Positions 1 to 50,913 of a DNA stretch of 50,913 nt are shown here, one piece after another. Each line of letters opens with the position of its first letter. The first letter of the stretch is position 1. The position numbers were made by a program, and so were the translations under genes. The notes under the pieces were generated by a model. It saw nothing but the letters and a program-made list of their open reading frames with translations, had not been told where the DNA came from and did not search any database. Where the stretch lies: contig JAMOBD010000037.1 of assembly GCA_039908345.1 (NCBI GenBank), positions 1 through 50,913 on the forward strand, written 5' to 3'. Origin of the DNA: Magnetospirillum sp. WYHS-4. GTDB lineage: Bacteria; Pseudomonadota; Alphaproteobacteria; Rhodospirillales; GLO-3.

Positions 1-378
1 GGCTTCTGGCCCGCCGGCCTGCCCCGGCTTCGCCAGGGCACGGGCGACCTGGGACGGCGCATGGAACGGACGTTCCGCCGCCTGGGCCCGGCTCCGGTCG
101 CCATCGTCGGCACCGACATCCCGGACCTTCGGCCCCGCCACGTCGCCGCCGCCTTCCGGGCTCTCCGCCATCACGACGCGGTCTTCGGCCCCGCGGCCGA
201 CGGCGGCTACTGGCTGGTCGGCCTGAAGGGCCGCCGGGCGCTGCCGCCACTGTTTCCCCGCGTACGCTGGTCGACGGACCAGGCGCTCGCCGACAGCCTC
301 GCCAGCCTGCCCAGGGGCTGGAAGGTGGCTTTCCTGGAAACCCTCGTCGACGTGGACGACGGCGCCGCCTTACCGTGA
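1..378 (+). CDS. DUF2064 / TIGR04282-type glycosyltransferase, 3' end only
   Basis: The reading frame is open from the first base, so the gene begins left of the window and only its last 125 codons are present. The visible part carries the features of the DUF2064 (TIGR04282) family, a nucleotide-diphospho-sugar transferase fold: QGTGDLGRRM, then IVGTDIPDL and FGPAADGGYWLVGL, which form the C-terminal half of the sugar-nucleotide binding core. Members are often paired with a TIGR04283 glycosyltransferase; such a gene is present here but 17 kb away (17235-17966). The stop overlaps the 3' end of convergent rnr by a few bases. The substrate is unknown. Confidence 0.8.
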   Translation, partial: GFWPAGLPRLRQGTGDLGRRMERTFRRLGPAPVAIVGTDIPDLRPRHVAAAFRALRHHDAVFGPAADGGYWLVGLKGRRALPPLFPRVRWSTDQALADSLASLPRGWKVAFLETLVDVDDGAALP

Positions 379-2607
379 CCGCCGGCGGGGCTGCGGCCGG
401 GAAGGCGTGGCGCCCCAACGCTTCCGGGGTGCGTGGCTGTCCCCTCCGGCTACCGCGAGGATCATGCCGCCGGTGATCGGGTCGGCCTGTTCCAGCACCA
501 CCTGGAGGCTGTCGCCCAGGCGGTATTCGATGCCGCTCGCCCGTCCGGTAAGCAGGTGCCGGACCTCGTCGTGGACCCAGTAGTCGTTGCCGGGCAGGGT
601 CTGGATGGGGATCAGCCCGTCGCCGCCGATCTCGTCCAGGGTGACGAACAGCCCAAAGCGGGTGACGCCCGAAATGCGCCCGCCGAAGGTGGCGCCGATG
701 CGCCCCGACAGGTAGGCGGCCACGTAGCGGGCCACCGCATCGCGTTCGGCGGCGGCGGCGCGGCGCTCGGTGCCCGAAAGGTGCTGGCCGGCTTCGGCGA
801 AATCGGCGGAATGCCTGGGCAGGCCGCCCTCGCCCAGACCCAGCCCCGCGATCAGGGCCCGGTGCACCAGCAGGTCGGGATAGCGGCGGATCGGCGAGGT
901 GAAGTGACAGTAACGCTGCAAGGCCAGTCCGAAGTGGCCGATGTTGCCGGGGGCGTATTCGGCCTGGGCCTGGCTGCGCAGCACCACCTCGTTGACCTGA
1001 TGGGCGTAAGGCGTGCCTTCCACCTTCTTCAGGATGCGGTTGAAGGTGGCCGGCTGCACCGACTGGCCCTTGGGGAACTTGATGCCCAGCGTTTCCAGGA
1101 ACTCGCGCAGGGATTCCAGCTTGTCCAGGGCCGGGACGTCGTGGATGCGGTACATGCAGGGCTGGCGATGGGCTTCCAGGGCCTGGGCGGCGGCCACGTT
1201 GGCGAGGATCATGAACTCCTCGATCAGCTTGTGGCTGTCGTAGCGGGCGCGGGTGACGATGCGCGCCACGTTGCCTTCGTCGTCCAGGATCACTTGACGT
1301 TCCGGCACGTCCAATTCGAGGACGCCGCGGTCCAGCCGGGCCTCGGCCAGTGCCGCGTAGGCGCCGTAGAGCGGCTTGACGACTGGCTCCAGCAGCGGCC
1401 CCGTCAGTTCGTCGACGCCGCCTTCGACGGCGGTCTGCACCTGGGCGTAGGTGAGGCGGGCGACGGAGCGCATCAGGCCGCGCAGGAAGCGGTGCCGGAG
1501 CAGGTTGCCGACCTTGTCGATCCACAGGTGCGCCGCCAGGACCGGACGGTCTTCGTCCGGCTTCAGGGAGCACCAGCCGTTGGACAGCGCCTCGGGCAGC
1601 ATGGGGACGCAACGGTCGGGAAAGTAGACCGAGTTGCCGCGCCGGTAGGCATCCTCGTCCAAGGCCATGCCGGGGCGCACGTACCAGGCCACGTCGGCGA
1701 TGGCGACCACCAAGTGCCAGCCGCCCGGATTCTTGTCCTGGTCCGGGTCGGGTTCGGCGAAGACGGCGTCGTCGAAGTCGCGGGCGTCCTCGCCGTCGAT
1801 GGTGACCAAAGCCAGGCCGCGCAGGTCTTCCCGCTCGCCCAGGGTGGCGGGCCCCATGGCCTCGGCCTCCCGCAGGGCCTCGTCGGAAAAGACCGAAGGG
1901 ATGTCGTGGTCGTAGAGCGCGATCAGGCTGGCCGTGCGGGCGGCGGCCGGGCCGTGCAGGCATTCGGTCACCTTGCCCCAGCGCAGGCCCAGGCGCTTGG
2001 CGGGCAGGATCTCGGCCCGTACCAGGTCGCCTTCGCGGGCCCCCCCTTCGTCGCCCTTGGCGACCATCAGGTCGGTGCGGTGGCGCTTGTCGGAGGGATG
2101 GACGCGCCCGCCCCCCTCCGGCCGGGCGTGGAAGATGCCCAGTACGCGCGGGGGCGCGGCGGCGATGCGCCGGATGGTCTTGCCTTCATAGTTGCGGTCG
2201 GACAGGCGGGACAGTCGCGCCAGCACCCGGTCGCCCACCCCCAGGGCCTGCTCGCCGTGGCGCTGGGGCGCCATGTAGATGGTGGGCGGCGGGCCGTCTT
2301 CCTCGTTCCAGTTCTGGGGCCGGGCCAGGACCTCGCCGTCGACGTCGATGCCGGACACGATGACCAGGGTGACTTCCGGCAAGGTGCCCGGCTGGGCGAA
2401 GCGGCGCCCGCGCCCCTTGTCCACCTGGCCCTCGCCCTCCAACTCGCGCAGCAGGCGCTTCAGTTCCTGGCGCTGGTCGCCCCTCAGGTCGAAGGCGCGC
2501 GCGATCTCGCGCTTGCCGACCCGGCCCGGGCTTTCGCGGATGAATTCCAGGATGGCGTCCCGCGAGGGAAAGGGAACGGGGGGCTGGGGGCCGTGTTTCT
2601 TGTTCAA
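370..2607 (-). CDS. rnr: Ribonuclease R
   Basis: This is a 3'-to-5' exoribonuclease of the RNase II/R (RNB) family that degrades structured RNA. The 745 residues contain an N-terminal winged-helix segment (about 15-65), cold-shock/OB regions, the RNB catalytic core with DGEDARDFDD at 271-280, whose aspartates bind the catalytic metals, and a C-terminal S1 domain (about 650-720) followed by a basic tail rich in Arg and Pro. Length matches alphaproteobacterial RNase R. The ATG at 2607 begins MNKKHGPQPP and is the natural start. The gene stands alone: it converges with the preceding gene and is separated from nirJ by about 250 bases. Confidence 0.93.
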   Translation of the reverse strand: MNKKHGPQPPVPFPSRDAILEFIRESPGRVGKREIARAFDLRGDQRQELKRLLRELEGEGQVDKGRGRRFAQPGTLPEVTLVIVSGIDVDGEVLARPQNWNEEDGPPPTIYMAPQRHGEQALGVGDRVLARLSRLSDRNYEGKTIRRIAAAPPRVLGIFHARPEGGGRVHPSDKRHRTDLMVAKGDEGGAREGDLVRAEILPAKRLGLRWGKVTECLHGPAAARTASLIALYDHDIPSVFSDEALREAEAMGPATLGEREDLRGLALVTIDGEDARDFDDAVFAEPDPDQDKNPGGWHLVVAIADVAWYVRPGMALDEDAYRRGNSVYFPDRCVPMLPEALSNGWCSLKPDEDRPVLAAHLWIDKVGNLLRHRFLRGLMRSVARLTYAQVQTAVEGGVDELTGPLLEPVVKPLYGAYAALAEARLDRGVLELDVPERQVILDDEGNVARIVTRARYDSHKLIEEFMILANVAAAQALEAHRQPCMYRIHDVPALDKLESLREFLETLGIKFPKGQSVQPATFNRILKKVEGTPYAHQVNEVVLRSQAQAEYAPGNIGHFGLALQRYCHFTSPIRRYPDLLVHRALIAGLGLGEGGLPRHSADFAEAGQHLSGTERRAAAAERDAVARYVAAYLSGRIGATFGGRISGVTRFGLFVTLDEIGGDGLIPIQTLPGNDYWVHDEVRHLLTGRASGIEYRLGDSLQVVLEQADPITGGMILAVAGGDSHAPRKRWGATPSRPQPRRRSR

Positions 2608-2854
2608 AGCCGTGACCGTGTTGCGGAAGGGGAGGCTTCAGCCTAGGCCCCTTGGCAACTACGGGCAAGAGCGATGCCGACAGAATGTCGTGACTGTGCG
2701 GGCGAATCTGCCGGAGAATCGCAAGGCGGGACGGAACCCGCGCTGAGCAGGCGGCGAATACGTATTGTGTCCCCCGATTTGAAACGCGTGTTGCTGCCAG
2801 ACTGCTTGTCCGGCAACGCCCCGCACCGCTCCCGCAGCACATCCATGTATCGAT

Positions 2855-3997
2855 TTAGAATTGCTGGATCTCCGCTGCGGTCAGGTAGCACCCCGGATCT
2901 TCGGCCCATGGGTCGCCGTAGAGGCGTTCGGCGCGCACGCGCGTGTTGCCGTTGCAGATGGCGAAGTGGGCGCAGCGGGCGCAACGCCCGCCCACCTGCC
3001 GGGGGCGGCGCTTCAGGCCGGCCATGATGGGGTCGGAGGTGTCGGTCCAGATTGCCGAGAAGGGCCGCTCGCGCACATTGCCGAGGATGCGGTGCCACCA
3101 CATGGTGTCGGGGTGCACGTTGCCCAGGTTGTCGATGTTGGCGACGTTGATGCCGGTCGCGTTGCCGCCCCACTGCTCCAGCTTGCCCCGCATGTGTTCG
3201 GCCCGGTCGGGGAAATGCCTGCGCACCCAATGCAGCAGGTAGACGCCGTCGGCGTCGTTGTTGCCGGTGACGAATTCCTTCTCGTCGCCATTCTTTTGCA
3301 GGCGGCGGCAGGTCTCGAACAGCAGGTCCATGGCCTGGCGGGTGACGGCGTGGTAGGCGTCGTCGTCGCGGTTGGCGTTGCCGCGCCCGGCGTAATTCAG
3401 GTGCGACAGGTAGAACTTCTGCACCCCCTCGTCTTCCAGCAGCCTGAGGATGGCCGGCAGTTCGTGGGCGTTGTCCATGGTCATGGTGAAGCGGAGCCCC
3501 ACCTTGATCCCCGCCTTGCGGCAAAGCCGGATACCCTTGAGCGCCGCGTCGTAGGCGCCGTCCAGCACCCGGAAGCGGTCGTTGGTGGCGCCGATGCCGT
3601 CCAGGCTGATGCCCACGTAATCGTAGCCGATGGCGGCGATATCGCCGATGTTCCCTTCGTCGATCAGGGTGCCGTTGGACGAAAGCGCCACATAGAAGCC
3701 CATCTCGCGCGCCCGCCGGGAAATCGGGAAGATGTCGGGATGCAAAAGGGGCTCACCGCCCGACAGGATCAGCACCGGCACCCGGAAGGCCCGCAGGTCG
3801 TCCATCGCCGCATGGATTTCGGGCGTCGTCAGTTCGCCCTTGAAATCCTTGTCGGAGGCGGCGGCGTAGCAGTGCTTGCAGCCCAGGTTGCAGCGGCGCA
3901 GCAGGTTCCAGACCACCACCGGGCCGGGCGGGTCGCGGTGCGGCCTGACCGGGGTGGGTTCGTCCAGTTCGCGCAGCAGATGGGTCAGGCGGAACAT
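2855..3997 (-). CDS. nirJ: Radical SAM protein NirJ, heme d1 biosynthesis
   Basis: NirJ acts on didecarboxysiroheme, removing the propionate side chains on the way to heme d1, the cofactor of cytochrome cd1 nitrite reductase. The radical-SAM cluster motif CNLGCKHC is at residues 36-43, with GGEPLLHPD following as the SAM-binding element. A C-terminal SPASM-like cysteine group (CARCAHFAIC and a later Cys in DPGCYL) should bind a second cluster. Length (380 aa) is as expected. It is the last gene of the minus-strand nirECFDLGHJ operon; its ATG directly follows the nirH stop codon. About 250 bases follow before rnr, with no clear terminator. Confidence 0.93.
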   Translation of the reverse strand: MFRLTHLLRELDEPTPVRPHRDPPGPVVVWNLLRRCNLGCKHCYAAASDKDFKGELTTPEIHAAMDDLRAFRVPVLILSGGEPLLHPDIFPISRRAREMGFYVALSSNGTLIDEGNIGDIAAIGYDYVGISLDGIGATNDRFRVLDGAYDAALKGIRLCRKAGIKVGLRFTMTMDNAHELPAILRLLEDEGVQKFYLSHLNYAGRGNANRDDDAYHAVTRQAMDLLFETCRRLQKNGDEKEFVTGNNDADGVYLLHWVRRHFPDRAEHMRGKLEQWGGNATGINVANIDNLGNVHPDTMWWHRILGNVRERPFSAIWTDTSDPIMAGLKRRPRQVGGRCARCAHFAICNGNTRVRAERLYGDPWAEDPGCYLTAAEIQQF

Positions 3998-4471
3998 CTA
4001 TCCGATCCTCATGCCGGTCTTCTTCAGGATGCGGGTGCTGTAGAGAATCTGGTGGCCGCGGTCGTCGGGTCCAAGCAGGCGGGCGATGATTTCCACCTGC
4101 GCCTCGACGGAAGCCTTGTCGCGCCCGTGCACCATGGCGAACAGGTTGTAGGGCCAATAAGGCAGATGGCGCGGCCGCCAGTAGCAATGGCTGACGAAGT
4201 CGAGCGCCCCCACATTGGCGCCGGCATCCCGGATGCGGTCGTCGGGAATGTCCCAGCAGGTCATGCCGTTGGCCTTGTAACCCAGCGCATAATGGTTGGG
4301 CACCACGCCGATGCGGCGGATGACGCCGTCTTCGAGCATGCGTCCCAGGCGGCGCATGACCTCGGCCGGCTCCAGGCCCAGGTCGGCGGCGATGCGGTGG
4401 TAGGGCCGGGCCTCCAGCGGCAGGCCTTCCTGGGTCGCCCGGATGATCCTGCGGTCGGTTTCGTCGATCAT
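3998..4471 (-). CDS. nirH: Siroheme decarboxylase subunit NirH
   Basis: This is one of four small AsnC/Lrp-like proteins that convert siroheme to 12,18-didecarboxysiroheme in heme d1 synthesis. The 157 residues contain an N-terminal helix-turn-helix-like segment (about 5-55) and the RAM-like half with WPYNLFAMVHGR, a motif shared with NirL in this operon. The ATG at 4471 was chosen because it overlaps the nirG stop in an ATGA arrangement; a longer upstream extension would only read through nirG. The L/H pair here is more alike than either is to D or G. The assignment as H rather than L rests on gene order. Confidence 0.87.
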   Translation of the reverse strand: MIDETDRRIIRATQEGLPLEARPYHRIAADLGLEPAEVMRRLGRMLEDGVIRRIGVVPNHYALGYKANGMTCWDIPDDRIRDAGANVGALDFVSHCYWRPRHLPYWPYNLFAMVHGRDKASVEAQVEIIARLLGPDDRGHQILYSTRILKKTGMRIG

Positions 4472-4935
4472 GCCTCGAACCTCAGGCCGACGAAGAATTC
4501 CTCCCGCTTGGGCATGTTGTAGACTGTCAGACCGGTTGCCGCCTCGATGCGGCCGACGGTATCGGCGATGCCTTCCGGCGTCTCGGTCGCCAGCACGAAC
4601 CACATGTTGAGATCGTGCTCGCGGGCGTAGTTGTGGGCCACCTCGGGAAAGGCGTTGACGATGGCCGCCACTTCCTCGTAGCGCTCCGCCGGCACCCTGA
4701 GAGCCGCGAGCGTCAGCCCGCCGCCCAGGCGCTCGGCATGGTACATGGGCCCGAAGCGGGAGAGGATGCCGTCGTCCAGCATGCGGCGGATGCGCTCGAT
4801 CACCTCGTCCGTCGGCAGGCCCAGGCGGGAACCGACTTCGGCAAACGGTTCGTCCACCAGGGGAAAGCCGCCCTGCAAGGCGTTGACGATGGCGCGGTCG
4901 GCTTCGTCGAGGGTCGCCTTCGTTTCCCGCGTCAT
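4468..4935 (-). CDS. nirG: Siroheme decarboxylase subunit NirG
   Basis: An AsnC/Lrp-like subunit of the siroheme decarboxylase used for heme d1. It has 155 residues, an N-terminal HTH-like region and the motif AHNYAREHDLNMWFV, which is shared with NirD and marks the D/G type as distinct from L/H. The His residues in this motif fall where the family keeps catalytic or substrate-binding histidines. The ATG at 4935 overlaps the nirL stop by four bases. Both ends show translational coupling, typical of this operon. The D versus G naming is by position. Confidence 0.87.
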   Translation of the reverse strand: MTRETKATLDEADRAIVNALQGGFPLVDEPFAEVGSRLGLPTDEVIERIRRMLDDGILSRFGPMYHAERLGGGLTLAALRVPAERYEEVAAIVNAFPEVAHNYAREHDLNMWFVLATETPEGIADTVGRIEAATGLTVYNMPKREEFFVGLRFEA

Positions 4936-5429
4936 GCCGCCGTCTCCGGCGCCAGGCAGTAGACGGCGCCGCGTTGCTTGAAGCGGCGGGTGGAAAACAG
5001 CACTTCGCGCTTCACGCCGGCCAGGCCGCAGGTTTCCGCCAGTTCCTCGACCTGGCCCAGCACCACGTCCCGTTCGCGGCCATGCACCATGCAGAACAGG
5101 TTGTAGGGCCATTCGGGCGGACGGCGGGGACGCTGGTAGCAGAGGGTGACGAAATCGAAGGCGCTGAAGCGGCGCCCGATCTCCTCCACCCGCGCGTCGG
5201 GGATGTCCCAGACCACCATGGCATTGGAGCGGTAGCCCAATTCATGATGACGGACCACCACGCCGAAGCGCTTGATGAGGCCCGCCTCCCTCAGGCGGGC
5301 GATGACGGCGATCGTCTCGCCTTCGCTCAGGCCCACCCGGCGCCCCAGTTCGGCGTAAGGGTCGGACACCAGGGGCAGGCCGCCGCCCAGGGCCGTGACC
5401 AGGGCCTTTTCCTTGGCGGTCAGTTCCAT
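4932..5429 (-). CDS. nirL: Siroheme decarboxylase subunit NirL
   Basis: This is the L-type AsnC/Lrp-like subunit of siroheme decarboxylase. The 165 residues include an N-terminal HTH-like part (LSEGETIAVIARLREAGLI) and PEWPYNLFCMVHGRER, nearly identical to the NirH motif. The ATG at 5429 overlaps the nirD 3' end by ten bases. All four subunit genes are separate here, as in Pseudomonas, whereas some bacteria have fused nirDL. The product is cytoplasmic, with no signal peptide. Confidence 0.87.
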   Translation of the reverse strand: MELTAKEKALVTALGGGLPLVSDPYAELGRRVGLSEGETIAVIARLREAGLIKRFGVVVRHHELGYRSNAMVVWDIPDARVEEIGRRFSAFDFVTLCYQRPRRPPEWPYNLFCMVHGRERDVVLGQVEELAETCGLAGVKREVLFSTRRFKQRGAVYCLAPETAA

Positions 5430-5884
5430 CTGAGCGGAAACCCCAGATCCAGGTGGTAGTCCTGCACCATGGGCAGGTCCAGAACGGCCAGGCCGGTGCG
5501 GGTCGAGATGTCGCGCAGGACCGCTTCCACCCGCGCCCGATCGGGGCCGCAGACGACGAACCACAGGTTCAGGCGGTGCTCGCGCTCGTAGTTGTGGTTC
5601 ACTTCCTCGTACTCGTTGACCAACTGGGCCACGTAGGGCAGGTCCTCGACGGGCACCGCCATGGCGGCCAGGGTGCTTTCGCCCACGCCGCCCGGCCGGA
5701 ACACGGCGCCCACCCGGCTGACCGAGCCTTCGTCCTTCAGGCGGCCCAGGGTGGCGATGACCGTGGCCTCGTCGACGCCCAGGCGTTCCGCCACGGCGGC
5801 GAAGGGGCGGGGCTCCAGCGGGAAGTCCCGCTGGAACTCGTCCAGCAATCGCCGTTCCAGTTCGGTGCGCGCCCTGGCCATCAC
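5420..5884 (-). CDS. nirD: Siroheme decarboxylase subunit NirD
   Basis: This is the D-type AsnC/Lrp-like subunit of siroheme decarboxylase, with 153-154 residues. The HTH-like N-terminal half is followed by VNHNYEREHRLNLWFVV, matching the NirG motif. Two adjacent starts exist: GTG at 5884, which overlaps the nirF stop as GTGA, and ATG at 5881 directly after it. I cannot decide between them; the protein differs by one residue. It is the first of four decarboxylase subunits in the operon. Confidence 0.87.
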   Translation of the reverse strand: MMARARTELERRLLDEFQRDFPLEPRPFAAVAERLGVDEATVIATLGRLKDEGSVSRVGAVFRPGGVGESTLAAMAVPVEDLPYVAQLVNEYEEVNHNYEREHRLNLWFVVCGPDRARVEAVLRDISTRTGLAVLDLPMVQDYHLDLGFPLRWN

Positions 5885-7062
5885 AATCCCGAACGATGCG
5901 CCCTGGGGGTGAAGAAGATGCCGGACGGCTTCAAGGCGGGCAGTTCGGCCACCGGCTCCAGGGTCTCGGTGTCATAGACCACCACCTTGTCGGAATCGCG
6001 GACGCTCAGCCAGACCTCGTGGCCGCGCGGGGCGAATTCCATGTGCAAAACGCCCTTGCCCGGCTTGATTTCCTTGACGATCTTGCGGCTGGGCACGTCG
6101 ATCACCTGGACCGAATCGTTGTGCGGCAGGGCGAAGTTGACCCACGCCTGGCGGCCGTCGGGGCGGCCGACCACGAAGATCGGCTGGCCGCGCACCGGGA
6201 TGCGCCCCACTTCCTTCCAGGTGGATAAATCGACTACCAGCACCTCGTGGCGCCCGACGGCGGGCACGAAGGCCTCGTTGCCGGCGATCGTCCAGCCTTC
6301 CAGGTGGGGCATCTTGTAGACCGGCAGCTTTTCCTCGCCCTTGCCGTAGTGGTCGAGAACCCGCCGCACCCCCCTGTCGGGATTCCACAGGTCCAGCATC
6401 GCCAGCCCGTCCTCGCCGAACAGGCCGGCCAGGTAGTAGCGGCCATCGGCGGTGATGAGGGCGTCGTAGGGCAGCTTGCCGATATCGGTGTACTTGCGGA
6501 TGCCCGGCTGGCGGGGATTCTTCATGTCGATCAGCCAGATCTCGCCGGCTTCGAACAGGCTGACCACGAACTTTTGGCCGGGCACGTCGACCAAGCCCAC
6601 GGTCTTGGACGGCTTGCCGTCGGTGCCGACGGTGGGAATGTCGGCCACCATCTCCAAGGTCCCGGCATCGAAGACGCGCACGCCGCCCGGCTCGTAGTTG
6701 GACACCGCCACCAGGCGGCCGTCCTGGGAAATGGCGCCGCCGATGGAATTGCCGCCCTGGACGGCACGCTTGACCACGCTTTCGGTCAGCAGGTCGACCT
6801 TGGTCAGCCCGCCGTCGCGCCCGAAGACGTAGGCGTAGCGTTCGTCGCGGGAATAGACCAGCGACGCGTGGGACAGATCGCCCAGCCCGCCGATGCGGGC
6901 CAGGCGTTCGTGACGGGTGGTATTGACCAGAAGGACCGAACTGTCGGCCCGCTCGATCACCAAGCCCAGATCGCCGGTGGCGCGGCTTTCGGCGCAGGCG
7001 GAAAGGCCGGCGGCCAGAAATAGGGGAATCAGACGGCGCATGGACAAGTTCCTTCCGATCAT
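5881..7062 (-). CDS. nirF: NirF, cytochrome d1-like heme d1 biosynthesis protein
   Basis: NirF is an eight-bladed d1-type beta-propeller without the cytochrome c domain, needed for late steps of heme d1 production on the periplasmic side. The 393-residue product begins with a hydrophobic leader ending in LSAC (Cys23 counted from the 7062 start), a lipobox, so it is probably a periplasmic lipoprotein. Repeated propeller strands are visible throughout, for example VVVYDTETLEPVAELP near the C-terminus. The ATG at 7062 overlaps the nirC stop as ATGA. A second ATG at 7041 closer to the leader (MRRLIPLF) is also possible. Confidence 0.9.
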   Translation of the reverse strand: MIGRNLSMRRLIPLFLAAGLSACAESRATGDLGLVIERADSSVLLVNTTRHERLARIGGLGDLSHASLVYSRDERYAYVFGRDGGLTKVDLLTESVVKRAVQGGNSIGGAISQDGRLVAVSNYEPGGVRVFDAGTLEMVADIPTVGTDGKPSKTVGLVDVPGQKFVVSLFEAGEIWLIDMKNPRQPGIRKYTDIGKLPYDALITADGRYYLAGLFGEDGLAMLDLWNPDRGVRRVLDHYGKGEEKLPVYKMPHLEGWTIAGNEAFVPAVGRHEVLVVDLSTWKEVGRIPVRGQPIFVVGRPDGRQAWVNFALPHNDSVQVIDVPSRKIVKEIKPGKGVLHMEFAPRGHEVWLSVRDSDKVVVYDTETLEPVAELPALKPSGIFFTPRAHRSGL

Positions 7063-7373
7063 TCCAACCCGCCCCTCCGCAGGGCCCCGACGAGGAACAG
7101 CGCTTCGTCCGGGGACAGCAGCGGCCGCCACGGAGGCATGGCGGTGCCGGGCATGCCGTCCAGGATGGAGGCCAGCAACTCGTCGTCCCTGCGCTGGGCC
7201 AGGATCTCCGGCAACAGGGGCGCCCCCAGGCCGCCCTTGAGGGTCATGCCGTGGCAGGAGCCGCAATCGTGCTTGAGCAAATACAGCAATTCCTTCTGGC
7301 GGGCTGCGTCCGGCTCGGCCGACGCCGGAGTCGCCGCAAGCAGCAGCATGCCGACCGCGGCCGCGTTACGCAT
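7059..7373 (-). CDS. nirC: Cytochrome c55X NirC
   Basis: A small periplasmic monoheme c-type cytochrome. The 104 residues contain a Sec signal peptide ending near ATPASA-EP (about residue 19) and one heme motif, CGSCH, at 37-41; GMPGTAMPPW supplies the likely Met ligand. In nir clusters this gene encodes cytochrome c55X, an electron carrier for NirF/NirN or NirS maturation. It overlaps nirE by eight bases and nirF by four, so it is co-translated with the heme d1 pathway. Confidence 0.85.
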   Translation of the reverse strand: MRNAAAVGMLLLAATPASAEPDAARQKELLYLLKHDCGSCHGMTLKGGLGAPLLPEILAQRRDDELLASILDGMPGTAMPPWRPLLSPDEALFLVGALRRGGLE

Positions 7374-8181
7374 GGGCGGAAAGCTCCGGGAAGGATTGGG
7401 TCTCGCCCTCGATGGACAGGCCCTGCCAGTTGAGCGCGCGCACCAGCGCGGCCACCCGGCCGATGACGAACAACACCGGGGTCTCCAGCTTCAGGCCCCC
7501 CACCGCTTCGGGCAGCGCCGCCAGGGTGGACAGGCACTGACGCTGATCCGGCGTGGTCCCTCGCGCGATGGCCGCCGCCGGGGTTTCCGCCGGCAAGCCG
7601 TGGGCGATCAACCGGGCGACGATTTCGGGCAGCGCTTCCAGGCCCATGTAGAACACTAGGGTCGTGTCCGGATCGGACAAGCGGTCCCAGTCGATATCCA
7701 ACTCGCCGGCCGTCCGCTTGTGAGCGGTGACGAATCGCACGCCGGTCGCCAAGCTGCGGTGGGTAAGGGGCAGGCCGAGCGCGGCACCGATTCCCGCTGC
7801 CGCGGTGATGCCGGGCACCACCTCGAAGGGAATGCCTTCGCGGGCCAGATGAAGGGCTTCTTCGCTGCCGCGCCCGAAGATGAACGGATCGCCGCCCTTC
7901 AGGCGCACCACCTTGCGGCCTTCGCGGGCGAGGCCGGCCAGGATGGCGTTGATCTCGGCCTGGGGAACCGGATGGCGGGCTCCTTCCTTGCCGACGAATA
8001 CCTTGATTGCCGAAGACGGTACATGGTCAAGGATCTCGGGGGCCACCAAGCGGTCGTAGACCACGGCCTCCGCCTCTCTCAGCAGACGCTGCGCCTTGAC
8101 GGTCAGCAGATCGGGATCGCCCGGCCCTGCCCCAACCAGAAAGACGCGTCCGACTTCCGCCAAAGGGCTCCTCCCATCCAT
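7366..8181 (-). CDS. nirE: Uroporphyrinogen-III C-methyltransferase NirE
   Basis: This SAM-dependent enzyme methylates uroporphyrinogen III at C2 and C7 to precorrin-2, the first committed step to siroheme and heme d1. Family signatures are VGAGPGDPDLLTVKA near the N-terminus, VVRLKGGDPFIFGRG in the middle, and PGITAAAGIGAALGLPLTHR. It is the first gene of the operon, hence nirE rather than cobA, although the two are hard to separate by sequence. I chose ATG 8181 (271 aa, MDGRSPLAEV); an ATG at 8226 would add 15 residues not seen in the core family and would lie only a few bases after the inferred start point. Confidence 0.88.
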   Translation of the reverse strand: MDGRSPLAEVGRVFLVGAGPGDPDLLTVKAQRLLREAEAVVYDRLVAPEILDHVPSSAIKVFVGKEGARHPVPQAEINAILAGLAREGRKVVRLKGGDPFIFGRGSEEALHLAREGIPFEVVPGITAAAGIGAALGLPLTHRSLATGVRFVTAHKRTAGELDIDWDRLSDPDTTLVFYMGLEALPEIVARLIAHGLPAETPAAAIARGTTPDQRQCLSTLAALPEAVGGLKLETPVLFVIGRVAALVRALNWQGLSIEGETQSFPELSAHA

Positions 8182-8208
8182 ACCTTGGTCTCGGGTCCCC
8201 TTACGGGG

Positions 8209-8222
8209 TTTTTCCCAATCAA
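8209..8222 (+). promoter_or_regulatory. FNR/NNR-like box for nirS
   Basis: TTTTTCCCAATCAA has one perfect half-site (ATCAA) and one weak half-site (3 of 5). A TATCTT hexamer at 8244-8249 follows after 21 bases, the same hexamer found at the nirT-like promoter (10013-10018). The likely start point is near 8256, some 85 bases before the nirS ATG. The site lies between the divergent nirE and nirS genes. Confidence 0.4.
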
Positions 8223-8267
8223 GCATGTTTCCCGGCACTAGGCTATCTTTTCAAGGAATCGTGAAGA

Positions 8268-8281
8268 ATGATCTGGGTCAA
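8268..8281 (-). promoter_or_regulatory. FNR/NNR-like box for the nirE operon
   Basis: ATGATCTGGGTCAA matches 8 of 10 informative positions of the FNR/Dnr/NNR pattern TTGAT-N4-ATCAA. Read on the minus strand, a weak -10 (TAGCCT, 8245-8240) lies 22 bases beyond it, giving the same box-to-minus-10 distance as the stronger sites at 9977 and 13529. The inferred start point near 8233 leaves a 50-base leader before the nirE ATG at 8181. It could instead act on nirS. Confidence 0.4.
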
Positions 8282-8341
8282 TGGCGTGGCCTCCGGCGCG
8301 GCGACAGGCTAACCTCCGCGACGGAACATCGGGAGCAAGTC

Positions 8342-9943
8342 ATGCGGCATTGGAGCCATCCACTCGTCCTGGCGGCGGCGCTGATGGCGCCGGCCCCTGG
8401 GGAGGCAGCCGATTCGGGGGAAGAGCCCCGGCTGGCCCCCGCCGAATTCGAAGCGGCACGCATGCACTACTTCCAGCATTGCGCCGGCTGCCACGGGGTT
8501 CTGCGCCGCGGCGCCACGGGCCGCAGCCTGGAGCCGGTCGCCGCCCGCAAGCTGGGCCAGGAGAAGCTGGAACGCATCATCGCCCAGGGCACCGATGGCG
8601 GCATGAACGGATTCGACGATACCTTCACGAAGGACGAGATCGCCCGCCTGGCTACCTACGTCCGGATGCCGGTGCCGGTGCCGCCCGAGATGAGCTTGGC
8701 CGACATGAAGAAAACCCGGCGCGAACTGGTGCGGCCCGAGGATGCGCCCAAGGCCCCCCAGCATGGCCGCAACTGGAAGAACTTCTTCGTCACCATCCTG
8801 CGCGACGCCGGCAAGGTGGCGATCCTGGACGGCGATCGCAAAGACGTGGTGGCCGAGATCGATACCGGCTACGCGGTCCACGTGGCGGAAGGCACCAGCG
8901 ACGGCCGCTACTGGTTTTCCATCGGCCGCGACGGGCGTCTGACCAAGATGGACCTGTGGTCCGATCCGCCGCGTATCATGGCCGAGGTCCAGGTGGCCTA
9001 CGACGCGCGCGGCATCGCCGTGGCACGCTTCGGAACGCAGAAGGACCGCTATCTGGTCGCCGGCGGCTTCTGGCCGCCCCATTTCGTCATCGTCGACACG
9101 GAAACCCTGGAACCGCTCAAGGTGGTTTCCACCTCCGGCATGGACGTGGAAGGGCGCTTCGTGCGCGAGGCCCGCGTCGCCGCCCTGGCCGCCAGCCCCG
9201 CCGGTCCCACCTGGATGGTGGCGGTCAAGGAATTGGGGCAGGTCTGGCAGGTGGATTATTCGGACCTGCGCAACCTGCGCATCGAGATGATCGATTCCGC
9301 CCGCTTCCTGCACGACGGCTTTTTCGATCCCACGGAGCGCTTCTTCCAGGTGGCGGCCAACGCCTCCAACGCCATGGTCTTCGTCGACAGCCAGACCCGC
9401 AAGCTGGTGGGCCAGCTGGAAACCGGCCGCAAGCCCCATCCGGGCCCTGGCGCCAACTGGATCGATGCCCAGTGCGGGCCGGTCGGGGCCACCGTGCACA
9501 TGGGGCAAGGCCGCATCTCGGTCTGGGGCAACGATCCCAAGGGCCATCCGGAGATGGCCTGGAAGCTCTGCTACAGCTTGCCGCTGGAAGGGCCGGGCCT
9601 GTTCCTCCGGGGCCATCCCAACTCACCCCACGTATTTGCCGACCAGGCCCTGCATCCGGACGTGGAGGTGGCTTCGGGCATCAAGGTGCTGGATACCCGG
9701 CGACGCCAAGTGGTCGAGACCCTCAAGGTTACCGCCCATCCCAAAGGGGTCGCCCTGCATCCCGAATTCAATCACGACGGCTCGGAGGTGTGGATTTCCG
9801 TATGGGCCAAAGGCCGCAAGGCCGAACGCCAGAAGGGGGAAGTCGTGGTCTACGACAGCGCCACCTTGAAGGAGAAGGCGCGCATCGGCGGGCTGGAGAC
9901 TCCGACCGGGAAGTTCAACGTATCCGGAAGGGTCACAAAATAG
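8342..9943 (+). CDS. nirS: Cytochrome cd1 nitrite reductase NirS
   Basis: A periplasmic dimeric enzyme that reduces nitrite to NO using heme c and heme d1. The 533-residue precursor has a signal peptide (cleavage near GEAADS, about residue 23), a cytochrome c domain with CAGCH at 47-51 inside HCAGCHGVLRRGATG, and a d1 propeller. Residues matching known d1 and active-site histidines are kept: YAVHVAE (proximal d1 ligand), FLHDGFFD and ATVHMGQG (substrate pocket). The end TPTGKFNV is typical of NirS. NirN is the main alternative, but the long N-terminal match to NirS, the active-site histidines and the length favour NirS. ATG 8342 has a GGGAGC ribosome site. Confidence 0.87.
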   Translation: MRHWSHPLVLAAALMAPAPGEAADSGEEPRLAPAEFEAARMHYFQHCAGCHGVLRRGATGRSLEPVAARKLGQEKLERIIAQGTDGGMNGFDDTFTKDEIARLATYVRMPVPVPPEMSLADMKKTRRELVRPEDAPKAPQHGRNWKNFFVTILRDAGKVAILDGDRKDVVAEIDTGYAVHVAEGTSDGRYWFSIGRDGRLTKMDLWSDPPRIMAEVQVAYDARGIAVARFGTQKDRYLVAGGFWPPHFVIVDTETLEPLKVVSTSGMDVEGRFVREARVAALAASPAGPTWMVAVKELGQVWQVDYSDLRNLRIEMIDSARFLHDGFFDPTERFFQVAANASNAMVFVDSQTRKLVGQLETGRKPHPGPGANWIDAQCGPVGATVHMGQGRISVWGNDPKGHPEMAWKLCYSLPLEGPGLFLRGHPNSPHVFADQALHPDVEVASGIKVLDTRRRQVVETLKVTAHPKGVALHPEFNHDGSEVWISVWAKGRKAERQKGEVVVYDSATLKEKARIGGLETPTGKFNVSGRVTK

Positions 9944-9976
9944 TTGGGCTTTTCCCCATCTTTTCGGGCAGGGCAC

Positions 9977-9990
9977 TTGACTTGACTCAA
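9977..9990 (+). promoter_or_regulatory. FNR/NNR-like box upstream of the NapC/NirT-type gene
   Basis: TTGACTTGACTCAA matches TTGAT-N4-ATCAA at 8 of 10 informative positions and has the exact 14-base size. A -10-like TATCTT at 10013-10018 puts the likely start at 10025, so the box is centred at -41.5, the class II position of FNR/CRP-family activators. The site lies between nirS and the next gene, which implies that the latter has its own anaerobic promoter. Confidence 0.6.
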
Positions 9991-10108
9991 GTCTGGTCGT
10001 AACGGGGTTCGCTATCTTCCTTGCCCATTGCCTAGCTCGCGCCGGCCAGCCTTGGGGGGGAAGCCGAAGCGGTGAGGGGAAGGTCGTGTTCTTGGCGGGG
10101 AAAAACCG

Positions 10109-11776
10109 ATGAGCGACAACAGCAAGCTCGCACGCTTGATGCGCATGCGGGTTTTGGGGGCGCCCTTGGGCGCCGCGGCAGTCTTTTTCGTGGTCGGCAT
10201 CCTGTTCTGGGGTGCCTACAACACGGCCATGGAAGCGACCAACAGCATGCCCTTCTGCATCTCGTGCCACGAGATGGATCAGGCGGTCTATCCGGAATAC
10301 CAGAAGACCGTCCACTTCCAGAACCGCTCGGGCGTGCGGGCCATCTGCTCCGACTGCCACGTGCCCGATCCCTGGGTGCACAAGTTCGTCCGCAAGATTC
10401 AGGCTTCCCTGGAAATCTATCACTGGCTGCTCGGAACGGTGAACACCCTGGACAAGTTCGAGGCCAAGCGCCTGACGTTGGCCAAGAAAGTCTGGAAGAA
10501 CATGAAGGACACCGACTCGCGGGAATGCCGCAACTGCCATTCCTGGCAGGCCATGACCGATTCCAAGCAGAAGCAGCGGGCCTGGAAGCAGCACCAGAAC
10601 GCCCAGAAGGACGGCATGACCTGCATCGACTGCCACAAGGGCATCGCGCATCGGGCCGTCCATACCCTGTTGGGCGAGAACGACAATCCCTATGACGGCA
10701 AGTCCGATCCGCGCCGGCTCGACGTCACCGATCCGCGCGCGGCGATGCCGGCTGCCGCCGCCACGACGACCGATGTTCCGGCTCCGGCTCCGGCGCCGGT
10801 CACGGCTCCCGCCGTCGGCGGCACGTCCGGCGGTATCGACTGGAACGGCGTCCCAGGCAAGGACATCGCGCTGTTCTTCCCCGGCCAGACTTCCATCGAG
10901 TGGGTTTCCAAGGGCACCGACCACGGCGGCGCCCGCGCCTTCGTCAAGGCGGGCGACCGCTGCACCGGTTGCCACGAGGGCGAACAGGCCCAGATGGGCG
11001 CCAAGATGGTCTCCGGCGAGAAGGCCGAGGACAAAGCCATGGTCATTCCGGGCAAGCGGGCGGCCATCACGATGAATGTCAAGGCGGCCAACGACGGCAA
11101 CAACCTGCTCATGCGCTTCCAGTGGCCCGACACCCCCCACGCCCCGGCGCCCTTCGTCGACGGCGGCAAGATGGACGCCGCCAACCAGACCAAGCTGGCC
11201 GTCATGCTGGTGCCGGCCGACAAAGTCGAGATGGCCGGCCAGGCGGGCTGCTGGATGACCTGCCACCACGACTCCCGCTTCATGCCCGACCATCCCAAAA
11301 GCCCGGCAGGCGATGCCGCGGCGCGCCTCAACCTGGCGACCGGCGTCACCAAGTACATCAGGGAAAGCCGCAGCGCCATCGAGACGAGCAATTCGCCGCG
11401 CGGCGGCTGGGACAAGCTGAAGCCCGCCGCCGACATCGACGCGTTGAAGAAGGGCGGCCAAGCCATGGACGTCGTCCGTTACCTGAGTGGCGGCAACAAG
11501 GCCGAGTTCGGCACCGTCGTCGAACAGCGCGACCTCAAGCCCACCGACAAGGTCAAGTTCTCGGGCGGCTTGGAAGGCGGTAACTGGGTGGTCACCATGA
11601 TTCGTCCGCTCAAGCTGGACGAGCCGGGAGCCCTGGCCATCGAGCCGGGCAAGGACTACATGGTCAACTTCGCGATCCACGACGACTACAGCTTCGCGCG
11701 GTTCCACCATGTGTCGTTGGAATACCAGTTGGGCCTCGATAAGGCGGATGCCCAGATCAACGCCGCAAAGAAGTAA
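10109..11776 (+). CDS. NapC/NirT tetraheme quinol dehydrogenase fused to a C-terminal EBDH-like heme domain
   Basis: The 555-residue product has one N-terminal membrane helix (about 18-38) and a periplasmic NapC/NirT domain with four heme motifs: CISCH 50-54, CSDCH 80-84, CRNCH 140-144, CIDCH 172-176. This part takes electrons from quinol and passes them to periplasmic reductases. A Pro/Ala linker (about 211-240) leads to a second domain of about 300 residues with CTGCH at 285-289 and a CX3CH motif, CWMTCH, at 381-386. That domain resembles the cytochrome c-552/ethylbenzene-dehydrogenase heme-binding family. Its place after nirS suggests it feeds cytochrome cd1. The C-terminal function is inferred. 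Normal NirT proteins are about 200 residues. Confidence 0.82.
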   Translation: MSDNSKLARLMRMRVLGAPLGAAAVFFVVGILFWGAYNTAMEATNSMPFCISCHEMDQAVYPEYQKTVHFQNRSGVRAICSDCHVPDPWVHKFVRKIQASLEIYHWLLGTVNTLDKFEAKRLTLAKKVWKNMKDTDSRECRNCHSWQAMTDSKQKQRAWKQHQNAQKDGMTCIDCHKGIAHRAVHTLLGENDNPYDGKSDPRRLDVTDPRAAMPAAAATTTDVPAPAPAPVTAPAVGGTSGGIDWNGVPGKDIALFFPGQTSIEWVSKGTDHGGARAFVKAGDRCTGCHEGEQAQMGAKMVSGEKAEDKAMVIPGKRAAITMNVKAANDGNNLLMRFQWPDTPHAPAPFVDGGKMDAANQTKLAVMLVPADKVEMAGQAGCWMTCHHDSRFMPDHPKSPAGDAAARLNLATGVTKYIRESRSAIETSNSPRGGWDKLKPAADIDALKKGGQAMDVVRYLSGGNKAEFGTVVEQRDLKPTDKVKFSGGLEGGNWVVTMIRPLKLDEPGALAIEPGKDYMVNFAIHDDYSFARFHHVSLEYQLGLDKADAQINAAKK

Positions 11777-11802
11777 CAATTCGTCGCTATCGAGTTCAGT
11801 TG

Positions 11803-11833
11803 AAGGGCGAACCGGGTTCGGTTCGCCCTTTTT
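11803..11833 (+). terminator. Rho-independent terminator
   Basis: An 11-bp perfect stem (AAGGGCGAACC at 11803-11813 and GGTTCGCCCTT at 11820-11830) with a 6-base loop runs into TTTTT. It ends the transcript of the NapC/NirT-type gene, so the following diheme cytochrome gene needs its own promoter. Confidence 0.9.
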
Positions 11834-11903
11834 ATTTCTGGATTTTGGCAGATAGCGGATAGATCCCACTCGATCAGGTAGTTTAGAATTCAAAAAATTA
11901 TGG

Positions 11904-11909
11904 TATGAT
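11904..11909 (+). promoter_or_regulatory. Possible -10 element for the diheme cytochrome gene
   Basis: TATGAT lies in an AT-rich stretch 34 bases before the TTG start and just after the terminator. No good -35 (best TTTAGA at 11882) and no FNR-like box at the expected distance were found, so an activator-dependent promoter is possible. Confidence 0.35.
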
Positions 11910-11942
11910 TTCTTCGTTATTTTCCATCCTGAGGAGGGTCCT

Positions 11943-12863
11943 TTGTCGAAATCCCCCATCACCGCGCTTGTGGCCGCAGCCGCCTTGGGCTTGGCCGTCC
12001 ATTCCGCCGCCGCCGCCGATCCAAAGCCGGCGCCGGCTGCTGCCCCGGTCACGGCTCCGGCGCCCGTCGCAGCCGAGAAGGATGTGAGCGGCAGCGCGAC
12101 CCAGCAGATGTACAAGGACATGAAGCTGGGCAAGCTCAACATTCACGGCGACAACGCGGTGGTCGAGGCCCTGGTCCTACAGCGCCACATTCCGGTTACC
12201 TACGACTACATCGCCACCCTGATGCGCACGCCGAACGCCTTCGGCGAGGGGCCGGCCTGCATCGTCTGCCATAGCTCCAACGACCCGAACAAGAGCTACC
12301 GCGGCCTCGACCTATCCACCTGCGAAGGCATTCTGCGCGGCGTCACCGAGGAACCGCGCCGCCCGGTGATCGTCCCCGGCAAGCCGGAACGGAGCCAACT
12401 GATGCAACGGTTGCAGCACAACCGCATGCCCTTGGGCGTACCCTTCTTCCAGGCCGTCGACACCGATTCCATCACCAAGGTGAAGAAGTGGATCGACGAC
12501 GGCGCCAAGAACGACGAGGTCTTCCAAAAGCAGGTCCTGCCCCTGTTCGCCAAGGCCGACGCCTTCGGCGGCAGCGCCGCCTGCATCGAATGCCACCAGT
12601 CTTTCCGCGACCCGCCCAGTTTCAACGAAGTCAACCTGACCAGCTACGAGTCGATCATGAAGGGGGCCTTCTCCACCACCCGCGGCAAGGAAGGCAAGCC
12701 CGGCCTGCCCATCGTGGTGCCTGCCCATGCCGACGACAGTCCGCTCTACCAGCGTCTGACCAACAACCGCATGCCGCCCGGCATCAATCCGGGGCAGGCG
12801 GCCAACCATCCCAATACCCTGCTGCTCGGCCGCTGGATCGAACAGGGCGCTTGGTGCAAGTGA
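11943..12863 (+). CDS. Periplasmic diheme c-type cytochrome with internal duplication
   Basis: A 306-residue exported protein with a signal peptide ending near HSAAAA (about residue 24), a Pro/Ala-rich linker (about 26-45) like that of the preceding gene, and two heme motifs, CIVCH 106-110 and CIECH 214-218. Each heme is followed at similar spacing by a matching segment (QHNRMPLG at about 159 and TNNRMPPG at about 268) that can provide the axial Met, so the protein looks like two copies of one monoheme unit. The start is a TTG with a strong GAGGAGGG ribosome site. It is probably an electron carrier to NirS; I cannot name the family with certainty. Confidence 0.75.
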   Translation: MSKSPITALVAAAALGLAVHSAAAADPKPAPAAAPVTAPAPVAAEKDVSGSATQQMYKDMKLGKLNIHGDNAVVEALVLQRHIPVTYDYIATLMRTPNAFGEGPACIVCHSSNDPNKSYRGLDLSTCEGILRGVTEEPRRPVIVPGKPERSQLMQRLQHNRMPLGVPFFQAVDTDSITKVKKWIDDGAKNDEVFQKQVLPLFAKADAFGGSAACIECHQSFRDPPSFNEVNLTSYESIMKGAFSTTRGKEGKPGLPIVVPAHADDSPLYQRLTNNRMPPGINPGQAANHPNTLLLGRWIEQGAWCK

Positions 12864-12898
12864 CCGGCTGATCTCCCGGCTCAAATTCCCGTGAGCAA

Positions 12899-12948
12899 GC
12901 GATAGGGGGTACCATGGTGTTTTTACCTATGGTATTTTCCCCTATCGC
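12899..12948. repeat. Large imperfect dyad before the cytochrome c' gene
   Basis: GCGATAGGGG (12899-12908) pairs perfectly with CCCCTATCGC (12939-12948). Inside it, TACCAT (12910-12915) pairs with ATGGTA (12929-12934). There is no T-run after it, so it is not a standard terminator. It lies between a cytochrome gene and the cytochrome c' gene and may be an operator or an RNA structure. Confidence 0.7.
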
Positions 12949-12954
12949 CTTGAG

Positions 12955-12972
12955 CCCGTCCTTAAGAACGGG
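12955..12972. promoter_or_regulatory. Palindrome close to the cytochrome c' start
   Basis: CCCGTCCTTAAGAACGGG is an 18-base palindrome with a single mismatched pair, located about 20 bases before the ATG of the cytochrome c' gene. It could be an operator or a small leader hairpin. It does not fit the FNR pattern. Confidence 0.4.
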
Positions 12973-12992
12973 TCGACACGGGAGACAGGAAA

Positions 12993-13463
12993 ATGAGTCA
13001 CGGGAGACAGACGATTCTTCGCCCCCTGGGGGCGTTCGCGGTCCTTCTTGGTTTGGCGGCCGGCCCGGCCTGGGCGGACGAGGCGGCTGACAAGGCCTTG
13101 GCCGAAAAGCGTGTGATGTCCATGAAGGACGTTCGCTCCTCCATGGCGACGCTGCGCCGCATGGTCCGGGGACAGGCGGAATTCGCCCAGCAGGACGCCG
13201 TCGATGCGGTCCAGGTGCTACTCACGGAATTGGACGACATGCCCAAGACCTTCTCCGGCGGCCCCAGCAAGGCGCCGTCCGATTCCAAGCCGGAAATCTG
13301 GACCGACTGGAACGGCTTCATGAAGATCCTGGGCGAATCCAAGGATGCCGCGAACGGGCTCATGGTTTCGGTGCGCAGTACCTCGTCCGGCACCGCCCTC
13401 AAGGAAAAATACGAGAATCTCGACAAGGCCTGCGAGGCTTGCCACGCCAAGTTCCGCAAGTAG
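12993..13463 (+). CDS. Cytochrome c'
   Basis: A periplasmic four-helix-bundle cytochrome with a pentacoordinate high-spin heme that binds NO. The 156-residue precursor has a signal peptide (AGPAWA-DEAAD, cleavage about residue 28) and the heme motif CEACHAKFRK at the extreme C-terminus (Cys147 to His151), the hallmark of class II cytochromes c. The predicted helical, charged body fits. Next to nirS it probably buffers or scavenges NO. A clear terminator follows, and an unusual dyad precedes it. Confidence 0.88.
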   Translation: MSHGRQTILRPLGAFAVLLGLAAGPAWADEAADKALAEKRVMSMKDVRSSMATLRRMVRGQAEFAQQDAVDAVQVLLTELDDMPKTFSGGPSKAPSDSKPEIWTDWNGFMKILGESKDAANGLMVSVRSTSSGTALKEKYENLDKACEACHAKFRK

Positions 13464-13487
13464 CCGCGACGACGGACGGGGGAAAGG

Positions 13488-13518
13488 AAGACGCGGGGCA
13501 ATGCCCCGCGTCTTTTTT
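13488..13518 (+). terminator. Rho-independent terminator after cytochrome c'
   Basis: A 12-bp perfect stem (AAGACGCGGGGC at 13488-13499, GCCCCGCGTCTT at 13503-13514) with a 3-base loop runs into six Ts (13513-13518). Confidence 0.92.
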
Positions 13519-13528
13519 CGCCTGCCAC

Positions 13529-13542
13529 TTGACCAAGGTCGA
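13529..13542 (+). promoter_or_regulatory. FNR/NNR-like box upstream of the cupredoxin gene
   Basis: TTGACCAAGGTCGA is a 14-base dyad close to TTGAT-N4-ATCAA (7 of 10 positions; half-sites TTGAC and GTCGA). A -10-like TAAAAT at 13565-13570 predicts a start near 13577, so the box centre is again at -41.5. It immediately follows the cytochrome c' terminator, so the cupredoxin and hemerythrin genes form their own unit. Confidence 0.5.
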
Positions 13543-13641
13543 GGGGTGGGCGGACTGTGGCCTTTAAAATCCACCGCCAGATGACAAATTATGGGTATCC
13601 GAAATTTCGCGGCCGGCCTTCGGCCGGAGGAAAGGGATATC

Positions 13642-14061
13642 ATGAACGCGCACCCATGGATTTTCGCCGGCCTCTCCGTGCTGGTCGTGGCTCTGTCGGG
13701 CGGGGCCGTCGCGGATGAGGCCTTTACCGCCAAGATCTGCGCCGAGGCTAAGGTCCGCTACGATGGCCTAGCCATCGCCAAGCCGTCCGGCCCGACCGAC
13801 GCCGTCGTTCTGCTCTACAAGTACCGTTTCTGTCCCGAGACGCTGACGGTCAGGAAGGGCACCACGGTCCATTTCATCAACGTCGATGCCCGCACCAGCC
13901 ACAGCGTCTGGCTCAAGGAAGCGGGCCAGGAGGAAAGTCCCCGCTATTTTCCCGAAGAAAGCTGGTCCATGAAATTCGACAGTCCGGGCGATTTCCCCTA
14001 CCTCTGCGGCCCGCACTGGGAATCCGAAAAAATGGTCGGCAAGATCGTCGTGACGCCCTAG
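13642..14061 (+). CDS. Periplasmic cupredoxin (type 1 copper protein)
   Basis: The 139-residue precursor has a signal peptide (cleavage near GGAVADEA, about residue 24) and a single cupredoxin domain. Type 1 copper ligands can be placed: His in TSHSVW, then Cys, His and Met in CGPHWESEKM near the C-terminus, a C-X2-H-X5-M spacing. It is probably an electron carrier like pseudoazurin or azurin, and a likely donor to cytochrome cd1 or another reductase. Two cysteines upstream (AKICAEA and RFCPETL) may form a disulfide. ATG 13642 has a strong GGAGGAAAGGG ribosome site. A 34-base gap to the hemerythrin gene suggests co-transcription. Confidence 0.8.
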   Translation: MNAHPWIFAGLSVLVVALSGGAVADEAFTAKICAEAKVRYDGLAIAKPSGPTDAVVLLYKYRFCPETLTVRKGTTVHFINVDARTSHSVWLKEAGQEESPRYFPEESWSMKFDSPGDFPYLCGPHWESEKMVGKIVVTP

Positions 14062-14095
14062 CCGGCGTCGTCACTCCTTCAATCAGGATGGTCCA

Positions 14096-14503
14096 ATGGC
14101 ATTGCTTGAATGGAAGACCGAATACCGGACCGGTTTCGCGTCCGTCGACTACGAGCACGAGACCCTGATCAACTTGATCAACGAGCTATACGGCAAGATC
14201 GAAGCCGGCTGTTCGGGCGACGAGGTGCGCCGCTACCTGGGCGAGATCGACGGATTGATCGAGGCCCACTTCGCCCTCGAGGAAAAAGTCATGCGCGACA
14301 TCCGTTACGATCGCTATGCCGCGCACAAGGCCGACCACGACCATTTGCTGGAACAGATCCGGGAAATCATCGAGGACGTGGGCGACGGCCAAGCTCCCGG
14401 CTTGCGGACCAGCCTCGGACAGCGCCTGACCTCCTGGTTCGGCCGTCACTTCGCCACCGAGGACAAATCCCTCCACAACAAGACCGACGGCCGCCATCAC
14501 TGA
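14096..14503 (+). CDS. Bacteriohemerythrin
   Basis: A 135-residue cytoplasmic non-heme diiron protein of the hemerythrin family that binds O2 and probably NO. The canonical ligands are present in order: His in DYEHETL, HFALEE, HKADHDHLL and FGRHFATED. It has no signal peptide. It probably shares a promoter with the cupredoxin gene. In microaerobic bacteria such proteins deliver or scavenge O2 or NO. The C-terminus is short and basic (HNKTDGRHH), and the gene converges with the next. Confidence 0.92.
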   Translation: MALLEWKTEYRTGFASVDYEHETLINLINELYGKIEAGCSGDEVRRYLGEIDGLIEAHFALEEKVMRDIRYDRYAAHKADHDHLLEQIREIIEDVGDGQAPGLRTSLGQRLTSWFGRHFATEDKSLHNKTDGRHH

Positions 14504-14504
14504 A

Positions 14505-14708
14505 CTACCGGACGGCCTCCAGCTCGATCCCGCCTTCCGGGGCGCGCCGCAGTCGGTAGGTGGCGCCTTCGGGAGGCAGGGGAACGGACACTTCCGCTCC
14601 TGGCCAAGCCTCGATTTCCAGGAACCGCGCTCCCCCGGGAAAGACCCGCGGGAGCGCGCGATCCCGTGTCCGCGGGCCCGACCAGATCGGACCGTCCAGG
14701 CCGGGCAA
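14505..14708 (-). CDS. Hypothetical short protein, TTG start
   Basis: A 67-codon frame that begins directly after an in-frame stop and has only a TTG start without a convincing ribosome site. The composition is protein-like (ARFLEIEAWPG, VPLPPEGATYRLRRAPEG) and suggests a short beta-rich domain. It lies downstream of the methyltransferase gene with a 27-base gap, in the same direction. I do not recognise it and it may not be expressed. Confidence 0.3.
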   Translation of the reverse strand: MPGLDGPIWSGPRTRDRALPRVFPGGARFLEIEAWPGAEVSVPLPPEGATYRLRRAPEGGIELEAVR

Positions 14709-14735
14709 TCAGGGGACACAAGCGGATGGTGGGAT

Positions 14736-15362
14736 TTACGATGTGAGCTGGAAACGGCAATAGCAGAAGCGTTGGGTCTTGCCGGCCGGAGTCGGGTGGT
14801 CCTCGTAGACCGTATCCCGGAGCGAAAAGCTCCCGCCCAGTTCCGCGGCGAAGCTTTCCGGTCCGTGGCGCATCACCGGCAGGCCGCTGCATCTTTCCGG
14901 TCCCTCGGGGGCGAAGGCGGCCAGGACGACCGTCCCTCCGGGCGCAAGAGCTTCGTTCAAAACCGCCATGTAACGGCGGCGGTCCGCCGCTTCGGTAAGG
15001 AAATGGAAGACCGCTCGGTCGTGCCACAGGCCGTACCGGCGTTCCGGGCGCCATAGGGTGATGTCGGCGGCGATCCAGCACACCCCCGCGCCCTTGTCGC
15101 CCAGGCGCCGCCGGGCCTGGTCGAGCGCGCCGGCCGAGATATCGAGCACCGTCACGTCACCGAAGCCGTCGGCCAGCAGGGCATCGGCCAGGGGCGAGGC
15201 CCCGCCGCCCACGTCGATCAACGGCGTCGTCCGGTTCAAACCGGCGGCCCGGATGAGATCGAGGGACAGGGTGGGGGCGGACTGGTACCAGCTTACCTCC
15301 AAGGGCGACTTGGTCCCGTAGACGCCTTCCCAGTGGTCGCGGCGCGTGTTCATGGATGGCAT
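14736..15362 (-). CDS. Class I SAM-dependent methyltransferase
   Basis: A 208-residue cytoplasmic methyltransferase with motif I IDVGGGASPLADALL (about 49-63), VTVLDISAGAL as motif II, and a later AALAPGGTVVLAAFAPEGP-type strand. The overall pattern, including an N-terminal HWEGVYGTKSPLEVSWYQ, matches a common family annotated as class I SAM methyltransferases (thiopurine or tellurite-like). The substrate is unknown. The ATG at 15362 or the internal ATG at 15353 (MNTRRD) could start the protein. Confidence 0.8.
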   Translation of the reverse strand: MPSMNTRRDHWEGVYGTKSPLEVSWYQSAPTLSLDLIRAAGLNRTTPLIDVGGGASPLADALLADGFGDVTVLDISAGALDQARRRLGDKGAGVCWIAADITLWRPERRYGLWHDRAVFHFLTEAADRRRYMAVLNEALAPGGTVVLAAFAPEGPERCSGLPVMRHGPESFAAELGGSFSLRDTVYEDHPTPAGKTQRFCYCRFQLTS

Positions 15363-15391
15363 TGTACGGCAGGCTGGGCTAAGAATCAGGC

Positions 15392-16396
15392 ATGAAAGTG
15401 CCTTTCTGCGACCATCGGGTCATAGGCGAGGGCGAGCGGCGGGCTCTGCTGCGGGCCGTCGAGAAGGTGCTCGACCACGGCAGGCTTTGCCCTTCCCCCG
15501 AGGCCGACGAACTGGAGCGCAAGGCCGCGGCCCGCCTGGGGCGCGAACATGCGGTCATGCTGCGTTCGGGCGGCGAGGCGATCCGCCTCGTTCTCCAGGC
15601 CCTGGGGATCGGCAGGGGGACGGAAGTCATCGTCTCGCCCTTCCTGTCCGCCGCCACCTTGCGGGCCATCCGCCAGGCCGGGGCGAAGCCGGTCTTCTGC
15701 CCTGCGGGCGACGATCTCGGCGTCGATCCGGCGGCGCTCCCGTTCCTGATCGGGCCGCGTACCCGCGCCATCATGCCCACCCACTGGGGCGGCCGGCTGG
15801 GCGACATGGACGCCTACCTGGACCTCGGGCTGCCGGTGATCGAGGACGGCGCCAAGTCCTTCGGCGCCGAACGGCGGGGCCACAAGGCGGGCGGCAGTGG
15901 CCTCGCCGGCTGCTTCGACCTGGGGCCCGGCGGCATGCTGGCCGGCCTGGGCGAGGCCGGGCTGGTGGTCACCGACGACACGGGACTTGCGGAACGACTG
16001 CGCACCGGGCGCGGCGAAGCGCCGCCCGATCCCCTGCAGGCGGCCCTGCTGGTGCAAAGGCTCAAGCGGGTGGACGGCATCCTGCTCTGCCGCGAGGAGA
16101 ACGCCCGCTACTACGACGAACACCTGAAGGGCCTGGCCGGCCTTCCCGAGGCGGAATCGGGGGAGCGCCAAGCCTTCGACGGTTATGCCTTGCGAACCGG
16201 GCGCCGCGACCGCCTGCGCACCTACCTGGAGCGGCGCGGCATCGCGACCCGCCTGCCCGAGGCGGCGGCGCGCGGCAAGGCGGGACGGGCAGGCGATGCC
16301 GTGATCGCCATCCCCGTGGGGGAGCGCCTGGGCAAGCCCCAGCGCATCTACGTCGCCGAAACCATCCGTCGCTTTTTCCGGGTCAAGGGCCTTTAG
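15392..16396 (+). CDS. DegT/DnrJ/EryC1-type aminotransferase homologue without the PLP lysine
   Basis: The 334-residue product follows the sugar aminotransferase pattern: VPFCDHRVIGEGE at the start, LRSGGEAIRLVLQALGIG, MPTHWGGRLGDMDAYLDL and VIEDGAKSFGAE. The loop that should hold the catalytic lysine (S-F-x-x-x-K before GDGG) reads CFDLGPGGMLAGLGEAG, with Gly at the Lys position. Length is below the usual 370-400. So it is a degenerate or repurposed member. Some relatives such as ColD replace the Lys with His and act as PMP-dependent dehydratases, but Gly is not known to me as functional. uppP lies 54 bases downstream. Confidence 0.72.
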   Translation: MKVPFCDHRVIGEGERRALLRAVEKVLDHGRLCPSPEADELERKAAARLGREHAVMLRSGGEAIRLVLQALGIGRGTEVIVSPFLSAATLRAIRQAGAKPVFCPAGDDLGVDPAALPFLIGPRTRAIMPTHWGGRLGDMDAYLDLGLPVIEDGAKSFGAERRGHKAGGSGLAGCFDLGPGGMLAGLGEAGLVVTDDTGLAERLRTGRGEAPPDPLQAALLVQRLKRVDGILLCREENARYYDEHLKGLAGLPEAESGERQAFDGYALRTGRRDRLRTYLERRGIATRLPEAAARGKAGRAGDAVIAIPVGERLGKPQRIYVAETIRRFFRVKGL

Positions 16397-16449
16397 GTCC
16401 GGCGGGGCCGGTGTTATAAGGGGCCCGCAACATCTAGCGGGAGTTTCCC

Positions 16450-17292
16450 TTGGATCTTCAAAATCTGGCGATCCTGGCGTTGATCCAAGGGGTCACGGAG
16501 TTCCTGCCCATCTCGTCGTCGGGCCATCTGGTGGTCATGCCCCGCCTGACCTGCTGGCCCGACCAGGGACTGGCCGTGGACGTGGCCATGCACGTGGGGA
16601 CCCTGGGTGCCGTCTTGACCTACTTCTGGCGCGACATCGCCGAGATGATCCCCGGTTTCTTCCGGCTCATGGCCGGGCGGCGCGATCCGGCGGGCAAGCT
16701 CGCCCTGCTGTTGATCGTCGGCACCGTTCCCGTGGTGGCCGCCGGCCTTCTGGTCAAGCACTATTGGCCGGAGGGCATCCGCTCTCTCGCCGTGGTCGCC
16801 TGGACCATGACCCTGTACGGCATTCTGCTTTATGTGGCCGACCGCGTCGGCATGACGGTGCGCCGCGTCGAACACCTGGGCTACGGCGACGCCGTGGTCA
16901 TCGGTTTCGCCCAATGCCTGGCCCTGATTCCCGGTACCAGCCGTTCCGGAATCACTATCACGGCGGCCCGCATGATGGGCATGGAACGGGCCGCGGCGGC
17001 CCGCTTTTCCATGCTGCTGTCGGTACCCGGCATCCTCGGGGCGGGCCTGCTGGAAGGCTACGAACTCTACAAGCAGGGCAACGGGATCGGCCAGGACGCC
17101 ATCCTGGGGGCCGGCCTGGCCTTCGTCGCCGGCCTGGTCGCCATCTGGGGGCTGATGGGCTGGCTGAAGCGGTCCACCTTCACGCCCTTCGTGGTCTACC
17201 GCCTGATCCTGGGCCTGTTCCTGTTCAGCGTCGCCTATGGCTGGGTGGACTGGCAGGGCCTGTTGGGCCTCGACACCTCCTGCGACCGATAG
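16450..17292 (+). CDS. uppP: Undecaprenyl-diphosphatase UppP
   Basis: An integral membrane phosphatase that recycles undecaprenyl pyrophosphate for peptidoglycan and envelope glycan synthesis and gives bacitracin tolerance. Of 280 residues, most form transmembrane helices. The catalytic signatures are ALIQGVTEFLPISSSGHL (about 9-26) and LIPGTSRSGITITAARMMGM (about 159-178). The start is a TTG at 16450 with GGGAG upstream; no in-frame ATG fits. The last 58 bases overlap the convergent glycosyltransferase gene. Confidence 0.93.
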   Translation: MDLQNLAILALIQGVTEFLPISSSGHLVVMPRLTCWPDQGLAVDVAMHVGTLGAVLTYFWRDIAEMIPGFFRLMAGRRDPAGKLALLLIVGTVPVVAAGLLVKHYWPEGIRSLAVVAWTMTLYGILLYVADRVGMTVRRVEHLGYGDAVVIGFAQCLALIPGTSRSGITITAARMMGMERAAAARFSMLLSVPGILGAGLLEGYELYKQGNGIGQDAILGAGLAFVAGLVAIWGLMGWLKRSTFTPFVVYRLILGLFLFSVAYGWVDWQGLLGLDTSCDR

Positions 17293-17966
17293 ATCTTGGC
17301 GATCAGGGGCGGCGGCAGTCCCAGGAAGTAGAGCCCCAGGCAGAACAGGTTGCGAGCCGGGCGGCGCAGCCAACCGTCCCGGCGATAGCGTTCGGCCGAG
17401 GTGACGGCGGCCGTTTCCAGGAAGGCGAGGCGGGACCGGCCCAGGCGGCGGACCAAGTCCACGTCCTCCATCAAAGGCAGGGGCCGAAAGCCGCCCACCG
17501 CGTCGTAGAGGCGGCGCGAAATCAGCAATCCCTGATCCCCGTAGGGCAGTCCGAAGGTGCGGGCGCGCCAGTTGGCCAAGCGGGCGACGCGCTCAGCGGC
17601 GGCGGCGGAATCGTCGAAGGCAAGGCGGAAGACGGCGGCCCGGTCCGGGGACTCCCGCATGTGGCGGTCCGCTTCTTCCCGCCAGCCCGTCGCCAGGACG
17701 GTATCGGCGTGGAGGAACAACAGCCAGTCGCCGCCGGCCGCCGCCGCGCCGGCCGCCAATTGGGTCCCGCGCCCCGGCGGGCAGGCGACGATCCGGGTTC
17801 CGACCGGGATGGCAAGGGTGCGGTCGGTCGATCCGCCGTCGGCGACGACGATGTCGTCTACCCCGGCGCGGACTGTCTCCAGCATCCGGGCAAGGCCCGC
17901 TTCGGCGTTCAGGGTGGGGACGACAAGGCTCAACACCGGCGCAGCATAGCACGACCGGTCCGGCAT
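17235..17966 (-). CDS. TIGR04283-type family 2 glycosyltransferase
   Basis: A 243-residue GT-A glycosyltransferase. LSLVVPTLNAE begins the nucleotide-binding fold, VVADGGSTD gives the first Asp motif, LFLHADT the DxD-like motif, and MEDVDLVRRL the acceptor/catalytic ED pair. The C-terminus has a hydrophobic segment (NLFCLGLYFLGLPPPLIAKIY) that could attach to the membrane. This subfamily commonly pairs with DUF2064 proteins such as the partial gene at the left edge. The start is ATG 17966 or GTG 17969, overlapping the response-regulator stop, which implies translational coupling. Confidence 0.85.
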   Translation of the reverse strand: MPDRSCYAAPVLSLVVPTLNAEAGLARMLETVRAGVDDIVVADGGSTDRTLAIPVGTRIVACPPGRGTQLAAGAAAAGGDWLLFLHADTVLATGWREEADRHMRESPDRAAVFRLAFDDSAAAAERVARLANWRARTFGLPYGDQGLLISRRLYDAVGGFRPLPLMEDVDLVRRLGRSRLAFLETAAVTSAERYRRDGWLRRPARNLFCLGLYFLGLPPPLIAKIYRSQEVSRPNRPCQSTQP

Positions 17967-18349
17967 CACCCCAGGCTGTCGATGCCGGACAATATCAGGT
18001 CGACCCGGTTCAGGAAGTTGAGGGCGTCGATGGGCTTGGCGACGTAATCGTCGAAGCCCGCGGCCAGGCAGCGGACACGATCGGCCTCCATGGCATGGGC
18101 CGTGACCGCGATGACGGGGATACCCTTAAGCTCCCCGTCATCCTTCAGGGCCTTGACCAGGTCGAGCCCCGAGACCATCGGCAGCTTGATGTCCATCAGC
18201 ACCAGATGGGGGCGGGTGTCGCGGATCGCGGCGATGGTTTCCCATCCCCCTTCCCCATGGACGACGTTGTGGCCTCGGGCCCGCAGCAGGTTGTCGAACA
18301 GGATGGCGTGGCTGCGCGTATCTTCGACGATGAAAACGGTACGCGGCAT
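17966..18349 (-). CDS. Single-domain response regulator
   Basis: A 127-residue CheY/DivK-like receiver domain with no output domain. The acidic pocket is in FIVEDT, the phosphoryl-accepting Asp is in LVLMDIKLPMVSGLD (about Asp53), the switch Thr is in VTAHAM and the Lys in AKPID. The ribosome site GGAGGGA precedes ATG. No cognate kinase is nearby. The gene overlaps the glycosyltransferase start, so the two are probably co-expressed, but no functional link is obvious. Confidence 0.92.
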   Translation of the reverse strand: MPRTVFIVEDTRSHAILFDNLLRARGHNVVHGEGGWETIAAIRDTRPHLVLMDIKLPMVSGLDLVKALKDDGELKGIPVIAVTAHAMEADRVRCLAAGFDDYVAKPIDALNFLNRVDLILSGIDSLG

Positions 18350-18500
18350 TGGTCCCTCCCCGGACGTCCGCCGAAACTCCAGACCCAGCCGAAGGGTAGC
18401 ACGTCGCCCGCCGTCTCTTGGCTCACAAATGCGTTATCCCGAGAGGAATTCTCCGGAGACTATCTCTCTATGGATGTATTGTCGTGCATGCCGTCCATCT

Positions 18501-19403
18501 CTAGTCCGCAATGGAATAGGTGGCGGTCAATCGATGTTCGCCGCCGGCCGGGACCTGGATGACATCCGGTCCTGCATTGGTGGTTTCGACGCAGAGCATG
18601 ACCTTCCAGTCGTCGTCGTTCAAGTCGGCCATGGAAGCGGCGGTGGCGATCCACGGATTCCAGACCACGGCACTGGCGCTACCCGACGACGCGATGCGGA
18701 TGGTGCGGCCGAGAGCCGTATCGCGGATCGCCAAGTCTCCCGCCACGCCGGTATAGATGCGGTCGGTCTCGCCGACGATTGTCACCGGGCCCCGTTGCAG
18801 CTTCTCGCTTCCGCCGTCCATCTTATCGATGTAGCCCCGCCCTTCCAGGCCCAGGACTTCGGTGCTTCCGATGTCGCCGATCCGGAAATAGGTATGCAGG
18901 CCTTGGGATAAGGAAAAGGGCTCCGCCCCCTTGTTGCGGGTGACCAGGGCGATTTCCAGGGCCTCGCCGACCGTGGCGGCCAGTTCCAGATCGAAAGCCT
19001 GGGGCCAGAGGGCGCGGGTCTCCTCGGTGTCGCAGAGGCCCAGGCGGACCCGGATGCGGCCATCAGCCAGGGTCTGGGTGCTCCGCAGGGTCCAGGGCCG
19101 GTTGCGCACGAAGCCATGCCCCGGACGGCCTTTGCCCTCGGGATCGGGGCCGAACCAGGGCCAGCAGACGGGCGCGCCGCCCTTGATCGCCTTGCCCGCG
19201 GCGTAATAGGCCTTGTCGCTGAGAAACAGCAGGTCCTCGTCCTGGCCGGCCGGTCGGAAGGACAGCACCTGTCCGGCATGGATGGAGATCGACGCCCGTG
19301 ATCCGCAGGCCTCGATCTCGATCATGGGCAGCCCCCCCTTCCCATCGACCACCCAAAGGCGGCCGGCGATGGCGAATTCGGCGTTCAGGCGTTCGGCGGT
19401 CAT
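18501..19403 (-). CDS. Glucose-6-phosphate 1-epimerase-like (hexose-6-phosphate mutarotase)
   Basis: A 300-residue aldose-1-epimerase-superfamily protein of the YeaD type that interconverts anomers of hexose 6-phosphates. Typical segments are KAIKGGAPVCWPWFGP (about 73-88), GHGFVRNRPW with the catalytic-site His and Arg, SQGLHTYFRIGD with the second His, and the final ETTNAGPDVIQVPAGG with the catalytic Glu. It is cytoplasmic and stands alone, divergent from nifA. The start at 19403 gives a normal family length. Confidence 0.88.
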   Translation of the reverse strand: MTAERLNAEFAIAGRLWVVDGKGGLPMIEIEACGSRASISIHAGQVLSFRPAGQDEDLLFLSDKAYYAAGKAIKGGAPVCWPWFGPDPEGKGRPGHGFVRNRPWTLRSTQTLADGRIRVRLGLCDTEETRALWPQAFDLELAATVGEALEIALVTRNKGAEPFSLSQGLHTYFRIGDIGSTEVLGLEGRGYIDKMDGGSEKLQRGPVTIVGETDRIYTGVAGDLAIRDTALGRTIRIASSGSASAVVWNPWIATAASMADLNDDDWKVMLCVETTNAGPDVIQVPAGGEHRLTATYSIAD

Positions 19404-19496
19404 GGCGCGGCTCCCAATCTTTCGCTTGGCGCGATGGTAACCGAAGACGCCTCCTTCGCAAACGGCGGCGACGAAGGCTAATTTTTAGGCACACGC

Positions 19497-19523
19497 ACAT
19501 TTGCTTATCATTTGTGCAAATGT
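19497..19523. repeat. Inverted repeat upstream of nifA
   Basis: ACATTTGC (19497-19504) and GCAAATGT (19516-19523) are perfect inverted copies separated by 11 bases in an AT-rich patch of otherwise GC-rich DNA. The right arm overlaps the NifA-type site at 19521. It lies between the divergent mutarotase and nifA genes and may be a regulator binding site. Confidence 0.45.
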
Positions 19524-19536
19524 CTTGAATCCGACA
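19521..19536 (+). promoter_or_regulatory. Possible NifA upstream activator site before nifA
   Basis: TGT-N10-ACA is matched exactly about 120 bases before the nifA ATG. No convincing -24/-12 element follows, so autoactivation is only a possibility. Confidence 0.4.
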
Positions 19537-19655
19537 ATCCGGGGGGCTATGGTGGCCCCATCCGACGAGCCTCCCGCTAGGCGCCGGCAAGAGCGTGACG
19601 GGGGGAGACCGTGGCGGCCCGCCGGATCGTGCCAACCCGAAGACGGAGGCCGCCA

Positions 19656-21326
19656 ATGCGCGTCGATCATGCCCGGGCCAACGCCCTTGCCCTCAACGGA
19701 ATCTACGAAGCCAGCAAGATTCTGAGTTCGTCGCTGAACCTGGAAAGCACGTTGCGCGACGTGCTCAACCTGCTGTCGTCCTACATGCTGATGCGCCGGG
19801 GCATGGTGGCCCTGGTGGACAAGGACGCGGGCGCCCAGCCGGTGGTGATCGCCGCCGCGGGCATGACGCCCCAGGCACTGGAACGCGGCGAGGCCCGCCT
19901 GCCCAAGGCGGTGGTCGATGCCATCATGACCGCCAACATCCCCCACGTGGTCGCCGACATGGCGGGCGACCCCATGTTCGCCGGTTTCTTCGGCGGCGCC
20001 AAGAGCCGGCCGGACCAACCGGTGGCCTTCATCGGCGTGCCCATCAAGGCGGCCGACAAGCCCATTGGCGTGCTGACCATCGAACGCGACTGGGACGACG
20101 AGGGCGACGTCCATTTCGAATTCGACGTCCGCTTCCTCGCCATGATCGCCAACCTGATCGGCCAGACGGCACGGCTGCGCCAGAACATCGCCACCGACCG
20201 CGAACGCCTGCTGATCGAACAGTCCCGTCTGCAGAAGGCCCTCGACCACCGCCGCCACGAAACCAGGGACGAACAGGGGGGATGCCTCGCCGGTTCCATC
20301 GTCGGCCAGAGCCGGGTGATGCAGGAGGTGCTGTCGCAGGTCCGCCAAGTGGCGCAGACCCGCTCGACGGTGTTGATTCGCGGAGAAAGCGGCACCGGCA
20401 AGGAACTGATCGCCCGCGCCATCCACCAGGCCAGTCAGCGGGCCAAGGCGGCCTTCGTCGAGGTCAATTGCGCCGCCCTGCCGGAAAACCTGCTGGAATC
20501 GGAACTTTTCGGCCATGAGAAGGGCGCCTTCACGGGCGCCAGTCACGAGCGCAAGGGCCGGTTCGAACTGGCCGACGGCGGCACCCTGTTCCTGGACGAG
20601 ATCGGCGAGATATCTCCGGCCTTCCAGGCCAAGCTGCTGCGCGTGTTGCAGGAAGGCGAGTTCGAACGGGTCGGGGGCAACAAGACCATCAAGGTCGACG
20701 TGCGCCTGATCTCGGCCACCAACAAGAACCTGGAGGAAGCGGTGGCCAACGGCACCTTCCGCGCCGATCTCTACTACCGCATCTCGGTAGTGCCGGTCCT
20801 CGTTCCGCCGCTGCGCGACCGCCCCGAGGACATCTCCAAGCTGGCCGGCTGCTTCCTCACCCGCTTCAACAAGGAAAACAAGCGCGACCTGCGCCTGTCC
20901 GACGAGGCCCTGGCGGTGCTCCAGCATTGCTACTTCCCCGGCAACGTCCGCGAATTGGAAAACTGCGTGAGCCGGGTCGCCACCATGGCCAAGGCGGAGG
21001 TCATCCGCGCTTCCGACATGGCCTGCCAACGCGGCCAGTGTCTGTCCTCTGCGCTGTGGAAGCACCGGCCCGCCGACGCCCGTCCGGTGGGCGGCCTGGG
21101 ACCGGCCCCCGCGTTTGGCGAGGCCTTGGCCTCCTGCCCCCTGCCCAGCGCTCCCCCCATGGCGCGGGAACCCGATCGGGCCGCCCTGTCGCCTCGCGAC
21201 CGGCTGATCCAGGCCATGGAAACGGCCGGCTGGGTACAGGCCAAGGCGGCCCGGATGCTCGGCCTGACCCCGCGCCAGATCGGCTACGCCCTCAAGAAGT
21301 ACGGCGTCGAGGTCAAGCAATTGTAG
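19656..21326 (+). CDS. nifA: Nif-specific transcriptional activator NifA
   Basis: A sigma-54-dependent enhancer-binding protein that switches on nif promoters. The 556 residues comprise a GAF domain (about 5-170), an AAA+ domain with Walker A GESGTGKE (243-250) and the sigma-54 contact loop GAFTGA (290-295), and a C-terminal Fis-type HTH (about 525-550). Cysteines at about 425 and 437 plus CQRGQC (457-462) form the interdomain Cys motif of the oxygen-sensitive NifA class found in rhizobia and Rhodospirillales. The ATG at 19656 has GGAGG seven bases upstream. nifB follows after 133 bases, with NifA sites starting right behind the stop. Confidence 0.95.
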
Positions 21327-21342
21327 TGTCGCGATCGCGACA
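21327..21342 (+). promoter_or_regulatory. NifA upstream activator site 1 for nifB
   Basis: TGTCGCGATCGCGACA is a perfect palindrome that fits TGT-N10-ACA exactly. It starts on the base after the nifA stop codon and lies 79 bases before the -24/-12 promoter. Confidence 0.85.
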
Positions 21343-21345
21343 GCC

Positions 21346-21361
21346 TGTCCAACAGTCGACA
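21346..21361 (+). promoter_or_regulatory. NifA upstream activator site 2 for nifB
   Basis: A second exact TGT-N10-ACA match, 19 bases downstream of the first centre to centre, so the two sites are close to the same face of the helix after two turns. Confidence 0.75.
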
Positions 21362-21405
21362 GGCGCTTGCGGCCGGAATCCGCGGAAATTCGAGGGCTCC
21401 GGAGT

Positions 21406-21420
21406 TGGCACCGACCTTGC
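21406..21420 (+). promoter_or_regulatory. Sigma-54 (-24/-12) promoter of nifB
   Basis: TGGCACCGACCTTGC keeps TGGCAC and TTGC with exactly ten bases between the invariant GG and GC pairs. The predicted start near 21432 leaves a leader of about 28 bases before the nifB ATG, which has a GGAGG site. Confidence 0.92.
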
Positions 21421-21459
21421 GAAGGGGAAGGCGAGACCCCGCCACGCAAGGAGGCGCCA

Positions 21460-22923
21460 ATGACCGCTTTCGTAGCCCTCGCCGATCTGCGGCCCGCCCC
21501 CGCCCCCAGGGGCCAGGGTGGGTGCCGCTCCTCCGCCTGCGGGTCGAGCCAGGCGTCCGGCGACCTGCCGCCCGAAGTCTGGGCCAAGGTCAAGGATCAT
21601 CCCTGCTATTCGGAGGAGGCCCACCACTTCTTCGCCCGCATGCATGTGGCCGTGGCCCCCGGATGCAACATCCAGTGCAACTACTGCAATCGCAAGTTCG
21701 ATTGCGCCAACGAAAGCCGTCCCGGCGTGGTCAGCGAACGGCTGACTCCCGAACAGGCCCTGCGCAAGGTGATCGCCGTCGCCAACCGGGTGCCCCAACT
21801 CTCGGTGCTTGGCATCGCCGGGCCGGGGGATGCGCTGCACGACCATCACCGGACCTTCGAGACCTTCCGTCTGGTCTCCGAGAAACTTCCCGACATCAAG
21901 CTTTGTCTCTCGACCAACGGCCTGGCGCTGCCCGAGCACGTGGAAGCCATCGCCGCCTTGAACGTCGACCATGTGACAATCACCATCAACATGGTCGATC
22001 CTCGGGTGGGAGAAGCAATCTATCCCTGGGTCTACTTCGACCGCCGTCGATGGAGCGGGCGCGACGCCTCGAAAATCCTGCATGAGCGCCAGATGCTGGG
22101 CCTCGAGATGCTGGCCTCCCGCGGCATCCTGGTCAAGGTCAACTCGGTCATGATCCCCGGCGTCAACGACGCCCACCTGACAGAGGTCAATGCCGAGGTC
22201 AAGAAGCGCGGCGCCTTCCTGCATAACGTCATGCCGCTGATCTCCGATCCGGCGCACGGCACCTATTTCGGGCTGGCCGGCCAGCGCGGCCCGACGCCGA
22301 CGGAACTGAAGGCGCTACAGGACGATCTGGGCGGAGGCGCCAAGCTGATGCGCCACTGCCGCCAGTGCCGGGCCGACGCCGTCGGCCTGCTGGGCGAGGA
22401 TCGCGGTCATGAATTCGATCTGGCTTCCCTGCCGGCGACCATCGATGTCGATCCCTCCGCCCGCCGGGCCTACCGCAGCGTGGTCGAGGCCGAACGGGCC
22501 GACCGCGCCGCCGCCGTGGCCGCCGCCACCGAAGGCCTGCGGGAAACGACGCCCGTGACCCCCGTCCGCCTGGTCGCCGTCTGCACGAAGGGAGGCGGGC
22601 GGGTCAACCAGCACTTCGGCCACGCCACCGAGTTCCAGGTCTACGAGGTGGACGGCCGGGGCGTGCGGTTCTCCGGCCTGCGGCGGGCGGACAATTACTG
22701 CCGGGGCGGCTGGGGCGAGGACGACAATCTGGAAGCCATCGTCGAAGCCTTGGCGGGTGTCGACGCCGTGCTCTGCGCCAAGGTCGGAGGCTGTCCCAAG
22801 GATCGCCTGGCCGAAGCCGGCATCGCGGTCGTCGATGCCTATGCCCAGGACTACATCGAAACCGCCGCCGCCGCCTGGTACGCCGCCTCGTCCGGCGTCC
22901 GGAAAGCGGCCCTTTGCGCCTGA
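21460..22923 (+). CDS. nifB: FeMo-cofactor biosynthesis radical SAM protein NifB
   Basis: NifB fuses two [4Fe-4S] clusters and inserts carbide to make NifB-co, the core of the nitrogenase cofactor. The 487-residue protein has the radical-SAM motif CNIQCNYC (Cys69, 73, 76), the following GIAGPGDAL and STNGLALP elements, and a C-terminal NifX/NafY-like domain (about 370-470, starting [12 protein letters not shown] and containing VNQHFGHA) that binds the product. Family length is normal for the fused form. The ATG at 21460 follows AAGGAGG. It heads a nifB-fdxN-LRV-nifZ-nifT-SIR2 operon. Confidence 0.96.
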
Positions 22924-22939
22924 CCGAAGGAGAAGACCC

Positions 22940-23134
22940 ATGGCCTACACCATCGTCGCCGAAAACTGCACCGCCTGCGGCGGCTGCGAATTCGAATGCC
23001 CCAACAACGCCATCAAGATGAAGGGCGACATCTTCGTCATCGATGCCGGCAAGTGCACCGAATGCGACGGCAAGTTCGATGCGCCCCAGTGCGCCGCCGT
23101 CTGTCCGGTGCCCGACACCTGCGTGCCCGCCTGA
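22940..23134 (+). CDS. fdxN: Nif-linked 2[4Fe-4S] ferredoxin FdxN
   Basis: A 64-residue bacterial-type ferredoxin. The first cluster motif is [12 protein letters not shown] (residues about 10-21); the second is [13 protein letters not shown] with a final CP, which has the longer insertion between second and third Cys seen in nif-type ferredoxins. It lies 16 bases behind nifB with an AAGGAGAAG ribosome site and is thought to supply electrons for NifB-cofactor synthesis or nitrogenase. Confidence 0.93.
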
Positions 23135-23140
23135 ACCGCC

Positions 23141-23899
23141 ATGGGCCGCGACGAAGACATCCTCGACTGGCGGGGCGGGTCCGTGGATTGCGCGGCCTGT
23201 CCCCATGCCGGCCGGCGGACGGAAGGTCGCTGCCGGCCGGCCACGGCCTGCGTGCGCAACCGCCGGCCCTCGGCAATCGATCATTTCTTCGCCGCCAACT
23301 CCGACGTGGCCGACGGCTACCTGGACCATCCCTATTTCGAACTGCGCGCCGTGGCCGCCCGCCACGCCAGCATCTTCCGCATCCGCGGCCTGCTGGACGA
23401 TCCCGATCCGGGAGTGCGAACCGTGGTGGCGCAACGCCTGCCGGTCGGCCAGATCCTTACGCTGCGCCGTGATCCCGACCCCTCGGTGCGCCTGGCGGTG
23501 GCCAGCCGCCTGTCGGGTCCCGAACTCAGGCCCATGCTGGACGACGAGGACTACTACGTGCGCGTCGTCGCCATCCGCCGCCTGCCCGAGGAATCCATCG
23601 CGCTCGGGGCCACCGACCCGGAACCCATCGTCCGGCGGGAGGTGGCAAGGCGGGCCGGCGAGCGCCTGCTCCGCTACCTGGCCCATGACCCCGATCCCAT
23701 GGTGCGCATCGAAGTCGCCCGTCGCCTGCCGGTGGCCGACCTGGAGCCCATGCTGGGCGACGGCGATTGCCGGGTGCGTTATGCCGTGGCCGAACGCATC
23801 GATGTGAGTTGCTTGGTGTCCCTGGCGGAGGACGAGGTCGACGCGGTGCGCGACCTGGTCCAGCGCCGCCTGGCCGAGGAGGGCGCTCATGCCCCGTGA
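23141..23899 (+). CDS. 4Fe-4S-binding leucine-rich-variant (LRV) repeat protein
   Basis: The 252-residue product has an N-terminal cysteine cluster (CAACPHAG, then Cys in GRCRPATAC; about 17-37) that should hold a [4Fe-4S] cluster, followed by about seven LRV repeats of 20-24 residues, for example DPDPGVRTVVAQRLP, DPDPSVRLAVASRLS, DPDPMVRIEVARRLP. This matches the LRV protein known beside nifB-fdxN in Azotobacter and other diazotrophs. Its function is unproven. It starts seven bases after fdxN and overlaps nifZ by eleven. Confidence 0.88.
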   Translation: MGRDEDILDWRGGSVDCAACPHAGRRTEGRCRPATACVRNRRPSAIDHFFAANSDVADGYLDHPYFELRAVAARHASIFRIRGLLDDPDPGVRTVVAQRLPVGQILTLRRDPDPSVRLAVASRLSGPELRPMLDDEDYYVRVVAIRRLPEESIALGATDPEPIVRREVARRAGERLLRYLAHDPDPMVRIEVARRLPVADLEPMLGDGDCRVRYAVAERIDVSCLVSLAEDEVDAVRDLVQRRLAEEGAHAP

Positions 23900-24158
23900 A
23901 CCGGACGTCGACATCTTCTCCGATCCTGTCTTCGACTTCGGACAAAAGGTGCGCTCGCGGAAGAACGTCAAGAACGACGGGACCTTCGCCGGCGCCGAGA
24001 TCGGTGAGGTCTTGGTACGGAAGGGCGAGGAAGGCTATGTGCGCGACATCGGCACCTTCCTGCAGCAGTTCCATGTCTATGCCGTGGAATTCATCGGAAC
24101 GGGACGCATCGTCGGCATGCGCGCCGCCGAACTGGAATCTCTGGAGGGCAAGCCATGA
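23889..24158 (+). CDS. nifZ: Nitrogen fixation protein NifZ
   Basis: An 89-residue protein with the NifZ signature: FDFGQKVRSRKNVKNDGTFAG near the N-terminus, then GEVLVRKGEEGYVRDIGTFLQQF and YAVEFIGTGRIVGMR. NifZ helps assemble the P-clusters of the MoFe protein. Start and stop overlap the neighbours by 11 and 4 bases. Confidence 0.93.
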   Translation: MPREPDVDIFSDPVFDFGQKVRSRKNVKNDGTFAGAEIGEVLVRKGEEGYVRDIGTFLQQFHVYAVEFIGTGRIVGMRAAELESLEGKP

Positions 24159-24367
24159 AGGTGATGATTCGCAAGGCGGACGGCATCCTGTCGGCCTATG
24201 TACCGAAGAAGGACCTGGAAGAAGCCGTCGTCGAACAGGAAAAGCCCGGCCTCTGGGGCGGCTGGATCAAGCTGGCCAACGGCTGGGTGCTCGACCTGCC
24301 GGCCATGAGCGAAGAACCCCGCCTGCCTATCACGGTCACCGCCCGCAAGCGCGGCGAAGATGACTGA
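24155..24367 (+). CDS. nifT: NifT/FixU family protein
   Basis: A 70-residue NifT (FixU) protein, recognised by MKVMIRKADG at the start and WGGWIKLANGWVLDLP. The exact role is unknown; it typically follows nifZ or nifK. ATGA overlap with nifZ and an 8-base overlap with the next gene show translational coupling. Confidence 0.92.
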   Translation: MKVMIRKADGILSAYVPKKDLEEAVVEQEKPGLWGGWIKLANGWVLDLPAMSEEPRLPITVTARKRGEDD

Positions 24368-25190
24368 GGACGCCATGGAAACCATTGGCCGCCTGGTTGC
24401 CGAAGGCCGGCTCATTCCCTACCTGGGGCCCGACCTGCTGACCCTCGCGGGCGCCGCGCCGGTGCCGACCGCGCCTCGCGAACTGGCGGCCCGCCTCGCC
24501 GCCAAGATCTCGGTCCCGGCACGCATCCGCGGGAACGTCTGGTCGGTGGCGCAATATATCGAATCCAACCGCCACAGAATTACGCTTACCCGATTGATGT
24601 CCGAGACCTTCGGTCCCGCTCTCCCCCCCACAGCCTTGCACCGGTGGCTCGCCGAGTTGAAGTGGCTGCCCCTGGTGGTCGACGTCTGGTACGACGATAC
24701 CCTGCCGGCCGCCTTTGCCGGGCGAAGGAATTGGGGCCTGGTCCAGGGCGTGACGCGGGCGGGGGAGAACCTCGACATCTGGGCCAAATACTTCGACTGC
24801 GCCGGACGCGAGTGCCAGTCCGCCGATGCGCCGGGCTGGCAGACCCTGGTCTACAAGCCGCACGGCTGCGTCCGGCCGGGCGGCAGCTTCCTGGTTTCCG
24901 ATTCGGACTATGTGGAAGCCCTGACCGAACTGGACATCCAGACGCCGATTCCGCCCGAGGTGCAGGCCCGCCGGGCCGGGAGGGGGTTCCTGTTTCTCGG
25001 CTGCCGCTTCTACGACCAGATGCTGCGCACCTATGCCCGCCAGATCATGAAGCGCTCATCCGGGCCCCATTACGCCGTGCTTCCCGAAGCCGATCTCACC
25101 CGCAACGAACGGCGGTTCCTGGAAGAGCAAGCCATCGTGCCCGTCGGTCTGGATCTGGGGACGGCCGTGGACCGATTGACGAAGGGATAA
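24360..25190 (+). CDS. SIR2-like (SIR2_2) protein at the end of the nif operon
   Basis: A 276-residue protein with an N-terminal LIPYLGPDLLTLAG that replaces the usual FxGAGxS nucleotide loop, a KPHGC element followed by GGSFLVSDSDYVEAL, and FLFLGCRFYDQMLR, all in the order seen in SIR2_2 family NAD-binding proteins. It probably binds NAD or ADP-ribose; the enzyme activity is unknown. Coupling to nifT implies a role linked to nitrogen fixation. ATG 24360 or the ATG at 24375 could be the start. No dedicated terminator is visible before hisG. Confidence 0.75.
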   Translation: MTEDAMETIGRLVAEGRLIPYLGPDLLTLAGAAPVPTAPRELAARLAAKISVPARIRGNVWSVAQYIESNRHRITLTRLMSETFGPALPPTALHRWLAELKWLPLVVDVWYDDTLPAAFAGRRNWGLVQGVTRAGENLDIWAKYFDCAGRECQSADAPGWQTLVYKPHGCVRPGGSFLVSDSDYVEALTELDIQTPIPPEVQARRAGRGFLFLGCRFYDQMLRTYARQIMKRSSGPHYAVLPEADLTRNERRFLEEQAIVPVGLDLGTAVDRLTKG

Positions 25191-25238
25191 GATACCCCCC
25201 TGGTCGGCCTGGACGAAACGTGCCATTAATCCCGCCCC

Positions 25239-25913
25239 ATGACCGACACCACGACCGACAAGCTGATCCTGGCGCTGCCCAAGGGCCGCATCCTCAAGGA
25301 AGTGATGCCCATCCTGAAGGCCGCCGGCATCGAACCCGAAGCCGCCTTCGCCGACAAGGACGCAAGGCAGTTGCGCTTCGCCACCAGCCGGCCCGAGATC
25401 GACCTGATCCGCGTGCGCAGCTTCGACGTGGCCAACTTCGTGGCCTTCGGTGCCGCGCAACTCGGGATCGCGGGCAGCGACGTGCTGATGGAATTCGATT
25501 TCCCTGAAATCTACGCGCCCCTCGACCTGGGGATCGGCAGGTGCCGCATGGCGGTGGCCGAGCCCGAGGAGATGGTGGCCGGCGACGATCCGGCGACCTG
25601 GAGCCACGTGCGCGTCGCCACCAAGTATCCCGAGATCACGCGCCGCCACTTCGCCCGGCGGGGCGTACAGGCCGAATGCATCAAGCTGAACGGAGCCATG
25701 GAACTGGCGCCCAAGCTGGGGCTTTGCCGCCGCATCGTCGACTTGGTATCGTCGGGCGCCACCCTGAAGGCCAACGGTCTGGTGGAAATCGAGCATATCG
25801 CCGACATCTCGTCGCGTCTCGCGGTCAACCGCACCGCGTGGAAGACCCGGCCCACCGAGATCGACCATTGGATCGAGAGGTTCCGGGAGGCCGTCCATGC
25901 CGCAGCGTCTTGA
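25239..25913 (+). CDS. hisG: ATP phosphoribosyltransferase, short form
   Basis: Catalyses the first step of histidine synthesis from ATP and PRPP. At 224 residues it is the short form, which lacks the C-terminal regulatory domain and needs HisZ; no hisZ lies in this window. Signatures are [12 protein letters not shown] at the N-terminus, and [27 protein letters not shown] with the PRPP-binding loop. The 3' end overlaps hisD by 17 bases. Confidence 0.94.
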
Positions 25914-27195
25914 TATCCGCGACCAGGGCTTCGAGGCATCTTTCGCCGCCCTCATGTCCGCCAAGCGGGAGGCCGAGGCCGACGTCAACGCCGTCGTCGC
26001 GGCCATTCTGGACGAGGTGCGGCGCGACGGTGACGCGGCCCTGCTGGCCTATACGAAAAAATTCGACCGCCTTGACCTGACCGCGGAAACCCTGCGGGTG
26101 ACCGTCGCCCAGATGGAAGCCGCGACCGCTGCCTGCGCGCCCGAGACCCTGGCGGCCCTGAAGGTGGCGGCGGAACGCATCGCCGACTACCACCGGCGCC
26201 AGATACCCGAGGACCAGGACTACGTCGATGCCGCCGGCATCCGCCTCGGCTATCGCTGGACGGCGGTGGGCGCGGCGGGGCTCTATGTTCCCGGCGGCAC
26301 GGCGGCCTATCCCTCATCGGTGTTGATGAACGCCCTGCCGGCCAAGGTCGCCGGGGTGGAACGCCTGGTGATGGTGGTGCCCTCGCCGGACGGCAGGCTC
26401 AATCCTTTGGTTCTGGCGGCGGCCCGGGTGGCCGGCGTGGACGAGATCTACCGGGTCGGCGGCGCCCAGGCGGTGGCGGCGCTGGCCTATGGGACGGCGA
26501 CCATCCGTCCGGTGGACAAGATCGTCGGTCCCGGCAATGCCTATGTGGCGGCAGCCAAGCGCCAAGTCTTCGGTATCGTGGGCATCGACATGATCGCCGG
26601 ACCGTCGGAAATCCTGGTGGTGGCCGACGGCGCAAACGATCCGGCCTGGATCGCCGCCGACCTGCTGTCCCAGGCCGAACACGACACCGCCGCCCAATCC
26701 ATCCTGATTGCCGATGACGCGGCCTTCGCCCTCGCGGTGGAAGAAGCCGTCGAAAGCCACCTGAAGACCCTGCCACGGGCCGCCATCGCCCGGAAGAGCT
26801 GGGACGACTACGGCTGCGTCATCCTGGTGGAACGCCTGGACCAGGCGATTCCCCTGGTCGACCGCCTGGCGCCCGAGCATCTGGAACTGGCCTGCGCGGA
26901 CCCGGATGCCCTGGCGCGGCGCATCCGCAACGCCGGGGCGATCTTTCTGGGGCGCCATACGCCGGAGGCCTTGGGAGACTACGTGGCCGGACCGAACCAC
27001 GTTCTGCCGACGGCACGCACGGCGCGCTTCTCTTCCCCCCTGGGAGTGCTGGACTTCCTCAAACGGTCATCGATCATCGGGGCCGGGGTGGAAGGACTGA
27101 ACGCCATCGGCCCGGCGGCGGTGGCCTTGGCCAAGGCGGAAGGACTGGATGCCCACGCCCTGTCGGTCTCCATCCGCCTCAACCTGCCCCGGTAG
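25897..27195 (+). CDS. hisD: Histidinol dehydrogenase
   Basis: A 432-residue zinc enzyme that performs the last two oxidations of histidine synthesis, L-histidinol to histidine, with NAD. Visible marks are [64 protein letters not shown] (Zn site), the catalytic-site APEHLEL and [12 protein letters not shown]. Normal length. It is translationally coupled to hisG. Confidence 0.96.
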
Positions 27196-27201
27196 GTCAT
27201 C

Positions 27202-27675
27202 GTGGCGCCCGACCAGCGCCTGTCCCGCCTCACCCTGGACGCCCACGGCGTCGTGCGCTTCAGCCCGCGCGTCGAGCACGAGCGCCGGATCGCCATCCAG
27301 GACCTGCTTGACGAGAATTCCTTCCAGCCCGTCGACGGGGTGTCGGGGCCCTTCGTCCTCCACCTGGGTCTGGCCGAGGGGCGGCTGCTGTTCGACGTCC
27401 GCGACGAAAGCGAGACACCGCTGTTCGCCTTTCCTTTGTCCCTGGCACCGTTGCGCGGCATCATCAAAGATTATTTCATGGTCTGCGACAGCTATTACAA
27501 AGCGATCGGCGATGCGACCCCATCGCGCATCGAAGCCATCGACATGGGCCGGCGCGGACTGCACAACGAAGGCGCGGAGATGCTGCGCGACCGCTTGGCT
27601 CCCAGGATCGCCATCGATACGGTGACGGCCCGGCGGCTGTTCACGTTGATTTGCGTCATGCATATCCGGTCTTGA
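27202..27675 (+). CDS. UPF0262 family protein
   Basis: A 157-residue cytoplasmic protein of a family found almost only in Alphaproteobacteria, usually between hisD and a phosphatase-like gene, as here. Typical parts are IAIQDLLDENSF, LRGIIKDYFMVCDSYYKAI and IEAIDMGRRGLHNEGAE. GTG start at 27202, six bases after hisD. Function unknown. Confidence 0.9.
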   Translation: MAPDQRLSRLTLDAHGVVRFSPRVEHERRIAIQDLLDENSFQPVDGVSGPFVLHLGLAEGRLLFDVRDESETPLFAFPLSLAPLRGIIKDYFMVCDSYYKAIGDATPSRIEAIDMGRRGLHNEGAEMLRDRLAPRIAIDTVTARRLFTLICVMHIRS

Positions 27676-27677
27676 CC

Positions 27678-28121
27678 ATGGCACCGACAGCAGTCCTGTT
27701 CGCCTGCACCCAGAACGCCATTCGCTCGCCAATGGCCGAAGGCCTGTTCAAACACCTTTACGGCGGTCGCATCTATGTGGATTCGGCGGGCGTCCACGCC
27801 GGGCAGCACGACGGATTCGCGGTGGCGGTCATGCGCGAAATCGGCATCGACATCGCCGACCACCAGCCCAAAACCTTCGACGACCTCCAGGACGCCTATT
27901 TCGATCTGGTGGTCTCGCTGTCGCCACAGGCCCAGCACAAGGCGGTGGAGATGACCCGCATCATGGCCTGCGACCTGGAATTCTGGAACACTTTCGATCC
28001 TTCCGTGATCGAAGGCAGCCGCGAGGTACGGCTGGATGCCTATCGGCGCGTGCGTGACCAGTTGTTGCAAAGAATCCGCGACCGCTTCGATTCCATGGGG
28101 CCTGCGTCCCAAGGGGCTTGA
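27678..28121 (+). CDS. Low-molecular-weight protein-tyrosine-phosphatase / arsenate-reductase-like protein
   Basis: The 147-residue protein keeps the family P-loop in FACTQNAIRSPMAEG (Cys-X5-Arg, about 10-16), but the later DPS region (NTFDPSVIEGSREVRLDAY) holds the general-acid Asp in an unusual context. In alphaproteobacteria this gene lies between UPF0262 and infA. It is probably a phosphatase or an unassigned member rather than a true ArsC. It starts two bases behind the previous stop. Confidence 0.82.
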   Translation: MAPTAVLFACTQNAIRSPMAEGLFKHLYGGRIYVDSAGVHAGQHDGFAVAVMREIGIDIADHQPKTFDDLQDAYFDLVVSLSPQAQHKAVEMTRIMACDLEFWNTFDPSVIEGSREVRLDAYRRVRDQLLQRIRDRFDSMGPASQGA

Positions 28122-28183
28122 TTTTCGAAGGCTGCGGGGCCAATGTCTCAGCCGCCCGCGGCTCAACAAAGAGGTTTCTTTAG

Positions 28184-28402
28184 ATGGCGAAAGAGGAAGT
28201 CCTGGAATTTACCGGGACGGTCACCGAGCTTCTGCCCAATGCCATGTTCCGGGTGAAGCTGGACAACAACCACGAAATCCTGGCCCATACCGCCGGCAAG
28301 ATGCGCAAGTTCCGTATTCGCGTCCTGGCCGGCGACCGCGTCAACGTCGAGATGACGCCCTACGATCTGACCAAGGGCCGCATCACCTTCCGCTACAAGT
28401 AA
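28184..28402 (+). CDS. infA: Translation initiation factor IF-1
   Basis: A 72-residue S1/OB-fold factor that occupies the ribosomal A site during initiation. [20 protein letters not shown] and the end [10 protein letters not shown] are almost universal. It sits in the conserved infA-maf-RNase-yacG block. Confidence 0.98.
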
Positions 28403-28403
28403 C

Positions 28404-28991
28404 ATGTCGCGCCTGGTGCTCGCGTCGGCCTCGCCCCGGCGGGTGGAGCTGCTGGCCCAGGTGGGCATCGTCCCCGACGCCATCCAACCCTCCCGCGTGG
28501 ACGAAAGCGTTCGTCCGCGCGAGTTGCCGCGCCGCCACGCCCAGCGGCTGGCGGAAGCGAAGGCACGCGCCGTGGCCGACGGCTTTCCCGGGGCCTATCT
28601 GCTGGGAGCCGACACTGTGGTGGCCTGCGGCCGGCGCATCCTCGGCAAGGCGGAAACCGAGGCGGAGGCCCGGCGCTTTCTCGATCTGCTGTCGGGCCGC
28701 CGCCACCGGGTCTACGGTGGCGTGGCCATCGTCGGCCCCGACGGCAAGGTGCATTCGCGCATGGTCGTCACGGCCGTCGCCTTCAAGCGCCTGTCGGGCG
28801 AGGAGATCGATGCCTACCTGGCCTCCGGCGAGTGGCGCGACAAGGCTGGGGCCTATGGCATCCAGGGCCGGGCCGCTCTGTTCGTGCGGGGCATCGTGGG
28901 GTCCTATTCCAACGTCGTCGGCTTGCCGTTGTTCGAAACGGCCGCTCTGCTGAGGGGGCTCGGCTACCGGTGGCCATCGACCGCATCCTGA
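28404..28991 (+). CDS. maf: Maf family nucleotide pyrophosphatase
   Basis: A 195-residue Maf/HAM1-fold hydrolase that removes aberrant or excess nucleoside triphosphates such as dTTP or UTP. The N-terminal SASPRRVELL, the central GADTVVAC and the IQGRAALFVRGIVGSYSNVVGLPLFE segment define the family. It begins one base after infA and overlaps the RNase gene by 22 bases. Confidence 0.94.
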   Translation: MSRLVLASASPRRVELLAQVGIVPDAIQPSRVDESVRPRELPRRHAQRLAEAKARAVADGFPGAYLLGADTVVACGRRILGKAETEAEARRFLDLLSGRRHRVYGGVAIVGPDGKVHSRMVVTAVAFKRLSGEEIDAYLASGEWRDKAGAYGIQGRAALFVRGIVGSYSNVVGLPLFETAALLRGLGYRWPSTAS

Positions 28992-30022
28992 TCGACTCCC
29001 GTCCCGGCCTGGGTCGCGCCGCCCTGCTGGACGGGGAGCGTCTGGTTGAATTGCGCGTCGAACGGCCAGGCCGCGAGAGCCGGGTGGGCGCCGTCTACCT
29101 GGGCCGGCTGCGCAAGGTGGCGAAGGGCTTGCAGGCGGCGTTCGTCGACATCGGGCTGGAGCGAGACGGCTTCCTGCCTCTGAGCGACGGCCTGTCGGAG
29201 GGAGACGCCCTGGCGGTCCGCGTGGTCCGCGACCCGGAAGGGGAAAAGGGGGCCAAGCTGGCCCAGGTTCCCGGCGATGCTACCGGCCTGCGGCCGCCCC
29301 TGTGCTTGCGCCCCGCGCCTTCGCTGGCGGAACGCCTGCGGCTCGATTTCCCCGAAGCCGCCTTGAGCGAGGAAGCCTTCGGCGAAGAGTTGGAAGATGC
29401 CGTCGCGGCGGCGTTGGTTCCTTACGTCCCCTTGCCATCGGGCGGCAGCCTGGCGATCGAGGAAACGGCCGCCCTGGTCGCCATCGACGTCAATGCCGGT
29501 CCGGGCGCGGGGGGCGGACGCGAGGCATCCCATCTGGCGGTGAACCGGGAGGCCGCCGCGGAGGTCGCCCGCCAGATCCGGCTGCGCAACCTGGCCGGTT
29601 CCCTGGTGGTCGACTTCCTGCGCATGAAGCGGGATGAAGGGCGCCGCAAAGTGCTGACCGCTCTCCGCGAGGCCGTGGCAACCGATCCGGCCGGCGTCCA
29701 GGTGCGAGGCTTCACGGCTCTCGGACTGGTGGAAATGGTCCGGACCAAGTCGGGCGAGTCTCTCTCCCGGCTGCTCACCGTTCCCTGCGCTGCCTGCGGC
29801 GGGGCGGGGAGAATCCCTTCCCCCGACCGGATCGCCGCCGACATCCTGGCCGCCCTGGAGCGCGAGGCGCGGGCACGGCCGGGCGGCACCCTTCGCTTGC
29901 TGGCCGCACCATCCGCTCTTGCCGCCCTGCCGGAAACGGGGAATCGCTTTGGCCACCCGGTGGTCTTGGAAGCGCGTGCCGACTTTCCCGCCGATACATT
30001 CCACATCCTGGTTGCGCCATGA
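28970..30022 (+). CDS. Ribonuclease E/G family protein, short form
   Basis: A 350-residue member of the RNase E/G endoribonuclease family. An N-terminal S1-like region (GAVYLGRLRKVAKGLQAAFVDIGL) is followed by a catalytic part with the metal-binding aspartates in LVAIDVNAGPG and VVDFLRMKRDEG, then the Zn-link CAACGG. It is much shorter than E. coli RNase G (489 aa) and lacks an RNase E-type tail; the short form is common beside maf and yacG in Alphaproteobacteria. GTG 28970 is preferred because the 5' extension only reads through maf. Confidence 0.88.
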   Translation: MAIDRILIDSRPGLGRAALLDGERLVELRVERPGRESRVGAVYLGRLRKVAKGLQAAFVDIGLERDGFLPLSDGLSEGDALAVRVVRDPEGEKGAKLAQVPGDATGLRPPLCLRPAPSLAERLRLDFPEAALSEEAFGEELEDAVAAALVPYVPLPSGGSLAIEETAALVAIDVNAGPGAGGGREASHLAVNREAAAEVARQIRLRNLAGSLVVDFLRMKRDEGRRKVLTALREAVATDPAGVQVRGFTALGLVEMVRTKSGESLSRLLTVPCAACGGAGRIPSPDRIAADILAALEREARARPGGTLRLLAAPSALAALPETGNRFGHPVVLEARADFPADTFHILVAP

Positions 30023-30258
30023 CGGACACCCCTGCGAAAGTCGTTTCGCTGAAGCCCCGGAAGTGTCCGCTTTGCGGCAAGCCGGTCGACGTAGCGTTCA
30101 AACCCTTCTGCTCGAAGCGTTGCGCCGACATCGACCTGGGTCGCTGGTTAAGCGAGGGCTATCGTGTCCAGACCGACGAAAGTCCGGAGATTCCGGACCT
30201 TTCCGACGGCGAGGAGGGCAACGAATCCAGGGTAATGAGGCGTGAATCCGAGGATTGA
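30019..30258 (+). CDS. yacG: DNA gyrase inhibitor YacG
   Basis: A 79-residue zinc-binding protein that inhibits gyrase by binding GyrB. Zn ligands are CPLCGKPV and CSKRCADIDLGRWLSEGY, the family signature. It has a four-base overlap with the preceding RNase gene. The tail after residue 55 is acidic and variable. Confidence 0.93.
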   Translation: MTDTPAKVVSLKPRKCPLCGKPVDVAFKPFCSKRCADIDLGRWLSEGYRVQTDESPEIPDLSDGEEGNESRVMRRESED

Positions 30259-30263
30259 GGCGA

Positions 30264-30414
30264 GGTAATCGACGTTCCATCCGGCGGCCTCGGCGGGGGC
30301 GATGGCGTCGATGGTCACCAGGGCGCCCTTCAGTCCGCCGCCTGCGGCCAGGCGCTCCAGCAAGATGACGAAGCCGCAAATCTGGCTGCGCATCCTCGGC
30401 GAAGCCCTGCGCAA
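30264..30414 (-). pseudogene. Fragment of an ISAs1-type transposase
   Basis: On the minus strand an open stretch encodes LLERLAAGGGLKGALVTIDAIAP, closely similar to the conserved core of ISAs1-family DDE transposases around the second catalytic Asp. About 50 codons are recognisable; no complete gene or IS ends were found. It begins directly after yacG and is a decayed remnant. Confidence 0.45.
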
Positions 30415-30516
30415 GTATCTCCACGGACGGCAACTTCATCAGCCGCCCTGGCTCGCGCCCCCGCAGGCCGCGGCCGCAGGTTGAAAATCCGGCCAGACAA
30501 CCCGGTAACGACAGGC

Positions 30517-30671
30517 CTAGAGCATTTTCCGCTCAGCAGGAATCGCAGGGGATTGAACGAAACCGCTTCGCGGTAGGGGAGTGGCGGAGGCGGCGAGGCC
30601 TCCTGTCTGACAAGGTTGTCTTTTCACGACCATCTTCGGTTATGATCGCGATTGAGTGGAAAATGCTCTAG
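30517..30671. mobile_element. MITE-like element with 14-bp terminal inverted repeats
   Basis: CTAGAGCATTTTCC at 30517-30530 is repeated exactly in inverted form at 30658-30671. The element is 155 bp, contains no gene, and has CTAG at both outer ends, which fits a TA target duplication at CTAG as used by IS630-type transposons. Similarity between the ends continues weakly beyond the 14 bases (GCTCA versus ACTCA). Confidence 0.7.
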
Positions 30672-30812
30672 CGCGAGGCCAAACAAGAACTCGGCGCCCG
30701 AACCCGGCTCTTCGAGCATATCCACACCATCACCGCCTATCTCGTCTTCCCCTCGTGGGCCAGTCTCTTCCGCTCCATCCGAACCGGAGTCCCACCGCCA
30801 CAGACCGCTTGA
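30672..30812 (+). pseudogene. Possible C-terminal remnant of a transposase-like gene
   Basis: Right after the MITE-like element a 46-codon frame encodes a protein-like end, REAKQELGARTRLFEH, then ITAYLVFPSWASLF, and stops at 30810-30812. It has no start of its own. Its position inside a transposon scar suggests a truncated mobile-element gene, but I cannot name the family. Confidence 0.3.
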
Positions 30813-30946
30813 TCGACGGAAGCCAACCCCCTCCTTTTCCAGCAACCCCAGAAACCGCCGCTCGACGCCATAATGAGAACTGCTGTCGTATGGTGTGGTT
30901 CGTCTTCCGCCACGCTAGACTTTGAGCATGAAAGGGCGGGGATGCC
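30813..30946. other. Non-coding scar between remnants
   Basis: This part of the 30259-31263 interval holds no convincing gene, repeat or RNA. A GGGCGGGGA ribosome-site-like sequence at its right end belongs to the following micro-ORF. Confidence 0.4.
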
Positions 30947-31063
30947 ATGTCGATGACGATCACCCAGCATATGGAACAACAATCGGAAGATTCGGCGCCG
31001 GATAGCGAATGCGGGGCGCTTCGGGAGATGTTGGCCGGGACCCGGAGCCGCCTGCCCTGGTGA
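30947..31063 (+). CDS. Micro-ORF, 38 codons
   Basis: A short frame beginning MSMTITQHMEQQ with a good ribosome site (GGGCGGGGA, about six bases upstream) and ending at a TGA that overlaps a GTG in the next frame. The composition is hydrophilic. It could be a real leader-like protein, or the first half of a frameshifted 77-codon gene continued by the next feature. Confidence 0.25.
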   Translation: MSMTITQHMEQQSEDSAPDSECGALREMLAGTRSRLPW

Positions 31064-31179
31064 TCGGGCTGGCCGTCCATTTCCTGATCCTCAAGCCTTT
31101 CCTCAGTCTGGCCGCCTTGCAGGCCGCGCCGATCGAGGAGCCTGAGGCCGAGGCGCAGCCGGCGCCGGCCGCGATCTGA
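31060..31179 (+). CDS. Micro-ORF, 39 codons, single membrane helix
   Basis: Starting at a GTG that overlaps the previous stop as GTGA, this frame encodes one hydrophobic helix (VIGLAVHFLILKPFLSLAAL) and an acidic Pro/Ala tail. The overlap is the classic form of translational coupling, but a frameshift in an older gene would look the same. Confidence 0.25.
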   Translation: MIGLAVHFLILKPFLSLAALQAAPIEEPEAEAQPAPAAI

Positions 31180-31263
31180 TCGGACGGAAGAAAACAGGAC
31201 TGGCCTGCCGCGGGCCGGCGCCCTATCTTCAGGAAGAAGCCTGAAGTCCGGATCGTCTCGCCC

Positions 31264-31656
31264 ATGCTCGCGGCCGCCACCAAGCGATATCTGCTGATCG
31301 TGCTCGGATGGTCCTTCGTCGTCCTCGGAGTCGTGGGGGCGTTCCTCCCGGTTTTGCCGACGACACCGTTCCTGCTCATCGCCCTTTGGGCCTTCGCACG
31401 CAGTTCCGGGCGTTTCCACGCCTGGCTCTACCACCATCCCCAACTGGGCCCTCCGTTGCAGCGTTGGGAACAGCACGGCGTCATTCCTCTCCGCGTCAAG
31501 TTCCTGTCGGTGGGCGCGATGGCGGTCAGCCTCGTCTACGTGGTGGGGTTTTCCGGGGCGCCCTGGCCGGCGGTAGGGGGCATGGCCCTGTTCATCGCCT
31601 ATGGGGCTTGGTTCGTACTGTCGCGGCCCAGCCTGCCGAGGAAGATCGCCGAATGA
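31264..31656 (+). CDS. YbaN family (DUF454) inner membrane protein
   Basis: The 130-residue membrane protein has the DUF454 signature GVVGAFLPVLPTTPFLLIALWAFARSS (about 22-48) and further hydrophobic helices around 8-30 and 80-120. Function unknown. The next gene starts within its stop codon (ATGA), so the two are coupled. Confidence 0.9.
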   Translation: MLAAATKRYLLIVLGWSFVVLGVVGAFLPVLPTTPFLLIALWAFARSSGRFHAWLYHHPQLGPPLQRWEQHGVIPLRVKFLSVGAMAVSLVYVVGFSGAPWPAVGGMALFIAYGAWFVLSRPSLPRKIAE

Positions 31657-32477
31657 CCGCGAATCCATCGTTCGGACCGGCAATGGAAGCGGTGCTGATC
31701 GGTCCGGACGATCCCCCGGCGGTTGAAACCGGCGAACCTGACGGCGTACCCCGCCCATTCCTCCTGATCGCCGATCACGCGGGAAACCGTGTGCCTTTGG
31801 CCCTCGGCGATCTGGGTTTGGCGGAAGCCGAATTCTCCCGGCACATCGGCTACGACATCGGTGCGGCGGCGGTCGTGCGTCGCATGGCTCTCCGACTTCA
31901 AGCCCCGCGGGTCCTGTCCGCCTATTCGCGCCTGGTGGTCGACTGCAACCGGGACCCGGCCGATCCGACCTGCATCCCCGCGATCAGCGACGGCGTCCCC
32001 ATCCCCGGCAACCGGCACTTGAGCGTCCGCCAGCGGGCCCTTCGCCTCGCCGCCATCCACGAACCCTACCACCGGGCCGTTGCCGCCCGCCTCGGGCTTT
32101 TCCGGGAAGCGGGCACGGTCCCCTGGCTGCTTTCCGTCCATAGCTTCACGCCTAGCCTGGGCGGGGTGGTCCGGCCCTGGGACGCGGGCGTGTTGTGGAA
32201 CCGGGATCTGCGCTTGGCGGCGCCCCTGATGGCCCGGCTGTGTGCAGCGGGGCTGACGGTCGGCGACAACGAGCCCTATTCCGGCCGCGGCGTCGCCTAT
32301 ACCATCGACCGGCACGCGGTCCCCGCTGGCCTGCCGCATGGGACGGTTGAAATTCGCCAGGATCATCTGGAATCGAAGGCGGGTATCGACCGCTGGGCGG
32401 ACCTTCTGGCGGGAATCCTGGAGGATATGCACGTCGATTTCAGCGGACTACCGAATACTTGTCGAGGGCCTGGTTGA
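31653..32477 (+). CDS. N-formylglutamate amidohydrolase family protein
   Basis: A 274-residue hydrolase of the N-formylglutamate deformylase family. LIADHAGNRVPLALGDLGL (metal-site His), HIGYDIGA, SRLVVDCNRDP, LLSVHSFTP and VEIRQDHL are the family marks. It probably removes formyl groups from N-formyl amino acids. The final 38 bases overlap the convergent response-regulator gene, so the last residues (NTCRGPG) are not conserved. Confidence 0.87.
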   Translation: MTANPSFGPAMEAVLIGPDDPPAVETGEPDGVPRPFLLIADHAGNRVPLALGDLGLAEAEFSRHIGYDIGAAAVVRRMALRLQAPRVLSAYSRLVVDCNRDPADPTCIPAISDGVPIPGNRHLSVRQRALRLAAIHEPYHRAVAARLGLFREAGTVPWLLSVHSFTPSLGGVVRPWDAGVLWNRDLRLAAPLMARLCAAGLTVGDNEPYSGRGVAYTIDRHAVPAGLPHGTVEIRQDHLESKAGIDRWADLLAGILEDMHVDFSGLPNTCRGPG

Positions 32478-33513
32478 GCGAGACCAGCAGGTCGCGGCCG
32501 ATCTTGCCGCCATCGCCCGCAATCTTCTCGCGGAGCACCGCCCGCATGGCGTCGATGTGCGCCTTGACGATCTCGACGGCATTGTCGTCCTCGCGGCAGT
32601 TCTCGCCGGTCAGGTCGTAGAGCATCTTGCCGAACATGCTGACCAACGGATAGCCGAAGGTCCCGCCCTGGCCGCGCAGTTCGTGGGCCAGCAGATTGAT
32701 CTCGCGGAAATAGCTGTCGCGGCGCCCGGGCTTCATCACGGCGTCGGTGCAGAGGTCCGACAGCTTCGCCAAATAGGTGGTGGCCCATTGGGCAAAATCC
32801 AGGGCGGCCCGGTCTAGCATGGCCTCCGCCTCTCTGAGAAGGTCCAGGGGGATGTCGCCGGGTTCCCCTCCTCCCTTGCCCAGGCCGCCGGCTTTCTCCT
32901 TGAGGCGGTTGGGCAGCCGGAAGAACCAGACATCGGCTGTTTCCTGCGGCTTCACCACCCTCTCCGAGGAATAGACGACGACGGCGTCTTCCTCGCGGGC
33001 GATGCGCCGCTCATGGCCATCGGACGGAGGCAGGACGCGACGCCGTCGGTCGGGCCCGAAATAGTGCTGGGTCGCGACGAACTGGCGCGGATAGTCGATG
33101 ACCTCAAGAATGTGCCGGTAGACCGTCTCGACGGCAAAGGGCTTAGCCAGGAACTCGGTGCCGCCCAGGTCGCGGCAGGCATTCACATATTCCCGGTCGG
33201 CAGCTCCCGACAGCATGATGAAGGGCAGGAAGCGGTTGGGAGATTCCTTGGCCGAACGCAGCCAGCGCAGCAACAGCAGGCCGTTGATCGGCGACATCAC
33301 CAAGTCTGAAATCACGATGTCGAGTGCCGCCGTTCCGCCCGGCATGGCCGCAGATCCCATGGATTTGAGGAAGTCGATGGCTTCCTCCCCGTTGGAGCAG
33401 ACCGAAACACGGCCGAAACGGAAATGGCGCAACAAGTCCTGGATGATGTTCCGGACGTACCGGTTATCCTCGACCAACAGGATCGAAACCCGTTCGAGAT
33501 TGTATGGCGCCAA
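32440..33513 (-). CDS. Response regulator with C-terminal HPt-like domain
   Basis: The 357 residues start with a receiver domain (ILLVEDNRYVRNIIQDLL; phospho-Asp in VISDLVM, about residue 69; AKPFAVETV). A middle region (about 150-210) is rich in Arg and of unknown fold. The C-terminal helical part contains LLAHELRGQGGTFGYP (about 275-290), like the HPt motif HxLKGxA, where His could accept phosphate. No kinase is adjacent. It may be a phosphorelay node. It is divergent from gapR. Confidence 0.78.
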   Translation of the reverse strand: MAPYNLERVSILLVEDNRYVRNIIQDLLRHFRFGRVSVCSNGEEAIDFLKSMGSAAMPGGTAALDIVISDLVMSPINGLLLLRWLRSAKESPNRFLPFIMLSGAADREYVNACRDLGGTEFLAKPFAVETVYRHILEVIDYPRQFVATQHYFGPDRRRRVLPPSDGHERRIAREEDAVVVYSSERVVKPQETADVWFFRLPNRLKEKAGGLGKGGGEPGDIPLDLLREAEAMLDRAALDFAQWATTYLAKLSDLCTDAVMKPGRRDSYFREINLLAHELRGQGGTFGYPLVSMFGKMLYDLTGENCREDDNAVEIVKAHIDAMRAVLREKIAGDGGKIGRDLLVSLNQALDKYSVVR

Positions 33514-33596
33514 ATGATTCTCCCATTCTCGGCTGCGATGTTGCGCAATCCCGCGCGATCCCGCAACCCTTGCTTTCGTCCTGCGGCGCGAATCCC

Positions 33597-33626
33597 TTGC
33601 AAATCCGCGGAAAAGCCGATTATGGT
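33597..33626 (+). promoter_or_regulatory. Possible promoter for gapR-elbB
   Basis: TTGCAA (33597-33602) and TATGGT (33621-33626) are separated by 18 bases, 46 bases before the gapR ATG. The match is moderate. Confidence 0.3.
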
Positions 33627-33671
33627 GCCCGCCGCCGGTTCATACGCCGGTTGTCGAAGGGAGGCCTAGCC

Positions 33672-33914
33672 ATGACCGATGTCGGGGGAATCGCGGCGGA
33701 TCGCCTGCGTACCATCATCGAACGGATCGAGCGACTGGAAGAGGAGAAAGCCGCCCTTGCAGCGGACATCCGCGACGTCTACGCGGAAGCCAAGGGAGCA
33801 GGCTTCGATATCAAGGTCGTGCGCCAGATCGTCCGCCTGCGGAAGCTCGACCATGCCGACCGCAAGGAGCAGGAGGAGATCATGGAACTCTACAAGCGCG
33901 CGCTAGACATGTAG
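33672..33914 (+). CDS. gapR: DUF2312 nucleoid-associated protein GapR
   Basis: An 80-residue coiled-coil protein that binds overtwisted AT-rich DNA ahead of replication and transcription forks. The family is alphaproteobacterial and almost invariant: LRTIIERIERLEEEKAALAADIRDVYAEAKG and VRQIVRLRKLD. GGGAGG precedes the ATG at 33672; longer upstream frames are not conserved. Confidence 0.93.
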   Translation: MTDVGGIAADRLRTIIERIERLEEEKAALAADIRDVYAEAKGAGFDIKVVRQIVRLRKLDHADRKEQEEIMELYKRALDM

Positions 33915-33921
33915 GCCGACC

Positions 33922-34581
33922 ATGGCCGAACGCAAACCTCTGGTGGCGGTGGTCCTGTCCGGCTGCGGCGTGTTCGACGGGGCCGAGATCCATGAAGCGG
34001 TGCTCAGTCTGCTGGCCCTGGATCGCCGGGGGGCTGCCTACCGATGCTATGCTCCCGACATCGACCAGGCCCAGGTGGTCGATCACCGGACCGGCCAGCC
34101 GGAGACCGGCAAGCGCAACGTTCTGGCGGAATCGGCCCGCATCGCACGCGGCGACATCAAGCCGCTAAGCGATCTGGACCCCGGCAAGGTCGATGCCCTG
34201 CTGTTTCCCGGTGGCTTCGGCGTCGCCAAGAACCTGTGCGGCCTGGCCTTCGACGGTGCGGGCTGTGAAGTCGATCCCGAAGTGGTCCGGGTCGTCCGCG
34301 GGGCCGTGACGGCCGGCAAGCCGATCGCCGCGCTCTGCATCGCGCCGGCCTTGATGGCCCGAGTGCTGGAAGGGGCGGAGGTGACCATCGGCCACGACGC
34401 CGCCACGGCCGAAGCCATCGTCGCCATGGGCGGCCGCCACAAGATCGCCGGCCATGGCGAGGTGGTGGTGGACCGGCGCCTGAAGCTGGTCACGACGCCC
34501 TGCTATATGCTGGATTCCACTATCGGCCAGATCGCCGACGGCGCGGACAATGCGGTCAGGGCGCTCCTCGAACTGGTATGA
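33922..34581 (+). CDS. elbB: Isoprenoid biosynthesis glyoxalase ElbB
   Basis: A 219-residue DJ-1/PfpI-superfamily protein. VVLSGCGVFDGAEIHEAVL at the N-terminus, LLFPGGFGVAKNLC and ALCIAPALMARVL with the nucleophile Cys (about 138) are diagnostic. It has weak glyoxalase activity in E. coli; its cellular role is unclear. It lies seven bases behind gapR. Confidence 0.92.
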   Translation: MAERKPLVAVVLSGCGVFDGAEIHEAVLSLLALDRRGAAYRCYAPDIDQAQVVDHRTGQPETGKRNVLAESARIARGDIKPLSDLDPGKVDALLFPGGFGVAKNLCGLAFDGAGCEVDPEVVRVVRGAVTAGKPIAALCIAPALMARVLEGAEVTIGHDAATAEAIVAMGGRHKIAGHGEVVVDRRLKLVTTPCYMLDSTIGQIADGADNAVRALLELV

Positions 34582-34588
34582 CGCCGGA

Positions 34589-34753
34589 CTAAACGACTTC
34601 CGTCCAGCCGGGGGCGGCGGGGACGACGCGGTAGCGGCGCTCGGATGCCGGGACGACCTGCCAGACCACCGTGGTCGGCCAGGTCGGCTGGTCGGGGCGG
34701 CGCCGGTAAAGCGGGGGAACGTCCCAGAGGGCGATCTTGGCGGGGGTCTTCAT
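34589..34753 (-). CDS. Small hypothetical protein, 54 aa
   Basis: A short gene with a very strong ribosome site (AGGAGAGGAGG, eight bases before ATG). The protein starts MKTPAKIALWDVPPLYRRRP and is rich in Trp, Pro and Arg (WPTTVVWQVVP, RYRVVPAAPGWTEVV). It has no signal peptide or membrane helix. It converges with elbB. I do not recognise the family, but start signal and codon use support a real gene. Confidence 0.6.
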   Translation of the reverse strand: MKTPAKIALWDVPPLYRRRPDQPTWPTTVVWQVVPASERRYRVVPAAPGWTEVV

Positions 34754-34891
34754 GGTGGGCCTCCTCTCCTTCGGGTCCTGCCCTTACCCTTTCAGGAACC
34801 GTGCCAGCGGGAAATCGTCCGGCAACTCACGGGAAATAGTGTAGCGTCAACAGGTTAACGAAAGCGTTCCGCTGCCCGCGGTAATTTCTGC

Positions 34892-34908
34892 CCGGCAAAT
34901 TCTGCCGG
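34892..34908 (-). other. Short hairpin after the RNA methyltransferase gene
   Basis: CCGGCA and TGCCGG form a 6-bp stem around five bases right behind the stop codon, nested inside a weaker GCCCGC/GCGGGC pair. No T-run follows, so it is at best a weak terminator or an mRNA end structure. Confidence 0.3.
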
Positions 34909-36174
34909 TCAGCGGGCAAGAATGGCCACGGCCTCGACGTGGGCGGCGTAGGGGAACTGGTCGACGGGGACCACCTTGAGGAGCCGAAAGCCGCCGTCGA
35001 CCAGCAGGCGCAGATCGCGGGCCAGGGTGGCGGGATTGCAGGACACCGCGGCGATGCGCCGGATCGAAGGGCTCCGCGCCAGGGCGGCGGCCTGGAAGCG
35101 GGCGCCGGCACGGGGTGGATCGAAGATCGCGGCATCGAAGGCTTTGAGTTCGGCATCAGCCAGGGGCCGACGGTCCAGGTCGCGGACCTCGGCCGCCAGG
35201 CGGCCGCCCAGGCCGGCCCGGCCTGCCGCCTGCCGCAGGGCGTCGACGGCCGCCGCGTTGCCTTCTTCCGCCTGGACGGAAAGCCCGTCGCCCGCCAGAG
35301 CCAGGCCGAAGGTTCCGAGGCCGGCGTAAAGATCGAGAACCCGCTTGGGTCGGCCCAGGGCCTCGCGCACCAAGCCGACCAGGACCGCTTCGCCTTCGGC
35401 GCTGGGCTGGAGGAAGCCGCCCGGCGGCAGTTCCACGGCGATGCCGGACAGGGTGATGTGCAGGCGCCGGCGCTGGGCCAGCAACTCGGCGGGCTCGGCT
35501 TCCGACTTCTGCCAGGAAACCCGCCCCACCCCTTCCAGAGCAGCCAGCCGCAGGCCTTCCTCCGGGCCAGGGCGGCGGGCCAGGCCGAGCACCAAGTCCA
35601 GTCCTTCCGCCGCCAGGGTGAGGCGCAAGGTGCCCCGCTCTCCTTGGCGCAAGACGCCGGCCAGGGCCTCGCGCAAGGCCGGCAGGCGGTCGTCGAGGGC
35701 GGGCAGCAGCAAAGGGCAGCGGCGCACATCCACCACCCGACGCCCGAGCCGCTCGCTGAATCCCAGCACGACCCCGGCCTGGAGCCGCATGACGCTGAAG
35801 GTCGCGCGTCGCCGCCGGCCGGGCGGCACCATGACCGGCGCCGCGACGGTGGCTTCGATACCGCGATGGGCTAAGGCCTCGGTGACCTGTTGCACCTTCC
35901 AGGCCGCATGGCTGGCCGCATCGGCATGCTGCAAGGCGCAGCCGCCGCAGCTTCCGAAAAGGGGACAGAAGGGTGCGACCCGGGTGGGTGCGGGTTCGAG
36001 CAACTCTTCCATTTCGGCCAGCAGGCCGTCGCCGCGCTTGTCGCGGATGCGTACCCGCACCCGTTCGCCGGGCAGGGCCAAGGGAATATAGAGGCGGGTG
36101 CCGTCCGCCGCCCGTGCCAAGCCGTCGCCCTGGCTGCCCAGGGCCTCGACGGTCGCCTCGAAGGTGCGGCTCAC
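34909..36174 (-). CDS. 23S rRNA (uracil-5-)-methyltransferase of the RumA/RlmD type
   Basis: A 421-residue enzyme with an N-terminal TRAM domain (about 1-55), a [4Fe-4S] cysteine set in FCPLFGSCGGCALQH plus Cys in DVRRCPLL, and a SAM domain with VLDLYAGLGTFGLALA. The nucleophile is in AVSCNPATLARDL, and FDAAIFDPPRAGA is the NPPR-like motif. It methylates U at C5 in 23S rRNA. Start GTG 36174 overlaps the lipoprotein stop as GTGA. It ends the Mla operon, perhaps only by chance of position. Confidence 0.88.
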   Translation of the reverse strand: MSRTFEATVEALGSQGDGLARAADGTRLYIPLALPGERVRVRIRDKRGDGLLAEMEELLEPAPTRVAPFCPLFGSCGGCALQHADAASHAAWKVQQVTEALAHRGIEATVAAPVMVPPGRRRRATFSVMRLQAGVVLGFSERLGRRVVDVRRCPLLLPALDDRLPALREALAGVLRQGERGTLRLTLAAEGLDLVLGLARRPGPEEGLRLAALEGVGRVSWQKSEAEPAELLAQRRRLHITLSGIAVELPPGGFLQPSAEGEAVLVGLVREALGRPKRVLDLYAGLGTFGLALAGDGLSVQAEEGNAAAVDALRQAAGRAGLGGRLAAEVRDLDRRPLADAELKAFDAAIFDPPRAGARFQAAALARSPSIRRIAAVSCNPATLARDLRLLVDGGFRLLKVVPVDQFPYAAHVEAVAILAR

Positions 36175-36782
36175 CTTTTCGCGGCGGCCAGGTCGCCCAG
36201 GAAGCGGCCATAGACGTCGGTCAGGGCCTTGCCGAAGGCGGTCGCCACCTCGCCCACCGCGTCGCCGGAAGGCACCACCTGGGCCTTGTAGGTCTTGAGC
36301 AGCAGCAACTCGTCGCCGCGGATCTTGCGGGCCGACATCTCCAGTTCCACCAGGGCCCCAGGGGTTCCTCCGACGACCCGCTCCAGGCGCAGGATGCGGC
36401 CGCGCACCATGTAGTCGGGCGATACCCGCACCTCGGGGGTGACCACCTGGGCGGCGGCCTTGCCGGCACGCAGGAAGTTGACCAGTTCGTCCCGCAGCAT
36501 GGTGGCCGGGGGCTCGGTCCAAAGGTGGTAGTGGTACTCGTGCAATTCCTGGGGCTTGGCGCTATCGCTATAGACGATCGCCCGGCCGGCGGTCAGGCCC
36601 TCGACGACGAAGCGGTCCACTTCCAGGATGCCCGGCAGGATCGCGGCCGCCCCGGACGCGGCGGGCGCCGCCACCTGAAGACGATAAAAGGTGTTCTGCG
36701 GCACCGGGCCGCCGCCGCCGCCGCAGGCAGCAACGGCCAGCGACAATCCCAGCGCGAGGATGATCGGCTTCAGCTTGCTCAT
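36171..36782 (-). CDS. ABC-type transport auxiliary lipoprotein (PqiC/DUF330-like)
   Basis: A 203-residue lipoprotein with a lipobox at VAAC (Cys20) and a Gly-rich spacer. The domain (FYRLQVAAP, VDRFVVEGLTAGRAIVYSD, YHLWTEPPATMLRDELV) matches the auxiliary lipoprotein that accompanies MCE transporters and may connect them to the outer membrane. It overlaps MlaD by four bases and the methyltransferase by four. Confidence 0.87.
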   Translation of the reverse strand: MSKLKPIILALGLSLAVAACGGGGGPVPQNTFYRLQVAAPAASGAAAILPGILEVDRFVVEGLTAGRAIVYSDSAKPQELHEYHYHLWTEPPATMLRDELVNFLRAGKAAAQVVTPEVRVSPDYMVRGRILRLERVVGGTPGALVELEMSARKIRGDELLLLKTYKAQVVPSGDAVGEVATAFGKALTDVYGRFLGDLAAAKR

Positions 36783-37786
36783 CGTCTGGTCCCCTCCGTC
36801 GCTTCGTCCTTCGGACTCGAACCGCCCAGCAGGCGGCCCGGGTTCTGGCGGATTTCCCGGCTGAATTCATACATGTTCCGCGCCGTGCCTTCCAGATTCT
36901 GGTTGATCGAGTCGATGTGGCGGGACAACGATCCGAGCACATGGCGCATGTCGTTGACCGAGGCCTCGATCTTCTCGCGGTTCTTGACCACCACGCCGTC
37001 GGTATCGGTCACCAGCTTGTTGGAGTTGTCGAGCAGGGCGTTGGCCTTGCCGGAAACGCCGTGCAAATCCTTGGACGCGGCATCCAGGTTGCCGATCATG
37101 TCTTCCATCGCCTTGCGGTTGGCCGGCGAGAGGAAGGCGCTCAATTCCTTGCTGGCCTTGCTCATCTCGCCGCTGAAGATCTCGATGTCCTCCGCCACCT
37201 TGGGCACCCGCTTGTTGATATCCTGGATCAGGGAGATGATCTCGCCGACCAAGCGCTCGCCGTCTTTCTCCAGGAGGTTGCCGAAGACCGCAACCGTGCG
37301 GTCCAAGGTGATCAGAAGGGGGCGCAGATGGGTATCCGCCAGGCTGCCCAGGTCGGAGGCCACGTTGGACATCACGGAGAAGAGGTTGGCGGCATCCTGG
37401 CCCTTGATCTGGGCGCCGGGAGTGAGCGGCCTTTCGCTCTTGCCCGCGTCGATGGCGATGGTGATGGCCGACAGCAGGCCCGGCGCGCGGATGCTGGCCA
37501 CGCTGTCTTCCGGGATCATCCAGCCCTGGTTGACCGTCAGGTCGACCCGGAAGCGCATGCCGCCCTTTTCCGCCATCGGCGTGATCTTTTCCACTTGGCC
37601 GATGGGATAGCCTTCATAGAGCACCTGGGTGCCGAACTTGACGCCGGTGACGTTCTTGTAGATGGCGTAGTAGGCATCCGCCGTTCCCGTCCGTCCCGAC
37701 AGCACCGCGGTAACGAAAATCAGCGCCGCCACCATGACCAGTACGAAGCTGCCCACCAGCAGGTAATTGATCTTGTTGCTTTTCAC
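36779..37786 (-). CDS. mlaD: MlaD family MCE-domain protein
   Basis: The 335-residue periplasmic substrate-binding component of a phospholipid transporter has an N-terminal membrane anchor (about 8-30), one MCE domain (about 38-125: YYAIYKNVTGVKFGTQVLYEGYPIGQV), and a long helical region (about 140-310) that could form a channel or coiled coil, as in longer MCE proteins. It is longer than E. coli MlaD (183 aa). It overlaps MlaF by four bases. Confidence 0.92.
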   Translation of the reverse strand: MKSNKINYLLVGSFVLVMVAALIFVTAVLSGRTGTADAYYAIYKNVTGVKFGTQVLYEGYPIGQVEKITPMAEKGGMRFRVDLTVNQGWMIPEDSVASIRAPGLLSAITIAIDAGKSERPLTPGAQIKGQDAANLFSVMSNVASDLGSLADTHLRPLLITLDRTVAVFGNLLEKDGERLVGEIISLIQDINKRVPKVAEDIEIFSGEMSKASKELSAFLSPANRKAMEDMIGNLDAASKDLHGVSGKANALLDNSNKLVTDTDGVVVKNREKIEASVNDMRHVLGSLSRHIDSINQNLEGTARNMYEFSREIRQNPGRLLGGSSPKDEATEGTRR

Positions 37787-38619
37787 AGCCTGGCCCTCCC
37801 CATGGTTTCTTCCCCCATCAGCCGGCGCAGGTATTCCTCGGGATCGACGTTGTCTTCCTCGGTGCGTCGGTTCAGCAGATTCTGGATGCGCTCGCTGGGA
37901 TGGTTGCGCACTTCCTCGACGGTGCCGACGAACAGGATGTTGCCCTTGTCCAGGACGGTGATGCGGTCGGCGATCTTGAAAGCGCTTTCCAGTTCGTGGG
38001 TCACCACCACGATGGCCATGCCCATGGCGTCGCGCAGACGCAGGATCAGGTCGTCCAGGGACGCCGATACCACCGGGTCCAGGCCTGCCGACGGCTCGTC
38101 CATGAACAGGATCTGCGGGTCCATGACAATGGCGCGGGCCACGGCGGCGCGTTTTATCATGCCGCCCGACAGTTCGGACGGCATCAGGTTCTCGAAGCCG
38201 GCCAGGTTGACCACCTCCAGCTTCATGCGGGCCATGATCTCCATGGTCATGGGATCAAGGTCGGTATGCTCGACCAAAGGCAGCATGATGTTCTGGCCGA
38301 CGGTCATCGAACTGAACAGGGCGCCGCCCTGGAAGGCGACGCCGAAACGCCGGCGGAGCGCGAACATCTCCTTCATGGTCAGCTTGGTGATGTCCTGGCC
38401 CAGGATGCGAATGGCCCCCGTTGTCGGGCGTTCCAGGCCCAGCAGATGGCGGAGCAGGGTGCTCTTGCCCGAACCCGAGCCGCCCATGATGACCATGATC
38501 TCGCCGTCGCGGACATCCATGGTGATGCCCTTGAGGATCAGGCGGGGACCATAGTGGGTGACCAGGTCGTCGACCTCGATCACCTTGGTACGGCCGGAAG
38601 CGGTCGCCGGGGCATTCAT
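37783..38619 (-). CDS. mlaF: MlaF-type ABC transporter ATPase
   Basis: A 278-residue ATPase driving the lipid transporter. Walker A GGSGSGKSTLL (about 47-57), signature LSGGMIKRAAVARAI, Walker B ILFMDEPSAGLD, and the H-loop VVVTHEL. The C-terminal extension after residue 240 (SERIQNLLNRRTEEDNVDPE) is where MlaF contacts its partner subunits in E. coli. One-base overlap with MlaE. Confidence 0.95.
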   Translation of the reverse strand: MNAPATASGRTKVIEVDDLVTHYGPRLILKGITMDVRDGEIMVIMGGSGSGKSTLLRHLLGLERPTTGAIRILGQDITKLTMKEMFALRRRFGVAFQGGALFSSMTVGQNIMLPLVEHTDLDPMTMEIMARMKLEVVNLAGFENLMPSELSGGMIKRAAVARAIVMDPQILFMDEPSAGLDPVVSASLDDLILRLRDAMGMAIVVVTHELESAFKIADRITVLDKGNILFVGTVEEVRNHPSERIQNLLNRRTEEDNVDPEEYLRRLMGEETMGRARL

Positions 38620-39440
38620 CAGCGGGTCACCACGAAAGCGAAGATCATGTCGGTGACCACGATGGCCGAGATGGACTGCACCACGGCGCGGGTTGTCACC
38701 TTGCCGACTCCTTCCGCGCCGCCCGAGACCGAGGCGCCGTTGACCACCGCGATGACGGCGATCAGGACGGCGAAGATCAGGCTCTTGCCCAGGCCGTGCG
38801 CCAAGTGGTCGTTGTTGAGTATTTCGCGCACCTGGTCGATGTAGGCGGCCATGCTGATGCCCAGATCGAAGCCCACGTAGAGCCCGGCGGCATAGAGTCC
38901 CACCAGGTCGCTGAAGAAGGTCAGCGCCGGCACCATGACGATCATGGCGAACAGGGCGGGGGCGACCAGGAAGCGGACCGGGTTGATGCCCATGACGTGC
39001 AGGGCGTCCACTTCCTGGTTGATTTTCATGGTGCCCAGGCGGGCGGCCAGCGCCGAGCCCGACCGGCCGGCCACCAGGATGCCGGTGATAAGGGGGGCGA
39101 ACTCGCGGGTGATGGACAACGCGATGCCGATGGTGACGCGCGATTCGGCGCCGAACAGCCGGAGCGTGTGGATGCCCTGGATGGCCAGCATGACGCCGAT
39201 GGTGGCGGCCAGCAGGGCGATGATGGGCACCGCCCGAATGCCGATTTCCATCATCTGGGCGACGATGGACACCATGCGCACCGGCTGGCGGTACTTGGGG
39301 CCCAGCAGCATCCAGAACAGGCTTTCGCCCAGCAGGACCCCGCAGTTGCCGATTTCCTCGACGGCCACGACGACGTTGCGCCCCACCTTCTCGGTGAAGC
39401 GGACGGCGGCGCTGGGCGGCTTGTCATCGGGGGCGGACAT
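38619..39440 (-). CDS. mlaE: MlaE-type permease
   Basis: The 273-residue inner-membrane permease of the MCE lipid transporter. The conserved core is visible: AATIGVMLAIQGIHTLRLFGAES, REFAPLITGILVAGRSGSALAARLGTMKINQEVDAL and VAPALFAMIVMVP. It has five to six membrane helices. It starts one base after the STAS gene stop. Confidence 0.95.
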   Translation of the reverse strand: MSAPDDKPPSAAVRFTEKVGRNVVVAVEEIGNCGVLLGESLFWMLLGPKYRQPVRMVSIVAQMMEIGIRAVPIIALLAATIGVMLAIQGIHTLRLFGAESRVTIGIALSITREFAPLITGILVAGRSGSALAARLGTMKINQEVDALHVMGINPVRFLVAPALFAMIVMVPALTFFSDLVGLYAAGLYVGFDLGISMAAYIDQVREILNNDHLAHGLGKSLIFAVLIAVIAVVNGASVSGGAEGVGKVTTRAVVQSISAIVVTDMIFAFVVTR

Positions 39441-39441
39441 G

Positions 39442-39774
39442 TCAGGGAACCAGGTTCAGGCCCTCGGCCACGGTGGGGTGGATGACGAATATCTTGTCCA
39501 GCCGGGCCAGCCTGAGCACCCGGAGAGCGGCCTCGCTGACCGCCACCAGGGCCAGGGCCTGACCGTTCTTCTTGGCGGTCTGCAGGGCCTCCACCAGGGA
39601 CGCCACGCCCGAACTGTCGATGTAGGAAACCCCCGACAGATCGACCAGCAGGGCCTTCTTGCGTCCCGCCGCTTCCAAGAGGACCTTGCGCGCCTCGCGG
39701 GAGCTTTCCAGGTCCACGTCCCCCTGGAAGGCCACCACGACCGCCTTGCCCTCATCCCTTACGTCGTGTTTCAT
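39442..39774 (-). CDS. STAS domain protein with a phosphorylatable serine (anti-anti-sigma / MlaB-like)
   Basis: A 110-residue single STAS domain. LVDLSGVSYIDSSGVASLVEAL holds Ser54-Ser55; Ser55 aligns with the Ser of SpoIIAA and RsbV that is phosphorylated by an anti-sigma kinase. In the Mla system, MlaB is also a STAS protein that binds MlaF. Here it sits between a phosphatase with a kinase-like domain and mlaE, so it may link partner switching to lipid transport. The fold and Ser are seen; the link is inferred. Confidence 0.88.
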   Translation of the reverse strand: MKHDVRDEGKAVVVAFQGDVDLESSREARKVLLEAAGRKKALLVDLSGVSYIDSSGVASLVEALQTAKKNGQALALVAVSEAALRVLRLARLDKIFVIHPTVAEGLNLVP

Positions 39775-39787
39775 TTTCCGCCTCGTG

Positions 39788-41527
39788 TCATCCGATGCGT
39801 TTGACCATTCTTAGCAGGTTGCCGCCATCCGGGGGAGTGGGCAGGAATTCGACCGAGTCCATCACCTCGCGGATGAAATGGGTGCCCAGGCCGCCCGGCC
39901 GGATGTCGTCCAGATCGCGCGGCTTGATCTTGCTGACGTCCACCGGTTCGGCGTAGTCGCGCAGCAGGATCGTCATCTCGTCGGCCGTGCGATGGATTTC
40001 CAGGGCCACGAGGCCCTCGCCCGAGTTCTTGTAAGCGTGGCGGATCACGTTCTGGCAGGCTTCGTCGACCGCCAGCACCACGTCGAGCACGGTCTCGTCC
40101 CCCATGCCGCAGATGCGCGCCGCCTCGGAAACCGCGCTACGCACCAGCTTGAGACGGTCGGGCCGGGCCGGGAAGGAAAGTTTCACCAAGCGTTCGCCGG
40201 AAATGGCCGTGGGGGCGAAAACATCCGCCCGGTCCCCGCCGCGATCCTCGACGGCCAAGATGGTGACGTCGTCGTGCAAGGTGGCGCCGGGTCGGGCCAG
40301 AAGGGCGGAGATCGCCGCCAGGCGTTCGGCGAGCGGCCGTTCGCGTCCCCGGCCGGCCATCCGCTGGAAGCCCTCGGAGCCCAGGGCAGAGCCGTCCTCG
40401 ACCGTACCCTCGGTGACGCCGTCGGTGAACAGGTAGAGCGTTCCTCCGGTCAGGTCGATCTCGACTTCGGGAAAGGCGTGCTCGGGGACCAGCAGGGGCG
40501 AGATGCCTAGCGGTGGCGAGTCGGCCTCGAAACGCTCTGCCGTTCCGTCGGCGCGTAGCAGAAGGGCCGGTTCGTGGCCGGCGTTGGCCAGACGGGCCCG
40601 TCCGCTGGCGGGATTGAAGATGCCGGCCGCCATGGTGACGAACATGCCCCGCGTGGTGGTCTCGCAGACCTCGCGGTTGATCAGCGACAGCAGGCGGCCC
40701 GGCTCGTGCACGGTGCGGCCCAGGCAGCGGAACACGCTGGCCGTCTTGGCCATCAGCAGGGCCGCGTTCATGCCCTTGCCGGAAACGTCGCCGATGGCGA
40801 AACAGATGCGGCCGTCTTCCAGCGTGAAGAAGTCGTAGAAGTCGCCCGACACCATGCGGGCCGGCACGTTGACCCCGGCCACCGGGAAGTCGTCGCTCCC
40901 CGCCTCGGGCAGCAGGCCGCGCTGGATCTCGGCGGCCAATTCCAGTTCGTGGCGGGTGCGCTCCTGCTCGACCAGGGCCTCGGCCATGCGGGCGTTGAGG
41001 ATCGCCATGCCGGCCGAAGAGGACAGCACCTGCAACACCTGAAGATCGGCCCTGGAGAACAGCCCGTCGCCGCCCTTCTTGTTGACCAGTTCGATGGCGC
41101 CGATCCGCTTGTCCTTGACCGCCATCGGGGCGCAGAGGATGGAGCGGGTGGTGAAGCCGGTCTTGTCGTCCACCGTCTTGTGGAAATTGGGGTCCCTTTC
41201 CACGTCGCGGACGATTTCCGGGATGTTGTTCTGCACCGAGCGGCCGACGATGCCCTGGTCGGCCTGCAGGGTGAGGCCGGTGATGTCGATGGGGCCGACG
41301 CAGGCATGGCAATTCAGGTTGGTCGCCCCCTCGTCCAGCAGGAACAGGGCTCCCCCTTCCGCGCCCACATGGTCGGAGATGCGGGCAAGCGCCCGGCGCA
41401 AGGTGTCTTCCAAGTCGCGGGAAGCGGCGAAATCCTGGCTCATGTCGGCCATCAGGGCAAGCGGACCCGCCAAGCCGTTGTCGGCCTGCAATGTTTCCCG
41501 ATCCGCTCCGTTCCCCCTTTTAGCCAT
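39788..41527 (-). CDS. GAF-SpoIIE phosphatase-HATPase regulator
   Basis: The 579-residue protein has three parts: a GAF domain (about 30-185), a PP2C/SpoIIE phosphatase (about 195-420: AAEIQRGLLP, SGDFYDFF, GDVSGKGMNAALLMA, LFTDGVTEG, DDVTILAVE), and a C-terminal GHKL ATPase of the RsbW type (about 440-579: VDEACQNVIRHAYKN, DIRPGGLGTHFIREVMD). Phosphatase and kinase-like domains for a STAS target thus occur in one protein, with the STAS gene 13 bases downstream. The GAF domain may sense a ligand. ATG 41527. Confidence 0.9.
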   Translation of the reverse strand: MAKRGNGADRETLQADNGLAGPLALMADMSQDFAASRDLEDTLRRALARISDHVGAEGGALFLLDEGATNLNCHACVGPIDITGLTLQADQGIVGRSVQNNIPEIVRDVERDPNFHKTVDDKTGFTTRSILCAPMAVKDKRIGAIELVNKKGGDGLFSRADLQVLQVLSSSAGMAILNARMAEALVEQERTRHELELAAEIQRGLLPEAGSDDFPVAGVNVPARMVSGDFYDFFTLEDGRICFAIGDVSGKGMNAALLMAKTASVFRCLGRTVHEPGRLLSLINREVCETTTRGMFVTMAAGIFNPASGRARLANAGHEPALLLRADGTAERFEADSPPLGISPLLVPEHAFPEVEIDLTGGTLYLFTDGVTEGTVEDGSALGSEGFQRMAGRGRERPLAERLAAISALLARPGATLHDDVTILAVEDRGGDRADVFAPTAISGERLVKLSFPARPDRLKLVRSAVSEAARICGMGDETVLDVVLAVDEACQNVIRHAYKNSGEGLVALEIHRTADEMTILLRDYAEPVDVSKIKPRDLDDIRPGGLGTHFIREVMDSVEFLPTPPDGGNLLRMVKRIG

Positions 41528-41583
41528 GCGGCCCCACTATGCCCGGAAACCCGCCGCACGGCAATCGGAGGAAATGGCAGGCG

Positions 41584-43611
41584 TCAGCCCCGTTCCAGCC
41601 GATCGCCCAAAGCCGCGACCGGTTCGGGGTCGTCGAACAGGGACGCGGGGGTATCCAGGCGTTCCGGGCGGGCGGCCAAGCGGGCGGCGATTTCCACATA
41701 CTGGTCGGCGTCGCGGGCGATCAGGTCGGGGCGGCCGGCCCGCTCCAGGATCGCCTTGCTGTGACGGCCGCGCATCAGGTCGCCGGGAAGGGTAACGACC
41801 GGCAAGCCGCAGGCCAGGGCCTCCAGGGTCGTGTTGCCGCCCGACCAGGCAAGGCTGTCCAGGCCCAGGTCGGCATTCCGGTTGACCGCCAGGAAGTCGG
41901 TCGGGGACAGGCGGGGATGGATGCGGATGCGGTCCTCGTCCAGGCCGGCGGCGCGGAAGGCGGCGCCGATCCGGGCGCGGAACTTCCCGGTCACGGCGTC
42001 CGACGGGTGGGCGATGAACTCCAGCCGGCAGGCCCCGATCTCCCGCGCCAGCCGCACCGCCAGGGCGTCGAAGCGGGGGAGCAGCTTGAACAGGCTCTGG
42101 CCGCACAGCAGGATCGGCGGGCCATCCTTTCGTAGTTCCGCCGGGGGCGCCGGCGGACGGGGGTAGGAAATGGACAGGTTGGGGAGACGGATCAGGGACT
42201 CGGTGTAGTGCAATTCCCCATCTTCCGGCTCCATTCCGCTGCTGGACAGGAACCCGTCGAGAGTCGGAAGACCGGTAGTCTCCGGATGGCCCCAGGCCAC
42301 GTACTGGCGTGGCGCAAGGCGAAGGGCGGCCAGAACCTGGGCGCGGGGGTCCATGCCGATGTCCAGGTAGATCAAGGTGTCGCAGGCCGCCGCCGCCAGG
42401 GTTTCGACCGTAGCCGGATGGAAGCCGTCCAGGCGGGCGCGGATGTTCTCGGTGACCGGATCGGTCAGCAGGCCGGTGGTGAAGCCATGGACCGCAAAGC
42501 GGTCGCGGTCGAGCCCGGTCAGCCAGCCGCCGAACAGCTTGAGCACCGTATGCTGCCGGAAGTGGGCGGAGACGAATCCCACCTTGAGGCGCCCGTTCCG
42601 GCTTCGCGGAGCCAACGGTTCGGCATGGCGGGGAAATGCGGCCGCGGCGATGCGGTGGACCAGGGCGCCATACTGCATCTGCAGTTGGCGGTCATTCCGC
42701 CCCTGGTACGGCAGGGCGAAATTGGTGCGTTCCCGGATCGCTTCCAGGGCTTCGGCGATCTCCGACGGCGAATCCAGGCGCAGGCCTTGGTCCAGTTCCG
42801 CGAGGCCGGCCGCATAGCGGCAACGCCAATCCTCGATCTCGTCTTCGCTATCGTAGAGGATGGGCAGGGCCAGCGCCTTCGCCCAGCGCGCCTTGACGAA
42901 GGCGGGCCGCAAGACCACCGCGCGGCCGAAAGCCCGATCGGCCTCGCCGGTCCGGCCTTCCTCAGCCAGGCCGGCCCCCAGATTGTAGGCCACGTCGGCC
43001 GACGCCGGGTCCCGGCTCGCGGCTTCCTCCAGCAGCGGGATCGCGGCATCGGCCCGCTTGCGTTCGCGGAGCACGTTGCCCAGGTTGTTGAGGGCGCCGA
43101 CGTCGGCGGGCTGGGCGGCGACGATCTGGCGCAGCAGAGCCTCGGCCTCCTCCAGCCTTCCCATGTCCCTGAGCGCCACCGCCAGATTCTGCAGCGGCCG
43201 GCCATCGTCCGGATCGATGTCCAGGGCGCGGCGGTAGGCCGATTCGGCCTCGCAGGGGCGGGCCGATTCCAGGTACAGATTGCCCAGGTTGAACCAAGCG
43301 CCGGCAAAGGACGGGTCGCGGTTCAGGGCTTCCAGGAAGGCGGCTTCCGCATCGTCGCGCCTCTTAAGGCGCTTCAGCCCGACCCCGAGGTTCAGCCAGG
43401 CGGCCACGTTCGCCGGTTCCAGCAGCACCGACCGGCGGATCTGCGAGACCGCTTCCGCCAGATCCCCGGTCTGGAAAAGCGCGAGGCCCAGCAGGTGCCG
43501 GGCCTCGGAATTCCTGGGATCGCCGTCCAGGACGCGGCGGCAACAGGCAGCGGCCCCTTGCGGGTCGCCGGCCCGGAATTTCGCCAGTCCGTCGTCCAGA
43601 TCGCTTCCCAT
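41584..43611 (-). CDS. TPR protein with O-GlcNAc-transferase-like domain
   Basis: A 675-residue protein with about seven tetratricopeptide repeats (about 1-250, for example WFNLGNLYLESARPCEAESAY) and a C-terminal GT41 (OGT/SPINDLY) domain (about 325-660) with KVGFVSAHFRQHTVLKLFGGW, YLDIGMDPR, AWGHPETTGLPTLDGFLSS and LAWSGGNTTLEALACGLPVVT. Bacterial relatives modify proteins, including flagellins or adhesins. The target is unknown. The ATG directly follows the grxD stop. Confidence 0.88.
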   Translation of the reverse strand: MGSDLDDGLAKFRAGDPQGAAACCRRVLDGDPRNSEARHLLGLALFQTGDLAEAVSQIRRSVLLEPANVAAWLNLGVGLKRLKRRDDAEAAFLEALNRDPSFAGAWFNLGNLYLESARPCEAESAYRRALDIDPDDGRPLQNLAVALRDMGRLEEAEALLRQIVAAQPADVGALNNLGNVLRERKRADAAIPLLEEAASRDPASADVAYNLGAGLAEEGRTGEADRAFGRAVVLRPAFVKARWAKALALPILYDSEDEIEDWRCRYAAGLAELDQGLRLDSPSEIAEALEAIRERTNFALPYQGRNDRQLQMQYGALVHRIAAAAFPRHAEPLAPRSRNGRLKVGFVSAHFRQHTVLKLFGGWLTGLDRDRFAVHGFTTGLLTDPVTENIRARLDGFHPATVETLAAAACDTLIYLDIGMDPRAQVLAALRLAPRQYVAWGHPETTGLPTLDGFLSSSGMEPEDGELHYTESLIRLPNLSISYPRPPAPPAELRKDGPPILLCGQSLFKLLPRFDALAVRLAREIGACRLEFIAHPSDAVTGKFRARIGAAFRAAGLDEDRIRIHPRLSPTDFLAVNRNADLGLDSLAWSGGNTTLEALACGLPVVTLPGDLMRGRHSKAILERAGRPDLIARDADQYVEIAARLAARPERLDTPASLFDDPEPVAALGDRLERG

Positions 43612-43947
43612 TCAGCGGGCGAAGGGCACGCCCTTGCTTTCGAGAAGCTGCTTCAGTTCGCCCGACGCGAACATCTCGCGCGCGATGTCGGCGCCGCCGA
43701 CGAACTCGCCCTTCACGTAAAGCTGGGGAATGGTCGGCCAATTGGCGAACTGCTTGATGCCTTCGCGCAGTTCCGGATCGGGCAGCACGTCGATGCCCTT
43801 GAACTTGACGCCTAGCTGGCTCAGCACCTGCACCACGGCGGCGGAAAAGCCGCACTGGGGAAACATCGGCGTGCCCTTCATGAACAGCACGACCGGGTTG
43901 TCGTCGATTTCCTTCTGGATGCGGGTAAAGACGGGATTGGTATTCAC
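43612..43947 (-). CDS. grxD: Monothiol glutaredoxin Grx4
   Basis: A 111-residue monothiol glutaredoxin with the CGFS active site ([13 protein letters not shown]), KGTPMFPQ and [16 protein letters not shown]. It carries [2Fe-2S] clusters and works with BolA. Start GTG 43947 with GAGGA upstream gives the normal N-terminus; the longer frame is not conserved. It lies next to bolA, as in many Proteobacteria. Confidence 0.93.
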
Positions 43948-44015
43948 GGGAGGAATCCTCGCTGACTGGTGAAGCGGCCTTGATATGGGCCCCCCCTCCC
44001 GTTCTGTCAACGGCG

Positions 44016-44255
44016 TCAGGCCTCTCCCGGAACGGCCGTCTGCAGGGCCAGGGCGTGGAGTTCGCCGCCCATCCGGCCCTGCAGCGCCGCGTAGACCATC
44101 TGGTGCTGCTGCACCCGGCTCTTGCCCTTGAAGGCGGCGGATACCACCAGCGCCGCGTAATGGTCGCCGTCGCCGCGCAGGTCCTCGATGGTCACCTGGG
44201 CGTCGGGAATCCCCTCCCGGATCAGGCGTTCGATTTCATGGGCGTCCATGGCCAT
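44016..44255 (-). CDS. bolA: BolA family protein
   Basis: A 79-residue BolA-like protein. [10 protein letters not shown]-type start ([29 protein letters not shown]), the loop His/Cys region and [21 protein letters not shown] mark the family. It forms a complex with Grx4 for iron-sulfur trafficking. It lies 12 bases downstream of purL and 68 upstream of grxD. Confidence 0.93.
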
Positions 44256-44267
44256 GGGGCGGGCTCC

Positions 44268-46481
<2,214 letters not shown>

Positions 46482-46580
46482 GGGATCGGCGTTCCTGGTG
46501 AATCCGGTAGCCCGTTCATAGCAGATGACCGCGCGGGCGCAAACGGGTTACCTTGGCCTCCGGTTCGAAACGGGAAGGCC

Positions 46581-47477
46581 ATGTGGGACGAATACTTCGT
46601 CGGAATCACCAAGCAGCGGCACGCGGGCGGCATCGCCCGCCTGGGGTCGTCGGTGGTCCGGCCGGCCAACCTGGTCTATCCGCGCGCCGCCGACGTGCTC
46701 GAATTCGGTCGCCCCATGCTGTCCTTGCTGAAGGCCGAGGACCCGGAGGTCCGCCATTGCCACGTCGGGGCCGTCCTCGGCCGCTACGGCCGCAGTCTGG
46801 AGCTGTCCTTGGGCCTGGATTTCTCGGTGGGGCGGAACTTCAAGGCCATGCACCTGGCGGCGGCGCTGTTCCGCCTGGCCCGCGATCACGGCCAGACCGA
46901 CGCCTTCATCGCCCGGAAGCTGCACGACGACGAATGGACCGACAGCTCGCGGCCCAGCCTGACGGTGCGCTTCCGCCAGCCGCAGCGCATCCGCGACCTG
47001 GCGGGCCTGATCGACCTGATCGGCAATTTCCCCGGCGAAGGCTGGCCCATCGACGGTTTCACCACCATTCCCGCGGGACAGGGGTCCGTGGCCCTGGTGT
47101 CCGGGCTGCGCTACATCTTCCTGCCCGAGATCAGCATCCGCTGGGACCTGTCGCTGCGCCGACGCATCGCCGCCGAGGAATTCGGGATGGACATCATCCT
47201 GCTGGACCAGGCGACCAAGATCGGCCGGCTCTGCCTGGAACTGAACCGCCTGCCCGCGATCGCCGACGCGCGCCTCAACTGGTCGGACGTCATCGTCGGC
47301 GGCATCGAGGATTACGACGACCTGATCGCCCGCCTGGCCGTTCTGCCCGAGGACCTGAAAAAGGGCCTGATGTGTCGGCGCGCCTTCTCGGAGCGGCTCG
47401 ATCTGACCAACCAGCAGGTGCTGGCCCAGCGCATGGCCCACCTGGCCGGGGACCGGTCTTCCGGCCGCGGGGGCTGA
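46581..47477 (+). CDS. Conserved hypothetical protein
   Basis: A 298-residue cytoplasmic protein starting MWDEYFVGITKQRHAGG with GGGAAGG upstream. It has a mixed alpha/beta composition, no signal peptide and no motif that I can assign; LSLGLDFSVGRNFKAMHLAAALFRLARDHG and EEFGMDIILLDQATKIGRLCLELN look like conserved helices. It lies in the opposite direction between purL and the purQ fragment. Codon use matches the host genes. Confidence 0.7.
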   Translation: MWDEYFVGITKQRHAGGIARLGSSVVRPANLVYPRAADVLEFGRPMLSLLKAEDPEVRHCHVGAVLGRYGRSLELSLGLDFSVGRNFKAMHLAAALFRLARDHGQTDAFIARKLHDDEWTDSSRPSLTVRFRQPQRIRDLAGLIDLIGNFPGEGWPIDGFTTIPAGQGSVALVSGLRYIFLPEISIRWDLSLRRRIAAEEFGMDIILLDQATKIGRLCLELNRLPAIADARLNWSDVIVGGIEDYDDLIARLAVLPEDLKKGLMCRRAFSERLDLTNQQVLAQRMAHLAGDRSSGRGG

Positions 47478-47481
47478 GTCT

Positions 47482-47580
47482 TCAGCCGAAGGCCGCCAGC
47501 AGCGAATCGAACATGGGCTTGCCGTCGGTGCCGCCCAAGGCGGGTTCGATCAGGCGTTCCGGGTGGGGCAGCAGGGCATT
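47482..47580 (-). pseudogene. purQ: 3'-terminal fragment of purQ
   Basis: 32 codons and a stop that encode NALLPHPERLIEPALGG and GKPMFDSLLAAFG, the C-terminus of PurQ with its catalytic PHPE motif. In the same frame, a TGA lies three codons upstream, where the sequence switches to unrelated DNA ending the next gene. So only the end of purQ is here. It may be an integration-site duplicate with the full gene outside the window. Confidence 0.8.
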
Positions 47581-47586
47581 CCAGGG

Positions 47587-49239
47587 TCAGTTTTCCTCCG
47601 GACAGGCGCAGGATGTCCGCATCGGCGGCACGTCCCCGGTATCGTCCGCTATTGGATGGGGGAAGGACAAAACGATGGTTGCCTCCTTGTGCGGAGTAGG
47701 ACCGAGATTCTGCTTGGCGGCGTCCAGCTTTTCGACGCGCGCCCTCAGAACTTCTGGCTCCAGGATCGTGCGCTTTTCAGGAGTGGACAAGTCGAGCTTT
47801 CGATCGGCGGCAGCAAAATATTCGTAGAACGCCTTCAGATTTTCCACATATAGAGGATTGGAAGATGCCAGCCGGACTGCATCGAAGAATCCGCCCAACG
47901 CATCGCGTGGAGCCAAATGACGCTCGGCCTTTCCCTGTTCGAGACTCAGCATGGCCATAGCCAAGGCGCCACGGATGTTGCCGATGCCCGGATGGGACGG
48001 CAGGAACTGGCGCGTGTCGTCCAGGTCCTTGGCGAATTCCCTGGAAGGATCCACAGTCCCCTGTGCCTGAGCCCCTTCCCCCGCCGCGACCAAGGCCGCG
48101 ACAGCGCCCATGGACTGAGCCAAGCCCAGCGGAAAAGCCAGTTCGATGTTCGATGTTCCATCGACCTTTTGCCTTTCCTTCTCCCGCGCCGTATACGATT
48201 CCGTCGCCCTTAATATGTTTTGGTAGGCTGCAAGCGATTTGCTTGCATGGTGACTGTCGGGATTTTCCAACCGGTCCGCCAGGGTCAGGAATTCGGCGGC
48301 AGCATCGACGAAATCCAACTCGGGAACCAATTTCCGCAAATCGACATCGGCAATCTTGGCGCGCCACTTCCATGGTCCCACACCCCAGGAACCAGCATCC
48401 CAGAAAACGATCTCGTCGCCTTCCACCGCGATGACGTCACCACGATAGGCGTTCAGTTCCCTGGAAATGGGATAGACATATTGGCGCCATCCGTCGGGAT
48501 TGGCGCTCGCCCTCTTCTCCATCTTTTCCCGAGCGCCAGCCAAATCGGCCTTTCCTACCGTCCGTCGCGGAAACTCGAACTCTCCGACCGGCAGGTCGGC
48601 TTTGAACCGAAAATTCTGCCCATTGGTGGATACCCTGGTCTCGATGACTTCGCCCGACAGGGTGGCCTGTCCGCCCGGCCGGATCCGCAGAAAGCGGGCC
48701 GCCGTCTGCATGTAGACATCCCTTCCGCCATGGAAGAATCGCCCGCTCAAAATCGCCGCGATACGGTGCCTCTTCACGTCCGTCCGATCCCGGAGCAGCG
48801 TTTCCTCCACGGCGGCAACGGTACATCCACTATCGTCTTTTACGGCGATCACCTCGTATCCCGCGGTCATGTCCGCCACTTGGCGATCCCTCGGATTGAA
48901 GAGAATATCCCGGCGCAGCAGCACAGGCATGGACCGCGCGACCACATCGACTCCCGGATCGATACCCCTCGCCTCCGCTTGCTGGTCATCCGCCATGCCG
49001 TCATAGACATACGGCAACGCGATCACCACCAACGGCCTGTCGGTCCTGTCGATGGCCTTCGGCAGATCCGCGCAAGTAACGGTCTCTTCCCACGAGATCC
49101 CGGAAAGATTGAACAGGCCATCGACCGTGTTGCCACCGTACACGACCGCTGCAGCCGGAACTTCAAGCCCTGTGCAACCGCTGCAAGCGGCCCCCGCCAC
49201 AGATACGGCAACGACAACGCTCTTGAGTTGGAAAGCCAT
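47587..49239 (-). CDS. Exported hypothetical protein, probable lipoprotein
   Basis: A 550-residue protein with an N-terminal export signal (MAFQLKSVVVAVSVAGAAC) and Cys residues at about 19 and 22 that may be a non-standard lipobox. I do not recognise a domain. Visible parts are a beta-rich N-terminal half (RPLVVIALPYVYDG, DVYMQTAARFLRI, ATLSGEVIETRVS) and a helical C-terminal half (about 290-520) with an Ala-rich stretch. AAGGAGGGTAC precedes ATG 49239. The stop lies six bases from the purQ fragment. Base composition is poorer in GC than the chromosome to the left. Confidence 0.75.
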   Translation of the reverse strand: MAFQLKSVVVAVSVAGAACSGCTGLEVPAAAVVYGGNTVDGLFNLSGISWEETVTCADLPKAIDRTDRPLVVIALPYVYDGMADDQQAEARGIDPGVDVVARSMPVLLRRDILFNPRDRQVADMTAGYEVIAVKDDSGCTVAAVEETLLRDRTDVKRHRIAAILSGRFFHGGRDVYMQTAARFLRIRPGGQATLSGEVIETRVSTNGQNFRFKADLPVGEFEFPRRTVGKADLAGAREKMEKRASANPDGWRQYVYPISRELNAYRGDVIAVEGDEIVFWDAGSWGVGPWKWRAKIADVDLRKLVPELDFVDAAAEFLTLADRLENPDSHHASKSLAAYQNILRATESYTAREKERQKVDGTSNIELAFPLGLAQSMGAVAALVAAGEGAQAQGTVDPSREFAKDLDDTRQFLPSHPGIGNIRGALAMAMLSLEQGKAERHLAPRDALGGFFDAVRLASSNPLYVENLKAFYEYFAAADRKLDLSTPEKRTILEPEVLRARVEKLDAAKQNLGPTPHKEATIVLSFPHPIADDTGDVPPMRTSCACPEEN

Positions 49240-49249
49240 CGTACCCTCC

Positions 49250-50284
49250 TTAGGATTCCGCACAACCGGCTACGGGTCTTTGATAATCTTCGCCGGCTTC
49301 CCCGGCTACACACTCCGGATTCGTCGGCTCGCCCGCTGTCGGACAAAGGCCGATCAGCTCGTCCAGTTGACGCAAGGTCGATGCCAACGTTTTTCCTATT
49401 TCATACCCATGTGCGTATGCGTGGTTCGAAAAATCTCGACCGAAAAGCGTCTTTGTCGTGTTGTCCCACTCGGCATGAACCAAATCTTCGACCGATCCTC
49501 GGCGGATATTTTCCTTAAGCAATCTTGCGCGGCTGATCGAATCCAGGACCTCGGGCGAATTACATTGAAAATCCCCCCGGCCGATTGTACCGTCTGTCTG
49601 CCTTCCGATGATCCTTCGCTTCTCGATCAACCCAATCCAGGAGTCGACAAACGCACCGTATATCCGAAGCCATGCAGCACGATACCCGACATCCTCTCTT
49701 CCATTCCAAAGCAGATAGATATCATCAACAATCTTATTGGGTGTAGGCTCCACGGCAATTTGGATTGAGCTCATTCGCAACTGATCCATCTTTCCCGTGG
49801 ATACAAAGTTACCCGTATCTGTGCTAAGAAATCTTGCGGCTGCAAATACGCGCCTTTCTCTGCCGCTCTCGCGAATTTGCCTATTGCCCGCAGCGACAAC
49901 GTTCTTCATTTTACGTACCGGATCTCTCTGATCCGCACTAGTGAACACAGACCAACATCTATGTACCCTGTAGGTATTAATATTTTGTCGATCAACTTCA
50001 ATGCCAAGCGCCTTGTGTATGCCTAAAAACTTATTCTTCAATCCGGATGCCAAATACGTGGCTATCGCGGTCTGTTCGGGTAGCTGAGTCACTTCCTGGA
50101 CATTAGAGCTAACATCGATCAGCGGAAGCGGTATCACGAGCCACAAGGGATCATCCCCTTCGACAGGCTCAATAAGCCCGCAATTTACCCCAGGCAACGC
50201 CTGAGCATCCGCTGGCAACGGCAACAGGAATGCCATGGTATACATGACTGCAAATGTGGTTCTAAATCCACACAATCCCAACAT
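49250..50284 (-). CDS. Exported hypothetical protein
   Basis: A 344-residue protein with a Sec signal peptide (cleavage near ADAQA, about residue 28) and a GGGAGGA ribosome site before ATG 50284. A segment PLWLVIPLPLIDVSS followed later by RVFAAARFLSTDTGNFVSTG resembles in order and spacing the RPLVVIALPYVYDG and AARFLRI parts of the next gene, so the two may be distant paralogues. Several Cys pairs could form disulfides. The gene ends ten bases before the next start, so the two are an operon. GC content is clearly low. Confidence 0.72.
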   Translation of the reverse strand: MLGLCGFRTTFAVMYTMAFLLPLPADAQALPGVNCGLIEPVEGDDPLWLVIPLPLIDVSSNVQEVTQLPEQTAIATYLASGLKNKFLGIHKALGIEVDRQNINTYRVHRCWSVFTSADQRDPVRKMKNVVAAGNRQIRESGRERRVFAAARFLSTDTGNFVSTGKMDQLRMSSIQIAVEPTPNKIVDDIYLLWNGREDVGYRAAWLRIYGAFVDSWIGLIEKRRIIGRQTDGTIGRGDFQCNSPEVLDSISRARLLKENIRRGSVEDLVHAEWDNTTKTLFGRDFSNHAYAHGYEIGKTLASTLRQLDELIGLCPTAGEPTNPECVAGEAGEDYQRPVAGCAES

Positions 50285-50288
50285 AGTA

Positions 50289-50787
50289 TTATCCTCCCTT
50301 GCGTGCATGCAGCTTATCTTCGGGAAACTTGCAAATGCTATGCCCTGATCCAGTCGGGAACTGAATTTTGTAACAAACACTCTCCATTCTCGCAACCATA
50401 TCATTTATTGCATCAATTGTGACCTCTTTGTTGTCGTATTTTTCTACCACAGCATCCCTCCCCCCCCAAGCTGTACATATCATGTATGAATTGGAGTATT
50501 GAGTCGCATAGGTATTTTTCAGACAAATCAAGAGATACCATGTCAGAGTTGTATTCCCGCGGCCTTGTAACATAATCAGATATAGCATTGCATACAGCAT
50601 TCCTTGCGTTACTGGGGCGGTGTTCTGTAGTTATCAATTCTAGTCTGTGCAGCACATGACGCGCAGCATCTTGTGGCGTTCTATCTTTGGATTGTACAGC
50701 AGATAGCAATAGCTTTATCGACCTATCGTCTAGCATATACATCTGCTCTGCAATTTGGATCGCCTCACCCAGCTTTTTGCTCTTCAT
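50289..50787 (-). pseudogene. Frameshifted hypothetical gene (G8 tract), possibly TPR-like
   Basis: Two overlapping frames join naturally if one G is removed from a run of eight (plus-strand Cs at 50460-50467). The first frame starts at ATG 50787 (MKSKKLGEAIQIAEQMY) and reaches DMYSLGG; the second continues RDAVVEKYDNKEVTIDAIND to the stop. The repaired product is about 165 residues. Without the ATG the frame stays open to the window edge (VGYEKLMKSKK before it), so the gene may begin further right. AEQMYMLDD and neighbouring helices are TPR-like. It could be sequencing error, phase variation or decay. Confidence 0.55.
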
Positions 50788-50913
50788 GAGCTTCTCATAC
50801 CCAACTTGAACAGTGGAGGGGCGTTTTGGGAGAGGCCCCTATTGAAAATATTGGGTTTTTTGGCCTGAAATCCGGACCTGGCGAAAAATGTAGTGGAACA
50901 TTTTCTCTGTCGT
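50788..50913. other. AT-rich right edge
   Basis: The minus-strand frame of the frameshifted gene remains open through this piece. It also holds a short stem AGGGGC/GCCCCT (50817-50840) without a T-run. No other feature is seen. Confidence 0.4.

Follow-up and report, generated by a model that had tools for sequence, protein, structure and literature searches.

A partner-switching kinase/phosphatase module conserved beside an Mla-type lipid transporter in Rhodospirillales, with a possible role in transporter control

INTRODUCTION

Does a serine kinase/phosphatase switch control the lipid transporter with which it shares an operon? This question is raised by a six-gene block on the minus strand (positions 36171 to 41527) of a contig of Magnetospirillum sp. 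WYHS-4 (Rhodospirillales; assembly GCA_039908345.1, contig JAMOBD010000037.1, positions 1 to 50,913 of the forward strand; this whole stretch of 50,913 nucleotides is referred to as the window). The block encodes, in order, a GAF-PP2C-GHKL kinase protein, a STAS protein, MlaE, MlaF, a long MlaD, and a PqiC-like lipoprotein (Table 1).

Phosphoregulation of MlaB, the STAS protein of Escherichia coli MlaFEDB, was put forward as a hypothesis by Thong 2016 (PMC5016091), and Kolich 2020 (PMC7367683) called the regulation of MlaB and its phosphorylation in the cell an open question. In the portions of the open-access PMC literature that were consulted, no MlaB kinase and no partner switch acting on an MCE transporter was found. 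The operon described here brings together candidates for the kinase, the phosphatase, the sensor, and the substrate. Because these candidates lie together and because the module is present in environmental species that are in culture (Magnetovibrio blakemorei, Terasakiella pusilla, and T. brassicae), MlaB phosphoregulation becomes directly testable.

RESULTS AND DISCUSSION

Gene set and spacing of the operon

The sequence-only reading of the window had described a tightly spaced minus-strand operon in this gene order, and the open reading frame positions and Pfam matches bear this out. A gap of 13 bases separates the first gene from the STAS gene, and 1 base separates the STAS gene from mlaE. 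The MlaE and MlaF frames have 1 base in common, and there are overlaps of 4 bases at the MlaF/MlaD and MlaD/lipoprotein junctions. The Pfam families found above cut-off in the six proteins were GAF, SpoIIE, HATPase_c_2, STAS, MlaE, ABC_tran, MlaD, and ABC_trans_aux; none of the six had a Pfam match to the MlaC family.

MlaE scored 228.9 bits with PF02405 (cut-off, 22.5) and narrowly missed TIGR00056 (209.9 versus 212.2 bits). Scores with the E. coli-type NCBIfam models for MlaE, MlaF, and MlaD were 153.6, 191.9, and 67.1 bits, below the respective cut-offs of 315, 441, and 135. With its long MlaD and PqiC-like lipoprotein, the gene set resembles the Mla-Pqi chimera (Mpc) more than E. coli Mla. 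The transporter would carry lipids, possibly phospholipids, between the two cell membranes.

Table 1. Features of the six-gene block, in window coordinates
Feature	Position	Strand	Basis
GAF - long helix - PP2C (SpoIIE) - GHKL (RsbW-like) kinase, 579 aa	39788..41527	-	Pfam, conserved catalytic residues, AlphaFold model
GAF domain, residues 36-178	40994..41422	-	Pfam
PP2C/SpoIIE phosphatase domain, Pfam 238-427	40247..40816	-	Pfam; D229, D247, D369, D420 conserved
GHKL serine kinase domain, residues 452-576; N-box E489/N493, D524, GGLG 545-548	39800..40174	-	Pfam, alignment
STAS protein, 110 aa	39442..39774	-	Pfam STAS, structure model
Ser54 codon (AGT), predicted phosphorylation site, equivalent of MlaB Thr52	39613..39615	-	Alignment
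MlaE-type permease, 273 aa, without fused STAS	38619..39440	-	Pfam MlaE 228.9 bits, tree
MlaF-type ATPase, 278 aa	37783..38619	-	Pfam ABC_tran
MlaF C-terminal extension, residues 250-278, Y263-x3-L267	37786..37872	-	Alignment to E. coli MlaF Y261/L265
MlaD/MCE protein, 335 aa, GTG start, long C-terminal part	36779..37786	-	Pfam MlaD 45.9 bits
ABC_trans_aux (PqiC-like) lipoprotein, 203 aa	36171..36782	-	Pfam PF03886 49 bits

The kinase-phosphatase protein

The first gene product had been read as a GAF-SpoIIE phosphatase with a C-terminal RsbW-like GHKL domain, and both Pfam and a match to the RsbW structure agreed. RsbW of the RsbW:RsbV complex (6m36) was the sole solved structure matching the GHKL domain at an E value of ≤0.01 (5e-11), and the STAS protein matched RsbV of the same complex. 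Scores of the GHKL domain with the NCBIfam RsbW and SpoIIAB equivalog models fell under their cut-offs. The catalytic residues are intact: N-box residues E489 and N493 were present in 104/104 distinct aligned rows, and the metal-binding aspartates D229 and D247 were present in 102/104 and D369 and D420 in 103/104, the remainder being gaps. The block has the structural parts of a partner-switching module of the RsbU/W/V type, a single-domain STAS protein with a DS motif, a GHKL domain with an N-box, and a PP2C domain with metal-binding aspartates; a change of STAS partner upon phosphorylation is predicted.

The AlphaFold model of the full-length protein (mean pLDDT, 80.8; pTM, 0.51) was used for domain borders and nothing else; in it, a helix (residues 159 to 205) joins the GAF domain to the PP2C domain, and residues 537 to 548 are of low confidence. 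The best solved-structure matches of the GAF domain were PDE5, PDE2, and an adenylate cyclase GAF domain. Residues N149, K150, F157, and D161, which we take to be the cyclic-nucleotide-type NKFDE motif, are largely conserved across loci, with the E of the motif replaced by L.

The STAS protein and its predicted phosphorylation site

The sequence-only reading had placed the target serine of the DSSG motif at Ser55. A serine is indeed kept, but E. coli MlaB Thr52 aligns with Ser54 of the STAS protein (D53-S54-S55-G56), one residue earlier. Ser54 is serine in 103/103 distinct STAS sequences, and both Ser54 and Ser55 are serine in all 123 rows of the loci alignment.

The STAS protein is nearer to anti-sigma antagonists than to MlaB in both sequence and fold. 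It scored 81 bits with TIGR00377, over the cut-off, and 28.8 bits with the MlaB model NF033618, below the cut-off of 90. Its structure model (pLDDT, 94.8), which includes a strand at residues 97 to 99 and a helix at residues 102 to 108, gave Z scores of 17 to 18 with SpoIIAA/RsbV versus 12.8 with Pseudomonas aeruginosa MlaB.

In related transporters, a STAS domain is fused to MlaE. The STAS protein grouped apart from these fused domains in a 107-column tree that was poorly resolved and had long branches. Descent of the STAS protein from the domain that is fused to Mpc-like permeases was considered and found no support in this tree of few columns; because shared descent lacks tree support, the fusion is treated as an analogy rather than as evidence of homology. 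At the phosphosite position, the 21 STAS-fused MlaE proteins have Thr (16), Ser (4), or Val (1) when read by eye (DT 15, DS 5, and DV 1 by script, which misplaced the site in two proteins, L187 and L193), and thus the phosphosite residue mostly survives fusion. Another MlaE of the WYHS-4 genome (C49) was rejected as a STAS-MlaE fusion because its 378-aa frame overlaps the gene upstream; the true start of the protein is about 108 residues farther in.

It is conceivable that the STAS protein is a constitutive structural subunit whose phosphorylation governs only assembly or turnover, or that phospho-STAS is the active form. Assembly of the E. coli complex requires MlaB (Thong 2016, PMC5016091), and MlaB Thr52Ala retains binding with greatly reduced ATPase activity (PMC7367683), both of which would fit. 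However, Thr52Glu substantially lowers binding of MlaB to MlaF (PMC7367683), and the presence of a kinase and a phosphatase domain in a single sensor protein points to reversible control. We consider the structural-subunit explanation highly improbable.

Conservation of the module in relatives

If the switch and the transporter belong together, the same gene order should recur in other Rhodospirillales, a check proposed with the original reading. It did recur. Among 150 genomes of the order, including that of WYHS-4, 97 had an MlaE of the window type, and a STAS gene was immediately upstream in 97/97. The kinase adjoined the STAS gene in 96/97 (95/97 by script, with G038 added after reading), the last case (G035) being a contig break, and the same contig and strand carried a GAF-PP2C gene in 93/97. 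The kinase was fused to the phosphatase in 78 loci and encoded by a separate gene in 17. In loci of named relatives with enough contig, the STAS gene was present in 78/78, mlaE came next in 73/74, and all six genes were in order in 57/57. Outside the order, among 240 genomes of the class, 8/8 MlaE proteins of at least 48% identity adjoined the module, one of them in a convergent arrangement (L128), and a diverged ninth set (L132; 25 to 46% identity) retained kinase-STAS-E-F-D-lipoprotein. Module MlaE proteins formed their own clade (support, 100/99), and the STAS-fused MlaE proteins of other alphaproteobacteria fell in a different clade. The linkage of the kinase/phosphatase, the STAS protein, and this type of MlaE is very strongly conserved and is not a product of chance.

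Some genomes depart from this pattern. Three (G019, G018, and G260) retain the PP2C-kinase and STAS genes without this type of MlaE, and the switch pair may therefore outlive the pump or serve elsewhere. G002 has the kinase and STAS genes with no phosphatase adjoining, and in G303 the 8.7 kb examined contain a GAF-PP2C gene (product identity about 40%) but gave no match to STAS, kinase, or mla genes. A second partner switch of the WYHS-4 genome (C3), near an ABC-MlaE fusion, was rejected as an independent case because only one other whole fusion (G142, 41%) was found in the 150 genomes, with no switch gene match upstream of that fusion.

Sharing an operon need not mean sharing a function. The partner switch might serve another output, such as transcription, cyclic-di-GMP, or another STAS target, with an MlaFE that needs no STAS protein. 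The RsbV-like sequence and fold of the STAS protein and the three genomes with the pair alone are in keeping with this, as are the stand-alone STAS paralogs with a DSSG motif found in all 8 genomes looked at. However, the linkage was seen in 97/97 and 57/57 cases and is retained in the convergent and diverged sets, and no sigma factor was found in the ten largest neighbor clusters.

The neighborhoods also bear on whether the transporter is itself the sensor, its occupancy titrating the STAS protein and setting the kinase, which would relay lipid-transport status to another target. In RsbV/RsbW-type switches, unlike SypA/SypE, the kinase is the downstream effector (PMC10120452), and the kinase could have additional clients in the stand-alone STAS paralogs. 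Yet no gene for another target recurs widely among the neighbors, the commonest other family occurring in 28/80 loci, and the kinase-phosphatase fusion is like that of SypE, where the STAS protein is the downstream part (PMC10120452). We give the transporter-as-sensor explanation scarcely any credence.

The MlaF C-terminal tail

In E. coli, the C-terminal tail of MlaF (Tyr261 and Leu265) docks at the MlaB interface, and tail removal left MlaF-MlaB binding intact (PMC7367683). The pattern [YHW]xxxL, picked after inspection of the tails, was present in 79/81 module MlaF proteins (the exceptions being L132 and L133), in 0/24 MlaF proteins of the order with no STAS gene found nearby, and in 1/21 beside STAS-fused MlaE. 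Median tails were 29, 14, and 13 residues, respectively. For the 24 comparison proteins, there was no STAS-like match at an E value of ≤0.01 in the MlaE-MlaF stretch or in the 2.0 to 3.7 kb upstream, a search that would miss an MlaB of very diverged sequence or a gene lying farther downstream, where E. coli has its mlaB. P. aeruginosa MlaF, which is in a complex with a separate MlaB, has DYRADLL; Acinetobacter baumannii MlaF alignments stop short of the tail region.

The Tyr-x3-Leu-like tail thus goes with a separate STAS protein and appears to tie it to the pump, a further point against an output elsewhere. Because MlaEF pairs with no STAS gene found nearby occur in the same order, a STAS protein is not obligatory for MlaEF, as the other-output explanation would have it. 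On balance, we regard that explanation as unlikely.

Proposed mechanism and significance

We consider it likely that the STAS protein fills the role of MlaB and that lipid transport is switched through the phosphorylation state of this protein, with the phosphatase undoing the modification. In the predicted polarity, the unphosphorylated STAS protein would bind MlaF at its helical subdomain and at the C-terminal tail of the partner MlaF, which would allow MlaFE to be active. Ser54, predicted to lie in the middle of the surface contacting MlaF, would be phosphorylated by the GHKL domain, and the phosphate would break the contact. Its removal from the STAS protein would fall to the PP2C domain that the kinase protein also carries, and the GAF domain, linked to PP2C through the long helix, would tip the balance between kinase and phosphatase upon a signal. 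The switch-pump link first proposed from gene order and motifs is strengthened by the conserved linkage and the MlaF tail, but the target serine was off by one and three genomes have the pair without this MlaE. Also counting against the proposed mechanism are the RsbV-like character of the STAS protein, the two module MlaF proteins without the tail pattern, and two E. coli results, the binding of MlaB by tailless MlaF and the low ATPase activity with a binding-competent MlaB Thr52Ala.

On balance, we lean toward a dedicated kinase/phosphatase partner switch that gates an intermembrane lipid ABC transporter via an MlaB-like STAS protein, possibly with a cyclic-nucleotide-like signal at the GAF domain. 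If so, partner switching would reach an ABC transporter, beyond sigma factors and diguanylate cyclases, and such lipid transporters would exist in three states: with no STAS, with a permease-fused STAS, and with a separate STAS that has its own kinase and phosphatase.

Comparison with known systems

RsbU/RsbW/RsbV and SpoIIE/SpoIIAB/SpoIIAA consist of a PP2C phosphatase, a GHKL kinase, and a STAS protein with a phosphorylated serine, and their output is a sigma factor. The block is like them in its parts but has no sigma factor in its ten largest neighbor clusters.

E. coli MlaFEDB shares with the block MlaE, MlaF, MlaD, a separate STAS protein with a phospho-acceptor at the Thr52 position, and an MlaF tail with Tyr-x3-Leu (PMC7367683). 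MlaB has Thr at the site and is without a fifth strand and a final helix (PMC7367683), whereas the STAS protein of the block has Ser and, in its model, both elements. E. coli Mla includes MlaC; the block has a long MlaD and a PqiC-like lipoprotein instead. The parts of PMC5016091 and PMC7367683 that were consulted name no kinase or phosphatase for MlaFEDB, whereas both domains adjoin the STAS gene here. Brucella Mpc (PMC12436622) is like the block in its E-F-D-lipoprotein order, its MlaD of about 330 aa, and its PqiC-like lipoprotein, but its STAS domain is fused at the MpcE N terminus in a four-gene operon rather than encoded separately.

In SypE/SypA of Vibrio fischeri, one kinase and PP2C protein sets the serine state of a downstream single-domain STAS protein, as proposed here; SypE has a receiver domain and a different domain order, in contrast to the GAF domain of the block, and its setting is a biofilm polysaccharide locus rather than a transporter operon (PMC10120452). 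In HsbA-HsbD, BgrV-BgrR, and SiaABC-SiaD, the partner-switch output is an enzyme and not a sigma factor, comparable to the present proposal; that enzyme is a diguanylate cyclase (PMC8457831), whereas the output proposed here is an ABC transporter.

Gene organization of the module

The sequence-only reading had claimed a minus-strand block of six genes with gaps of 13 bases and 1 base, and the open reading frames, their spacing, and their Pfam families bore this out. The block begins with a GAF-PP2C(SpoIIE)-GHKL kinase/phosphatase, here called the first protein, and its three remaining joints are overlaps of 1, 4, and 4 bases. A frame on the same strand stops 56 bases upstream, and a frame named by eye as RNA-methyltransferase-like abuts the block downstream. 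Because frames lie this close on both sides, the transcript may exceed six genes. The phosphorylation target had been given as Ser55; alignment with Escherichia coli MlaB instead places Ser54 at MlaB Thr52.

Genes of the module in the window
Product	Length (aa)	Position	Strand	Basis
First protein	579	opens 41527-36171	minus	ORF; Pfam GAF, SpoIIE, HATPase_c_2 over cut-off
STAS	110	second ORF of 41527-36171	minus	Pfam over cut-off
MlaE	273	third ORF of 41527-36171	minus	Pfam over cut-off
MlaF	278	fourth ORF of 41527-36171	minus	Pfam over cut-off
MlaD/MCE (GTG start)	335	fifth ORF of 41527-36171	minus	Pfam over cut-off
PqiC-like lipoprotein	203	sixth ORF of 41527-36171	minus	Pfam over cut-off

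Conservation of the module

The gene-order comparison with relatives that had been proposed was carried out in 150 genomes of the order, including the window's own, with combined searches for the first protein, MlaE, and STAS. Window-type MlaE (at least 56% identity; 56 to 79% plus the window itself) was found in 97 genomes, and in all 97 a STAS gene lay directly upstream on the same strand, its aligned end no more than 123 bases from that of MlaE. By script, the kinase domain adjoined STAS in 95 of the 97; G038 adds a separate kinase frame overlooked by the search, and in G035 the joint is interrupted, a contig ending on each side of it. The kinase was fused to GAF-PP2C in 78 genomes and was its own gene in 17. 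GAF-PP2C was on the same contig and strand in 93 genomes and on another contig in G120 and G035; G144 gave a kinase match only. A hand tally with the phosphatase counted at 300 bits or more, in genomes that are far from independent through shared descent, gave 95 with both phosphatase and MlaE, 3 with the phosphatase only (G076, at a contig end, G019, and G018), 2 with MlaE only, and 50 with neither. The window's family is represented by two genomes, and the second, G014, is without the module. At one locus (L122:6280-7749, G002:C18), kinase, STAS, MlaE, MlaF, MlaD, and lipoprotein genes are present with no GAF-PP2C gene beside the kinase, and the divergent gene adjoining the kinase encodes a small cyclic-nucleotide-binding-domain protein.

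A similar arrangement appeared in a second sample, which took one genome per species, kept the best 80 of 336 relatives of the first protein, and shares species with the order sample. Where the contig left room, STAS came next in 78 of 78 loci, MlaE followed STAS in 73 of 74, and 57 of 57 had the full set of five genes following in order. The exception, L096 (judged by length and sequence to be contig G260:C183), has STAS followed by a different ABC ATPase frame of 232 aa. By eye, 55 of the 80 record titles named Rhodospirillales or Rhodospirillaceae; the rest bore broader or odd labels, including three Candidatus Marinimicrobia. Named carriers are Magnetovibrio blakemorei and Terasakiella pusilla, both Rhodospirillales, and T. 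brassicae. For neighboring frames (4 kb upstream covered at 57 loci, 3 kb downstream at 46), COX3 was the commonest family (28 loci), then PhaC (22), with all others fewer; examples from the ten largest neighbor clusters included no sigma factor. The widely conserved unit is thus the six module genes.

In a class-wide sample of 240 genomes, MlaE of 48 to 66% identity occurred in 8 genomes outside the order (next match, about 40%), each with STAS and kinase beside it. In G360, STAS, GAF-PP2C, and kinase are encoded in an adjacent block of convergent orientation. G296 has a diverged kinase-STAS-MlaE-MlaF-MlaD-lipoprotein set (25 to 46% identity) with no adjacent phosphatase. G303, a genome without MlaE, has GAF-PP2C alone (about 40%), the other module genes being absent from the fetched stretch, and in G156 the match stops at a contig end. 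G207 carries tandem STAS genes (60% and 42% identity) between kinase and MlaE (L131:1276-2009, G207:C57).

Further loci of related composition lie in the window's genome and in others. A second PP2C-kinase-STAS set of the window's genome (G000:C3:86734-94072; L158:7735-15073) lies about 3 kb before a single-protein fusion of ABC ATPase and MlaE. The whole fusion has one relative in the 150 order genomes (41%; L164, G142:C120), near a 1605-aa frame, and no switch genes were matched near it. Elsewhere in that genome (G000:C41:8779-13637; L160:1780-6638), a chemoreceptor-like gene, STAS, kinase, and receiver-PP2C precede a same-strand MlaA lipoprotein gene. Stand-alone STAS paralogs (G000:C57:2601-2906 in the window's genome, and L166-L172; 44 to 51% identity to the window STAS) keep DSSG in 8 of 8 and fall near the module STAS in a tree; the stretches fetched around them gave no mla match.

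MlaF tail and transporter type

A tree of 85 MlaE sequences has three groups: module (39; support 100/99), fused N-terminal STAS (21), and a second unfused type from the order (24), with which E. coli MlaE falls on a long branch. The C-terminal extension of an E. coli MlaF reaches across to its partner MlaF and, through Tyr261, Leu265, and Leu266, packs where that partner meets MlaB (PMC7367683). Module MlaF tails end DPxEYLRRLTG-like, and window Y263 and L267 align with E. coli Y261 and L265. The pattern [YHW]xxxL, chosen after a first look at the tails, was present in 79 of 81 module MlaFs (92 loci entered, 11 without complete MlaF), 0 of 24 from the second unfused group, and 1 of 21 accompanying a STAS-fused MlaE; after shuffling, the tails gave 0.13, 0.01, and 0.02 matches per sequence, respectively. 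Tail length (medians 29, 14, and 13) splits the groups identically. The module exceptions are L132, the diverged set of G296 (WIRLF), and L133 (short tail).

No STAS-like match was found in the MlaE-MlaF stretch of the 24 second-unfused-group MlaFs, or upstream of their MlaE within 2 kb (20 loci) or 2.8 to 3.7 kb (4 loci); such a gene may still lie at a greater distance downstream. Because E. coli has MlaB and the MlaF tail despite its MlaE grouping, the tail tracks STAS, not the permease group. Pseudomonas aeruginosa MlaF, whose structure was determined in a complex that includes MlaB as a separate protein, likewise carries DYRADLL; the Acinetobacter baumannii MlaF alignment ends short of this region. 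As a caveat to linking STAS with the pump through the tail, deletion of the E. coli tail abolished function and left MlaF-MlaB binding unbroken (PMC7367683).

Integrity of the switch

Position 54 is Ser in all 103 distinct STAS sequences. All 104 aligned rows share kinase residues E489, N493, D524, G546, and G548, and the four PP2C aspartates likewise do not vary except for gaps in 1 or 2 rows. The kinase domain matches RsbW and the STAS matches RsbV, both of solved complex 6m36. The STAS model (pLDDT 94.8) keeps a last strand and helix that MlaB is without, according to PMC7367683, and its closest fold matches are anti-sigma antagonists (Z 17 to 18, versus 12.8 for MlaB). In the model of the first protein, a 47-residue helix lies between the GAF and PP2C domains, and GHKL comes last. 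The best solved relatives of its GAF domain are those of cyclic-nucleotide phosphodiesterases and cyclases, and its NKFDE motif mostly retains N, K, F, and D. This kinship and motif offer a lead, and no more, on a possible cyclic-nucleotide-like signal.

Proposed mechanism and known systems

Most simply read, a STAS of RsbV type moved into the position of MlaB, retaining its own kinase and phosphatase. In this scheme STAS would bind MlaF when unphosphorylated, and once phosphorylated at Ser54 it would no longer do so; this loss would be expected because MlaB Thr52Glu has weaker MlaF binding (PMC7367683). Two points count against the mechanism. The STAS fails as MlaB by family-model score, and the kinase/phosphatase-STAS pair is kept without window-type MlaE in G019, G018, and G260. 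In G019 (L120, G019:C10:81500-91500) the switch genes are intact and the mla genes look decayed: the mlaE frame is cut after about 80 residues, the lipoprotein frame is broken, and mlaF and mlaD were not found between these remnants. The G018 pair sits between GCS2 and GST genes.

Phosphoregulation of MlaB has already been proposed, with tests of Thr52Ala (PMC5016091) and Thr52Glu (PMC7367683), and the latter states that MlaB phosphorylation is without experimental evidence. Searches of open-access PMC literature turned up neither a kinase for MlaB nor an MCE transporter coupled to a partner switch, and a word search of a review of STAS-only proteins returned neither MlaB nor ABC. There is precedent for the separate elements of the proposal. 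SypE acts on SypA as a bifunctional kinase/phosphatase on a downstream STAS (PMC10120452), and HsbA, BgrV, and SiaC exemplify partner switches with enzyme outputs (PMC8457831). Brucella Mpc (PMC12436622) has a gene set resembling the window module but differs in that its permease carries STAS as a fused domain and its genes number only four, whereas the module has a separate STAS and six genes.
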